From contig JABAKD010000002.1 in NCBI GenBank assembly GCA_012845835.1, positions 20,040,129 to 20,104,128 on the forward strand: a stretch of DNA of 64,000 nucleotides. Direction: 5' to 3'. The first letter of the stretch is position 1, and each line of letters starts with the position of its first letter. Positions 1-64,000 of the stretch are shown here, piece after piece. The stretch is from Undaria pinnatifida. Its lineage: Eukaryota > Sar > Phaeophyceae > Laminariales > Alariaceae. The position numbers and the translations under genes were made by a program. The notes under the pieces were generated by a model. The model was not told the origin of the DNA. It was given only the letters and a program-made list of their open reading frames with translations, and did not search any database.

Positions 1-971
1 TCATGGTAGAGACACTCCGGATATTATGTATTGAGGGGACGCGTCTGATTTCGACAACGTGAAAGCACCCACGAAGCAAAGATGGCAGACACACATATCC
101 CGCCTTCTCGAGAAAAAACAGAGGAGAAGCGCTACGCCAACCTCCCGTACGAGCAAAGCCACCCCCGCACCTGTCTTAGACAACGCCGACGCAACGAGAG
201 ATCGCCCTCCTCTTCTCCGTTTTTCTCCTCGCCCGCAACCACGCAGACCAATCAATGCGACACGTAACAAACAAACAAAGCAATCTTCTTCCAAAACCTC
301 GCCGTCTGACATGGCCCCATGTCGACGTTTGATGCAAACCGACTTCTTTGCATCCTGTCGACTTCGAACCTCCATTGCCACGGGGACAGCAGTGCAGTCT
401 CTTCATTAATGCCAAGGCCTCTTTCGTTTCGCCTAGAGGCGACGCAGGTTCTCAATAATACTCTTTTCGGTATTATTTTTGTTTGATAGACGCCAACTTT
501 TACTTGACGGCGCATTTAACATAGTGTGTTTCGCCTATCCTTGCCTTCTTCGTTGTATAATATAACGTTTTTTTTCTGTCAAATCATGACTTTCATAATC
601 CCATGTTCGTATTAAACTCTTGGCATTACTTTCTTTAAAGTTCAATGCATGCCAAATCGGACAGCTACACCTTAAGTTGTCGAAGTGCTGCCCTGCCCTA
701 CCCGAAGCATGGGCGCCGGCGAATGCCGGCGTTCATGCGGAGCCCTTGTAGCAATAATAAAATGGAATGGAAATAAGTGCCCCCCCAAAAAACTGCCCCA
801 CCCAATAATAGATGGCAGAAACTGCTGTGTGGAGAGAGTGGGAGGGGAAGCACAGCCGGGACGGGAACATGACACCTTTTTTGTACGTCGGGATGGTAGA
901 CGGTGGGAACAGAAACCAATGAGGGGGGAAGAACGGTCGGGAAATCGCGGTCGGGTACTAAAGCTTATAAT
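1..971. other. No gene recognised
   Basis: Open frames on both strands lack recognisable domains and overlap each other, as expected by chance. No RNA gene or clear repeat was seen. Confidence 0.5.
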
Positions 972-1131
972 AAGCTCACCACACTTATACTTCCACATAT
1001 TTTCATGCACATCGTGTGTCAATTTAACATTTTAACTCTTCCATTGTATTCGCAAAAAAATTACATGTATGTGTCACACAGCTTGCAAAGATGAGTATCG
1101 ACCCTAAAATTTATCGAACTCACATCACGCA
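972..1131 (+). repeat. Dispersed repeat family 1, long copy
   Basis: This copy has two linked blocks. The first contains CTCACCACACTT and CACATATTTTCATGC. The second starts GCTTGCAAAGATGAGTATCG and ends near TTATCGAACTCAC. A second two-block copy lies at 50890-51050. Second-block copies are at 3103-3175, 16718-16765 and (reverse) 23961-24000. First-block copies are at 37741-37868 and (reverse) 15572-15699. The TCGAACTCAC part resembles the inverse of a tRNA T-arm (B box), so a SINE origin is possible. Confidence 0.7.
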
Positions 1132-1200
1132 ACTGGTATGGACGGACGTGTTTAATTAATAGAAAAAGTTTTTTTTCACAATATCACACGGTTTCCCGTT

Positions 1201-1290
1201 CCCGTGCCGTGCCGTGCCGTGCCGTGCCGTGCCGTCCTGTCCCGTTCCGTACCGTACCGTTCCGTACCTTTCCGTTCCCGTCCGACCCCA
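1201..1290. repeat. CCGTG/CCGTA pentanucleotide repeat
   Basis: A run of five-base units CCGTG grades into CCGTC, CCGTT and CCGTA variants. It creates artificial open frames on both strands. Confidence 0.85.
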
Positions 1291-1530
1291 CAATTTCCCG
1301 TCCCGACTTTTACCGCGTGTGCCCCTGGATCTGGGATTTTCCATTTTCCGGATTTTAGAAGTTTAGGTTTCCATATGAAGACGGCGTCTCTTTTGCATGG
1401 GAGAAATAATTTCCCCCTAAAAACCACTAGAAAAACCACGGCCTTTTGTTCTTGTTCCCTCCACGCTGCTTACCCGCACCAGTAGACCAGTAGGTGCCCC
1501 GTTTCGAGGGGAGGGGAGGCTCATTTGGCG

Positions 1531-1605
1531 ATGCGTGCGAAAGTGGCGCTAAGTGCCTTGGCGGTAACCACCGCACTTGTGCTCCTCGCAGCTATCAGGT
1601 CTCAG
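1531..1605 (+). CDS. Candidate first exon encoding a signal anchor or signal peptide
   Basis: An ATG opens 25 codons reading MRAK followed by a hydrophobic stretch (VALSALAVTTALVLLAAI) and RSQ. It is followed at once by GTACGG, a plausible 5' splice site; without splicing the frame stops 14 codons later. The basic N-terminus plus an uncharged hydrophobic core fits a secretory signal or type II anchor. No following exon was found nearby. The GT14 gene starting at 25.3 kb lacks its anchor exon, but a 24-kb intron spanning a LINE would be needed to link them. A chance hydrophobic frame is an equal possibility. Confidence 0.25.
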
Positions 1606-2496
1606 GTACGGAACGGTAGCCTGGCATGTACGTGATCTAGTTCGTCCGCTCGTGCTGCTTTTGTTTTGACTTGCAATCCCCGCGTGCTTGGCAGATGGTA
1701 TACCACACCGATCTGACCCGAATTACAAGCACCATTGGTGTATTAATATTAATATAAAACAGTCTTCATATTTCCGTTCAGTGTCGTAATTTCTCGGACG
1801 TAGCGAGCCGTACAGCTTGTATAGCAGCGTGGAGCATGGCCATGAGACACAAGGGATTCAGGCAGACAGAGCTAGCCTCGCGCAGTTCATAACGGTAGCC
1901 CCTGCTGCAACACGTTCGTTGGTCGCCCCTGCGGCAACACCTTGGCTTCAGGCCGCGCTTTGGCTTCCCCATGCCCCATCGCGTCTCATCCTTTTCTCTT
2001 CTCGCCTCACGTTTCATCTGTGTTCTCGGTTCTGTGTTTCCTCGATATATATTCGGTCGGTTTTTAGGTGTCGGTGCTGCAGGCGGGCGGCAAAGCAGCG
2101 GCGTCTTATCACGCAAACAAAGCTCCGGTGAGATGTGTGTTTGCGAGCTCAATTGCCTCGGTTGTTGGCTTTCGGTGCGCTCCGCTCTCGCTCTAGTTCA
2201 CCATCCGCTGCTGCTGTTATCTACCGCAGCGTTGTCTCGCAGTACCAAATCGCAGCACCAGGTGTCATAGGTCGCTTCGCACGGTGGTCCCCCCCCCCAC
2301 TATTACTTATGCTGTCTCTGGTTCACGATACACGTACAAACTCGTTGGTACGAGTACGAAACAACTTGCTTATAATATAGTGAGCCCCCTACCGCTTGCT
2401 GCCTCGAAGAACTATGCACTCGTACCCTACATACAAGTACCACTGCTGTGTGCACTCGCTAACTGTGTGTGTTATTCGCATTAAACTGATATTTTC
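1606..2496. other. No gene recognised
   Basis: No domain-bearing frame or RNA gene was seen. The overlapping frames around 1778-2380 look like chance. Confidence 0.45.
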
Positions 2497-2725
2497 ACCC
2501 ATTTACATCCAGCACAACCAGTGTCCGTGCTCATGCCTCATATCATAGAGAGACGAGCTCTGTGGTCACCAGCTACGAGACAGAGATAAGCATTGCAGCA
2601 AGGACGTTTTGGCCATGCAACGCCAACTGCAATGAGCGCGCGGGCAAAAAACAAAGTATGCAAGCCAGCAGACCAGACTATTTGCAGTAAAAAAGAAGAA
2701 AAAGGAAAAACAAAGAATAAATGAG
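2497..2725 (+). repeat. Dispersed repeat family 2
   Basis: It begins near CATTTACATCCAGCACAACC, continues with GTGTCCGTGC and AGAGAGACGAGCTCTG, then a TTGGCCATGCA block and an A-rich tail. Related copies are at 12455-12560 (+), 46770-47000 (-, inside an intron) and 63537-63640 (+). The orientation and A-rich end suggest a retroposed SINE-like element. No coding capacity was found. Confidence 0.65.
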
Positions 2726-3102
2726 AAAAAAGAAAAGAAAAAGCTGTCAGCAGATAGTAGTAGCGCAGTATAAAAATAAAGCAAAATCATCCTCATCTCG
2801 TACGTACTGTTTTTTTCTTTCCATCCTCCGGGCAGACGGGGAAACCTCACCTCACTTGAACCTCACTGACCTCACCACACTTCCACCTCTACTTGTATGT
2901 ACACACTGCTGTTGTTACCGTTATAAACCCCTTGAGTAGGGCCTTACCCAATAAGCTAGCATATCTTTTACCTTGTACCAGGTATTGGCTTTTTGAGCTT
3001 ATGGAAAAGCTTATGTCCGACCGAGCATAGCCAACATGCCAGACCCTCCAAATACAAACTCATCTATATTGTACTCAGTATATTACAAGTACCAACAACG
3101 CA

Positions 3103-3175
3103 GCTTGCAAAGATGAGTATTGACCTAAAATTCGTCGAACTCACGGCTGACGTGCTTGAAATTAGTTTATAAAAT
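3103..3175 (+). repeat. Dispersed repeat family 1, second-block copy
   Basis: It runs from GCTTGCAAAGATGAGTAT through TTCGTCGAACTCACGGCTGA to TTTATAAAATAG. The last part matches the 48-bp fragment inserted in the LINE at 16718-16765, so the two are closely related. Confidence 0.75.
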
Positions 3176-5438
3176 AGCTCATGTGAGAGCATATCAAGGG
3201 AAATCGAGCATAAGGTGGTTATTATGCCCGGCCTCATTTCGGGTGCATAGACTAAGTGTGCGTCTGGTTGTCTGGCAGCACGGCGGAGGCGCTACAAATG
3301 GGTGGCCGCACGGTAATAATACATTGCACGAGGCTTAATTACACCCATTGTCGGCTCTGTTTATCGCGACATTGGACGGTCCTGTTATAAATAAGAACAC
3401 TTGAACACGCACACACACGCGCGCCCACGCGCCCACACGAGCACGAAAAAAGCGGAGAGCGCAAGGGACGCAGCCGATCTTCCGATCTTGCGATCTTGCA
3501 GCGATGGCAATCGCTCTTCTCAAGTACAACAGGGGGCGGGGAAAGTAGCATTGCGTCGTGCGGGGTGCGGGGGTGCTGGGTAGTCCGCTCTGGCTAGCTA
3601 GCTCGCTAGCTCTGTTTTTGCTGTCGAGTTTCGAGTAGAGAGTTCAAGCAGGTTTTCCAATTGACATGGTGGGCAGTTCATCATGGGCGGTGGTATGGAG
3701 AATGCAGCAAGGCACTGCTGTGCGCACTGTGCTGTATATGGACACAACACACACTAACACACAACAAACAGCCGTAGTAGTATGATACGTAAATATATAC
3801 ACTTTCGAAGTATATAGGAATATATGTATTTTTTGCTTTTTCAGCACTGACAAACCTGCACCTGCCATGTGGCTTGTAGAAAAACACAAATACCATATGG
3901 TAGCCGAAGAACCCACGTTTCACGAGCTTATCGACGACAAGCAAGGATGCCCAACGAGTGTTCGACGAGCAAACACGCTTTTATCGAACAAAAATAAAGC
4001 TAGAGATGGAACAAAGAGCGACCATAAGTCGACCTTATCCGCGTAAAACTGGTATAAATCGCGAGCTTATTTCCAGTTTTAAAAGCCCATGCCCGCTAAA
4101 AAAAAAAGCTTTTATCAGAAAATAAGCTTATTGGGCCTACCCTTGAGAGCCCCAAAACCCCTGCTTAATACTAATTTCCAAGTACTCTTGTCCCCCAAAA
4201 CGGGTTTCCAATTGTAAAGGCGTTAGTGACAGCAGTGCCGATGTATACAACACACAAGCCTCGGACGAATTTCAATGCCGATTTTTTTCGACGACCGGTA
4301 GAGTGCCAACGCGGAGCGACGCGTTTTTCGAAAAATCTCGACGAAATCTCATCTTCCGAAAGCTGCCATTACGGCCCAGATTAACGAAGAGCACGGAATA
4401 TCGTAAGTCGATTTTTTTTCAATTTCATGAAAAATTCACGAAAGATTCAGCTCTGCTTCTTATCAAGGAACGGCGTAGTGCGTTCTAGAAAATTAAAAAA
4501 ATAAAAAAACGCAAAAGGGTCAACGAACACCCGTGGGCAACGACCGAGGCGAGCGATGGCTCGCGTCCTCCGAGCGATGGCTTGCGTCCTCCCCGGAGCG
4601 CCGCGGCTAGCGGCAGATTGTTTTGGCCGGCAGCGGCTTGGAGGCTATGGCTCTAGGCGTCTCTTGGATGGGCTGGCGCCACCCCGCCGCCCGACACGGG
4701 CAGCAGCGACGGGGATATAGCGGTCGAACTTCTGAGCGAAGTCATCATGTGGTAGTTGGTCGTGTACTTTGGAGGTGCAGGGCGACGAAAAACTGGGCTT
4801 GCGGAGGTCTCGATTGTTTTTGAAGCGTCGCAGGCGTTGTACGCTGTGTTAAGGACGTTCGGAGGCCGCGCTGCGGCCGCTCCGGTGGTCCTACCTTTCG
4901 CAATGGTGGCTTCTCGCCTCTCAATCAGCCGACCACATAGCACCAATTCGCGTGGCCGGCTTCGGTTACACAGAACAAGCTATGTCTAGGTGGACAAACT
5001 CCCCAAATTGAATTTCGATTTTCGACTAAATTCGACGGAGAAAGCCTTTTTTTACTTCTTTGTTGAATTTGATTTTTCGTAACAATTCTGAGAATGCCTC
5101 CTTGGTTATTCATTATTTTACCCATCAGATGCAAACTAAATTCAATTCTAAAAAAACATCGAAATTCGATATGGCAAGTTAATTTGGTCCCTCAGCGATT
5201 GTCGGGAAAAAAAAAAATTAAAACAAAATTCTCAGGGGTAGCATTGCTCAGGGTTTGTCGAAGTTTAGCCGCATAAAATACGTTGACGGCTAAAACAAGA
5301 CCTGAGCAACCTGCTTCCGGAGGGGGAGAGCTTCAAAAATAGCCCCCAACCCTGAGCAACAAACTGCAATCGTCCATGGTCAGGGAACAGAGCACGCAAG
5401 GTATTATCATGTTGCCTGAACCACTACAAAAACGAACG
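3176..5438. other. No gene recognised; scattered repeat fragments
   Basis: Frames here have no recognisable domains. Around 4270-4310 a segment containing TTTCGACGACCGGTAGAGT matches the reverse of 11300-11335, so part of the interval is repeat-derived. Confidence 0.4.
4141..4215 (+). repeat. Diverged copy of the 91-bp MITE family
   Basis: It shares the order AGCCCC, AACCCCT, CTAATTTCCAAGTA, then CAAAACGGGTTTCCA with copies at 58068-58160 and (reverse) 62833-62923. Its termini are degraded. Confidence 0.5.
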
Positions 5439-5891
5439 CTGACTCGCTGCCAATGCGTAGCATGGCAGGTCCCGCTGTCTCCTCGAACCAGAAATGGTTT
5501 AGTGACGCTGTGGGGACGACAGTAACTACTGTAGTAGAAGTGTTTTACAATCAATCTCAGCAGGCAGGGATTTTTTTGTATTCGTTCGTACGAGTGGGAG
5601 AGAAACAAGGTTGAGAAGCAGCCTCTCAAGCTGGGTCACGGCAAGGAGGGTTGCCAGGGCGGACGCCCACTCGCTGCCACCAAAGCGTAGAGTATCAGGG
5701 CATGTCAGCTCCTCCCACCGGTCGTCGCTTGGTGATACTGCTGTGGCGGCGAAAGCAGTGCAGCAGGTTCAATCTAGGCAGGCAAGATGAGAGAAGGGGA
5801 GGTGGATCTTGGGTGGATGCTATTGTGTTCCCAACACGCAACGCAACGCAAATAGCTAGCAACGCAACTTCGTGCTGGGTGACGGCAAGGA
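5439..5891 (+). repeat. Tandem duplication with coding-like unit
   Basis: Two diverged units about 226-244 bp apart share ACTCGCTGCCA, GCGTAG, a Ser-rich stretch, and a CAATCT..CAGGCA end; a partial third starts at GCTGGGTGACGGCAAGGA. On the + strand the same frame reads NADSLPMRSMAGPAVSSNQK in unit 1 and DAHSLPPKRRVSGHVSSSHR in unit 2, with a stop ending unit 2. The peptide was not recognised. It could be the remnant of a repetitive protein gene or plain tandem duplication. Confidence 0.45.
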
Positions 5892-6205
5892 AGACGGCGA
5901 CGACATCTGACCATTATGACATTGGGTTAGAGAGGCGGAGGGAGCAGGTCGCGGCGAAAGGTGGTGGAGCACCGTGTGTGTGGTAGATCGGCAGGAAGCT
6001 CGAAGCTCGAAGCTCGTCGCATATCAAGCGCAGGTCTTACGTTTCGAGCTCACTGCTGTAGAGCACGCGGAGAGCCCCGTGAGCATTCTTTTTTGTTTCA
6101 TATTTTCAAAGACTTGAAGCGCGCCCCGACCATGAGCAAACCACCCCTGAGCATTTTCACTTTGTTTTCCCTTTTGTTTTCGAAACTCTCTATTTTCGTT
6201 ATGTT

Positions 6206-6285
6206 ATTATTCGTACCGTGCTGGTTTTCGGAGGAAATCGGCTCAGCAACTCATCCCAGGGGGCGTGTTACACATTTGTATAAAC
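6206..6285 (+). repeat. Dispersed repeat, inverse copy at 11188-11250
   Basis: GTACCGTGCTGGTTTTCGGA followed by a CTCAGCAACTC..CCAGGGGG..GTGTTA block matches the reverse complement of 11188-11250 with scattered changes. Confidence 0.65.
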
Positions 6286-6404
6286 TTGTCGTAAACAAAA
6301 TCGAGTGTACCATCTGGAAAGCGGGAAGCGGAGCTCTGCTGTTGGAAGGGCTCCGACTTAACACCTTGACGTCTGGAAACTGCTGGAAACCCTTTTTGGG
6401 GGTG

Positions 6405-6560
6405 TCCCGCATTATTGTGCTTTTCACAACCGTGGAACTAACCATGTAACCCTAAACCTAACCCATACGAAATACCAGTCGAACTGCCCCAAAATGACGT
6501 CACTAGGGTGAAATAGAAAAAAGCACAACAAAGTAATGTGTATCACTATGCTGCTGCAGC
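6405..6560 (+). repeat. Solo arm of the CCCTAA/GACGTCAC fold-back family
   Basis: It contains GTGGAACTAACC, AACCTAACCCATACGAAATA, TGACGTCACTAGGGTGAAAT and TGTGTATCACT. These match in order the right arm of the fold-back element at 20391-20776. Confidence 0.7.
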
Positions 6561-7399
6561 TGTTGCTGCGTACCTGGTATATTAGAAAGAAATGAAGAAA
6601 ATACACTTGAGCTGTGAGATCGACCAAAAAGTTTGTTTTGAACAAAACTCAGCTTCGGAAGCTGCGTGTGATATTTCGATCGCGCGTGTTACGGGGTGTG
6701 GTGTGTATACCCTCGTGAAGGATACAGGTCGGTGACTCCCCTGCTAATGTCTGGGTCAACAGGACTGACACGTCAATCTTGTTCTGCGCACGGAAACTGT
6801 ATAGCCCGCATTGAGGGGGACGAAACCAGACATGTGTGGAATTCAGTACGCATGGAACAATAAGTGTTACCAGGTATAGAGTTTTGAGTTCACTAAGTGT
6901 TACCAGATATAGTGATATGTGTTAACTTTTGGAGTGGGCTACTTGGGTCTACCGGGTTCGTACGCAAGTTCTTGTGTACTCCCTGTATATGTGGCAGGCC
7001 AGCGGAGGTCACCTATATACCACCACCATCATGATGGTCTTGTTTTAGTGGCGTGGTTGCTATACCGGTTCAATGAACGCTGCATAAAGTATAATGTTGA
7101 ACGTTCTCTGCGAATCTGCGGTGGCATAGACGATGGTGAAATTTGAAACGCCAATACAGGGTAGTAGCCGTAATACAGCTTCAACAGTACAGCAGTTAGT
7201 ATGCGTATATGCATCTGGCAGCCGTACATGTAGGAGTACTACGTACCGTCATCAGCAGGGACCAGGGACCGGCAAAAGCTACAGCAGCAGCAATCAACCA
7301 CACAAGTGCTGCAGCAGTGTTTCATGTGGAGACATGAATAACAAATGAAACACAGAAAAACTCGACACCGCCGTGCTCAGTAGTTAGCGTTGCCGAGAG
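6561..7399. other. No gene recognised
   Basis: The interval has short TACCWGGTA motifs at 6571 and 6868 and no domain-bearing frame. Confidence 0.45.
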
Positions 7400-7795
7400 T
7401 TTTGAAAATTTGGTGGGCCGGGCTGGGCCGGGCCGAGAGTTTGAAAAATTGATGGGCCGGGCCGGGCTGCGGCCTATCGTGTTGAAATTTGATGGGCCGG
7501 GCCGGGCCGCGGCCCATCATCTGAAAATTTGATTGGCCGGGCTGGGCCGCGGCCCATCATGTGAAAATTTGATGGGCCGGGCCGGGCCGCGGCCCATGAG
7601 ATGTGGGCTTTGTATGGGCCGCTCTGCCGAGCCCATGAGGCGGCCCACGAGTTTCACAGGCCGGCCCGGGCCGCGGCCCATGAAATGTGGTGTACTGTTG
7701 CTGCTATAATATGTACGATGACGAAGTCCAGGCTGCCCATGAAATGACGCACGCGTTTTTGCGGCCCGGCCCGGCCCGCGCGCGGCCCATCATAT
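7400..7795. repeat. GGGCCGGGCC minisatellite
   Basis: Units of about 50-60 bp alternate an A/T part (GTGAAAATTTGATG) with a G/C part (GGGCCGGGCCGGGCCGCGGC). The array is regular to about 7620, then decays. A degenerate two-unit copy lies at 13266-13345. Each GC block is nearly self-complementary and should form strong hairpins. Confidence 0.85.
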
Positions 7796-10735
7796 GTTAT
7801 GTGCGGTAAGTACTACTATGACGACTTCGACTTCCGTCCTGCCCATGTGAGGCAACCAACCCACATTTCCTTGCCGAGACACGGTCCGGCCCGCGTGTAA
7901 CCTGTGCAAAAAAGCCGCAGAACAGCGGTTTACGGTTTGTTTCGCAGCAAAAAACAGCAACAACAGGCGAGGAAAACAAATGAATTCGATACTCGCGATA
8001 TGCATACTGAACGCAAACTGAAGATGGTTTATTAATTAGGCGTATATCTGCATACTAAGCTTGCTGCTGCCAGCGCCAAAGTTCACTATACGCCGGACAG
8101 GACGCAACCAGAACGAAACAACAAACTGTCCTATGAAACAACAACTGCTGCTGTGTATACTGCCCCATAAACAACCTTGACGAGAGTGCCGCTGCTCGTT
8201 CACATGTTGTGGCCTATCACGTTTCACGAGCACCACACTCTAGACTACACATCCTACATCCCCTCCACCAACGACAGCCTGCGCCTTTGCAGTAAGGCTT
8301 CGTAGCGCCTTCGCGCGTACGTTCTTCATCTCTGGCTGTTCGTCAAAGAGGACGGCTGAGTGCCCAAAGGCCCCCACGAGAGAAGAAGTACGCTTCCCAA
8401 CCAGCGTCTTGCTGAGGGGGGGTGGGAACTCTGACGAATCACCGGCTAAGCTCAACGCCCACTTGATGATTGCGCTGTTGACTCGATGTCGACGGCACCG
8501 TGACCTGCGCCAGAGGAATTTAGAGAAATATAATCATGAACGGGAATTGGAAGGGAAGATTAGATGCGTATCGTGGTGTCAGCTGTTTCTTGTCTACAGT
8601 ACGTACGAAGCACCAAGCAGATCAAAGTTATCAGATTTTTCTTTATTTTATGTTACAAGATAAAATCGTGTTTGTTTCGACCGGCGGGGCTTTTTCGCGC
8701 CGGCCCCGTCGCCCCGACCTCGGCGCCGCTCGCCCCGGCCGACGCCGTTAGGCTCCGGGGGCACGCACCCGGGGCCTCGCCCTCGCCCCGTGGCCCGCGC
8801 GGCGCGCCCTCGAAGCCGCAAAAATAGCGTCAGTTTCCCGAGGACGGCCCTCCCCCCCGCCGCACTGTGTGCCCACAACATTTTTTCACAGAAAAGTTCA
8901 TCACAAAATAAAACACCCCGCCTCTCGCCAGCACGAACGAAATCATGCGACCCGCACACCCTACCAGCACCCGCACACGAGAACATCGAACATGGTTCCG
9001 GACACTACGAACAACTCGCCTTCTCGGGCTCAGCAGCACTGCTGGTGTCCGCCGGTCACCCTTCGCGCGCGCGTGCCGGCGCGCTCGCTCGAGCTGAAGG
9101 CGGGGAGCAGGTTGCAGAGCGAGGGGCTTCTGTCGCGAAGGAACTTTGCCCGGGTTGCACCCATAAGGTACCGCACATCATGATATAATGAAGAACAAGC
9201 AATCTTATACCGTCCATATACGTCCAGATACGAAATGCGAACGCTATGTTTTAGAATCAGTGAAGCTACTCAGACGCCGTGACCACAGCCCCAAAGACCT
9301 TCCCAGGTCAACCGCCCAGTAGGGGTCGAGTCTCCTCGACCCAGACAGGCCGGGGCTGCCGATTTTCGTCGCAGTTTAACGCGTTTCGGCCGAGCAAGGG
9401 CAGCGGGAACTATGGCATTTGTTGTGGCGTGGAGCATAAAACATAACATTTTGTACCGAAATATAATGAACGGTTTGGCGTTCACATTAATATAGAAACG
9501 GTCTTTACATTCCCGTACATTCGTCGTGCTGGGCTGCTCACGAGCATGGGCACCAGTCAAACCGCCAATAGCATCAATAGTCAGCTCAGTACGTAATAGT
9601 GCAGTGCAGAGCAGTAGGCTCACACCAAAGTTGAGCAGCGGTTTATGTGTTTGCTGCCAGGACACGAGACGACGCATGTGATTGGGTTACGTAGGTAATA
9701 CTGCTACTACTGCTGTTGTACCAGAGTAGTACGTTCATGTACACACCTTCTACTGCTTGCTGCTAATGTATGACAACATATGCCGGTACCTGGCGTCCGC
9801 GTGGAGGGATGCGGTGGAATCGAGTATACTCGTGACCTGTCAATAAAAACTGTACGTGCATCCATGCATTAGTTTGTTCTCCACTCTATCTGCCCGTAAA
9901 CATCTCAACTCTTGTGTGGCCCAGTTCTTTGCGTGCGGAGGAGTTCTCCTAGCAGCTGTGCTGCTTTGTGACTTTGAATGAACTTCCCCAGTCCTCTGCT
10001 GCTTGCGACCGCGAGACCCCGAGACTGTGAAAAAGAAACTGCTTGCTGGTGTTGCTGTAGTCTGGTGGTGGTGGTAGTGGTGGTGCTGCTGCTGTGACGT
10101 AGTTTCACGCAAGTACATGATCTGTGTCGAAAGATGGCCACCGGCTGCGGCGTCATATATCTGAGTGGCTGAGCTTCACGCGCCTCATTTCTCTCGCGTG
10201 TGCACCGTGTACGTGGGCCACCTCCCGGCAAGTCAGCCGTCCAAACCCCAAAACCAAGAAATCGATACTTGTACGCGTGGTTGTTTCTACTCCGTAAGAT
10301 TTGGGAAACCGTGTACCTGGTATATCCTAGGTTTTCTTCACAAACACCACACCTGTAAATGACATGAGAGCTGTATCAAGCAACTTGCAGAGTTGGGTTT
10401 CAACCATTGAATCGGTCGTACTCACAAGTGACGTTATCATTTTTTTCATCGTTTTTTTTTTCTCTGATTGCTCTTTTAACAGTGCTGCTGTCCAGTGCTG
10501 CTATTTTCCGTCCAAATCACGAAAACCCAAAACCATCGATCACGTACAAGTTGTTGCATTGACGAGGGCTTACAAGGGCTTCTCATGGCGGGCGGCGATT
10601 TCACTCTGATTTTTGCCTTTTTGTGTTTTCCATTTGCTCTACGAGTACTCGTAGTGCTGATGTGAAGAGATTGTTGCTGCTGCGCGATGTTGCTACCACT
10701 TTTTTTTTTCTTCACACACATGTACTTTCCAGCTT
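7796..10735. other. No gene recognised; GC-rich island at about 8670-8870
   Basis: The 8670-8870 part is clearly richer in G+C than its flanks. It is open in several frames on both strands, so the frames there reflect composition. No splice-consistent coding series or RNA gene was found. Confidence 0.4.
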
Positions 10736-10860
10736 CTGGACTAGCCGCGGTCTCAGATGTCGTCCCTTCCCCCCCCCGGTTCTTGCCTACAAATTTTATC
10801 GCGCATAGGGTTCAGCAATCCCACTGCTCGTCGACTTTTTCATCGAATGATGCTAACTCA
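10736..10860 (+). repeat. Dispersed repeat related to 23024-23330
   Basis: It starts TCTGGACTAGCCGCGGTC, followed by TGTCGTCCCTTC, a poly(C) run and GGGTTCAGCAATCCCACTGC. The same order appears at 23024 onward. Confidence 0.6.
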
Positions 10861-10930
10861 CGCTCTCGCGCTTTCCGCAAGTCAATTTGTGCACAAGAAA
10901 AAGTCCCCACGAATTTATACGAGTATGCAC

Positions 10931-11004
10931 TGGGGGGGATTCGAACTCACGAAACTGACCTATGCCAGGCTCGAGGATAACCTGATACACCACCGGGGCG
11001 ACTG
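10931..11004 (-). repeat. tRNA-like element (possible SINE head)
   Basis: Read on the minus strand, GGTGGTGTATCAGGTTA resembles an internal A box and GTGAGTTCGAATCC a B box, about 40 nt apart as in a tRNA gene. The preceding GTCGCCCCGG is shared with the element at 60836-60914. The ends do not pair into a clean acceptor stem, so this is a degenerate tRNA-derived sequence, not a functional tRNA. Confidence 0.5.
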
Positions 11005-11025
11005 GTACTGCATACCATATATGAC

Positions 11026-11187
11026 AGTGTTAGTGTTAATGTTAGTGTTAATGTTAGTGTTAGTGTAAGTGTTAGTGTTAGTGTTAGTGTTAGTGTTAGT
11101 GTTAGTGTTGATGTTAGTGTTGGTGTTAGTGTCAGTGTCAGTGTTGGTGTTAGTGTTAGTGTTAGTGTTATTAATAGTGTTAGTGTA
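11026..11187. repeat. (TTAGTG)n hexanucleotide microsatellite
   Basis: About 27 six-base units GTGTTA have occasional GTTAAT and GTTGGT variants. It directly abuts the tRNA-like element and the repeat at 11188. Confidence 0.9.
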
Positions 11188-11250
11188 TAACACCCCCCCT
11201 GGGGCGAAATGCTGAGCCCGTTTCTTCCGAAACCAGCGCGGCACGAATAA
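11188..11250 (-). repeat. Inverse copy of the 6206-6285 repeat
   Basis: The reverse complement reads GTGCCGCGCTGGTTTCGGAA, then the CTCAGCATTTCGCCCCAGGG block. It matches 6206-6285 with scattered changes. Confidence 0.65.
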
Positions 11251-11967
11251 CAACGGTGGCGGCTTTGGGAGGATGTCGTCGAGATCTTTCCATAGACGTG
11301 TCGTTTAGACTCTACCGGTCGTCGAGAAATCGGCATTCGAAACTCGTCCAAGGGGGTGTGCTATACACCCGTCACATACGGTACTCTTCTGCTGTGTATA
11401 TATCACATACATGGTCTTTTTTTTAGGGCTCCGCATGGGTGGCGGTGATTTTGCTCGCATTTTCAAATGGCGTCCTTTTTGAGTTCTAGTTTTTGTTCCC
11501 AACATCGTTTGATGTATACAATGTGTGTGATGCATCAGGTTTTTTGCGGCGATCATTTTTTCGTTTTCATTTTCCTTCTTTTTGCGATCTTTCTATTTTT
11601 TTTCAAGACTTTTACGCACAGAACTTCTACATTCCTGCGTTCAAAATGCGTAGAAACTGTTGTATTAATGTGCTACGTAAGTGCCTGTAACGAGGGAGGA
11701 TGTGGTGGACATCCAGTACAGAAGGGGAGCCCACACAGGCAGGAGAACTTGGTCTCGCCGCCAGAGGGATCGCCCGATTGGTCCGCTACCGACGCACGGT
11801 CCCTCGGTCGCTCCACCTCGATCTTTGAGCTTTGATAAATATCGTCCGACACCCTGAGACCTCGACCGTCACTGTGCACGACCTCACGTTTCAACCCATG
11901 CCTCCCTACAGCATGCCAGCTTGCGTAACCCCCCGGGGAACACCCCACTCCCCGAGGTTGTGGCATT
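11251..11967. other. No gene recognised
   Basis: Frames such as 11467-11835 show no domain and contain T-rich low complexity. The start of the interval includes a fragment also found inverted near 4270. Confidence 0.4.
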
Positions 11968-12020
11968 CGATACGAGAATCGTGAGAATCGTGAGAATCGC
12001 AAGCTTCGACGAACGCCAGA
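11968..12020. repeat. GAGAATCGT triplet repeat segment, pair of 13207-13258
   Basis: ATTCGATA is followed by three GAGAATCGT/C units and CAAGCTTCGACGAACGCC. The segment recurs almost unchanged at 13207-13258 in the same orientation, 1.24 kb away. Confidence 0.8.
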
Positions 12021-12454
12021 AATATGGACGTCGCGCTTCGTGACAAAAAAAACGTGCGTTTGTTAGCCAGGGGGGTACAAAGTTGATCCACAAATATTTT
12101 TTGCGTACGCAAGATGTGACCCTCATACACGCGCGGGGTGGCGATTGGTCATTCTTCCCCTGTGGCATGCCACTTTGCGCCACCCCGCGGGGAACACCCT
12201 CCACTCCCCGAAAGGGAACCTTGTAACTTTTCAATAATTGCAATGCACAGCAGCAGTTTTGGCAGGAAATCAATAATTTTGGACCCGTCCAGCCGTCTGT
12301 CGTCGTAAACATCTTACGAGTAGTGTTATTTCTTGTGTCCTGTACCTTCTCTGCTATTCTGTGGCGGCGTGTTGTATGCAGTATTATACAGAAAGTAATC
12401 TATAACGTTGTGATGAAATTCGAATTAATAAATTATTGTTAATCCGTTCTTTTT

Positions 12455-12560
12455 ACCCAACGACATCATCATCAGTACACCCATTGTCCGTGCCGATTCT
12501 TTATCCTATGATGAGAGAGATACATTCTTTGGTCACAGATTGCTGCTGTGAGACAGGGTA
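12455..12560 (+). repeat. Dispersed repeat family 2, partial copy
   Basis: CATTGTCCGTGCCG, then GAGAGAGATACATTCTTTGG and TCACAGATTG align with the core of 2497-2725. Confidence 0.55.
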
Positions 12561-13206
12561 AACCAATGTACCTTGTATTCATGTAGTTTCGGTGCATGTG
12601 CCTTCGTTTCCAATGGCTTCGTTCAGCCGTCCCAGCCTATTCCGACCCCGACCCTCTCGTCCTCGCTGCGGTGGTGTTTGCTTACCCACGCGATGCCCAG
12701 CCTCTCCTCTCCCCACGCTGCGCCTATTACGCTCTCCGCTGTGGCGATGCTGCTCCTTTGCTTGGCAAGCAAGAAGAAAGAAAGAAGAGAAGAAAGGAAA
12801 AAGAGAAACATCATAATCTAACAATGGAAACGAAGTAAGAACAATTATAAACTATTCTCTAATTATATTTTATACTTGTGGCACAACGTCACTTGAGTTT
12901 AGTCGACTTTACATCAGAACGACATCTACCCTATACGCTATATATTCTCGTATACACACAATTTGTATCCCCGTCAAGAGCATTTTGTGTCCAGCCAAGA
13001 AACTCTTGCCCTCTGTCTCAAATTCGATAGAAGCGCGATCCTCACAACTACCCACCTGATGCCTCGACGAGCGCCTCTGCGCGCTGACTCGTTGCATGTG
13101 CTGATCTGCTGCTCGCGGCGACAACCAACTTCCACTCTGCGTCGTCATCCTTCGGCAATGTCTTATCAAAGCCTTCGTACAAGTAATGGTGAGTGCACAG
13201 CAGGGT
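12561..13206. other. No gene recognised
   Basis: Overlapping frames at 12573-12838 occur on both strands with no consistent signal. No domain was seen. Confidence 0.4.
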
Positions 13207-13345
13207 ATTCGATATGAGAATCGTGAGAATCGTGAGAATCGCAAGCTTTGACGAACGCCCATCCTATGAAAATTTGGTGGGCCGGGCAGGGCCACAGCCC
13301 ACTACATGAAAAAATGATGGGCCGCCCCACCAGCGTCGGCCCATG
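13207..13345. repeat. Composite of GAGAATCGT segment and GGGCC minisatellite
   Basis: The copy of the 11968-12020 segment is followed directly by ATGAAAATTTGGTGGGCCGG and a second GGGCCG unit, the same family as 7400-7795. Two independent repeats are therefore joined here. Confidence 0.75.
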
Positions 13346-14340
13346 ACAAGCCCTGGTTATCATGCTTTACATAGTGCGAGCGAACGCGAGTTTCTGATAT
13401 GCACGGCTCCAAAAAGTAGGGACCCCTTTCGACATGAGTACAGCGTTTTTTTCACTCAAATAATGGTGGATTTCGCACGCAGCGCAACGGTCACGCCCCT
13501 TCGTACGAAACATACTCTTGAAAAAACGTCATTTTTGGGGGCGTGCTGGTGTCCACCTCTTGGCCGTCACCGCGGCACCGCGCTCCGGTTCGATCGGGTT
13601 TGAGCGCCCCGCCCTCGCTGTCTCAGGGAGGCTCCTCGCGCATTGTGCGCAGGAGACTGCGAGCCCGGCGACGCTCGTTTTGATGAGACGATGCTACGCT
13701 GTTTTTCTTGGGAGGAAAAAAAAAAACTACGCGTAGCCTCAAGACGTGAAATCGCTGAAAATACGCCCCTCCGGCGATTGTTTTGCTCCGCTCCTCCCTC
13801 GACGACCCGCGACGGCGAGATACGAGACCGGGCGCCCCTGTCCTTGTGTCCCGCCCTCTCCCTCTGACCCCCGCTAAAAACCGAGGCAGTGCAGTCACGC
13901 GCTCTCCCGGCGTACTGACGACGCGAACCAGAGCTCTTCTGGGCGGGCTCTGGGTCGACGCTGGATGTCTCCACACGTGTTACCAAGCAGTCGTAGGTAC
14001 TTGGGCATCGTTCTGCCTCGCGTTTTTCGTTTCGTGTAAACAAACTTCTGCCTGTATGTACGTGCGCTTTTCACAGTTTTCTCTTTTCTTTTCTTTTTTT
14101 TTTTATGTTCTCTTTTATGGTCTGGCTTGTTTTGTTGCAGTGGTTTTGTTGTTTTCTCGTACCCGGTACGCTGGCATATCATTTGCTTTACCTTGATGAA
14201 TTGCGACTGTTTGGTTTACCCTGCTGTTTCACATCAGTCTGTGACCACATAATTGGTATCTCATAATTTGTATCTCTTTAGGGTGAAGAATCAGAACGGG
14301 CTCTGATTTCACTGATGTCGTCAGTAGAGCTTACCACTCA
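13346..14340. other. No gene recognised
   Basis: A GC-rich part (13560-13900) is open in several frames on both strands. No domain or coherent exon series was found. Confidence 0.4.
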
Positions 14341-14448
14341 TTCGAGAAAATGGTTGACGCAGACTGTGTACGAGACGAAGGAGGTTTCACCCTACATTGG
14401 GTTGAGGTATATATATATATTTTAAACTTTGTCAACCATTTTCTCGAA
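14341..14448. mobile_element. 108-bp inverted-repeat element (MITE-like)
   Basis: TTCGAGAAAATGGTTGAC at 14341-14358 is repeated perfectly inverted at 14431-14448. The 72-bp centre contains an AT run (TATATATATATATTTTAA). No coding capacity and no clear target duplication were seen. Confidence 0.6.
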
Positions 14449-15571
14449 AAGCGGGAAGGTATCCTTATCCAACGACACACACAAGCTGACGACAGCAGTG
14501 ACGGAACGTCCTTCTGCCCGAGTTCGTTGTCGTAACGTGCCGAAGTTAGTCCGCTTATGTCAGGTTCAGGGTTGAATGGGATCTCCTACCACGGTAAGCA
14601 GGGGCTCACCCAAGGTTACACAGACAGATCATGATCTAGACTGTCGATATCCTGTACGAGTAGCTGATGTCGTTATTACATTAGCTGTACAGAATCGGAG
14701 TACAAATGAACATCCGGGAAACGTGTGCTAAATCATTTAAATCATCCGGTTCTCACCCGCGAACACGATCTATACATAAGCCATGCAGATGGTATAGACC
14801 AGGGATATCTCTGCCCTGTAAGACATACATCTATAATGAATAGGGGTCTGATCTGTCCGATGTGTGTAACTCATTACCTGGTACGAATATAAAAAGTGCG
14901 GACCTGGCCAGTGCGGCAGAACGGAGATTAATTACCCCGAAAACAAACAAGAAAAGCGCTGTAAGTAGCACCCGATTGGATGTCGTGGGTCCTCAAGGCG
15001 GGTTGGGATGGCCTGTTTTTCCCGGGCCGTAATATAGTTTCTGCTTGGTTGTGGTGTTGGGTAGGCTGGGCTTAACCAAAGGGTGATTGCCCCCTCCTAT
15101 CTCTGGTTATCTCAAGTCCGCCGCGTCGAATCGTTGCACCCAATCTCGGGTTCGCTTTTCTTGAGCAGTCGCTGCGACCTCAACATTCCCGTCATATATA
15201 TATGTATCGTAGGGTGCCTGATTTTGTTCCGTTTTCACCAGCTTTGGGGCCTCCTCCCACGGCAGGTGGTCTCACGCATTCTTTGCGTCTCCCGCTTTTT
15301 CATTTGATGGCCTGCGGGGTGGTTCGGCTTCTCTTCGTTGTCTAACCCTCCTGTGGCCACCCCATAATTCATCGCGAGTGTTCATTTCGACCCCCGGGTT
15401 TCTCTGCCGCCGCGTTACCCGCCGGCGCCACCACGGGTAGATTGGAACTACCGCCATTGTTTGTTCTCACATAAACTCGCATCATCAAGTCCGTGGTGAC
15501 AGGACAGGCTCCCGTCACTTTGGAGCTGAGGAATGACCCAGGGAAAAACACAAACAAACCGCTACAGTGGG
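14449..15571. other. No gene recognised
   Basis: No domain-bearing frame, RNA gene or strong repeat was seen. Confidence 0.45.
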
Positions 15572-15699
15572 ATCCGAAGGGTGCGCCAGCTAGCGTTGGG
15601 TTACGAAAGCAACTGAGTTAAATCGACACACGACGCGTATGAAAATACGTGGAAGTGTGGTGAACTGAAGCTTTATTTTTCCCCATCCGCCGGAGGATT
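15572..15699 (-). repeat. Near-identical inverse copy of 37741-37868
   Basis: Read on the minus strand, ATCCTCCGGCGGATGGGGAA, then AAATAAAGCTT and a first block of family 1 match 37741-37868 with about six differences in 127 bases by eye. The high identity suggests recent spread. Confidence 0.85.
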
Positions 15700-16259
15700 A
15701 AAAACAAACAAACAACCAACAAACAAACCAAAGGTGGTGAACGCATATATCACAGCTGACGCAATTCATGCCTCCACCAGAAACATATAAAAGTGAAATC
15801 GGGAGTCAGCCTACGATGTGCCAGGTCCATACTGGTGCATACGTCTCACTACTCGCGCCTGGAAAAACCGACTACACCGCTTGCCACCCAAGAAAGACAG
15901 ACCACGTATATATTGCACGTAGTACCTATCACTACGCATACGCACGACAGACGCAAGTCAATTGGAAAAAAAAGAAAAAAAGAAGAGAAACGAAGATAAA
16001 GGAAAGAAAATAAAAGACAAGAAAGCGAAAAACGAAAAAGGAAAGGAAAGAAAAGAAAAGGCAAGACAAGAATGAGGAAGCAAGGAAAGGAAAAGAGAAA
16101 AAAAAACATACTAGCAGACCCTAGGAACTGACTAAAGACGGCATTGGGCTCATAGAGGGTATCAAGTGCATCATCAATGGCACTGGGGAGAGAACGCAAC
16201 ATGGCGAAGAAGTCAGAGCGGTCTTATGTTATCTTGTGACGGCCATTGCAAGGCCCACA
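15700..16259. other. A/G-rich low complexity, no gene
   Basis: Around 15965-16105 the + strand is almost pure A and G (AAAGAAAAAAAGAAGAG pattern). No coding sequence was recognised. Confidence 0.5.
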
Positions 16260-16717
16260 ATTTCAAGACGATGATGGCCAAACCCAGACTTCAGTCTCTT
16301 GGGCATGACGCCCCCCCCCTCCCCCCCCCTTCTTACCCCCTCCACCCCTCCACCCCTCCCCCCTCCCTCCCTGCCCCCTCCCCCCTCCCCCCAGCCGCTT
16401 AGAGATGCCGACGGTGGATGGCGCTGCCGCAGCCTTTGCGCGTCGCTCTGCAGCGTTGCGTCTCTCCGTTTTATGCCAATTCCGCATGGACAACTCGGCT
16501 CCCTCCTCTACTCGTCGAAACCATCTGCCGGCCTTTTGAGCAGCCTTTCGCCACCCTTCGAGTTTTATTCCAAAGCCCGACATATCCTCCTTCAGATGAG
16601 CCATCCAGTCCTTCTCTTGCCCCCCTGAGTAGCCCGTACCCCCAACAAGCTCCCCAAACATCACCCTCTGTGGCAGACGCTCCTCCCCCATACGTGCTAC
16701 GAATCCCGCAAACAATA

Positions 16718-16765
16718 AAATTCGTCGAACTCACGGCTGACGTCCTTGAAATATTTTTTATAAAA
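16718..16765 (+). repeat. 48-bp fragment of repeat family 1 inserted in the LINE
   Basis: On the + strand the flanks are CAA-TA (to 16717) and TA-TCCTCCG (from 16766). Removing the 48 bases and one TA restores a continuous LINE frame across ..VRKRRI and FAGFVARMG.. . The insert contains TTCGTCGAACTCACGGCTGA and ends TTTTTTATAAAA, matching 3133-3172. The apparent TA duplication resembles Tc1/mariner-type insertion, but the insert has no obvious inverted repeats. Confidence 0.8.
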
Positions 16766-17021
16766 TATCCTCCGTTTGCGCACTATCGCCTCTATGCTCT
16801 TGGAAGCTGTCTTGGCAAGCGCGTCGGCGTACGATAGGGTGTGGTCGTCGAGCTTCCGTTTTCGCCATCCGAGGCATCGGAGGAGCATGGAGTGTTAAAC
16901 CCGTCGTAGCCTGTCATAGTCAGGCTTCTTCGGGCTCCACGTCATGCAACCGTAAAGCAGTGTCTCGACCACCTCAGTTTTCAGCAACCGCACCTTCAAC
17001 TGTAAGCGCACACCCGGGCGA

Positions 17022-18134
17022 TTATGTAGTTCCATCTTGTACCGCTGGAAGCACGCCCAGGCCCTCTTGAAGACGCCGCGTTATTTCAATGCTAAGGTCT
17101 CTGTCTGCGGTGATAGCCCCGCTCAAGTACACAAACTCGACTACTTGGCCGGCTGCATTGATTGTGAACGACACCTTCCCCCCGCCTTTGGTTTGCAGGC
17201 ACGTAATCTTTGCTCTCGCCTCGGAGACCGTAAGCCCGAACGCCGAGCACGCAGTCACGATCACCGTCATCATCCTCTCAAGCCCTTCTGATGATCGCGA
17301 TACGATGCCCACATCGTCCGCGTACAGCATACCCCACAATCTCTGCACCTCATCCCCCTCCTTTCCCCTCCGCCCGTCGACTTTGCCTGTGCGTGAGCAC
17401 TTCTTCTCGCCTTTCTCCTTTCGTTGGAGCTGCACCATGTTGTCCGTGATGGCTGCATCAGCGAGGAAACGTTTCTCGGCCACACGCAGTACCTCTGTGA
17501 AAAACATGTTGAACAGCAGTGGCGCGAGCATGCATCCTTGCCTGAGACCTTGCTCCACGTCGAACTTATCCGAGCACTCTCCATCATCCAGCCGCACGCA
17601 TGCTTGCATGCCGTCGTGGAATTGGCGGATGACGGCGAGCATTCTCGGTGGCACGCCAAAACGAGCAAGGACATCCGACAGAAGGGTTCGGTCGACGGAG
17701 TCATATGCTTTGGTCAGGTCGATAAAGCGCAAGTACAAGGGGGTGTCCTTCTTCCGCGCCGGTTCCTGAAGTCGTCGTACTACGAACATGTCAACCGTCG
17801 AACGTTGGGGTCTGAACCCATACTGTTTCTCCGGCAGAATGTTCTCGCGTTCGCAATAGTCACTTCGGCGACCCGCGATGACTTTGAGGAATATTTTGCC
17901 GGCGTGGGCCACGAAGGAGATGCCACGATAATTGCCACACTCAGTCCGATCTTTCTTCTTGTGAAGCACCTTAATCGTTGCATCTTTCCACTGTTGCGGC
18001 ACGCCACCTCCCCTCCACACAGCGACAATGATATCGTGAAACTTTCCGAGAGTGTTCAATTCTCCTTCGTCTACCAAAACCTTCAAGAGCTCGGCCGGGA
18101 GACCATCGGGCCCTACCGCCTTTCGGTTCGCCAA
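17022..18134 (-). pseudogene. LINE reverse transcriptase domain
   Basis: The 370-residue open stretch begins at [16 protein letters not shown] (RT block around the GPDG motif). It continues with [36 protein letters not shown] (first catalytic Asp), the [12 protein letters not shown] block and [12 protein letters not shown], the intact YADD active site. The frame is lost at RRLQEG, where a small deletion shifts the downstream [11 protein letters not shown]-type sequence to another frame. In the family this enzyme copies element RNA at a nicked chromosomal target. Here it cannot be translated with its endonuclease because of upstream frameshifts. Confidence 0.92.
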
Positions 18135-18802
18135 CGCACGGATCGCCTCCTCTACTTCGTACCTAGACGGGACATCGTCTCAGTGGTCTGCACGGGGGTG
18201 ATTGCTTAAGCTCGTCCACAATGCTCGGATCAAGGGTCGGCGACTTGGTGTTAAGCAGTTTGTGAAACCACCTCACCCACCGCTCGTGGATGAGGGCATT
18301 ATCCCGCAGCAATCGACCTTCCTCGTCTTTGAATGTACTGCGAGTTTAACGTTCTCATCCCTTCCACATCCATCCCCTTTAGGTGTTTGTAGAAGCCGAA
18401 TTGATCACCTTCTCGGATACGCCCTTCCAGTTGGCTAACGTAATCTTCGAAGAACCTCTGTACAGCTTCCGCCCGCGTGCGTTTCAGCTGTTTTGTGGTC
18501 GCCTTCAAGGCTCGCCGTAGGCCACGATCGTTTGGAGCAGAACGGGCCCGTTTCCTCGCGTTTTCCCTATCCTGCCGTCGTGCTTTCAACTCCGCTCTCG
18601 TCTCCTCGGTCGCACACCAGCCCCTCGGTACTTGTTTGCGCCGAACAGGGGGCGCTATGTCGGCCGCATTCGACAGTAGCGTCTCGGTCAGTAATGAGGT
18701 CATATCATCAACGCTTACGGCATTAGTACCGGGTATCGGGGAGGCAAGCTTGGCTGCTATCGCGTTTTGGAAATTCATCCGGAGATGCGGGTCCGCCATT
18801 AA

Positions 18803-19677
18803 TCTTGGTAGATCAATGGCTCGCCGGTCTTTATGACTGTCTTTGGACGATTTGGTGCGATGCGGCCCAAAAGGCGACTATTTCCGATTACAAGGTTGCG
18901 GTCCGACTCAGCGTTGCCCCTGGGTGGGGTCCGCACAGTGACATTACGTACCAATCGTCTATCCACTTGCCGTGTCAGTATGTAGTCAAGCGTGTACTGG
19001 GCCTCTCCTCGGTTAGGACTCTGACTCGTGTACGATATACCACGAGCAGGTGTAGCATAGCACGTGTTGAGGAGGGCGAGTTTGTTATCAGTTGCGTGAA
19101 TCAATAGTCGCTCTCCGTTGTCGTTCAGCTCGTCACGTCCGTATGCACCCAATACGTTGCTGTCGGTCCACCCGATCCCTCTCATGCCTGTACGAGCATT
19201 TGCGTCCATCAGGACAAGGAGGTGGTCCCTACTGGGTACCCCCTTGACCACCTCGCCAAGTGAACTCCAAAAGGAATCCTCTTCGCTGGTGCTCTTGTCG
19301 AGAGTGGGGGCATAGCCTACAATGAAAGACACCCCGTTAGATTTCCCTTTGAGTTGGATGCGAACCTTCATCAATCTAGGACTGATGCACTCAACCGCGA
19401 CGTCGCCTTTATCCATCCCTGCCACGATAGACTCTCTAACAGCTAAGCCTACCCCGTGGTTCCCTTTCTTTTCGTGCTTTCCTCCGTCTGCTCCAGAGCA
19501 AAACACAGCATACCCCGCCGCCGTAAAAGCACTTTGTCCATTGCGCCTCACCTCCTGCAATCCTATGATATCACAACCTGCGTCCTCTCAAGTCTTTAGT
19601 ATCACCTCGGCGTGGCCTATGCCGTTCGTGCCCTTGAAAGCAAGTGTGCGAATGTTGTACGTACCCACGACGAGTTC
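18803..19677 (-). pseudogene. LINE AP-endonuclease-like domain
   Basis: The domain begins VVGTYNIRTL, is interrupted by an in-frame TGA just after VILKT, and resumes at CDIIGLQEVRR (metal-binding Glu motif). It continues through NHGVGLAVRESIV, LVLMDANARTG (Asp/Asn motif), QYTLDYILTRQ and ends near SDRNLV. The usual terminal motif is SDHNLV, so the catalytic His is changed to Arg. It should nick target DNA in an intact element. The stop, the His loss and a frameshift after IYQD show that it is inactive. Confidence 0.9.
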
Positions 19678-20390
19678 CCCTGCTCTCGACCTAGCCCTTG
19701 CACCTGTGCGTATTTTCTGAGCAGCCCTTCGAAACCTCCTGCGTCTCCACTTATTCCGAGCATCCGATTTCCTCCCTTCCACCCTCCGTTTTTCCCAGAC
19801 AGAGTATTCCCCCCTCTCCGTCTCCCTTTGCCCAGCCCTGTTCTTGCCTAAGTGCCAACGTGAAGGGGGCAGCAGTCCCGACACGCCACGTGTATCTCCT
19901 TCCCGACTTCGGTGCTTACTCACGTGGGTTCGATCCTCTCTTCTCTGTTCGATACGATCCCAACGCTTTCCGCGGCGGTGATGCGACACTGCGTCCGCAG
20001 CCAAGGATGCTGCGTTAAAAATTCCGCGAGGAACTTTTTTGCCTTGTCGCTGGCTGTCACCGCCGGCCCGGCCATACCCGAGCGCTAGTTCAGCGCACGA
20101 TTACGGTCGACGCCACACACCCCCTCAGGGGCTCTGGCACGTTTTGGGGAAGCCTCAGGCCCGAGCACCACCCCGGCCGCGGAGCAGCCGAGTACACTGC
20201 GGCTGCTTGCCCACCGCACCATAAGCTAGTTCCCAATACGTTTTTCCTGATAGTTTTTCTCGGACTCAAGAATTATTGCTTCCTGTCCTTTGACGAGAGG
20301 GAATGCTAAACCCCGCGCTTGATGAAATGAAAGCCGCGTACCGGACGGGAGAAGGGACAACTCCCGTGGCCACGAGTTGTTCGTAAGATG

Positions 20391-20776
20391 CAGTGATATA
20401 CATTGTTGTTTTTTTTCAACCGTTTCACCCCAGTGACGTCACTATGACGTCAATAGGGGGCACTTGGACCGGTATTTCGTATGGGTTAGGGTTAGGGTTA
20501 GTTCCATGATTTTGAAACTCCCAATAATGAAAGTCACCCATAAGATGGGGTGTCCTACCAATAATGTAAGTCCCCCATAAGATGGGGTGTCCTGCCAATA
20601 ATGTAAGTCCCCCATGAGATGGGGTGTTCTACATTATGGTGTTTGTCACCATGGATGGAACTAACCCTCACCGTAACCCTAACCCATACGAAACCCGATC
20701 GGAGTGCCCTCTAACGACGTCATAGTGACGTCACTGGGGTGAACTGGTTGAAAGATCACAATTATGTGTATCACTG
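20391..20776. mobile_element. 386-bp fold-back element with about 120-bp inverted arms
   Basis: The left arm (20391-20510) begins CAGTGATATACA and passes CACCCCAGTGACGTCACTAT, TTCGTATGGGTTAGGG and TTAGTTCCATG. The right arm (about 20652-20776) is its reverse complement with scattered changes and ends TGTATCACTG. The centre holds three near-identical units of AATAATGTAAGTCCCCCAT plus AAGATGGGGTGTCCT. No coding capacity was found. The TTAGGG motifs belong to the arms and do not mark a telomere. Single-arm relatives are at 6405-6560 and 21005-21150. Confidence 0.8.
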
Positions 20777-20945
20777 AGAACATGGCTAACCCTGATCCTA
20801 ACCGTGATGACGTCACTGGGGTGGAATGGATGAAAAATCACATTGATGTGTATCACTGAGAACATGGCTAACCCTGATCCTAACCGTGATGACGTCACTG
20901 GGGTGAAATGGTTGAAAGATCGCAATAATGTGTATCACTGAGAAG
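20764..20945. repeat. 82-bp tandem extension of the fold-back arm
   Basis: ATGTGTATCACTGAGAACAT starts at 20764 and 20846, and a related start occurs at 20928, giving an 82-bp period. Each unit contains TGATGACGTCACTGGGGTG. The right arm of the fold-back element has evidently been amplified outward. Confidence 0.85.
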
Positions 20946-21004
20946 ACGGAAGTCGAACATGAACTCAAGAAAGCACACACTCAAAACACACACTTGAACA
21001 AACA

Positions 21005-21150
21005 GGGGTGTCTTACATTATCACGTTCTTCGAAATCATGGAAATAACCCTACAGCCGTAACCCGTACGAAATACCGGTCGAAGTATCCCCTGATGACCT
21101 TACGGGGGTAAAATAGTTGGAAATGTCAAATAATGTGTATCCATGACAAA
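21005..21150 (+). repeat. Diverged single arm of the fold-back family
   Basis: TCATGGAAATAACCC, ACCCGTACGAAATACCGGTC, GACCTTACGGGGGTAAAATA and AATGTGTATCCATGA align in order with the right arm of 20391-20776. Confidence 0.65.
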
Positions 21151-22305
21151 CATAATGTACCAGGTAGCTCGCTCACCGTGTGAGGACTCGGTGCTACTCG
21201 TTGGTTCGATGTATTGGTACTCTCGTGGCGCATTGTCAGCCACGAAGTACTCAGTACCTCGGTGGGCGCTCTTGCCAATGACGGTCGCACTGGCCAGCCC
21301 ACTCGGAAGGGGTGCACAGAACACTGCATATCGTCAAAGTGGTGCCCAGCGCAGGCGTGCCTGAGGGGTTGGCCGTGGACCGGGCGACCTTAGTCCCAGA
21401 GAGTAGCACCACCACAGCAGTATGTTGGGCATACCGTACTCGGAGATATTGGAATGTGCGCTGAGGTCTTGATACTGACAAGGTATGCTACTGGAAATGC
21501 TTAACAGTACTAGTGTGCAATACACAAATTATGGCGGTACCCTCAGCACCTTGCCGGTAATCCAGGAGTATCATACCTCAAAGTACCCCCAATCAGAGTC
21601 TCTGATCACGCTTGCCCAGATATCTGGGTGCCGTGCCCCCCAGTACCTCAGAGTATCGGATAACGTCGTGTCCAGAAAACGGAATACGCCCTACGCAGTA
21701 CGCAGTACGCTGCGCCCAAAGCACTCGCTGGCACTCTGATTTTTCTGGTGCTAATGTGCTGGTACGGCTGCATGTACTGGCGGAGTATGCTATAATATAC
21801 CAGGTATATACATTTGACACTTGATCTTGTACCAGGTGTGAAAAACCCTGGGAACTATTATATCATCTTGTAGTATAATACGAAAGTATGATGTTATGTA
21901 CCCAATACCAGGTACCTGGTATCAGGTATCAGGTATCATTCCGACTTGAGACCATTCTTGGAAGTTAAGATATCCGCTCAATAAAATAGGCCGTTTGAGG
22001 CCGGCCATATCGATATAATTGAACATTTCATCACGTAGTTGTAGCATGTTGAAATATCCAGTCGGACATATCGAAATATTGAAATGTGTATTTCCGTTGG
22101 CGTGGTTGATTCGGTTGGCTGCTGTGTGTGATTCGGACGGCACATTACGACTTGACCAACACCTGGTATTGGTCGTCTTCGTCTCGCACACGGCAACACG
22201 CGTCAACCATGGGAGTGTCGAATACCAGCTATCAGGGGTGTGGTTAGGTCCACTGGCGTTGCGGGATGTGGGCGACATCGGTACAACTCTGTAGCAGTAT
22301 AAGTA
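21151..22305. other. No gene recognised
   Basis: Frames on both strands overlap without domain signal. TACCWGGTA motifs occur at 21158, 21798, 21906 and 21913. Confidence 0.45.
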
Positions 22306-22412
22306 GTATAGCACAAGAGCGGTAGTGCTGGTCTCCCTCTGGTGCGGACTTGTATATACCAGCCAACTATACCGGTAGTATACGGGACACCGGCGCTATT
22401 GGGCATAGCACC
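22306..22412 (-). repeat. Dispersed repeat, pair of 45538-45625
   Basis: The reverse complement contains CCCAATAGCGCCGGTGTCCC, GTAT, a GGCTGGTATATAC block and AGAGGGAGACCAGCACTAC. These align with 45538-45625. Confidence 0.6.
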
Positions 22413-22670
22413 GATACAGCAGTTCTGGTAACAGTCTAGCGCGGTTCAGTCCTGCCAAGCGACATCGCCGACACTAACCAAATAGGCACCACAGGGAGAC
22501 CCTACTACCTCACCTCGATCACCACGCGCCCAACTGCCAACGCTGCGGCCCCTGTCCCCCCCCAGATGGTGCGGGCAAAGTACAGCAATACGAGTACGAT
22601 ACTAATTAATAGACGTAGAAGCCGCCTGCAGAAAAAAAAAGAGTATTGTGTACGAGTAAAATAGGTACAC

Positions 22671-22757
22671 GGAGGGGCTCGAAACCGCGAAGTCTAAATC
22701 GTCATATGAGGTTTTTCCACTGTTTTATGTATTTATAGACCACCGGGGACGCCGGTC
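22671..22757 (-). repeat. tRNA-like element, degenerate
   Basis: The minus strand reads CCCCGGTGGTCTATAAATAC (A-box-like) and, further on, CGCGGTTTCGAGCCCC (B-box-like with one extra base). The CCCCGGTGGT start is shared with 10931-11004. No cloverleaf can be drawn with confidence. Confidence 0.4.
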
Positions 22758-23023
22758 TGTTGATATCGTACTATGCGTACCTGGTAAAAATGTTACGAGC
22801 TGGACCAACCATAATCCGGAGTGAAAAGGAAATTAGGCCATGCAGCGCTCAGTTTTACGCAGTTGGACTTGAAATTTGGACACGGGGTTGTTTATTCTAC
22901 AACCAACACATTCCGTGCTGAACGATATTTTTTTCCCGAAAGACGTTACTGATTCAAAAATCCGAAAAATAAAAAATCGGCCTTACCCGACACTATCTGT
23001 AGAGGTTTTTGCCCTCGTCTGCC

Positions 23024-23330
23024 TTCTGGACAAGCCGTGGTCATAGCTGTCGTCCCTTCTCCCTCCCGGTACATTACGTGCTATATTTTTTTTCACGAGC
23101 AGGGTTCGTTCAGCAATGGTACTGCGCCTTGATTTTCGCTGAAAATTTGGTTCAGCATTCCCACTTGTCGATTTTCGTCGTTTTTGTCAGTCATCATTGC
23201 CACTGTTTGTCGATTTTCGTCAAATTTGTTGTTCAGCATTCCCACGGCTCGTCCATTTTCATCGTGTTTTTCGCTCGGCATTCCCGTTTCTCATCGATGT
23301 TGGTCGAATACTGCCAACTCGTACTCTCGC
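23024..23330 (+). repeat. Repeat with internal TTCAGCATTCCCAC units
   Basis: It begins TTCTGGACAAGCCGTGGTC and TGTCGTCCCTTC, as at 10736. It then contains several units of about 50-60 bp built on TTCAGCATTCCCAC and TCGATTTTCGTC. Confidence 0.65.
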
Positions 23331-23457
23331 ACTTTCGGTGACAGGCGAATTTCGACTGAGGAAAGCGCCTTGTGTTATTATGAATACGAATTGTGCGCCA
23401 GCCGAGATTATTGACCCAGCGCGACCGCCAACAAGGGGATACAGTAGAAGTGCCTCT

Positions 23458-23665
23458 ATAGTGCCGGTTGAGTAGTGCTGTTTGCCCCGTGTGGTGCCGG
23501 TGAAATGGCTTGGCACAAATGGAATCAACGAGAAGTGGCAGTGTACGGAGTCGTGCAGAGGTCCCTCTGTGATGCCGGTTGAGTCGTGCGGGTTGCCCCG
23601 TATGGTGCCGGTGAGATGGCTTGGCACAAATGGGAACAAGAAGTGGCAGTGTACGGAGTAGTGCC
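23458..23665 (+). repeat. Direct repeat, about 110-bp unit, two copies
   Basis: ATGCCGGTTGAGT/TAGTGCCGGTTGAGT, TTGCCCCGT, GGTGCCGGTGA, ATGGCTTGGCACAAATGG and AAGTGGCAGTGTACGGAGT occur in the same order from 23458 and 23568. Confidence 0.75.
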
Positions 23666-23719
23666 GGTTGCCGCCATAGTGCCGTAATATTTACGGCATT
23701 ATGGCGGCAACCGGCACTA
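23659..23719. repeat. 61-bp near-perfect palindrome
   Basis: The 29-base arm starting TAGTGCCGGTTGCCGCCATA (23659-23687) is followed by the loop TAT and its inverse (23691-23719), with a single mismatch. It begins at the end of the direct repeat above and would form a stable cruciform or RNA hairpin. Confidence 0.9.
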
Positions 23720-23960
23720 TAGAAGGACCACTACTACCGCTGTAGCAGACACATGGTGGCTATTGGGCTTTACGTCAAACTCGCTCGTACTACTATGTAT
23801 AACACTGCCCGAAAAGGTGGTATAGCTGTCGCAAAGAACCAGTGGTAAATGCGTGTGTGTAGTGAATCTTCCCAAGGTATCTAAATACGCACTCTGCTTG
23901 GCTGCGTCGTAAGGGGTACCCGGTATTTCAGAAGATTATTCCAACAGTCTCAGGTGTGGG

Positions 23961-24000
23961 TTCGACAAATTTAGGGTCGATACTCACCTTTGCAAGCTGC
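23961..24000 (-). repeat. Dispersed repeat family 1, second-block copy
   Basis: The reverse complement reads GCAGCTTGCAAAGGTGAGTA, then TCGACCCTAAATTTGTCGAA. It matches the 1081-1124 block. Confidence 0.75.
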
Positions 24001-24683
24001 GTACATACGCCGGTCGCCCGATTTCAGTAAGTTTTCATGAGTCAAAATATTAATAATACTGTTGATAGTATCAGATGACGTTGTGTTACAATATTATTAT
24101 GCATGACCAAGTGTTACTATGCACGAGTAACCTCTCATTAATTGATGCATGGTTAAAACAGCAGTAGGGTACCGGCCTCTGCTGTAGTTGACGAAGTTTG
24201 GGGAAGAGTTAACACACCAGTTTCTTACTACTGCCGTACCTTGTGCTACACTGCTATACCACATGTACATGGTGGATGGTTGGTGGGTGGATGGCTTGGC
24301 CGGGGGTTGGTGCGCATAGTATATTTTTTTCGTGCCTGCGGGAGGTGGGTCCTGTTGTTTTATTCTTTAAATGGGTATTTTACGTACGCGGCTCAATCAA
24401 CGTAGCGTCTTCCAAGCCACAGCATCTCGAGCCGGCCCAACTTGGGGGTCTATCCAAGCACAACATCCAGCCTGCCGAGTCGACCTAGAGCCTTCAAAAG
24501 CCACAGCATCGAAACACAGGTTACCCCATAGCGTTCGGGATAGGGTTTGGGCTCGGGGCGGGTGTTCGACTTTGGGCCCCACGACCGAAACACCCCTAAA
24601 GATTCGCTACCAAGGTGTATTTAGGCCTTCTATAATAGAAACTCCCCGCAGCAGAGTATATGCAGGAATTTTCACGCGTTGGA

Positions 24684-24840
24684 TTGGGTCAGAATGACCC
24701 GGACCCGGCCCGATGTTGAAAACCTCCTTTGACCCGACCCCACTCGATCCGTGAAATTTCCAACACCTCCTGGCCCGACCCGACTCGATCCTCGGGTTAT
24801 TTTAAGTACATCCTAAGGCGACCCGCGGGCGGGATGATGA
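24684..24840. repeat. Repeat rich in GACCCG/CGGGTC
   Basis: Repeated CCCGACCCGACTCGATCC-type segments, each with an AAAACCTCC or CAACACCTCC spacer, are related in inverse orientation to 57655-57775. Confidence 0.55.
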
Positions 24841-25337
24841 CCCGTGAAGAGCGTTGGTTTTGTTGTAGCCATCTTCACCTTGTTTGCGTTCGTTGATAAT
24901 TTGGGTAGTGGTTTAGATCCATCTCGGTTGGCGGTCGTTGATCCCTGGGTATTTCCAGGCTTCAGACGCCTCGAAAGGGAGCCCTGCATCTAGGGGCGCG
25001 GCATCAAGTAGGAACTCGCGATCTCTCGTAACTTATTTCATGTACTACTGCTCATATGTGTGTCAGGTGTACTCGTGCAATATGTTACCAGTAAATTTTG
25101 GTACTACTGTGGCTGCTGCTAGCTGCTAAGGTGGCGGTTGTGTTCGTGCAGTAAACACTTGAAAATTACCGAATTTATACCAGCCATGGCTGGCCGTTGC
25201 TGCTGATTTGCCATCATATCATACACGCGAGCTATTTCATTCTGCGCGTTCTTGCCAAAACGATTACCACCAACACTGCTGCTGCTGCTTCTGCTGATGG
25301 GCTTCCCTTCGCGCCTTGCTGCCCCTGGTATCCTTAG
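24841..25337. other. Upstream region of the GT14 gene; no exon assigned
   Basis: A minus-strand frame at 25119-25379 mostly opposes the first GT14 exon and has no domain. A hydrophobic + frame at about 24845-24990 lacks a start codon and is not accepted. The missing 5' exon may lie here or further upstream. Confidence 0.4.
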
Positions 25338-27191
25338 AAATACAACGGATGGTCTCTGACGGATGAGGAATTCACTCACAGCGTGGATTCCAAGAAGGCG
25401 CGAGTGGTTTTCTACATTATTGTGGCCGGCCTAACGGAGCTGCCGGGGTTGGACGCCCTGCTGCGCAGCCTGTACCACGTCGACCACTTTTTTTTGGTTC
25501 ACTTAGACGCGAAGGTAACGGCGACATGCTGTGCTCGGTACAATGTACAATACCGGTAGATGTGACGGTACTGCCCGTGTACGGTATTTAAGGGCAGTTC
25601 CTCTCGTTCCCTCTCTTCTGTTTTCTGTTCATAATCATTTTCTACTTGTATAGAGCTGATATCGGCTACGCTTGGAATCTGTATTCTGAATGGTCTTGGA
25701 ATCTGTATTCCGAATGGTCTTGGAATCTGTATTCCGAATGGTCAATTGTGTTTCTTTTTATATTTTGTACCTGGCACGTGCCTGGTATTTTTACGAGCGA
25801 AGCGAGCTTCCAATTTTCCAATGGCACAAAAAACCACGTGGTACTGTAGGGGTTCCTTCCCACCCTCGCGTGTGCCCGATTTTCCATGTCCCACGTCCCG
25901 CCCCACCAACCATCCCCCGACAAAAAGTATTCGGATCTCCCACAATTAACAACCTAGGAACAGTTGAAACCATCTTGGGACGCACAGCAACGCCCAATGA
26001 CAGCAAAGCAATCTGGTTGGGTTGGGTTGGGTTGGGTGGGGTTGGGTTGGGGGGGGTTGGGTTGGGGGTTGGGTTAAAGATTTGGGTTGGGGGTTGGGTT
26101 AAAGATTTGGGTTGGGGGTTGGGTTAAAGATTTGGGTTGGGTTGGGTTGGGTTGGGTTGGGTTGGGTTGGGTTGGGTTGGGTTGGGTTGGGTTGGGTTGG
26201 GTTGGGTGGGGTGGGGTGGGGTGGGGTTGGGTTGGGTTGGGTGGGGTGGGGTGGGGTGGGGTGGGGTGGGGTGGGGTGGGGTGGGTCGGGTGGGTCGGGT
26301 GGGGTGGGGTGGGGTGGGGGTTGAGTTGGGTTGGGCTGGGCGGGGGCTTTCCTGCTTCCCACCAATGCAAACAGTTGACAGTTGCTAGTAACAACCAACG
26401 CGAGTTTCTAGTGAGATCTACAGGTTAATTTTTGTTTTTTTCCCATATCTGTTCGTTTCGATAACCCAGGCGAAGGCAAACGTTCGAGATGACGTGAAGC
26501 AGCGCATCAGAAGCGTCTTGAATGAGCGAGGGAATGGGCAGATTAACGTGCGCCTCGTCGAGCCGGCAATGCCCGTCACGTGGGGGGGTAAGAACTCAAA
26601 GCGGGACAGGTTTCCCGTGGGATGTGTGGGCATCCGGGAACGGGGGGGGGGGGTCGTAGATGGAGTACGAAGTGGAAGTTTTTGTAGTTTTGTATGGTAT
26701 GATATATTGCGAAGCACGGTAGGGAGGGGTGAGAGCTCACGGCGGGATGGGTTTCTCGGGATTCGTTGGCAGTCGGGAAGGGGGGAGAGGTCCTCGACGG
26801 AATATGAGTCGGAATGTTTTGAATGATATGAACGATCGTGAAGCACGGCAGGGTGAGTGTGATGCCCGTGCCATGCTCTTTTGTTTTCATTGTTGTTGGT
26901 TTCGTCGCCGTTGTTTGTAGGTTCATTTTGATTTTGACTTACAAGTTTAAACTGGCTCGTGTTTTGACAGGTTTCACGTTGACGCTGAACGCCGTGTACG
27001 GCCTGACTCATGCATTGCATTGGAACACCAAGTGGGATTACTTCGTCAATCTCAGCGCTTCCGACCTTCCTCTTTTGCCCCCGGTAAGGAATGTATTAGG
27101 AAGAAAAGCGCACCCGAGGGGGGATAGTGGGCGCTCTCTCCCCGTTTGTCCGGTTTCTTATTGCTGTTGTTGTTGTTGTTGTTTGCTGCTC

Positions 27192-27230
<39 letters not shown>

Positions 27231-30200
27231 TTTTTGGTGTTTGGTGTTGGATTGGTGTTGGTCGGGGTGGTGGTGGTGGTGGAGGTGGTTGTGGTGTCAA
27301 GTGTTGGTGTTGTGTTGTGGTGTTGTCTTGCTGCGCCCAGCGCCATGGCTTTCGCTGGCAACGTCCTACAACCACGATCGTGAGACTCTAACTACTAACC
27401 CTCAGGAGCCATGGCAGGCGAGGGCGCGAGCGGGGAGAAGGGATACCGTTGCCCCCCAGTATGGTGGCGTGATAACGGTTGCTGTCCAGTAGGGCGGCAT
27501 AATTTCGGTTGCTGTGCGGCGTTATTACGGTTGCTGCTACTAGGGCGGCGTGATTGCTTGAGCAGCCCCGTTCCGGAATGCGAAACGAGGATGGAGATGG
27601 AGGGGGGAGGGAGAAGAAGAGGGGATTGGAAACGGGGGAGGGGGAGGAGGGGGGAGCAGAACGGGAAGGGGGGGGAGGGGGGGAGTGAGAGGAGGAGGGG
27701 GGGAATGGGAGGAGGAGGGGGGGAGGGGGAGGAGGAGGGGGGGGAGGGGGAGGAGGAGGGGGGGGAGTGGGAGGAGGAGGGGGGGAGTGGGAGGAGGAGG
27801 GAGGAGGGGGGGGGGGGGAGTCAGAACTGGAGGGGATGGGAAGGGGGTCAGAGGGGGAGGGGGGCAGAAGGGGGAGGAGCGGGGCAGCTGTCGAGGCAAT
27901 CAATGTACAAACCCCCAGAACCCAACCAACTATAACCAACCAAATCAACGAGCCAAACTATTCAACAAAGCCAATACACCACTCAACAGACCCAACCCCA
28001 ACCTGCAAACCCGCCAACCGAAGCAAAATCAATCAACCAATAGTTCAAGCCCGGCTACCCCCCCCCCCCACCCCCTTCACTCTTTGTTTGATTGTTGTGT
28101 GTCGCTCTACGGCGTCAATTTCCGTGCCACCTATGATGCATATTACATGCGTCAGGACGAAATTTCGTCGATTTTGGGAGAGCACAAGGCGGCCAATACT
28201 TCCTTCATAAGGGGATGTCTTTACGAGCCTTCGTGGGAGGGCTACAAGTTTGTTGATAGGTGCGTGAAGAGGGATTTGGCGCGGGGCTGGGGGGGGGATG
28301 GGGAGCGGTGAGTGGGGTGGAGATTGGGGCGGGAGTTCGAGGAAGGTATGGGGTTGGGGGCGGGGTGGGGGGGGGTTAGGGTGGGGGAGGGGGAAGGGCG
28401 GAAGGTGGGGAGGGTTCCTCGAACCTTACTTCGAACCTTGCGTTAACCACCTTGAGCTACCAACCTTCATCGAACCTTGTGCAACCCACCTTATGCAACC
28501 CTCTTGCGCAACCAACTGCTGTGCGCTTGCTTATATTTTAGTTGTTGGTTGGCACTGAAGATGGATGATGCGCAGTTAAGCTTCCTCCCCTACCGCCCCC
28601 AGCCCCCCCCCCCTACTAGACGGGAGCACGTAACGAGCACCCAAAAGTTGGAGGTCTCTGTATTCGGAGCAAGCATAGGAGCGGCGCTCCGTCTCGAAAG
28701 GGATGCGTGGTCAATGCTCAAATGACTTGAGGCAGACAACAAATGGGTACGCCCCCCCCCCCCATCCCCCACCTCCTTATATTCCAGGCGCGAGATGTTC
28801 TCAGAAGATGAGGCGTTGTTGAGAAACACGAACGGTGACAAGCGGTGGCCGTGGGCCATCCTCGACAGCAGCAAGGAGATGCTCCTCCGTCCCGCGCCCA
28901 ACCTTTTCACGGTGCATAAGGTGGGATTTGGTTGGGTGATTTGGCGGTGTGGTCTGGCTGTGCTATTTGGCTGCGTGATTTGGCTATGTGATTTGGTCGT
29001 TTGAGTACACTCGCTTCGTGATTTCGCTGTGTGAGTTGGCTGTACAACTTGGCTGCATAATATCTGGTTCGGGTGTTTCCCGTCCCCCGGGCCTCTTGCC
29101 AAACCCCGCTTGAGTTTTTTATTTAGAGGGACGCGGCACTTTTGGTTTGTATGAGGGTCGCGTTAAGACGCTGTGGTGGTGGTGGTGGTGGTGGTGGTGG
29201 CGGCGGTGGCGGCGGTGATGGTTGGTGGTGGTTGGTAATGGTGGTGTTGGTGGTGTTGGTGTTGGTGATGGTGGTGGTGGTGACTGTTGTTGCTGATCGG
29301 GGTGGTGTTTGTTGACCGTGGTGGTTGCTTGTGGTGGTGGCGTTGGTGTTAGTGGTGGTAGTTGTTGTAGTCGTCGTGGCCGTCGTCGTTGTCGCTGATG
29401 TTGTTGTCACCCCCCCCCTTCTGCTAATGCCTCCCTTCCTTCCGCCTCCGGCCTCTCCCCCCCTTCCCGCCGCCGCCTTGTAAAGGGTGAGTTTTGGGTA
29501 CTGCTGCACCGATCTATGGCAGAGTATGTGCACAAGTCGCCGGATAACCAGGCGCGGTCGCTTCTGGCGTATTTTTCTGGGATGATGGTGAGGAAATAGG
29601 GCAAACCCTGCACGATGACATCGGGGGGGGGGGCGGGGGGGGGGGGGGGGGGGGTACTCATATCGTGCCGTTGGGGGCAGGGAAAGAAGCGGGGAGGGGG
29701 CGGGGAGGTGGGGGGGGCGAGGCGAGGGGGGGGGTTGTCAATGGATAGGGGCAAGCCACTTGCTGGCTTTGTTTTCGTGTGCTGTAGTGAGTCGTGTTTT
29801 TTTACGAAGATTTTGCGCTGTTGCTTTTGCTCTGTTGCTTTTGTGATAGTGCTTATGGGGTAGTGTTTTTTGCGAGGGTTCCTTGGGGTTGGCGCTTGTT
29901 TGCGGTGGTCAGGCGATGGTCACGCCCGCTCCGAACTCTCTTGACATTTCCTGTACTTTTCTAGCCTCCGGTGACAATCAACCTTCCCGGCCATGCATGA
30001 AATGAACACCCACCCCACCCCTCATGGGTGAGTTACGTAAGTTGGAAAGTAGCGAGAAAACGATCGCTATCCTGGAAGAAAGATGGTGGCCACAGACGGC
30101 CGAAAAAAAAAGAGATACGATAAGCAAAAGTTTTTGTAGCTAGTACATGGAAGAAACATACTAAGCGCCCAAATGTTGGAGGTGTCTCTATTAACAATGG

Positions 30201-31562
30201 AGACGGTGCTCCGCCTCGGAAGGGATGATTGGTCGATGATCAATTGACTAGGGCAATTAACAAATGAGTGCGCCCCCCCCTTCCCCCTCGTTCTCTTACA
30301 CGACTCGCTCTGTCTCTCTCTCTCGCGCGCCAGGTTTCGGACGAGGAGTTTTTCCAGACGGTGGCGTGCAACCCCACCTTCCCCCACGACACGCTCCGCA
30401 CCCATGACGACAACCTTCGGTTCGTTAACTGGTGGGGGGATCAGGCGAGCCCGGCGGTTCTGCCTCCATTCAGAGCGGTGGCCGCGGCTAACAGCGGGGC
30501 GATGTTCGGGCGAAAGTTTTCGTCGCGGACCCAGGAAGGGAGGGATGGGATTCGCTGGATAGAGCAATACTTGGCGGATACGTCGAGAGTGAGTGTTGGG
30601 AGTGTTGGGGGAGGGAGGGAGAGTCCGGTTCGGTTGTTTGTTTGGATGATCGTTAAGTTTAGTTTTGTTGTGCTTGCTAGACTTGTTTTTTGTTTTGTTT
30701 ATTTTGGCAGGTTGTTTTGTTTTGTGTGTTTGGCAGGTTGTTTGTTGCAAGGGTTGTGTTTGAGGTGGTGGTGGTGGTATATTTGTTAGAGGTTTGTTGG
30801 TAGTGTTGGTAGTGGCGGTGGCGGTGGCGGTAGTGGGTAGGTGTTGGTGTGTAGGTGTTCCCGCTGGTGGTGCTGTTGGCGTATCGATGTTGGTGTTGTT
30901 CATTGACGGGCTAGACTCCCCAACCCGCGTTAGCTCTGCCCCCCTGACCACTCGCTCCTCCTCCCCCCCCCCCCCCCCCCCCCCGTATTGTCCTTCCTCC
31001 GCTTCCTGCCCGGCATTAGACAAGCGCGAGGATGGCGAGGGTAAAGGGCCGTCTCGCCGCGCGCATGGGCCCCAACAAGGAGCCCGTGGGCTTCTGCGGC
31101 AAACCTAGAGTAAAAAATCCCAAGGAGATGTACTTTGCCGTAGAAGGGCAAGAAGAAAAAGTGCCACAGGAGTTCCAGCCGCAACCGCCGCGTCGAGGGG
31201 GCGGGGGGTGGGGGGAAAGCCGAGAAGAAGGCGCTGAAGCGGGGGCGGGGTTAGGGGGAGGGTTGGGGGAGGGGAAAAGGGGAGAAGGAGGAGGAGGGAG
31301 GGGAAGAGGGGGGGGTCGGGGTCGGGGGGGCGGTCGATTCGCTGTCACCGCGCCGGTCGCCCCGGAAGGTGTGGGGGAGGTGGGAGGGGCGAAGAAGCAG
31401 GAGGAGAGGGAGGAGGAGAGTCGGCCGGTATCGCCGGTTGTGGTGGCGGGGGGTGGTGCCGCGGCGCCGGGGGGTACTGCCGGTGCCGTCGGAGAGAGAC
31501 ATAGTTCTACCCGCGGATCAGGTGGGCCGCTGGAGGATTCGACGCGCGCGAGGGGACGGTAG
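25338..31562 (+). CDS. GT14-family glycosyltransferase (Core-2/I-branching or xylosyltransferase type), 5' end missing
   Basis: Eight exons join in phase: 25338-25514, 26470-26587, 26971-27083, 28156-28259, 28788-28920, 29486-29587, 30334-30588 and 31020-31562 (TAG stop), giving 514 codons. All introns are GT-AG. Family signatures are ARVVFYIIVAGL with FFLVHLDAK in exon 1, VTWGG-FTLTLNAVYGLTHAL across exons 2-3, WDYFVNLSASDLPLLPP in exon 3, ISSILGEH..FIRG in exon 4, GEFWVLLHRSMAEYV in exon 6, and FFQTVACNPTFP with HDDNLRFVNWWGD in exon 7. GT14 enzymes are Golgi type II membrane proteins that transfer GlcNAc, xylose or glucuronic acid; which sugar applies here cannot be told. Exon 1 opens after an acceptor (CCTTAG), so a signal-anchor exon must lie upstream. 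The last exon ends in a Gly/Glu/Arg-rich low-complexity tail of about 110 residues whose reality is less certain. Introns hold microsatellites and two copies of a short repeat. Confidence 0.87.
25679..25743. repeat. 24-bp tandem repeat, three units, in GT14 intron 1
   Basis: CTTGGAATCTGTATTCYGAA plus TGGT is repeated three times almost exactly. The 24-bp unit keeps frame and produces an artificial repeated peptide. Confidence 0.9.
26015..26345. repeat. GGGTT/GGGGT array in GT14 intron 1
   Basis: About 330 bp of TTGGG and GTGGG units include three copies of GGGTTAAAGATTTGGGTTGG. The sense strand carries many consecutive G-runs of 3-4 and is predicted to form G-quadruplexes. Confidence 0.92.
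27160..27345. repeat. GTT/GCT/GGT trinucleotide tract in GT14 intron 3
   Basis: TTGTTGTTGTTG grades into TTGCTGTTGCTG and then GGTGGTGGTGG. Apparent coding frames here are composition artefacts. Confidence 0.9.
27590..27880. repeat. Purine (GGGGGAGGAGG) tract in GT14 intron 3
   Basis: Nearly 290 bases of G and A contain GGAGGAGGGGGGGAG-type units. A long polypurine sense strand could form triplex or quadruplex DNA. Confidence 0.9.
28637..28763 (+). repeat. Exon-edge repeat family, copy 1 (GT14 intron 4)
   Basis: The copy runs from CCCAAAAGTTGGAGGT through GCGCTCCGTCTCGAAAGGGA to AACAAATGGGTACGC and a poly(C) run. It ends 24 bases before exon 5 (28788), so its poly(C) end lies in the region of the 3' splice-site pyrimidine tract. 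Other copies are at 30165-30279 and 52479-52594. Confidence 0.85.
29172..29400. repeat. GGT/GTT trinucleotide tract in GT14 intron 5
   Basis: GGTGGTGGTGG passes into GTTGGTGTTGG and GTCGTCGTTG variants over about 230 bases. No coding signal. Confidence 0.9.
29615..29745. repeat. Poly(G)-rich tract in GT14 intron 6
   Basis: Long G homopolymers, one exceeding 15 bases, alternate with short interruptions just after exon 6. The matching C-rich strand creates spurious proline-rich frames. Confidence 0.8.
30165..30279 (+). repeat. Exon-edge repeat family, copy 2 (GT14 intron 6)
   Basis: GCGCCCAAATGTTGGAGGTG leads to GGTGCTCCGCCTCGGAAGGG and AACAAATGAGTGCGC plus poly(C). It is in the same orientation as copy 1 and ends 54 bases before exon 7 (30334). 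Confidence 0.85.
30963..30984 (+). promoter_or_regulatory. 22-base poly(C) tract upstream of the last GT14 exon
   Basis: An uninterrupted C run lies 35 bases before exon 8 (31020), where a polypyrimidine tract is expected. Its role in splicing is an inference. Confidence 0.4.
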
Positions 31563-33284
31563 CGGCGACGGTGACTGCGGGTGGGGGTGGAGAGGAGAAG
31601 GGGGCGGTAAAAGTGGCTGTCGTGAGGTCAAGGATGGTCCGTACCAGCGCAGCGGTGGCCGAAGCAGCATAACGGTGTTTGCCATTGGGACAGCGCCAGT
31701 GGTGCTCTGACACAGCAGCAGGAGCAGCAGTACGGTGTTTTCCATTGAGGCAACGCCAGCGTTACTCTGCCGGGCACGAAAGCGGAGAAGAGAAGCAGGC
31801 GTCGGAAGGCTTTGATTAGGGTGGTGGTGTGAATAGGGAGGCGATGCTGATGCAAGCAGAGGTGGGGGTGGGTGGTGAAGCCGCAGGTGGAACTGGAGTG
31901 CCGGGTAGCGGCAGCCGCAGCAGCAGCATCAACATCAAGAAAGAGTTGTCGCGTCCAGCCCATTCCTGGGTGGTGGTGGAAGTGGCGGTGGAGGCGGTGG
32001 CCAGGCGGGTGCAGCAACAGCAGCAGCAATTGCGGCAGCACCAGCAGTAACAAGAGGGTTATCGCGGTTGGTCCGTTGCATGGAAGCGCCGGTGGCCTCC
32101 CCCCCGCCCCAGCCGCCACTGCCGCCATCACTGCCGTTGAGCCGAGGGGGGTCGGAGGGCCGGTCGGATCGGGACGCGTGCTACGATATCATATAGAGGT
32201 AGCCTCTTTCTGGCTGAATCGGTTTTTGTGAGGCAGGGCTCCTTAACCAAAATTCTGCCGAAATTCCTCCCCCCCCCCTTTTTTTTTTAATCGTTTTCGT
32301 GGTATATTTACCTCAGCCATGGAGCTGTTCTAATAATGAGTGAGTTGTGGGAGGGGCGTAAGGCGTAAGAGGTCCTCCAAGTGAGGATTCTCGGAAACAA
32401 ACTGGTGCACCAGTACCGCGGCGTGTGTCCAATGGTTGAAATGGTCGAGGGCGTGGAGTGACATGGTTGACGGGAGAAAAACGTCGACTGACGGATTTTT
32501 CCGCTGTTGGTTTTGGCACGGTTTGTTTTGAAAGGGACGTATCGTACGGGGGGAGGCGGTGACAGCCGAGCCGTTGGCGACGGCTGATGGCGGCGCCCGA
32601 TGGAAAATAAAAAAGCCGCGGTGGGTGCGTGAGAACGGGGTTCCGCTTTGACGTTGCCCGAGGATAACGTTTGCCGGTTCCGGGTGTGTGATGACGTTTT
32701 TTGGACCGCGGCAGCTGGTAGCAGCAACTGATAGTGGCTGCCGTTGGAAAGGAAACCCGTAGGTGCGTGAAAGCGGGATAGAAAGATCAGGAGGTCCGCT
32801 TCGCCGGCGCCCGTGGGAAATGTTTGTCAGTTCGGGGTATGATGGCGTTTATCCCCCCCCCCCTCCCCCCCCCCCCCTTTGTGGTGTGGGGTTCTCCCGC
32901 CTCCTACCCCCTCCCACATTCGCGTCCTACCTCTTTTTGGTGGCGCAGATGAAACTGGCGTATTTTGAGATTTAAGGCCGGCCAAGCGTGTATTGATGTT
33001 TTTTGTCCAAAATGCGCTGTTTTGTAGACCTGCGTGAAACGCTTGACATGAGTGTTTCGGGGACCTTGCTACGCCGAAGTGTGTACGGCAGGCCACCCTC
33101 CATGGCGTTTTGGTTTTATTGGTTTTGGTTTTGGTTGGTGTTGTACGATGTGGATTGGTATTTTACACGGGGGGTTTGCCGGGAGAGGCGAGCGTTAAAC
33201 AAGAAGAAACGTGAATGGGCACGCCTACGACTATATGTGCGACAACGAAAACGGCAGCGCCATGGCGCATTGTATTTGGGGACA

Positions 33285-33480
33285 CCACAGCAAAAGCAAC
33301 AACAGCTACTGCTGTAACGTCAACAGCAGCAAGACCGGCTACTACGGTCGTGGCAACGGCAGGGATGACCATAGCAGACAGCAAAAGCACCGACGACACC
33401 AACAGCGCAACAGCAGCAACGTCACCAACAAAGGCCACACCACCAACAGCGACAACAGCAACAACACCACGATCCCCACA
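33285..33480. repeat. CAA/CAG-rich tract
   Basis: CAGCAAAAGCAACAACAGC-type sequence runs for about 200 bases and is open in several frames. No domain was seen. Confidence 0.75.
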
Positions 33481-34169
33481 TCTCCTCCACTACCACCACC
33501 ATTAAAAATCATCCCGCCATGACCCCAACTAGCACCACCGCCAACAACACCACACCAACATAAACTACAACACCAGCAACAGCAATGATGAAGGCAATTC
33601 CAGGTGGAGAGAAACAAAGCACCCAACTGGCGTTACGTTTGCATTGCCTTACAGAGCGTACGCGTTGTGACGTACCGGGTAGTAGTAGTAGCTGTAGTAC
33701 TGGCGGTATGCGTTTTTTTCTCACCTCTTGTTTTTCCCTAGCTTGAGCTACTTCGAAATTATTTTCTGTTTTAATAGCGTAATTACTTATTTTTAGCGTG
33801 AGCTACTACTGTTTCCAGTGGTACGCATCTACATCTCGCCCTTTTTTTGCGGCTACGAACGTAGGTCCAGGAAAAGGAACGGGCAGAATGGGGAGTGTAG
33901 TATAATACTACCCCAAAAAATTGAAACGTAGTTACTGTGCGAGCCACTAAGAGAAGTTCGTTTGAATTCCCCGAGTATTCCCAGAACTGCACTGCAGTAT
34001 TGTCGCCCAACCCCGAACGATCTCCGCCCGCGTTTTTAGGGGAAAACTACTTGGAAATAGTGTGACATGATTTTACAGCGGGGTCAAGCGTTGAAGCGGT
34101 ATTCATAGTTTCTTGTTGTGAACGAGGTTGATTGAGCTTTTTGGACCGGTGGACAGCCCGACCGATCGA

Positions 34170-34520
34170 CGTACCGACGGACCGACCGACCGACCGACCG
34201 CGTGTGTTCGGTACGCTCACGATATGCTTCGAAGTGCGTTTTTTTTTCGCGTGGAAATGTTGTCGCTCGGAGGGAAGCACAAGGGAGAGGGCGGGGGCCG
34301 GGCGTGGGGTGTGAGTGCTTGCAAGCGTCTTGTTTTTGTCGTTGGTCCTGCCTGGGTTTGCCGGACCTTGTGTTGCCGTACCGTGCCTTTGCCCTACTTG
34401 CTGCTTGGCCTTGCATTGCCTTGTCTTGCATTGCCTTGCCTTGCATTGTCTTGCCTTGCATTGTCTTGCCTTGCATGTCCTTGCCTTGCATTGCGTTGCC
34501 TTACCTTGGCTTGCCTTGCC
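34170..34520. repeat. CCGA tetranucleotide and CCTTGCATTG decamer repeats
   Basis: GACCGACCGACCGACCG occupies 34178-34200. From 34400 to 34520, units of CCTTGCCTTGCATTGTCTTG recur. Both make false reading frames. Confidence 0.85.
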
Positions 34521-34899
34521 TGCGGAAAAAACAAGACAATGGACTTTGGAGTGATGGGTGAACAGAGCAGTTAGTTACCTCAATCGTGGTGTTGCTGTAG
34601 TGGTTGTTATTGTTGACCATGATACGACTGGCCTTTCCTTGCTTCGCCTGCCTTGAAGACAAGACACGAGAGTCAGTGGACGGTGGTGATTAGACACAGA
34701 AGAAGCCGTGACTTCAATGATACTGTTGTTGCTGTTGCTGTTATTCGTAGCAATCGTTGTGGTTGTTGCTATGTAGACCTACCTGCATTCTGTCTTCGTT
34801 GCTTCCTTTGCACCCCGCTCGCGGTGGAAGGGGAGAAGGATGTGTTGGTATATGGCTAACTCCCTGGTTGGCTACTAGCATCTGTGTACTGGTGGCGTG

Positions 34900-34925
34900 C
34901 TCCTGCTGCTGCTGCTGCTGCTGTA
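34900..34925. repeat. CTG trinucleotide run
   Basis: Seven CTG units in a row lie around 34903-34923. There is no coding context. Confidence 0.8.
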
Positions 34926-35955
34926 CTTCTCCGGCCCCTACTGCTCTTCTACTGTAGTACTATGTTATCGTACTCGTGCTGCTGTATACTGTACCTACTT
35001 GGTGCTACTTACTACCGGTACCATAGGCTGCTGGGTTTGCTTTTTAGAGTGCGGTGTTCTCGTGTTGCCGTCGCCGTTGCCAGTGCCCATTGGTGATGAC
35101 GCGTATCTTTCGGGCGAGTTTAAAGCCGGCTGTTTTTGTTTGGGGGGTGAAGGGGGGGAGGGAGGAAAGGGCATGGGGGAGAGAGGAGAGAGAAGAGGGT
35201 GGGGGGGGGTAGGGGTTCGGCAACACCGCGACGGCTATCGCCTGTACCACAGGTAACGTGTAAAAAAATGGAGGGAGAAAAGCAGAGAAGAAGTGTTTCT
35301 TTCTTGGTGAATAGCCGTATTGATTGGTGGGTGTCTCGCGATCCATTTGCAGATCGGTCCGAATGTTTTTTTTTGCCGTTCTTGTTTGAATTGGCAGGCG
35401 CAGGGAAGAGTGAGGTTTCGGTTTGATTTGAGTTTTGGGTTTTAGGCTTTGGGCTTTATTTAGGCTTTGAGCATTTATTTCGAGTTTTCGGCTTCCGTTT
35501 TTGGTTGCATCATGTGTTACGGTTCCGTGGCAGTTTGTTTCAAGAGTTACGACAACAGATGCGTTTTCGTATTAGCAGGGGCTGCGTTATTTACGGCCCC
35601 TCCCTAAGCCGGGTGTGGCTGCCCCACCCTGATACAATCCCTTGGTCACCGTCTATAGGCCTTGAGAATAAGCAATCAGTTTACCACCTATACACTGCCT
35701 TCTTGGGAGACCTCATATCCTCTACACCTGCACAACAAGGAGCCTGCTCTGCTTCCCTGAGGGATGTACGAATGTTCTTTGGTCTCGGTCTAATAGGCCA
35801 TTCTGAGGCTGGTCATCATGAAAACCCGATGCAGGTTGCAGGCATAGCCCAGGCGTGTGGACCCGGTAATGTTAGTATTAATAGGTCAAGCATGCTTGTT
35901 TGTCTCGTCATGACTCTAGACCTCGCGGCACAAGGTCACGGTTCTTTAATCACAT

Positions 35956-36052
35956 GGTGTCCAATCTGAGAATCGAACTCACGTTTGACGACCTTGGGGA
36001 GGTGCTTTGGGGTCCCTCGCTCGTCGGAAGCCCGCCAAGTCATGGAGACACC
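35956..36052 (-). repeat. tRNA-like sequence (Leu/Ser-type length), copy 1
   Basis: On the minus strand the ends GGTGTCT and GGACACC can pair over seven bases. Near the 3' side TGAGTTCGATTCTCA forms a T-arm with a perfect four-base stem and B box. The 97-nt length suggests a long-variable-arm (class II) ancestor. Three extra bases between T-arm and end stem, and a poor A box, argue for a tRNA-derived SINE rather than a working tRNA. Confidence 0.5.
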
Positions 36053-36186
36053 GGCCATCTACCGGGCGGTGCAGGTTAGCCCAGGCGTGTTGACCCAGTA
36101 ATGTTATTAGTAGTATTAATAGGCTATGCTTGTTTGTCTCGTCATGACTCTAGACGTCGCGGCAGTAGGCCACGATTCGTTAACAT

Positions 36187-36295
36187 GGTGTCCAATTCAA
36201 GAGTCGATCTCGGATTTAACGACCTTGGGGAGGTGCTTTGAGCACGGGGGGGGGGTCCCTCGCTCGTCGGAAGCCTACCAAGTCATGAAGACACC
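36187..36295 (-). repeat. tRNA-like sequence, copy 2
   Basis: It has the same end pairing (GGTGTCT with GGACACC), but the T-arm has decayed (GAGATCGACTCTTG on the minus strand) and a poly(G) run interrupts the middle. Confidence 0.45.
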
Positions 36296-36320
36296 GGCCA
36301 TCCACCGGGCGGTGCAGGTT

Positions 36321-37740
36321 CTCACGACCCCTGTATCCCTCCCGCGACGACAACCGGACGGCTCCCATCTGGGTCATGTTCGCAAGAGTTTTTGTGACAG
36401 TAGTGGCTCAGGCGCGGAGGAATCGAACACCATCTCCCACGCGATATCGTCGCATCAACCCTACTCTCAGTTCATGGTGTGCGCTATGGCCTTCAAACCA
36501 AATGCCATCTCCACGCGCGGTCGTGAATACCATCCAAGTCTCAATTCGCTCGCCGTCTCAAAACTCGATCGATGCGTGTAGAAGGCGCTTTCCGGCATAC
36601 AGATACAGCAGCAGCAGTAGTAGTTGGGGCCATGAAAGATCTGTCTGCTCTCCTCGCGTTCGTCTGTATTGTGCCCCAGAGCGACTGAGTCAGCGAAAAC
36701 TACACCCTCTCGACGCGGACAGAAACCGCTATTTCTGCACAAGTTCCTCCCGGTCTCAAAACGACGCTCAGGTACCAGATAGGTATGGATGTAGCGCTAC
36801 AAAGGTTTACGTGGTCCCCGCTCATTGTACGCCTACTATGCTTACTACTGTTGTACGAGAAGCCTGACGTCCATCATCTGCGAGGAAACGCCTTTTGTTG
36901 TTTCATGTTTATCATGCTTTAACACTTTTCGTGCTTCACACTTACTACGTCGACCACCTTGATATGCGCGACAGATGAACTCCGTAGATCCGACCTTTGC
37001 GAGTCCCGCGGCGCCATCATCGCCGAACGAGCCAAGCTTGCGTGTTCCACATGAATATATATTTGTACCAGGAGTAGTTGACGTTTCCGCCGAAATTCCT
37101 TGCCAGACTTCGAATAACGCAAAAAAAGACTGGGGGGATACGGACGATCGTACACTCGCAACTTCGGTCGCAAACAAACGGATTAGATTGGAATGGCGAT
37201 AGGACGGCTGCCTTATGCGATCAACTTGGCGTAGGGCTTGAGTTTGGCGCAGGATGGAGTTGGTAGGATGAGAGAACTCTAAGGGGGGACAGGGTGGTCG
37301 AAGCTTGGCATGGGATCAGGGCGGCAGCGCGGACAAGGCGGTCGACAGGATAGATAGCCAAAAATACATGAGTTGTAATGAAACATTGTACCGGGTTACA
37401 CTATTTCCTTCACCATGTTTTTTTTTTCTTGTTTCGTGCTGATACCTCCCAACTCGACGTCATTAGGCACGTTGTTCCCAGACGCGACATTACCGCATTT
37501 TTTGTATTTTTTTTCAGTCCCCAGGCCTGGGGCCAAAAGGACGTACAGTATATGACACCGGTATGCTCTCGCTTTGCAACCGCCCCCTCTTTTGGGCATC
37601 GATCGGACATGATGGCATGATCCGAGGCGGTATTGGTTGACACATTTTCGAATAACCTGTGTCCAGGAAAATTATTTGGCTCCGTACTCTACTATTTTAT
37701 TATGAGACTAGGGGCTCAACTATATACTTTTTTTTTTTTT
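36321..37740. other. No gene recognised
   Basis: The frames at 36376-36867 (+) and 36845-37177 (-) lack domains and splice support. A short signal-like frame at 36630 (MKDLSALLAFVCIV) has no credible donor and is not called. Confidence 0.4.
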
Positions 37741-37868
37741 TATCCTCCGGCGGATGGGGAAAAATAAAGCTTTAGCTCACCACACTTCCACATATTTTCA
37801 TACGCGTCGTGTGTCGATTTAACTCAGTTGCTTTCGCAGCCCAACGCTAGCTGGCGCACCCTTCGGGT
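37741..37868 (+). repeat. Dispersed repeat, near-identical partner of 15572-15699
   Basis: It begins ATCCTCCGGCGGATGGGGAA, includes the family 1 first block (CACATATTTTCATACGCGTC), and ends CTGGCGCACCCTTCGGGT. Confidence 0.85.
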
Positions 37869-38036
37869 CCCATTGTAGGTATAGCGTAAGCTGTCCCTAT
37901 CAGTGGTCTTCGTTACAACCCCGGCAGCGCAAGCTGCCGTTGTATACGGGTGCGTGTGTATGTTGACCCGTCAACTATATACGTATCTATATAGGCTAAC
38001 ACACGCAGGGTGGTGGTCGAGGGAGAGGCAACGTTA

Positions 38037-38072
38037 ACCCCTACCCCTAACCCTAACCCTACCGCTAACCCG
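38037..38072. repeat. Short CCCTAA run (telomere-like)
   Basis: TACCCCTAACCCTAACCCTA followed by CCGCTAACCCG lies about 200 bp before the RLE retroelement. It is too short for a telomere and could be an insertion target or part of a repeat. Confidence 0.6.
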
Positions 38073-38599
38073 AACGTTATAGATGGGATGAAATGTTCGT
38101 GGATGATTTGGCTTGTAAAGTGCGGCCGTATGGATGCTGTGTCTTGGCCGTCGTGGGTATTGGGCTTTGGTGTTTTGGCCGTCGTGGATGCTGTGCTTTG
38201 GAAAGACGCACCACTTATCGAACTTTCTCGTCTAAAAACCCCGCTGATATGAGGTACTGTTTCTGTAGCGATGGGAAACTCCCGAACTGCCGGAAACGGG
38301 GAGGCGACGGCGCCGGGACACTCGCCCCCGACCCTAACACCGCCCAGCGTTACCCCCAGCAACATCTGGAGCGACCTCGTCTATGTGCACTGGTACAGTA
38401 GTGGGTGGGGGAAGCACAAGAGGCAGACGAGGTCGACCGCGCGGATCCGGAAGGGGATCACGAGCGACGAGAACTGGGAGAGGAGCCGCCACAAACCGGG
38501 GCGAATCTCTCGACCTGGAAGCGGCAAGGTTCCCCCGGCCCCTGCCGAAGGAAGGGTTGGCGGTGGAGAGAGGGAAGGAAGGGGCGGAGAGGGAGGGGG

Positions 38600-38820
38600 G
38601 CCAGCACCAGGGGACATTGTGCATTTTCGCGCTTTTATTGCAGACGACCAGAGCGGTACGACCTACGGGGGCTGTGGAGCAATGACTCCTCAGGGACACC
38701 GAGTGGTGGGGTTGCCCTGCGGCCGTCAGCATGCAATGCATGCGCGGTGCGTGGTGGATGCCGTCACACGAGGCGGGGCGCAGGCGCTGCTTCTCTGCGG
38801 AGCAAGGGGATGCACGGTCC
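38600..38820 (+). pseudogene. N-terminal Cys/His (RING-like) finger of the RLE element
   Basis: In the frame open from 38271 to 39845 the segment reads GGCGAM..LPCGRQHAMHARCVVD..LLLCGARGC. It has paired Cys and the CxxxHxxHxxC spacing of a RING-like or related zinc finger. In non-LTR elements N-terminal fingers usually bind target DNA. The call rests on spacing alone. Confidence 0.5.
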
Positions 38821-39609
38821 GCGATGGAAGACGGGAAGGTTTAGGAGCGGCAGATCAGTCCGACCCTGGACTACGCGTTACGGCAGCGAGACTCGGAGGG
38901 AGACCTGACGATGGCGAGGAAGGGCGCCGGGATGGCCTCTGCTATCCGTGGGAACAAAACACGTTAGGGATTGCAGGACCGCTTTGTGATGCCCCCCTTG
39001 AGGACCTCCAACAACGCTTCGTCACTGCTGTCAAAGTCCAGCCGAGGCTAGCTACTGCCCACGCCAAGCTTATCACCCGTGTGCCTGGCCTCCTCAATCA
39101 CACCTTGGGAGAGCATCGCCAATCCACACAATCGGAGACGCCGCAATCACTCTTGAGATCGCTCAAGCTGTGGTTCATCCTCCCGAATTTACTGCACTCG
39201 CAAAATGGCCGAATGAAACGGCGCGAGAGGTTTGCGTCTGCCGAACGCGGTGACGTCACCCTTTTTCTCCCGTGGTTAATGGAGTATACCTGTCGAACAT
39301 CGACGAGGCAAAGCGGGCAAGCCCGCGAAGAGATGGACGCTGATATGTTTAAGAGGGCATCATCAGCATGCCGCCATCGAGAGGGGGTGACTGCAGCAGC
39401 ACGCAGCCTCCTCGCGGAACCGCACGCGCCGGGGAACGAGGAAACGTGGGAGCGCGTGAAGGCAAAGTTCCCGGAGGAGGACCAGACCTGTGTCTCCGAA
39501 GCTGCAGCGGCAGCGTTGGCAGCAAGTTCCTTCGACCCGGAGGAAGGAAGTGGTCCCAACTGGCGCCCGGAGGAAGAATTCGACCCACAGGTGGTCCTCG
39601 AGGTTATCA

Positions 39610-41270
39610 ATTCTCGCAACGCGTTACCAGGAGCGGGATGCGACGGCCTGCGCTTTTCGCACTTTAGCTGCAGTCAATATTCAGGACTGGGTTCGGGCGG
39701 GAAAAAAACGAAGCTGGCATTGAAGCTTTCTGGAGAAGAATCATCAATGATCCAAATGCCTTCCCGCCTGAATTCCGGCAGCTCTTCTTCCAATCCAACC
39801 TCACGGCCTTGGGTGAAAAATGCCGCCTCGTGTGCGTGGGGATGACGTGGAGGCGGCTTATTTCGGCCGGGAACATACGGCAGTGGCGACCACTGGACCG
39901 TTCGTGGCCAAATGTTGCGGCGACATGTCTGCGCCCCTGTTCTTTCAGATGGAATCAGGATAAATGCGGAGGGTCGAACCCTCCAGTGGGGTACAACAAG
40001 GGGATGCCATGGGGTCGGCGTTGTTCTGCATGCCGCTCCTGCCGGCGCTGAAGCGGACACGGGCGGAATTCAAGTCAAGAGGTGTAGAGGCATTTGCTTA
40101 CCTAGATGATATTATCATCGGAATGATGGAAATCACACCCGATACTGTGGAAGTTGCACCCTTTTTTTCCAGCGCGAGCTGTCCAACATCGGCATTGCGA
40201 TCAACCCGAGCAAAACGGTTGCTCTGCCCCCGAAGGCGCACGTACCTACTCCGGAACAAATCGTCCTTCTTGAAGGTATTGGCGTCAGCATCGCCGAACG
40301 TGGAGGCGTTAAGGTGGTTGGGGTGCCCGTCGGCACAGATGAATACGCGAGGGAGAGCGCAATCGAGATAGTCCGAAACGGTGGAGCGGAGCAACTCGCG
40401 CGGATGTTATCGCACAAGCCGAACAAGCAATCAACCAACCTAATTGCCACCAGCTCTATGGTGCAGCGAACCTCCTACCTTGAACGCGTAATGGACCCAG
40501 AACTATCGCTGGCTGCATGCCAAAAGGCAGATGGAAACGCCTTGTGGATGCTGAAGAAACTGCTCGATCTCCCGGGGGCAGCAGAAGAGTCGTCGTATTT
40601 CGCAGACGGGTGTCCGACAAACATGTGCTGACCCTGCAACCTTATCAACAGGCGCAAGCGAGCCTGTCCTCCGGGGCCGCAAGGTGTGGGTTGTCGTCGG
40701 CTGAAGCCCGGAGGATGTCAGCATCCACTGGGAGCTTGGTGGCGACGGTGCCGGAGGTGCTTGCTGATCTGTCCGGCACACAAAGTTCGGAGGGAGCTGC
40801 CCGATTCTAACCTCGTGCGGCGCATCTGGAACAGCTTCAGCGACCTCCGCAATGTGCATGGGGTTGCGGAGGAGGTCATGGCGAACGCCGTGCCGGAAAA
40901 CTGGCGGGACAGAGCCTTTAGAGCAGGAGAGCAATGTGCCTCGGGGCAATCAGTTGCAGACGTGTTGCCTGCACATGACGCCGAAACTATTAGCTCCAGC
41001 AAAGCGCAGCATAGACTAGGTAAACTGGTTAACCGAGTTCGTTATGAGAGGTACGTCGCTTCGCTTGATCAGCTCCCCGAGACGAGACGAGGCCCCAGCG
41101 AGAAACAGTCGACTCTCAAGGCGAGAAGGAGACGCGAGGCTTGGCCAAGGCAACGGAATCAATCGGGATCAGGGGCTACCGCCTTCCTAAGGGCGAGACC
41201 TGTAGACTCAGCTAGAACCATCCCTGCATCAGAGTTCGTGACGGCGGGGAGAGGTTTCGGGGGATAGAGG
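39610..41270 (+). pseudogene. RLE-element reverse transcriptase and thumb
   Basis: The RT begins at NSRNALPGAGCDGLRFSHF. Fragments in other frames follow: LVCVGMTWRRLISAGN, VQQGDAMGSALFCMPLL, and FAYLDDIIIGM, the YLDD active site at about 40096-40125. After that come VVGVPVGTDEYARESAI and the Ala/Leu-rich thumb. The palm segment carrying the first catalytic Asp is not found. Multiple frame changes make translation impossible. Confidence 0.85.
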
Positions 41271-41279
41271 AATTCCTCG

Positions 41280-41890
41280 CGGCGAGATGTCCGTGCTGCG
41301 GTGAAGCGGAGGTTAATATGCGGCATGCACGACTGTGTCACCGATCGGGTGCGCTGGTGAACCAGCACCAACCCCTTGTGTACGCAATCCCCCGTACCCT
41401 TAAAAGCATGCCCATCCGCCACCAAGTGGAGAGCGGAGCTCCGTTCCACGCAGACAGGGATTTGCGAATGGAAATCGTTATCGAGGCGGGTGGCCTCCGA
41501 GATTCTACGGCATCAGAGTATCGTGACAAATCGATAGTCATCGACGTCACGTATGCGGGCCCACAAGCGGGAGTCCACATTCGAGCAGGCAGCGTGGATC
41601 GAAGCGGATCAGCTGCTTCCACTTCCGAGGCGCGCAAGCGCAACCACTACGCTCGTCCGGGACAGGTGTCCTTCGACGAGCGCAGCTACAAACTCGCCAC
41701 CCTCGCGGTGGAAAGCTTTGGGCGCCTCGGTAAAGAAGGCAGCGGCCTGATCGATCAGATATCGGCGAGCATCGTTGGAGGGACGGACGCAACCTCCCGA
41801 GCGCGGAAAGGCGTCTGCAAGGAGCGCCTATTCCAAATAATCTCTTGTGACCACTCAGGTCGCGATTTCGCCCAGAGTTCATCGATTTAG
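41280..41890 (+). pseudogene. CCHC motif and restriction-like endonuclease of the RLE element
   Basis: RCPCCGEAEVNMRHARLCH gives a C-x(1-2)-C..H-x4-C motif. Downstream ADRDLRMEIVIE, SIVIDVTYAG, then ARKRNHYARPGQVSFDERSY and LAVESFGRLGKEG follow the PD-(D/E)XK order of the C-terminal nuclease of R2/CRE-type elements. The frame then shifts at ERLFQIIS; the following VTTQVAISPRVHRFRLSLRD-type tail is in another frame. Confidence 0.85.
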
Positions 41891-42060
41891 GCTATCTCTG
41901 AGGGATCGTCAGGCCGTGAGGGAAAGGGAGGAAGGAGTGGGAGGACTACGGCCACTGGCGTGGGGTGGTAATGATGAAGATCAAGGTAGACTAATAGCCA
42001 AAACATATATAAGGAAAGGAAGCAGTAGATAAAAGGAGAAGATGTAGGGAAAGGAAATGA

Positions 42061-43335
42061 GGAAATGGTTGGCAGAAGATACAACTGTTTTATGGAGGAA
42101 TTATTCGACTTCGTAGATACTACTGCCTTATGGAAGGATATCCGATTTGCATCGGAACGGCGTCTACGCTATATCGTCGGAGGGCATAAATAGCAATAAT
42201 AATATGTGCCCTGGTATTGCACCATGCCAAATTTTTAACAATTTCAATGTATATTAATTTCAAAATGTCAAGTCAAAATTTCGTCATTGGACAAGCCACA
42301 TCATGCCGTCATGCCACAACAACAAAACAAGTCGTCATCATCGGACACGCCACCGTTTCTTTCCCGCCACCAAATTGCTCACTACCACTACTGCTGACTT
42401 GTACCTCCGGGTTGACCCATTACTTTACAATGTTTTTCCGCATGGAAACGCCTCCTTGAAGCAGCACAGACCATCGCCACCCCCCCCTACCCCCCACCCG
42501 CGCTTGCCTCGAGGGTCCAACGAAAACAACGTACAATACGCTGACCGAGTTGTTTGTTGGTGGGCCACTTTTGCAAAGCAGAGTCAAGCGACGCCACCCC
42601 CCGCCCCTTCCCCCACCTCCCGTTTTACCACGTGGAGGAATAAACGCACCGTTCTCTGATGAAGGAGATTAAATCGTCCCAATGCAGGTCGTAGTTTTCT
42701 CACGTGCAACACATATCCCCCCCCCCTCGCGCTGACTCCCCCGCCCCCCCCCCCCCTCCCGCCGCCGCCATTCCAACTGGTCGCCTGCCATGCCATACAC
42801 TCCAGTACCTCCCGTGCCCCCCCCCCCCCCCCCCCCCCCCCCACCCCTCGACGCTTGCTTTCCTATATACAGCAATCACTCCACCCGCCCTCCCCCCCCC
42901 GACATGCAGAAACGACCGCAACAATTTTTCTCTATTCAATTTTCGCAAACAAAATAAACGCCCCTGAGTGAAACAATAATGGCATACCGCCGGGTCGGCA
43001 ATGGTCGGTCCTGAGACAATTCCCTCCACTCCCCTTCTCGTGCACCACCAAATCAAGCCAACAATACACAAGTGGAAGCCCAACCCAGAAAAACTCTGTC
43101 ATCGCCGGGGGCATCATGCCGTGTGCAATCCGGTTACACCTCCTGCCTTTCGTTCAACTCCTTCCTTGCCCACCGTTCGGTCGCAGCCCCCCCTTGGGTT
43201 ACTCCGCGGTCAGAACATTCGTTCGAAGCTGTCATCCACATGCAAGAAAGAACGCACAAGGTGCGGAAGGTCGCCTCACAATCGGTTCTTACAGTAGTAG
43301 GATGCAGCTGATATTTTCTGCGACTCGCCGAACAC
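42061..43335. other. No gene recognised; C-rich homopolymers
   Basis: A 26-base poly(C) run (42817-42842) and further C tracts at 42719-42770 and 42893 dominate. They generate Pro- or Gly-rich frames on opposite strands. Confidence 0.5.
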
Positions 43336-43460
43336 CTCACGGCGCTTCGCGCCTGGTGCACGCGATGTCTGCCTGCATGAAACCCGACGTGCTTCGCCCC
43401 GGTATTTGCAGGGCTACGAGGGTCTATGGTCATAAGACTACGGCTATTGCATGAAAGTAC
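43336..43460 (+). repeat. Dispersed repeat family 3 (SINE-like)
   Basis: CACCTCACGGCGCTTCGCGC, GGTGCACGCGATGTCTGCCT, CCCGACGTGC and ACTACGGCTATTGCATGAAA appear in the same order at 54960-55090, inside intron 1 of the J-domain/lectin gene. A loose tail copy is at 55128-55165. Confidence 0.75.
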
Positions 43461-43831
43461 CCACACACACTATTGTAACAAGATCTCCTCATCCGACGCC
43501 AACCACCTCCGTGTGCAACCCGTGCATCGATACAACCAGTGCACTGCAAGCGAAGCAGCATCAACGAGGGGAAAAAATCGAACCCTACCCTGCCCTACCC
43601 TACCCTTATGCGGTGTTTCGGAGGGAGCGGGGCCTAAAAGGCAGGTTCAGATCAAGTACGGTGGGTTCCGCTGAAACTTCTGACGCACGCCAATCAGTGC
43701 GGACGATCAAATCAGCCCACCAATGACAGCGAGGCGGCGCGATACCACAGCCTCTTTCGGTTTCTCCTCCAAACGAAAAAAAAAACAAGAAAAAAAAAAA
43801 CAAGCAAAAAAACAAGCAAAAAAACAAAAAG

Positions 43832-45065
43832 AACCAAAACGCCACAATTACACGTACACCGACCTACTGTATGGATGTACGGAAGGTCGCGCAATGATGG
43901 CCGTAACCCGGCTGATGGGACACGCGGCCAAGATTGAGGTTGGGGGGAGAGAGAGAAAGAGAGAGAGAGAGAGAGACAAACGAGAGGGAAAAAGAAAAAG
44001 AAAGAAGGTGAGACTCGTCCGCCCATCTCCCCCTCCCTCTCTGTCCCACCAAAAACCCCCAAAACACCAAACACACACCGGAAGTACACACACAACTACG
44101 CTCACGAACGAATGAACCAGTGCGCGAATACTTACTCACCCAAATCTTTAACGGGATAAACACGAGCATGCGCACCCTGCCCTACCGCTCACCCTGCCCG
44201 CCTACCGGATAATCCAAATGGTGATTCCTCGTCCGCGCTTGCACACGCACGCCAACTTAGGCTTAGGTTTGCTTTCATCATTCGGGTAAGGGGGGGCAGG
44301 GCGGCGGGGGGGGGGGGGGAGGGGGGGGATTATTCCGACCCACACGCTAGGTATCATACTTGCTACCGCTTCAAAAGCGCTACTTCTTTGTACGTACATT
44401 AACACCGTACAAGTACTACTGTACGAATAATACCTCCAACACGAAAACCACGTCACAGTCGTTGCGGCGGCGAGCGAAAAAAAGTCAACACCTGGAATTT
44501 TTTTTTTAGGCGGGGGGTGGGGGGAGGGTGCTTGCTTCAATGATTTGGTCCCCGCCACTTCCTCAAAATAGCTTTTTACATATAGCAACGCAGTGGCTGC
44601 CTCGACGAAGAAAGTATAACAGCCCACACGTACATGATCCGGGGCACAACTTTTCCCTTCAGCAAATCAGCAACAAAAACAAAATAAATACATACAAAAG
44701 TGTCACTGCTTGCTGCCTATCCGAAACCGATCGAGCCAGCCCCACGCCTGGCTCCAGCATTATCAACAGCAACAACCACGCTTCTGTCAAACCGCGTCGA
44801 TAAAAAACGCGCTGAAAGAAAACAGAGAGGAATTTACAAAAATCAGTGTCACCTTTGCCCCCCCCCCCCCCCCTCCACCCTCGCCCCCTCCCACCCCCAT
44901 GAAAATCGCGGGACTCGTTTCAAGACCTTCGTCTTCCGCGACCCTCTGCCGCGTTACCCCCGCCTATCTCCAATACCGTCTCCCCCTCCCTTCTTCTCCC
45001 GCCTGCATTACGGCGGCAATGTGCCAAATACGCCGTCTCTCATGCCCGCCGATCGAGCGAGAAAG
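43832..45065 (+). CDS. Two weak candidate exons of an unrecognised gene
   Basis: Segment 43832-43938 reads NYTYTDLLYGCTEGRAMMAV..GHAAKIE and is followed by GTTGGG. Segment 44925-45065 (47 codons: TFVFRDPLPRYPRLSP..SLMPADRARK) follows a C/T-rich tract and a TTTCAAG acceptor and ends at a strong GTAAGT donor. Neither peptide was recognised, the phases cannot be tested, and the flanks are low complexity. They could be exons of one gene, of two, or chance. This opposes the direction of the neighbouring J-domain/lectin gene. Confidence 0.2.
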
Positions 45066-45537
45066 GTAAGTCGACCAGCCTTGACGAGCTCACGAGCTTT
45101 CAAGCTCCCAAGAAAGCTCGCATGATCCCAAAGCTCCCAGAAGCTCACAAGCTCACAAGCGAGCGAAAATACACTCCAACGATGTCCACTCTGCTTGTGA
45201 AACCATCGGATTAAATCCTTCAAAATCCCCGCCTTGCGCGGTTCGAAAGAACAAATAATCCAATCAAAACGCTCACCCCACCCCCACAAAAGCACCGCAT
45301 GCGTACAGCTGTTGCCTCTACGTCCAAAGGCTTACTGGTAGAGCGGCGAATGCCTGTCCGAGAACTAAAAAAGGTCTTTCCATGCCCTGCATACGGCATG
45401 CCGCCGTCCATGAACGACATTAGAGTGGGGTCCCCATACAATGCCGGTTGAATAATGCCTATTTCCGGTATAGTGCGGTTGGCATCGCTGGGCACGACTG
45501 GAGCCCGTCATCCTATACATACTACAAGTATCGGTAC
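45066..45537. other. No gene recognised
   Basis: AGCTC-rich short repeats (GAAAGCTC, AAGCTCCC, AAGCTCACAAGCTC) occupy 45085-45160. Nothing else was seen. Confidence 0.45.
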
Positions 45538-45625
45538 TGCACCCAATAGTGCCGGTGTCCCGTATTCGGCCGGTATTGCTGACTGGCACATACCAGCACT
45601 ACAGGGAGACCACTCCTCCCTGCTA
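45538..45625 (+). repeat. Dispersed repeat, pair of 22306-22412
   Basis: CACCCAATAGTGCCGGTGTC, CCGTATTCGGCCGGTAT, then TACCAGCACTACAGGGAGAC match the reverse complement of 22306-22412. The open frame at 45455-45940 is therefore largely repeat-derived. Confidence 0.6.
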
Positions 45626-46193
45626 GCCTCTTTACAGCTGCATCTCAGCTTTCGGGACAACCCTTTTAGCACCGCACTCCCGACACGGGGACAAAACACT
45701 CGGAGTCAGACTACGAATTTTTTTCAGGAGTTGGAAATTGGTCAAACAATAAAACTGGGATGGTCCACCTCTCTGCAAGTTTGTTTTCAACCCCCTTTTA
45801 GAAAGACCTACAACCTCCGTTTCGGTGACGAAACACTTGTGATCAGAGTGGGGATCAGTTTTGGGTCTGCTATAAACCCTTTAGCTACTTTTGCAAAACG
45901 GATTAGACTCTCTAACCCATGCGACACGTTCCGGAAATAACGACAATTTTTCAATTGGACTTAGGCCTTGTACAGTCGTTTCTCTCTTCTACTGCACAAA
46001 ACGTCCTCCAAGTAGTGTTTTTCCCAAAAAGGATGTGCAGTTCTAAAGGCGCTAGGTCAAGCTCCCCCCACCCTCCCCTTGTCACGTCGTCCACCCCGCC
46101 CCCACCCCCGCCTCCATCCTCACCCCCATCTCCACCCCCATCCCCGCCCCACCATCCGCCCCGCCCCCGCCCTAGTTCTGCCTCCTGAGGGTT

Positions 46194-48341
46194 TCACCAG
46201 TGCCGGGGGCGAGAGGCCGCGTACGCCGTTTCCTCCGCGGCGGCCTTGATTTTGCCGAGAGCACCCTTAACCTTGGCGAGACCTTGGTCGGCGACTTTCC
46301 TAAAGGCCGCGGCACCCTTTTCGAACAGGTCACCGCCGCTGTTGCTACCGCCATCACCGTTGTTGTTGTGGTTGTGGTTGATGTTGTTGTTGCTGCTGCG
46401 CCCCCTGGGAGATTCCCGAGTATCGTTCCCGTTGTTGATGTCGTTGGGGTTGTAGTGGTCGTCGCATCCTATCACCTGGGGTTGAAATGAGGAGTGGTTG
46501 TTGTAGTTGTTGTAGTTGTTGTAGTTGTAGTTGTAGTTGTAGTTGTAGTTGTTGTAGTTGTAGTTGTAGTTGTAGTAGTTGTTGTAGTTGCAGTTGTTGT
46601 TGTTGTTGTTGTTGCTGTTGTTGTTGTTGTGCTCACGTCAAGTCATCAAGATGATGTAGCCGACAATCACAAACAAGAAAGGCTCCGATAAATCCGGAGT
46701 GGAAGAACACCTCAGGAAAATACAACCAGCAACATATTACACACTTGAATTGTTATTTCCGTCGTGTTTTTCTTCTTTCTTATTCTTGTTTTATTTTTCC
46801 CTTGCAAGAAGTCTGGCGTGCTGGCTAGTTTATGTGTCTCCCTCGTGCTCATTGTGGACGGCGATGCATGGCCAAACCACCTTGCTGTATTCGCGATGTG
46901 TATATTTGTCTTGTATTTTGTGAGCACAGAGCTCGTCTCTCTAGGAGGCATATCGGCACGGGCACTTGTTGTGCTGGATGTAAGTGGGTCGAAATACCAG
47001 TTCAATGTGAAGAATATACACAAATACGCCAAGTACGAAACTGAAGCAAATCGTACGCCCCACACAAAACGGTGAAAACAGAAACCAGGGCACGTCCGTA
47101 TCAGACACATACGGGGAGTAGCAAGTGGGGGGTGGTCGGGTGGGGCGATGGCGGTGGGGCGCAGGAGTGGGGGAGATAAAACTTCGCTTATCCGCTCCCA
47201 TGCGTAAAAAAGTGGAAATAAGTAACACACGCGTACATTAGGCGGCACTTCAAGTTCAAAAATCGCAACAACAAAAAAGCCAACTCTCTGGAACGCCATC
47301 CATCCCCAAACAGCAATCAACAAACAACGCACACAAACACAACTACCGAACTACAAGCTACCAATCGGCGACGAACCTCAACCCACGCCCCGTGCGCTGC
47401 CCGGCACCTGCACCAAGCACAAAAACAAGCCATCACATCCCCTCACCTTGCACCAGACTTGAGACGCCTTCGATCTCACGGAGATCCACACCAGCTTCCA
47501 CTCCAATACCCCCCCCTCCCCGGGGCAGCCGAACGCCCCCCATGCGCAACTCCTAGCGGCGGGGTGCATCGGAGACTCCCCCTGAGACACCACCAGGTTT
47601 CCGTTCGGGAGGACCACGGCGTGGAACGAGTTCTGCTTGAACCACCCCACGTGCTGTTTAGAAGAGAGAGGGCACGTCATGGGTAGGGTAAAAAATTGGC
47701 AGCTTCAGCGTCAACTCCAGCTTCAACTTTTGACAACAGCTAGTAATACAGTTAACTAAACAACTTTCAACTGCTATAACAACGACCACAAAAAAAACAA
47801 TAACGACGGCACTCTACGATGACGATGGCAAGTGTATCATCATGACCACAATCACCACCACCACCACCACCACCACCATCACGATCACCACGCCACCACC
47901 AATGACACCAATACCAACACCACCACCATCACGATCACCACGCCACCACCAATGACACCAATACCAACACCACCACCATCACGATCACCACACCACCACC
48001 AATGACACCAATACCAACACCACCCGCAACCGCACACCCCCACCACCACTACCACCACCACCGCCGCCGCCACCTCTTGCCAATGTGCTAGTACGCAACG
48101 AGCGGAGTGCCCCGGAGGCCAATCAGCGCTGACGAGATCATTATCGGACTCCACAATGCGTGTTTTGTTCTCAAGAATGAAAGACAATGCTGGGCGGCTT
48201 CAGGCACGCGACTAATAATGACGATACCGATTATGCTGCTGATGATAATGATGATGATGATGACGATGGCGACGATGACGATGATGATGATGACGATGGT
48301 GACATCGATGATGATAACGTTGATGATGACGATGAGATGAA

Positions 48342-48375
<34 letters not shown>

Positions 48376-48653
48376 GTGATGACGATGACGATGACGATGA
48401 TGACGATGACGATGACGATGATGATGATGACGATAATGATGATGACGATGATAATGATGACGATGATGATGACGACGATGGTGATGATGATGATGATGAT
48501 GATGATGATAATGATGATGATGATGATGACGTTCTCATACTAGCTCAATTCCTTACTACCGGTCTGAAAGAGACCCTTTTGGGAGTTGTCCCCCTCTAAC
48601 GGACCTCATATGTGATCGATCGTCATGATGATGATGATGGTGATGATGGTGAT

Positions 48654-48720
<67 letters not shown>

Positions 48721-51700
48721 ATGATGATGACGATAATGACGAAGCTGATGCTGCTGCTGGCTGATGACAATGGTCTCACATTAGCGCAAGTCCCTCAAAT
48801 CTAGCCCGGGGTCACAAAACCAAAAACAAGCGGTCTATGAGAAGTGGCTAGCGCATGCGACATATGACCCACAGAAAAGTTGAAATTTCTTACCGGCTGA
48901 TTGTTGCTCCAGAGAACGTTTCCGGGCGCGCTCGGGTCATCGCCGGCGATAACGACAAGCATTCCGTTGTCTTGGATCGTAACGTAACATCGACCCTCCG
49001 AATCAAACGAGGAAGTCTCCCACACCTGTCGCAAACAAAAAAAAAAACAGTCCCGCCAACAGTTACGACAGTACCGCCGACAATTACGATAGCTCTGCCG
49101 ACAGTCAAGACAAACTGCGTTTCGAAGTATCACATCCAAGTTGCAAAAACGAGTTTCGTCAAAGCTCTCGATTTCGCAGCTGAGGTATAATTTTATATTT
49201 GACTAAAAAAACAGTGCGGCGGACAGTTACGACAAACCGTTCCCCCGACAGATACAAACAGCAGCTACATCAACCAGTCCCGCCGACAGCTGCGACAAAC
49301 AACCCCGCCAACAGTCACGTCAAACAGTCCCGCCGACAGTACCGACAAACAGTCCAGCCGAAAACGAAAAAATACGGCAGCCAGCTCCGCCGACAGTTAC
49401 GACAAACAGTTTCGCCGACAGATACAACAAACAGTCTCGCCGGAAGTTACCGAAAATGCTCCCGCCAACAGTTACAACAACCAGTCCCGCCGGCAGTTAC
49501 AGCAAGCAGTTCTGCCGACAGTTACAGACAGTCCCGCCAGCAGTCACCACGAACAGTCCCGCGATAGATACAACAACCAGTCTCGCCGTCAGATACAACA
49601 AACAGTCCCGCCGACAGCCACGACAAACATACAGTCCCGCCAATGGCTAAAACAAACAATGTCACTGACAGTACAACGAACAGTCCAGCCGACAGTCACG
49701 ACAAACAGTTACGCCGACAGCTACGGCAAACAGTCCCGCCGACAGTTACAACAAACAGTCCCGCTGACAGTCGCGCCAAACAACTCCGCCGACAGTACAT
49801 AAAACGGAACCCTCGAACGAAGCAACGCATAGCGGAGACGTAGGGTGGAGGATGGACTGTACTGGGATGGACAACGAATTAGCCCTTCACTAACGCAAGA
49901 CATGATCCTACACGAATTCCACGTATTTTCTCTCCAAAAACGGGTGTGCTTGCACAGGCAAAAAATAGGCCATGAACACGTTCATGCAAAATAAAGAAGA
50001 AAAAACGCACCTTCGTTCTACCGCCCCCCCAGGAGTGGAAAACCACGAAATTGCAGTCGGACTCGAGCATGGCCGTGAACCTTCGGTCTACGGACGTGAT
50101 GCTCCGACCCACTCGAAGGAACTCGTTCATACGAAGGACATTATCTTCTCACCGTGAAGAGGCGGTAAAAAAATGCGTGAAAACCATGCACACGTGTTCA
50201 AGCGAAATCGCCAGAGAGGGAGATGAGAGAGAGGGGGGAGGGGGACGGAGAGAGACGGAGAAAAGGACAGGGACAGGGAGAGGTCGACTGTGAGAAAAAG
50301 TAGTCATCATCTAATCTGTTGTTGTGTTGCTATTCGCTGGTTTTATGTTTTACCGTAAATCTATTGCACCGTCTTGCTCTTTTGCCTACGTACATATTAA
50401 ACATAAGTCTCAGTAAAAAGTACCGCTGGAAAACACACACGCAGGCATTAGGTTAATATTGTGGTTCCACAAAGTGGGAAACTAGCTCTAGATGTAGAAA
50501 ACGCACGCAGGCATGAGTTATTATTGTGGTTCAACAGACAAAGTGGGAAACTAAATTAATGCAAAAACACCAAACGATACAACAGCAGTACATTATCTCG
50601 TATTTTTTCCGGTACTGCTGCTACTGCACTCGCAGCACATGTGAACTTGTGCTTGATACGAGGGATGAAAAAATGAACAAGCTAATAGCTAGCCGTATAC
50701 GAAGTACAACAAAGTGTAAAAGCTAGATAGATTTACTACTCATGTGTGTTGATTGTGGTACTCAGTGATAGACTAGTAGTATTTTTGGGTTTTATTAGTA
50801 CTCTAATCATTTTATTATTAAATAGTATTTTAATGTGCTGCCCACAACAATAGTGAGTGGTAGTCGGGATGATTTTGAAATAAAAAGTAAAGCTTTGAGC
50901 TCACCACACTTACTTCCCCATATTTTCATACCTATCGTCGGTGTCAATCTAACTCCTCCATTGTATTCGCAAAATTACATGTATCACGTTACTTGCAAAG
51001 ATCATCTATCGACCCTACATTTATCGAACTCACAGCTGACGAGTTGAAAAAAAAAAAAAAAAAGCAAGCGCAATTCCAACGAACACGCCGATGAACTACA
51101 AATGTACAAAATAAAACGACTGCAACGATTAATTCACAAAACAAAATGGGTCAAAGAGGGGGCTTGGGTAGCCCCGCCAACCATAACTTACTCTTGGGAC
51201 TCAACGGTACCCCCTCCCTACCGCAGTAGTCACCAACTCACCCACTGCTTCGCCACCACTACCGCCGCCGACACCATAGCTAGCCCAAGCTTCTGCAGGG
51301 GCCACGCCAGGCCCGTGGTACTCGAAAGGGTTACTCGCCATGAACCACCGATCGCTGATCTTATCGAAAACGTAGTCCTGGGCGGTAGATTGGGAGGAAC
51401 CGTCGCCGTAAACTACCGTCGTGATCACGCGCCTGTACGTTCGGCCTTTTGGGTGTGTTGGTGGTGGTGGGAGGGGGGAAGGGGGTGGAGGGGGGGGAGG
51501 GGGGGTGGGGGGTGGTGCTGGTGGGGTTGGTGTTGGTGTGGTGGTGGAGGTGGAGGTGATGGTGGTAGTAGCGGTGGGGTTGGTGTTGATGCTTTTGTTG
51601 TAGGTGTTGGCGGTGGTGGTGATAATGGTGGTGATGGATGGATTGGTGTTGATGTTGGCGTGTTGGTGTTGGTGTTGATGTTGGTGTTGGTGTCGGTGTT

Positions 51701-54700
51701 GGTAGTGTTGGCGGTGGTGACAGTGGTGGTGATGGGTGGTGTTGGTGTGATGTGGTGGTTTTATATGGTGGCGTTCGTATTGGCGTTCGTATTGGCGTTC
51801 GTATTGGTGTCGGTGTTGGTGTTGATGTTGGCGTTGGTGTTGGAGTTGGGTTCCGATGTTGGTTTTGGATGTTGGCGTTGTTGCCGGGCGGGGGAGAGCG
51901 AAATACTGCGCCGAACAAGAACCTATTATCTCACGCGCCACGACTTTACTGAACGAAGGTGGCCATACTACTAAAGTCGTACAGAAAAACGGCGAGCCCG
52001 TTGCTTCATGGATGTACACACGCGTTGGCCCCTTTCTGAGCTTTTCAACATGCGATCGATACAGGCCCTCTCAAGCAGCGAGGAGCGTTGCCATTGAAAT
52101 AGATTTACCTAGTACGCCGAAACAAATCCCGCCCAAGGAGCGCCTGCCCACAAAATTGCGCCTTTTCGAAACTTTGCCTATAAAATATTGTCGTTTTTTC
52201 GACGTCGATGGTATTCACTCCGTGTACGTCGAGCCTCTACAACCCTGTAGCCTGCAGAGCGTAGCCTTGTTCGCAACTGCCAAGCGTGTGCGTTACGCCT
52301 CCGTTTGGCTTTCCGCATTCCGTGCAGGCAAAGAACAACACACCACACACAACTGTTTCCCGAAAATGCCCTTCCCAGACAACAGCCAGAAAACGATCGA
52401 TTAATACCAGGAAATAGAAGGTGCCCACAACATGCGAACCAGAAAAGAGTATAATATGAGAACAAAAAACAACGTTAAACCAAAAGTTGGAGGTGTCTAA
52501 ACTACGAGTGGGAACGGCGCTCCGTCTCAAAAGGGTTGCATGGTCGATGGTAAAATGGCTAAAGGTAAGCAACAAATGAGTACTCCCCCCCCCCGCCGGA
52601 AGGGAAGCAGCACCAACCCCCCATACCCCCCGCGCACGACGATAAACGCACCTCCGTCCTCGTAGTCCTCGTAAAGTTCGAAGTCCTGACCGCCCCAGTA
52701 CATACCCTGCTGCTGCTGTCGCTGCTGCTGTTGCTGCTGCTGTTGCTGCTGCCATCTCTGCGACTCCTCCTGTTGGCGGTATTGCTGCTGCTGTTGCTGC
52801 TGCTGCTTTTGCTGCTGCTGCGTATAGTAGCCGTCCGCCTCCTGTCGGTAGTAGTCGGCGTCCGAACCGTCGAAGAACCCCCCCCCGAAAAAAGCCTGCC
52901 ACGCGGACGTTCAGCGCGTTCGCACCGACGGGGTTTCTTGGTTATTGCTTCGAAACATGAACGGGAGGTACTTCGACGAATAAAAAAACAGTGTTCATAC
53001 CGACAGGGTTCTGGGTTGTGGGGTCGAGAAATAGATGCAAGGGGGGCACTGTGACTGAAAAAAATCCCCCCATGCGCAGCTGTTCACATCCACGGGGACG
53101 TTGGTGTTGTTGGTCGAGATACGGGTGGATGGGAGAAGAAGTACTACTTGTAACCGACCATTTCCCCCAAGTATGACACTCAAGACACGAGATGACACTT
53201 CAGAGCCGGGACACAAGAAGTAAGGGCCACAGCGCCACCCTTAGCCCCAAGCTGACAGCCCAAACATCCACCCCGTCGGAAAGACACCGACGTTTGACAC
53301 ATGCCAAGGTAGACGCGAACCGTTTTTTTTTTTTTTTTTTAATGAAGGATCCTCACCTCAAAAGCTCTACCAGGTATGTAAACCACACCCAAAAAACGAT
53401 TGTGAGCAAACTGAAAGCGAATCTTGGATGAACAAAATCCGTGGCCTAGGGATGACAAAACAATCATTTTGCGAAACAAGAATGAATGACTTTCCGATGA
53501 TTTCGGGATATTAAGAAGCCCCGCCATTCACAAAACACTCTCGCCAAAAAATGGCAAGAGAGTACCTCTAGTGTAGCACTTGCCATTTACTGTAGGGGGT
53601 AAACTAGTTGGAATTAGAGTGCACAATGGTTGTAGTACTTCAACATAGACCCGAGCCTCAACCCCTCATCACAGGATGAACGTCGGCAACGGCTCTACGC
53701 AAACTTGAAGAACGTTTTCCAGCTCCCGGCGAAAATTCCCGTCTCCCAAGGAGTCGTCAATACTTCAACATATTAGGTTTCTGTGTCGGCCATATCAACT
53801 TAAACAGAGTAAAAAAAACTACGAAAACCGAAAAAAAAAAAAGGACACGCACCTCAAACAATTCCATCGGGTCACGGGCGTGGAACTCATACGCTCCACC
53901 CCCGCCCCCCGCCCCCGCCCCCCCTCCAAATCCACCGAAAGGACCGCTGCCGAACCCTGCGCCAAAACCCCCACCACCGCCACCGCCACCGCCTCCACCA
54001 AACGAACTCCCGAACATTCCACCCTCCCCACCAATGCCATCGTTGGTGAAATACCAGTCACCGTCTGTCTCCCAGTCTCCACCAAACGCGTCACGATCTT
54101 GACGCCCACCAGCGCTACCGCGGCTACCGCCACCGGTACGATTGTCCATATCGTGGGCCGCGCGGACACGGCGCGCGTGGTCGTAGAGTTTGCGAGAGGT
54201 TTCGTTGCTGAGAACCTCGTAAGCCTCTGCTATTTCGGCGAACTTGCTTTGCGCCACCTGTTTTTCGTTTGTGAGAACATTTTTATAAAGTAAAACATTT
54301 AGGGCGGTGGGCAGGTTTAGGGCGGAATCGGTCGGGGGACAAGGGGATGGGGAGATAGTCTACAGGGGGCATAGTCTACTACTACGTATTCTCGAATAGG
54401 GATAACGTACGGGCATAGTCTACATCATGTTTTGATTGATACACGAAAAAAAATGGGCCTGATGCAAGGTACAAGTGCGAGTAAACTCTGCAGTGCTTTT
54501 GTGCTTGTTTTATACGAAAAATGTCAGCCAGCTAACTCCGCCGGCTGTTGTGACAGCGACTTCTCAGCTGCTGACTCCTGTGGCTGTAAGTACAACAATC
54601 ACATGAAGTGTTCGTTCCCTCCTCAACTTCAACTTGAAACTGACTTCAAATGCCCACTGCAAGACGAGTGACCAACGGATAGGCCCGTCGGTCGCGCATC

Positions 54701-55429
54701 TTGCGCCAAATTCCATGTCACGGATCGAAAGGTCACGATTGTCTCCTGTCTCCCTCTACTCACGAACATAGCGCTGTTACTACAGAAATAATATCAAATA
54801 CTCCTAACATAAAAGTATACAAATAAAAAAAAAATCCGCGGCGTCAACAGCTTTGGCGGGGGATACACGAAAAAAATACCCCTTCGCCCCCCCCCCGCCC
54901 AACTGCAGTCCGCCTCACGAGCGGCTCTCAGTAGGATGGAGTTCGCGCTTCATGGGAGTCGCCGAAGACCTCACGGCGCTTCGCGCGTGGTGCACCCAAC
55001 GTCTGCCTGGTCAGCGAAGACCCGACGTGCCCTGTCCCGGCATTGTAGCGATACGAGGATCTATGATCTTACGGACTACGGCCATTCATGATACGATAAT
55101 TACCCCCCCCCCCCCCCCCCGCCGAGGCGTTATGGTCATACGACTACGGCTATGCATGAAATGAGTACACCCCCCTCCCCCCAAATGTCCCCCTTCCCCA
55201 CCATAAAAACTCTCCCTCCTAGCCCCTTTTCTTCCTTTCCCCCGAGTTTCGAGCATAAGTACGTCCTGACCTGAGTGTTGTCAGGGTTCTTGTCGGGGTG
55301 CCATTTTCTCGCGAGCTTTCGATACGCTGCCTTAACATCCAAACCCTCCGCGTCCGGCTGCAACTCCAGCACGGCGTAGAGGTCTCTCTGTGCTACCTGT
55401 CGGCACAGTAATCCAATTCGTGTGGACAT
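46194..55429 (-). CDS. J-domain protein fused to bulb-type (B-lectin) repeats
   Basis: Eight exons join in phase with GT-AG introns: 55429-55271, 54257-53853, 52895-52652, 51445-51242, 50144-50011, 49025-48894, 47653-47447 and 46475-46194 (stop), giving 588 residues. Residues 16-84 are a J-domain ([24 protein letters not shown] with the HPD that activates Hsp70, then [14 protein letters not shown]). A Gly-rich region (95-180) runs into DPMELFE-AFFGGG, typical of DNAJB-like proteins. A Gln-rich stretch (about 206-257) follows. Exons 5-7 match B-lectin repeats: [41 protein letters not shown], and [21 protein letters not shown]. Only the first is close to QxDxNxVxY, so mannose binding may be partial. 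The C-terminus is Asn-rich, then Ala/Lys-rich. No signal peptide precedes the J-domain, so the start could be in an upstream exon. The exon 7-8 junction is least certain. Confidence 0.8.
46494..46640. repeat. GTT/GTA trinucleotide array in J/lectin intron 7
   Basis: Mixed TTGTAGTTG units with TTGTTGTTG fill about 145 bases directly upstream (minus sense) of exon 8, so the sense strand there is CAA/CTA-rich. Confidence 0.92.
46770..47000 (-). repeat. Dispersed repeat family 2 in J/lectin intron 7
   Basis: Read on the minus strand, CACTTACATCCAGCACAACA, GTGCCCGTGCCG, TAGAGAGACGAGCTCTGTG and TTTGGCCATGCATCG match 2497-2725 in order, including the A-rich tail. It is in the same orientation as the host gene. 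Confidence 0.75.
47840..48015. repeat. 58-bp tandem repeat in J/lectin intron 6
   Basis: The unit CACCATCACGATCACCACGC, then CACCACCAATGACACCAATA and CCAACAC repeats three times almost perfectly within a longer CAC-rich tract. Confidence 0.9.
48220..48760. repeat. GATGAT/GATGAC array in J/lectin intron 6
   Basis: It is a long trinucleotide-based array in two blocks split at 48533-48624 by unique sequence. Open frames in it (Asp/Met-rich or Ser-rich) are artefacts. Confidence 0.93.
49045..49800. repeat. ACAGTCCCGCCGACAGTTAC minisatellite in J/lectin intron 5
   Basis: About 750 bp of diverged units of roughly 25-28 bp are built on CAGTCCCGCCGACAG and TTACGACAAA or TACAACAA. The array begins about 20 bp from exon 6 and fills most of the intron. 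Confidence 0.92.
50890..51050 (+). repeat. Dispersed repeat family 1, second two-block copy, in J/lectin intron 4
   Basis: AAAGCTTTGAGCTCACCACA, CCCCATATTTTCATACC, TTGTATTCGCAAAATTACAT and ACTTGCAAAGATCATCTATC follow the order of 972-1131. It ends in a poly(A) run, as a retroposed element would. Confidence 0.8.
51460..51880. repeat. GTT/GGT array in J/lectin intron 3
   Basis: GGTGGTGGTG and GTTGGTGTTGATG units, including four TTCGTATTGGCG units near 51775-51810, fill about 420 bases next to exon 4. Confidence 0.9.
52479..52594 (+). repeat. Exon-edge repeat family, copy 3 (J/lectin intron 3, antisense)
   Basis: ACCAAAAGTTGGAGGTGTCT, GGCGCTCCGTCTCAAAAGGG and CAACAAATGAGTACTC plus poly(C) match copies 28637-28763 and 30165-30279. 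Its poly(C) end lies 57 bases from exon 3 (52652), but it is antisense to the host gene, so here it flanks a 5' splice site. Confidence 0.85.
53357..53410 (-). other. Possible cryptic 54-bp exon in J/lectin intron 2
   Basis: An 18-codon open stretch ([18 protein letters not shown]) lies between a TTTCAG acceptor and a GTGAGG donor, with phases that would fit between exons 2 and 3. Skipping it gives the conventional DPMELFE-AFFGGG junction, so it is left out of the main gene model. Confidence 0.25.
54960..55165 (+). repeat. Dispersed repeat family 3 plus tail copy, J/lectin intron 1
   Basis: GACCTCACGGCGCTTCGCGC, GACCCGACGTGC, GATACGAGGATCTATGATC and ACTACGGCCATTCATGAT match 43336-43460. A C homopolymer then separates a second partial tail (GGTCATACGACTACGGCTAT). 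Confidence 0.75.
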
Positions 55430-55439
55430 CACATCATCA

Positions 55440-56060
55440 TCTCGTCGTGGTCGTCATCGACAACATCAAGATCAATATCGCCACCATCATCACCACTATA
55501 GTCACCATATCATCGCCATCATCGTCGTCATGGACAACATCATCATCATCATCATCGCCCCCCATCCTCATGATCCTTGTCGTCATCGCCATATTCGACC
55601 TCACCATCAACACATAACAGCAACAGCATCATCACCACCACCACCATAATCATCGTCATCGTCGTCATCAATAACATCAACATCAACATCATCGTCACCA
55701 ACACCGCTACCACCATCAACGCCATCGTCATCATCTCCTCAGTATCAACCACACCCACGTCGTCTTTCAGCCTTATGTACGCACAACAGAGGATAAATAC
55801 CACACGTTGGCAAGCGAACGGGACAGATGCGCAAAGGGAGTAGAAGCAGCAGTAGCAATAGTAAGAAGCAGCAGTAGCATTAGCTAGAAGCAGCAATAGC
55901 AATAGTTAGAAGCAGCAGTAGCAGCAGCAGCAGCAGCAGAAGTAGCAACACTATCAGCGGTAGCCGGTACGAGCAATAGGAGTAGGAGTAACACTAGCAG
56001 TAGCGTTGGCAGTAGCAGGAGCGGTAGCAAGTAGTATAGTAGTGGTAGCAGTGGCAACCG
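55440..56060. repeat. CAT/ATC and AGCAGTAGC arrays upstream of the J/lectin gene
   Basis: CATCATCATC-type sequence spans 55440-55740, and GCAGTAGCAGCAGC-type sequence spans 55840-56060. A minus frame starting near 56066 (MLRLPLLPLLYYLL..VPATADS) looks like a signal peptide but is built from the CTA/CTG repeat. Confidence 0.85.
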
Positions 56061-56728
56061 CAACATGTGTTGATGTCGTCGTTGTTATCGTAGCTTCAAA
56101 AAACAAATGAGCACTCGCACCTCAGGCATTGATTGTTATTTGCGAGGAAAACTGTTGAGTCTCAACATACCAGTATACCGGTACCCCGAGCACAACGGTG
56201 CTGCAAATAACTAAGTGTACATGTTCTACCACAGCAGCGGGTGGTACCTCCCTTTTCAGTGCTAACCTTTCGAACTACACCCACGTTTTGGGGAACAAAC
56301 CACTTGAAAATTAGAGTCGACACAACCTCTTGGAGGGAAAAGCGCTAATGTGTAACCAGTTTTTCGAGAGCCGCTGCTCTTAAAAGCTGAGTTCGCGCTG
56401 GTATACTCGTAAACCCACGGTGAACAACTTACGCCGCCACATTCTGCTGGCCTCTTTCAAGGCTTGAAATATTTTTTGAGAGGCTTTCATGTCTATTGTC
56501 TATATAAGCGCACGCAGACTACACTACGGGCGTAGTGTGATCCGAACTGCGGGTGGCACTCGTGTTGTACATAGCGCGTAGTATGCTTCGTCCTGGTAGA
56601 TTGCAACTCGGCAGACAGCGAGCTTATAATAATGTGGCCACTGGTTCCGTTGAACCTGCGTCAGTTCTGTGTGCTGTGTCTGTCGTATGATAGGCATCCG
56701 TTGTTCCTCCTTCTATCCGAGCTCACTC
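56061..56728. other. No gene recognised
   Basis: It includes an ACAAATGAGCACTCGCACC tail like that of the exon-edge family at 56103. No coding signal. Confidence 0.4.
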
Positions 56729-57212
56729 CGCCTCAGGCTTGCCTGTACTGACCCGGCGTCAACCCGATTTCGATATCTGATGTACCTCTCAATTCAGTCA
56801 CTCAACGGGGTTTCGAACCAATGGCATTCATGACTGCATACGGCCACTGCTGCCGTGTTATGTGCTTCGTCAACACGGCACACATGTTTGCGCCTCAGGC
56901 TTCCCTCTTGCTTTACTGACCCGGCGTAACCCCGATATCCGATAGCCAATATGCCTCCCAATTCAGCCACTCAGCGGGGTTTCCAACCCACCAGAGGCGT
57001 GTGCATGACGGCATGACAGCGTCTGCTGATGACTATGTAGGTGCTTCATTAACACGTTGTCTTTCGCCTCAGTCTTGCCTGTAATGACTCGGCGTAACCC
57101 CGATAACCGATACACCTCTCGGTCACTCAACAAGGTTTCTAACACACCAAAGGCATGCATGGTGGCATGACGGCATCTGCTGCTGACCACGTGCTTCACC
57201 GACACGATGTAC
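56729..57212. repeat. Tandem satellite, three units of about 150-175 bp
   Basis: Units start at 56729, 56891 and 57065 with CGCCTCAGGCTTGCCTGTA-like sequence. They continue with TGACCCGGCGTAACCCCGAT, CAATTCAGTCACTCAACGGG and GCATGACGGCAT-like segments. Divergence between units is moderate. Confidence 0.85.
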
Positions 57213-57654
57213 TATGAGGTTGTTTTAGAACTGGAAATTACCGGTAGTACCCGGTGCACCGTACCTGGGTGCAACTACATGTACCTGGAACGGAGGACCA
57301 GTACAAAATGATGAGGCGTTTGTTGCCTTTGGCTAAAAGGCTGTCACCGCGGGGTGCGTAGAGGCTGCCATTGTTATCCCTCTTGGGGCACACGAAAAAG
57401 CCACGAAAAAGCCATGAAAAAGCCAAAAAAAAAAGCCACAACAACCCACAACCCACGACGAGTGGGGTCCTATTAATAGCAAGCGTCGAGGAAGAGCGTG
57501 TATTAATAGCGGTGCGAGTATACAGCATTGTCACTAGGCTGCGCGCGTGTCGTACAAGCTCCTTCCATTTGCAGTTCGAATACATTCCCTACCCCAGCGG
57601 GTGTTTTGTGTGGAAGACGACGTAATCCTCAAGCTATGGGCTATTCACGGATCA

Positions 57655-57775
57655 TGATCCGGCCTGCGGGCCGGGTCAGGAGGATTTCAAAAAGTCGCGG
57701 GTCGGGTCGAACGGGTAAGGAGGTGTTCTAAAATCTCACGCGTCGGTGATCCGACCCGTGAAATGCCCTCATTAT
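57655..57775. repeat. CGGGTCGGGTC repeat, inverse relative of 24684-24840
   Basis: GATCCGGCCTGCGGGCCGGG, GGTCGGGTCGAACGGGT and AGGAGGTGTTCTAAAATC correspond inversely to the GACCCG and ACCTCC elements at 24684-24840. Confidence 0.55.
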
Positions 57776-58067
57776 TTTTTACCAGGTACAGCAGTACCAG
57801 GTATGCGACACCAGTTAAGAATCTCTGATTTCTGACCAGGCTGGAATCTTATGATAGGACAGAGTGCGCCACACAATATTTTCAGTACAACAGAGATCAT
57901 GTTCTTATTTCCGTGTAAAATTCATTCAGAGCCTGAGGAGATTCTTAACCGCCAAATTCTTCACTGCTATCGCACACTGACTGCTGTATGTTCTATGTTT
58001 TATCATCCGCACTGTCGATCGTGAAACATGACATATACTTTCGACATGCTTTCTCTCTCAAGCGCCA

Positions 58068-58160
58068 AAAGGGGTTTTACCCCTTTGGAGCCCCTGAACC
58101 CCTCCCTATACTAAATCCAAGTAATGTTGCCTCCACAAACGGGTTTCCAGCTGTAAATTC
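58068..58160 (+). mobile_element. MITE, second copy of the GTTAACCCCTT family
   Basis: CCCTTTGGAGCCCCTGAACC, CCTCCCTATACTAAATCCAA and ACGGGTTTCCAGCTGTAAAT match the reverse complement of 62833-62923. The terminal repeats have drifted (AAAAGGGGTTTTACCCC). Confidence 0.7.
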
Positions 58161-59370
58161 CCAGAGGGGTTATAGAAAGGCCCGCGTTTGCCACGGCGGT
58201 GTACTTAGTTTTTTTTTTTTTTTTGCACTTGTGTGGAGTAAACACACGAAAGGGATTCAGGACCGAGAAGAAAAAGCTGCCACCTCATCCAAATTATGCT
58301 CCTACGCATAGATGCTGCCAGCTGTCGTGCACTCTCTCGTGGACTCGACATGTGTCGGGTCATTATTGTTGCGGACTTGAGATTAATGTAAGAGACGACA
58401 GCACAGCGACGGAACTTCTGCATTTTACACTTCAAATTTCAAATATAAATGCTGCCGGCGCTGGATCTGGCAATTCCGATGGAGAGACAAGGAGACACCA
58501 ACCAGATTGGGGGGGGGGGGGGTCAATGTCAAGCGCCTCAGCTTTTGCCTGCGACCTCTACTGCTGTAGGACAGACTATTGTTGCTATCGCGTGGCCTGC
58601 CCTGCTTGTGGCAATCGCAATACCTACAAGGTACAAGCTCAACAACAGCAGTGTTCGTCATTGATGACAAACTGCAAAGCAAACAGCAGCTCAAGCAAAA
58701 TGAAAAAACTACAAAAACAAAAGCAAAGACGACCTTCACCAGGCCTAGTAGCAGCAGGCAGGCCATACCTGCTCGATGTCGAGGCTTTCCGTTTGTCCCG
58801 AGGCTGGCCGCCAACACAAGCCCAGCAGTAAAACCACCAGGATGCTCCAGACGGGGATGGATGTGCCGGCTCTCAGCCCCAGGGGGCGAGATGGGCGACC
58901 CATATTGCGCGTTCTACTGATTATTTCTTACTATTTCTGTTGATACCAAACAAAGAGAGGGGATGAAAGATTCTTGCTCTCGCTAATACTACCAGCTCGA
59001 GAAGGATGTAGTTGGCTCCCCTGTCTGTGACGGGTTATTTGGGTTATTATTTCACACCCTTGCTCAGTGAAGTGCGTGGTTTTCCCACCGCGGCACCGGT
59101 TCGGCAGAAGACGAGTTTTCTCCCGGAGCCTGCACTCGACGTCGTTAGATTTCGCCCTGCTTTGTTGCAGCAGGTGCTGTGAAGTACCGGAATTTTAACG
59201 GGTTTACATACCGCGATGGCTTTTTCAAAGTAGGACACAGGGGTCGTGGTAGAGTTACGAAGGAGTGATCGTGTCGGAAATCTCTGTACTGCTGTGCAAA
59301 CGGAAAAAGCTCCTGCCAGCGTAAAGGTCGGGCGGAGCAGCAGCTAGCAGAGGCCGGAGCCGCGCCGAGG
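58161..59370. other. Unassigned region upstream of the GT14-like exon
   Basis: A 210-codon + frame (58199-58831) is T-rich at its start and contains poly(G) and CAG artefacts; no domain was recognised. The last 100 bases before 59371 probably hold the 5' UTR of the next gene. Confidence 0.4.
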
Positions 59371-59778
59371 ATGGTCCTCCCCCGTCGAAACCACGCCCGG
59401 CCGACGAGGCGACGCCACCTCGTAGGAATAGTTACCTTACTGAGTGTCGTGTTCTACATCGCGTACGTCTGGAACCCCTTCTTCTCTCCTTCCCGCACGT
59501 CCTCGTCCATACCGCCGTTCTCCCCTCCACCGGCGTCCCTGCTCCCGGCCAACGGAGCCCCCTATCGGGCTGATGTGTTCCCCGGTGATCCTTCTAAGTG
59601 GCGGGATCCCCAGCGAGACTTCGACGCGGAGTACGAGGAGGTAGTCGCGGCGGTGCCGAGCTTGCAAGGCACTCGCCCCGCTCGGCTTGCATTCTTGATC
59701 ATGGCGCACGGGCCAACGGACGTGAAGCTGCTCAAGAGGAGCCTCCCGTGGCTTTACAGCCCGCTCAATTTTTTCTTG
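59371..59778 (+). CDS. First exon of a second GT14-like glycosyltransferase
   Basis: The 136-codon exon runs from ATG (context GAGGATGG) to FFL, followed by a GTGGGT donor and a G/T-rich intron. The N-terminus is basic (MVLPRRNHARPTRRR), then one membrane segment (about residues 21-39, LVGIVTLLSVVFYIAYVW) and a Pro/Ser-rich stem: the layout of a Golgi type II enzyme. Residues 103-136 (ARLAFLIMAHGPTD..PLNFFL) align with ARVVFYIIVAGLTE..HFFLVHLDAK of the gene at 25.3 kb, but an intron interrupts at FFL where that gene is continuous. No further exon (VHLD, WGG or SASDLPL motifs) was found up to 64000, so the rest lies beyond the window or is lost. Confidence 0.7.
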
Positions 59779-60835
59779 GTGGGTGCCTGGGTGGGGTGGA
59801 GTGGGTTGGGTGCGGTGGGATGGAGTGGATTGGTGGGGTCTGGCGTGATTTGTAGTTGTGTTGTCTGGTTGCGGCGTCGTGTGTTCCTGTGCGTGTTGCG
59901 CTTCTTTTTGTCTCCTTGTGTCCAATGATGTGAAGTGTTTATTTAGCGTCACCGAGCGCTGCGGCGGTGTGATCTTGCCCCTGGGTATCGTGCTGTGCTC
60001 GTAATATACCGGTTTAGGGTCGAGGATTGTTGTGTTCTGCGTGCGTGGTGGAACAGGCAGCAGCATTGGCGTACGGATTGTCTACGATCTTAACATTCCT
60101 GACAATTTCCTCTCACAACAAGAACTACAGCAATACCGCAACCAGTACAACGGAATGCAGCACCTTGTTGTTTGAGCCGCAAATATATTGACTCCGAGTG
60201 TGTAAATCTGCTCGGATCAACCAGCACCTGTACGAGTGTGCTTCGCTTGCTCTCTCCGTGTACCTGGTACATACATACGAATCATGAAAGGATTTCGTTA
60301 CGTGAAGCGGAGAAACGCGGAGAGATGGAGTGTCGGGGCGTCGGGGCCTATAGCCTCTCAGCTGTATCGTGCTGTGCTCGTAACACCGGTTTATGTAGAA
60401 GAAGGATTGCGGTACGTGACGCGGAGTAACGCTGAGAATGGAGTGTCAAGGCGTCGGGGCCTATTGCCTACCAGGTATCAGCTACCAATTTGGCCCATGA
60501 CAGCAGCAGAACATCAGTTATTTTTAGTAGTATAAAAGCCGGACTACGAGTATGCAGTTTTTTTTCTGTTTTTTTTTCATCTCACTGATCATTCTCGCAT
60601 TACTCTCGCGCTCCCTCCCAGTACACTGCTGTAGTAACTCAGATCCGGGGTCACATAGCGGGGCCTCCTCCCCCCTCCCCACTACAGCAGTACTTCCTTC
60701 TTTTTTGTCGCGAGGAGAATTCAGCATTTTCTTCCCTCGTCGACTCGCGTCGAATTGTACCTACCCCCGCTGCTAAGCGCTTTCAGCAGTTGATCCTTTT
60801 TTTGTACTTTTGCAAATAAAGTCGAATCTCACCAC
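59779..60835. other. Intron or intergenic sequence; no further GT14 exon seen
   Basis: A direct duplication is visible: CGTTACGTGAAGCGGAGAAA with GGTACGTGACGCGGAGTAAC, and GTGCTCGTAATATACCGGTT with GTGCTCGTAACACCGGTTTA. No coding exon matched GT14 motifs. Confidence 0.45.
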
Positions 60836-60914
60836 AGTGGGAATCGAACTCAAGGACCAACGCTATTATTAATAGTAGTATTCGAGGGTAACGACTAGAC
60901 AACCGGGGCGACCG
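60836..60914 (-). repeat. tRNA-like element (Glu/Asp-type A box, SINE-like)
   Basis: The minus strand reads GTCGCCCCGGTTGTCTAGTC, then GTTA (A box like that of Glu or Asp tRNAs), and CTTGAGTTCGATTCCCACTG (B box in a fair T-arm). An ATTAATAATAG insertion replaces the anticodon arm, so it is a derived element, not a tRNA gene. Confidence 0.55.
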
Positions 60915-62832
60915 GCATATGTGACTGGCAATAAATACGTAGACCGTGGGAGCCGCTTCGATCTGCGAGGGGTGGATGGGTAGAGGATGGAAGGCGTTAC
61001 GCTCGCGTATCCACTGACGTCCACCATTACACCGTACCGTTATGGAAGCGATCGTCCGAGAGGGGGAGGAAAGGGGGGCGTAAGGGCGTGTTGACATTCA
61101 ATACAACCCCTAGTTTGTACCAGCTTGTACCTGGTACGTTGTTTTTTGTGGTTTGCAGTCTAGACCTATGTGGTGGGACAGCGACGATCGACACCGAATA
61201 CCGAGTATACTCTTGTACCTGTGGATTCATAATCGCGTTTTTGTTTTTCTATTCAAAACATGCGAAGACTCCTCTGCTTGCGATTCTACGTTCAGGCTAC
61301 TATTAACAAGAGTGGTTGCTCCGATAACTTGTCATCGTTACGGCCAGGAATATTACACACGCTGCTTGTGTCCACAGGGCTTGTGTCTCTCGCGCACCGA
61401 AACCGAGCGTGCCTGATGTGGGTGGGTAGACAGCACGCTTTGATGTGAAGAACACACAACATTGCAAGTATTGACAGCATGATGAGATTATAAGTAGCAG
61501 CGTTATTAATGGTGTAGAATTTTTCGCCAGGTCCCCAGGCACCACCTTTATACCGTCGAAGCCCTATAAACTCGGAGCACGTACCTGGCACATTTATGAT
61601 ACATAGACATCGTGGCTGCGCGTTATTAGTGCGGCACCTGGTACCTTTTATTGCGAGGTCCCGATTTTGTGTAGTGGTTATCGCTTGTCACGACCTCGTC
61701 CTACAGCAGTATCTCGGGTTAGTTCGGCGTCCCACTTTTAGTGCTGACATTGTCGGCAAGGTACCGCGCTTACGAGAGACCACGAATGTATTGTGTTGTA
61801 GTTCGTGGAGGCACTTGATTTTGTCCGATCTTGCAGCCCCAGCCAGGAAGCGAAAGTGTCTGTTGACGGTCTAGTTAGGCCCGTCATGACCTTCTTGGAC
61901 TTTTTATGCTATTTTTAGCGTGGAATTCTTTGACGGCTGTCCGTCAAGGGACGAGAGTGCCCTCAAACACAAGAGTCTTGGCCTGGTAGTGGATTGGAAA
62001 CCCCCTGTACAGCGGTACCAGTACACGAGTACGTCCTGCGCTTTATTCTATTTTGCCGTATTTTTTCGTTAGTCTCGTGGCTTTTGCCTTGTCTCCACCT
62101 TTGAAGGCAACTTCCAATGCGAAGAAATGTCTCGAAAACTGCGAATATGCGAATGTACGTAGTGAGTAGTGAGGGTTAGGTATGGTGCCGTAGCTTACCT
62201 GGTAGTTTTTATTTGATCTCATACTATTCCTGTAGTCTTTGCTTCTATCGCTTTTCCTTTAATACCCCTCCCCATGGTATTAACAGCAGTATTTTTATAC
62301 CGGTGCTACTTTTAAGATATACGAGTCTTGTATACCGGCCAACGGCGACCAGTAGGATAAAATGCTGGTACCAGGCAGTTAACTTTGGTCGCAAATGTTA
62401 GCTGGCAGTTTGCTGAGCTTGACTGGTATGTATTGTTGGGTGGTAGGGTGGAGGAGTAAAAGCCAACTTAGTCTTTATTAGTCAACACCACTCGTTTCGC
62501 CGCAAACGCTCCAGCTAGATCCAAGCGCGCTGAACTGCGCAAATTTCCGCACGCAATATCTACCTGGCGACTGTAGAACCTAGCCAACGAAGAGTTGGTC
62601 TGAGACGACTTGTTAATCAGCCGACTCCCACACCCCTACAGTTATCAGATTATCGCCGAAGCTCTAAGTAGTGCACGTACGTACACACGCAACCATGGAT
62701 ACTTATTACCAGGTATATAATACATGGACAGAGTAGTACAAGAACGCTCCGACCATCCTTGCGCCGCTGAATCTGAACTAGTTCTCGTGTGGAGCGCTGG
62801 GTCTTTGATGCTCTGCTTATTTTGACAACGTG
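60915..62832. other. No gene recognised
   Basis: Frames are short, overlapping and without domains. TACCWGGTA motifs lie at 61128, 62196 and 62707. A small hairpin (TTTGACGGCTGTCCGTCAA) is at 61930-61948. Confidence 0.45.
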
Positions 62833-62923
62833 GTTAACCCCTTCACAACTTGAAACCTGTTTTTGGGGACACATCACTTGGATTTAGTGTAGGGAGGGGT
62901 TCGGGGGCTCTAAAGGGGTTAAC
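62833..62923 (-). mobile_element. 91-bp MITE with perfect GTTAACCCCTT ends
   Basis: GTTAACCCCTT at 62833-62843 is exactly inverted at 62913-62923. The interior (reverse strand) reads AGCCCCCGAACCCCTCCCTA, CACTAAATCCAAGTGATGTG and ACAGGTTTCAAGTTGTGAA. Copies at 58068-58160 and 4141-4215 share the interior. Confidence 0.82.
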
Positions 62924-63536
62924 TTGCCCTGACATCTATACATATATTTATATATATATATATTTTCCCCCTGTTATCGCTTAACCCTACGGCATACGAG
63001 AGCTTGGCACTATTTCGAGAAAACTCATTCATTGGCCAACTTATGATATTTCGGGATGTCTCATTGGTCAACACACGCACACACAAATTCGCCCTCTGCT
63101 CGCGCTTGGCGCCCTGATTTCGCCCAGACCTGATCCCACCCGGGTCTGAGCCATCCAAGTTGACCACGGGTATGTAAGTAGCCGCTGGCAGGGCCCACCA
63201 AGCACCCTGATCCTATCTATGCCCACCAAAAATTGAGGCTCGACCGCAGCTATTTTGAGAGTCGGCCACAGCCAGCGACCAGTTTTTTTGAAAATGTTGC
63301 TAAGGGTGCTACAATTTCTCCAATAAGTGGTACGTGGGCCCTGGTAAGGAGGGTGCCATCACGGAAGTTGAATCTATCTGCGGTTTGTGCTGCTGTACGT
63401 GGAAGAATAGTCTGCAGCGGTAGGCGTGCTGGATACCGCTGGGTGGCAGGCAAGACGATGGCTGAGAGCTTCGATATGCTCGTAGTCCACCTGGTGCGTG
63501 TGCGTGTTCTTCACATCCGACATTAATTAAGCCGTT
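62924..63536. other. No gene recognised
   Basis: A + frame (63233-63526) and opposing minus frames carry no recognisable domain. A TATATATATA run is at 62950-62964. Confidence 0.4.
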
Positions 63537-63640
63537 TAATTTACCCATATCGACAATCAGCACAACCGGTGTCCGCGCCGGTTCTTCATCTCAGAGAGAG
63601 ATATCTGGCACGTACGAGCTCTGTTGTCACAAACTATGAT
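63537..63640 (+). repeat. Dispersed repeat family 2, copy near the window end
   Basis: ATTTACCCATATCGACAATC, AGCACAACCGGTGTCCGCGC and ACGAGCTCTGTTGTCACAAA match 2497-2580. An inverted fragment (CCAGCACGGACACTGGGTGT) follows at 63837-63860. Confidence 0.65.
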
Positions 63641-64000
63641 AAAATAAACTATACATCTACATCTACATTGCGAATTCAATAAGGGCACCCCATGCCCTGT
63701 GTTATCATGTGCCCATTACTCTTCTTGGATGGAGAGAGTTAATTTCATGGTACAAGTTTTTCATTTGTCCATATGTACGCATTTTTGCTATTGTCGTGGT
63801 TTGTGGTCAGAGGTTATATCTCTGTTGGAGGAAGAACCAGCACGGACACTGGGTGTGCACAACGGGTGGAAATGACGCTTTCAGTGTGAGGAGCACACGC
63901 AAAGCAGTACCGTTAGCAGATGCTACTGTGCCTGGTTACACACAGTGGTTCAGTTTCGATAGGGAGCGCTACAACTTTGATCTTCGTACCAGCCATGCGC

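Follow-up and report, generated by a model that had tools for sequence, protein, structure and literature searches.

A putative J-domain protein with a divergent bulb-lectin domain in the position of the client-binding domain

The locus at positions 46194-55429 of the window (the whole 64,000-nucleotide stretch of DNA that was analysed) raises the question of whether a J-domain and a bulb-lectin-like domain are encoded together in one gene and, if so, what task such a protein would perform. The initial annotation joined eight minus-strand exons in phase into a single chain of 588 residues. When the model was rebuilt from the sequence, the joined frame was confirmed over this span with no internal stop, but its length is 589 residues plus the stop codon, distributed as follows.

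55271-55429, minus strand: exon 1, residues 1-53; in-frame ATG (the first after a stop) and first half of the J-domain with the HPD motif.
53853-54257, minus strand: exon 2; residues 54-82 are the second half of the J-domain, residues 83-188 a Gly-rich region (39% G, 9% F).
52652-52895, minus strand: exon 3, residues 189-270; a stretch of 10 residues (letters not shown), a Gln-rich linker (38% Q) and an acidic end.
51242-51445, minus strand: exon 4, residues 270-338; of no known family, with a codon score matched by 0.7% of stop-free intron stretches.
50011-50147, minus strand: exon 5, residues 338-383; start of the B-lectin domain (DNVLR) and degenerate site 1, ESDCNFVVF.
48894-49025, minus strand: exon 6, residues 384-427; middle of the B-lectin domain and degenerate site 2, QDNGMLVVI.
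47447-47653, minus strand: exon 7, residues 428-496; third lectin repeat (by eye) with degenerate site 3, LPNGNLVVS, followed by an extension.
46194-46475, minus strand: exon 8, residues 497-589; Asn-rich stretch, Lys/Ala-rich tail (possibly helical) and stop.

The seven introns are all GT-AG and measure 957-1240 nt. Introns 3 and 4, which link the J-domain and lectin halves, are 1206 and 1094 nt long, inside the range of the other five, and end in AAG and GAG, respectively, the acceptor being CAG in the remaining five. Upstream of the modelled ATG the frame is open for 8 codons only. At the opposite end, the Lys/Ala-rich tail of exon 8 shows hydrophobic moments of 0.21-0.54 in 18-residue windows. 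No second copy of the gene was seen in the window, the best tblastn match outside the exons having an E value of 1.9. Positions 49279-49797, inside intron 5, hold an array of repeats of about 25/50 nt, and long simple repeats also occur in introns 3, 6, and 7.

The identity of the N-terminal half is clear. A search of the whole protein against Pfam places DnaJ (PF00226) at residues 16-79 with an E value of 1.6e-22 and 79.8 bits, against a cut-off of 27.8, and the HPD motif is present at residue 44, so that the J-domain with intact HPD described initially is borne out and the protein belongs to the J-domain (Hsp40) proteins. J-domains are expected to engage Hsp70. Among the best 60 of 66 matches in the PDB, the closest to the J half are human DNAJB8, B2, and B6. 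NCBIfam returned 13 families, every match falling over the J-domain end and below the family's own cut-off. Phage records gave 22 matches, none spanning 80% of the query, and the 8 matches listed cover residues 10-80 only. The Gly-rich and Gln-rich linkers of the earlier reading are likewise found, at residues 83-188 and in exon 3, where the linker has 38% Q, 2% S, and 1% T. Beyond the J-domain, homologue searches with exons 3, 4, and 8 found none. A PDB search with exons 3-4, leaving out the Q-rich stretch, matched one antibody chain (E 0.64) and no DNAJB protein, and a second one with the 38 residues spanning the join of exons 2 and 3 gave 0 matches.

The C-terminal half is more distant from known families. 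Both DnaJ and B_lectin had been expected on the joined product, and PF00226 appears above its cut-off, but PF01453 (B_lectin) falls below its curated one: in the whole protein it matches residues 363-423 with an E value of 0.001, and against the lectin part alone it reaches 2.4e-5 and 25.2 bits, under the curated cut-off of 32.4, which makes this part a divergent relative of the family. None of five shuffled sequences matched PF01453, one of them matching BACON_2 at 0.071. In the PDB, the lectin half has 30 distinct matching sequences at E<=10, and the 10 of these at E<=0.001 are all, as we take it from their names or from recall, GNA-type lectins. The top whole-sequence match (1dlp, 2e-6) is the sum of two weak stretches (0.048 and 0.96); neoculin gives a single stretch with an E value of 3.5e-5 over residues 4-103 of the lectin part. 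Moreover, the DNVLR of exon 5 aligns with the N-terminal start (DNVL) of known lectins. Taken as sequence comparisons, these results support that the lectin part is a real but divergent B-lectin relative. As for the "B-lectin repeats" of the initial annotation, the bulb-lectin relationship holds, but the region would rather be about one domain with three internal repeats discerned by eye, which Pfam covers in part and among which only the pair 2-3 is more similar than expected by chance (a score reached by 2 of 500 shuffles, as compared with 401 of 500 for repeats 1 and 2 and 111 of 500 for repeats 1 and 3).

If both halves belong to one protein, a sugar-directed function is the first to consider. 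The sugar motif of mannose-binding B-lectins is QxDxNxVxY. None of the three candidate sites, which were picked by eye, carries it intact: ESDCNFVVF retains D, N, and V, and QDNGMLVVI and LPNGNLVVS keep two of the five motif residues each. A scan of all 9-mers of the protein likewise found none that keeps more than three of the five. By this motif the protein would not be a mannose-binding B-lectin, and the glycan-guided Hsp70 cofactor proposed at first becomes doubtful because no candidate site is intact. Also, judged by crude hydropathy only, the modelled start shows no hydrophobic leader. For this reason the suggested work in glycoprotein folding or at the cell wall would be unlikely for the modelled form, and an upstream exon may carry a leader. 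The lectin domain could still bind glycans, of the mannose type or another, which might be storage glycans or belong to nucleocytoplasmic glycoproteins, as its lectin relationship is recognisable and site 1 keeps three motif residues; nonetheless, with no complete motif at the three candidate sites and no leader-like N terminus at the modelled start, we consider such binding by a single-gene product improbable.

Whether the two halves belong to one gene is less straightforward. The in-phase joins, on which the initial annotation relied, are weak evidence: in a control that drew 3000 pairs of open blocks 700-1300 nt apart at random from the same window, 1910 (64%) could also be joined in phase, 1441 of them with a CAG or TAG acceptor, and phase agreement was rejected as proof of one gene on this account. 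An argument in favour comes from exon 5, in which DNVLR precedes the first in-frame ATG and an in-frame TGA lies just upstream; a full lectin start therefore requires a phase-1 exon further upstream, a phase that exon 4 provides. In the joined frame, exon 4 has a coding-like score of 0.307; of 2301 overlapping intron stretches free of stops, 0.7% match this value. This test was trained on a small set (exons 1, 2, 5, 6, and 7; 95% point of the null, 0.064) and is noisy, as the left-out exons scored from -0.175 to 0.088, with three of the five under that point.

The locus might instead hold two neighbouring genes, one for a J-domain protein (exons 1-3 or 1-4) and one for a small lectin-like protein starting in exon 4 or 5. 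Such a start would be available at the in-frame ATG of exon 4 (51341, MASNPF) or at either of two in-frame ATGs in exon 5, and the non-CAG acceptors of introns 3 and 4, together with the frequency of chance phase agreement and the AATAAA/ATTAAA signals in intron 4 (50796, 50816, and 50834), would fit this arrangement. However, the part of exon 4 ahead of the 51341 ATG scores as coding in the same noisy test (0.234, a value that 1.5% of null stretches match), the DNVLR that aligns to the known lectin start would be lost if translation began in exon 5, and the gaps between exons 3 and 5 are intron-sized. The poly(A)-like signals were discarded as evidence for a gene end, because introns 2 and 7 also hold AATAAA-like signals and the roughly 700 nt past the stop hold none. 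A scan for an alternative first exon of the lectin part (ATG-started, phase-matched, seven donor pentamers, at least 30 nt) gave 0 in introns 3 and 4. As control introns, 5 and 6 also gave 0 and intron 2 gave 2, so that with two of the three controls empty the scan carries little weight. Two of the supports for one gene are thus weakened, one by the control introns and the other by the left-out exons, which, with the two ATGs in exon 5, makes it a little less probable. Even so, from the sequence features considered here, one gene is the favoured model and we hold it to be fairly probable, the evidence not being decisive; a pair of adjacent genes appears rather unlikely.

Moreover, the locus could be a decaying or unexpressed gene, or exons could have been wrongly chosen around a genuine J-domain gene. 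The lack of homologues for exons 3, 4, and 8 and the simple repeats in exons 2 and 3 and in introns 3, 5, 6, and 7 would agree with this. Nonetheless, the eight exons are free of frame-breaking stops, their introns are GT-AG, and among stop-free intron stretches 0 to 0.7% reach the codon score of exon 3, 4, or 8 (exons 3 and 8 being compositionally biased), which leaves decay or a wrong choice of exons as very improbable.

Returning to a single gene, its product can be compared with the known classes of J-domain proteins. According to passages of PMC12799103, class B proteins combine a J-domain with a G/F region and lack a zinc finger, and the class B' type additionally lacks CTD1/2 and the dimerisation domain; the metazoan B'(ST) group is placed there at the base of metazoans, and the source of its client-binding domain is left unresolved, being called likely chimeric, with fusion, heavy rearrangement or de novo origin named. 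In the protein encoded here, neither a zinc finger nor a CTD family is among the five Pfam families at E<=1, a search that a divergent CTD could escape, which places it outside class A; with a J-domain, an adjacent Gly/Phe-rich region (residues 83-188) and no zinc-finger or CTD match at that threshold, it shows these features of class B'. It shares with DNAJB2, B6, and B8, of the B'(ST) group, the N-terminal J-domain with HPD, the Phe-containing Gly-rich linker and the lack of a zinc-finger or CTD match, as well as a different C-terminal domain, here presumably beta-rich. In contrast, its linker is Gln-rich where that of B'(ST) is Ser/Thr-rich, the domain that follows is lectin-derived where B'(ST) proteins have a beta-D domain, and exons 3-4 match no DNAJB protein when the Q-rich stretch is left out, so that it would fall outside B'(ST). 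Since that group arose at the metazoan base, according to the same passages of PMC12799103, the protein would be a parallel case. On the lectin side, the resemblance to GNA-type lectins (PF01453) runs from DNVL through the first two repeats into the third, as aligned with neoculin; unlike them, it stays below the Pfam cut-off, has no intact sugar motif, is joined to a J-domain and shows no leader at the modelled start.

Overall, the protein looks like a J-domain protein of class B' whose C-terminal domain derives from a lectin. Four features can be read from the DNA itself: an eight-exon frame without internal stops, a J-domain, a relationship to lectins and a broken sugar motif. From them we infer a single transcript, together with the location, fold and client binding of its product, and the reading that we find somewhat more probable than its alternatives taken together is that of one gene for a soluble, B'-type J-domain protein, in which a divergent B-lectin domain replaces the usual client-binding domain. 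From the N terminus, the layout would comprise an Hsp70-stimulating J-domain, a Gly-rich (G/F-type) and a Gln-rich linker, a B-lectin domain of the beta-prism II fold and the Lys/Ala-rich tail. In this arrangement, the lectin-derived domain would hold a client or dock the co-chaperone itself, and the J-domain would pass the client on to an Hsp70 of the cytosol or nucleus. As the sugar sites have decayed, the grip would probably be a protein-protein contact, with the lectin fold reused for binding a polypeptide or a partner.

More tentatively, and with a probability that we place on the low side, this lineage may have independently built a B'-type co-chaperone from a J-domain and a lectin fold, the sugar-binding beta-prism having turned into a client-binding domain. 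If true, the chimeric B' design, with its unsettled source in metazoans, would have arisen a second time, in a way that can be traced. A J-domain protein with a C-terminal domain traceable to a lectin fold would show such a fusion directly, and the protein would make testable whether a sugar-binding fold can turn into an Hsp70 client binder.

Among the papers listed by literature searches, none reports a J-domain and a bulb-type lectin in one protein. In the passages of PMC11734081, lists for plant NLRs include DnaJ as well as bulb-type lectin domains, the latter in a list for Glycine max, with no pairing in the same protein seen there; those of PMC1192801 and PMC3986615 name J-domain proteins and lectin proteins separately. 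PMC6362431 covers 38 genomes of plants and algae in a survey of lectin architectures, and the article text, supplements aside, contains neither "DnaJ" nor "brown algae". When the lectin part was used to look for relatives, viral contigs gave 16 pattern matches and so did the bacterial and archaeal genomes, with 0 confirmed in either collection.

Elsewhere in the window, scans for tRNAs and for Rfam families each returned 0. At 59269-59925, plus strand, there is a first exon of a possible membrane-anchored glycosyltransferase, whose AFLIMAHG stretch presumably resembles Core-2/I-branching enzymes; Pfam gave only a weak UstYa match (0.048), which is no confirmation. Open frames at 38253-41887, plus strand, resemble by eye pieces of a retroelement. 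Another such element, of LINE-like type, has its frames at 17025-19587 on the minus strand, with a reverse transcriptase match (PF00078, 9.7e-15) in the first 200 residues of the frame and an endonuclease-like frame, recognised by eye, upstream.
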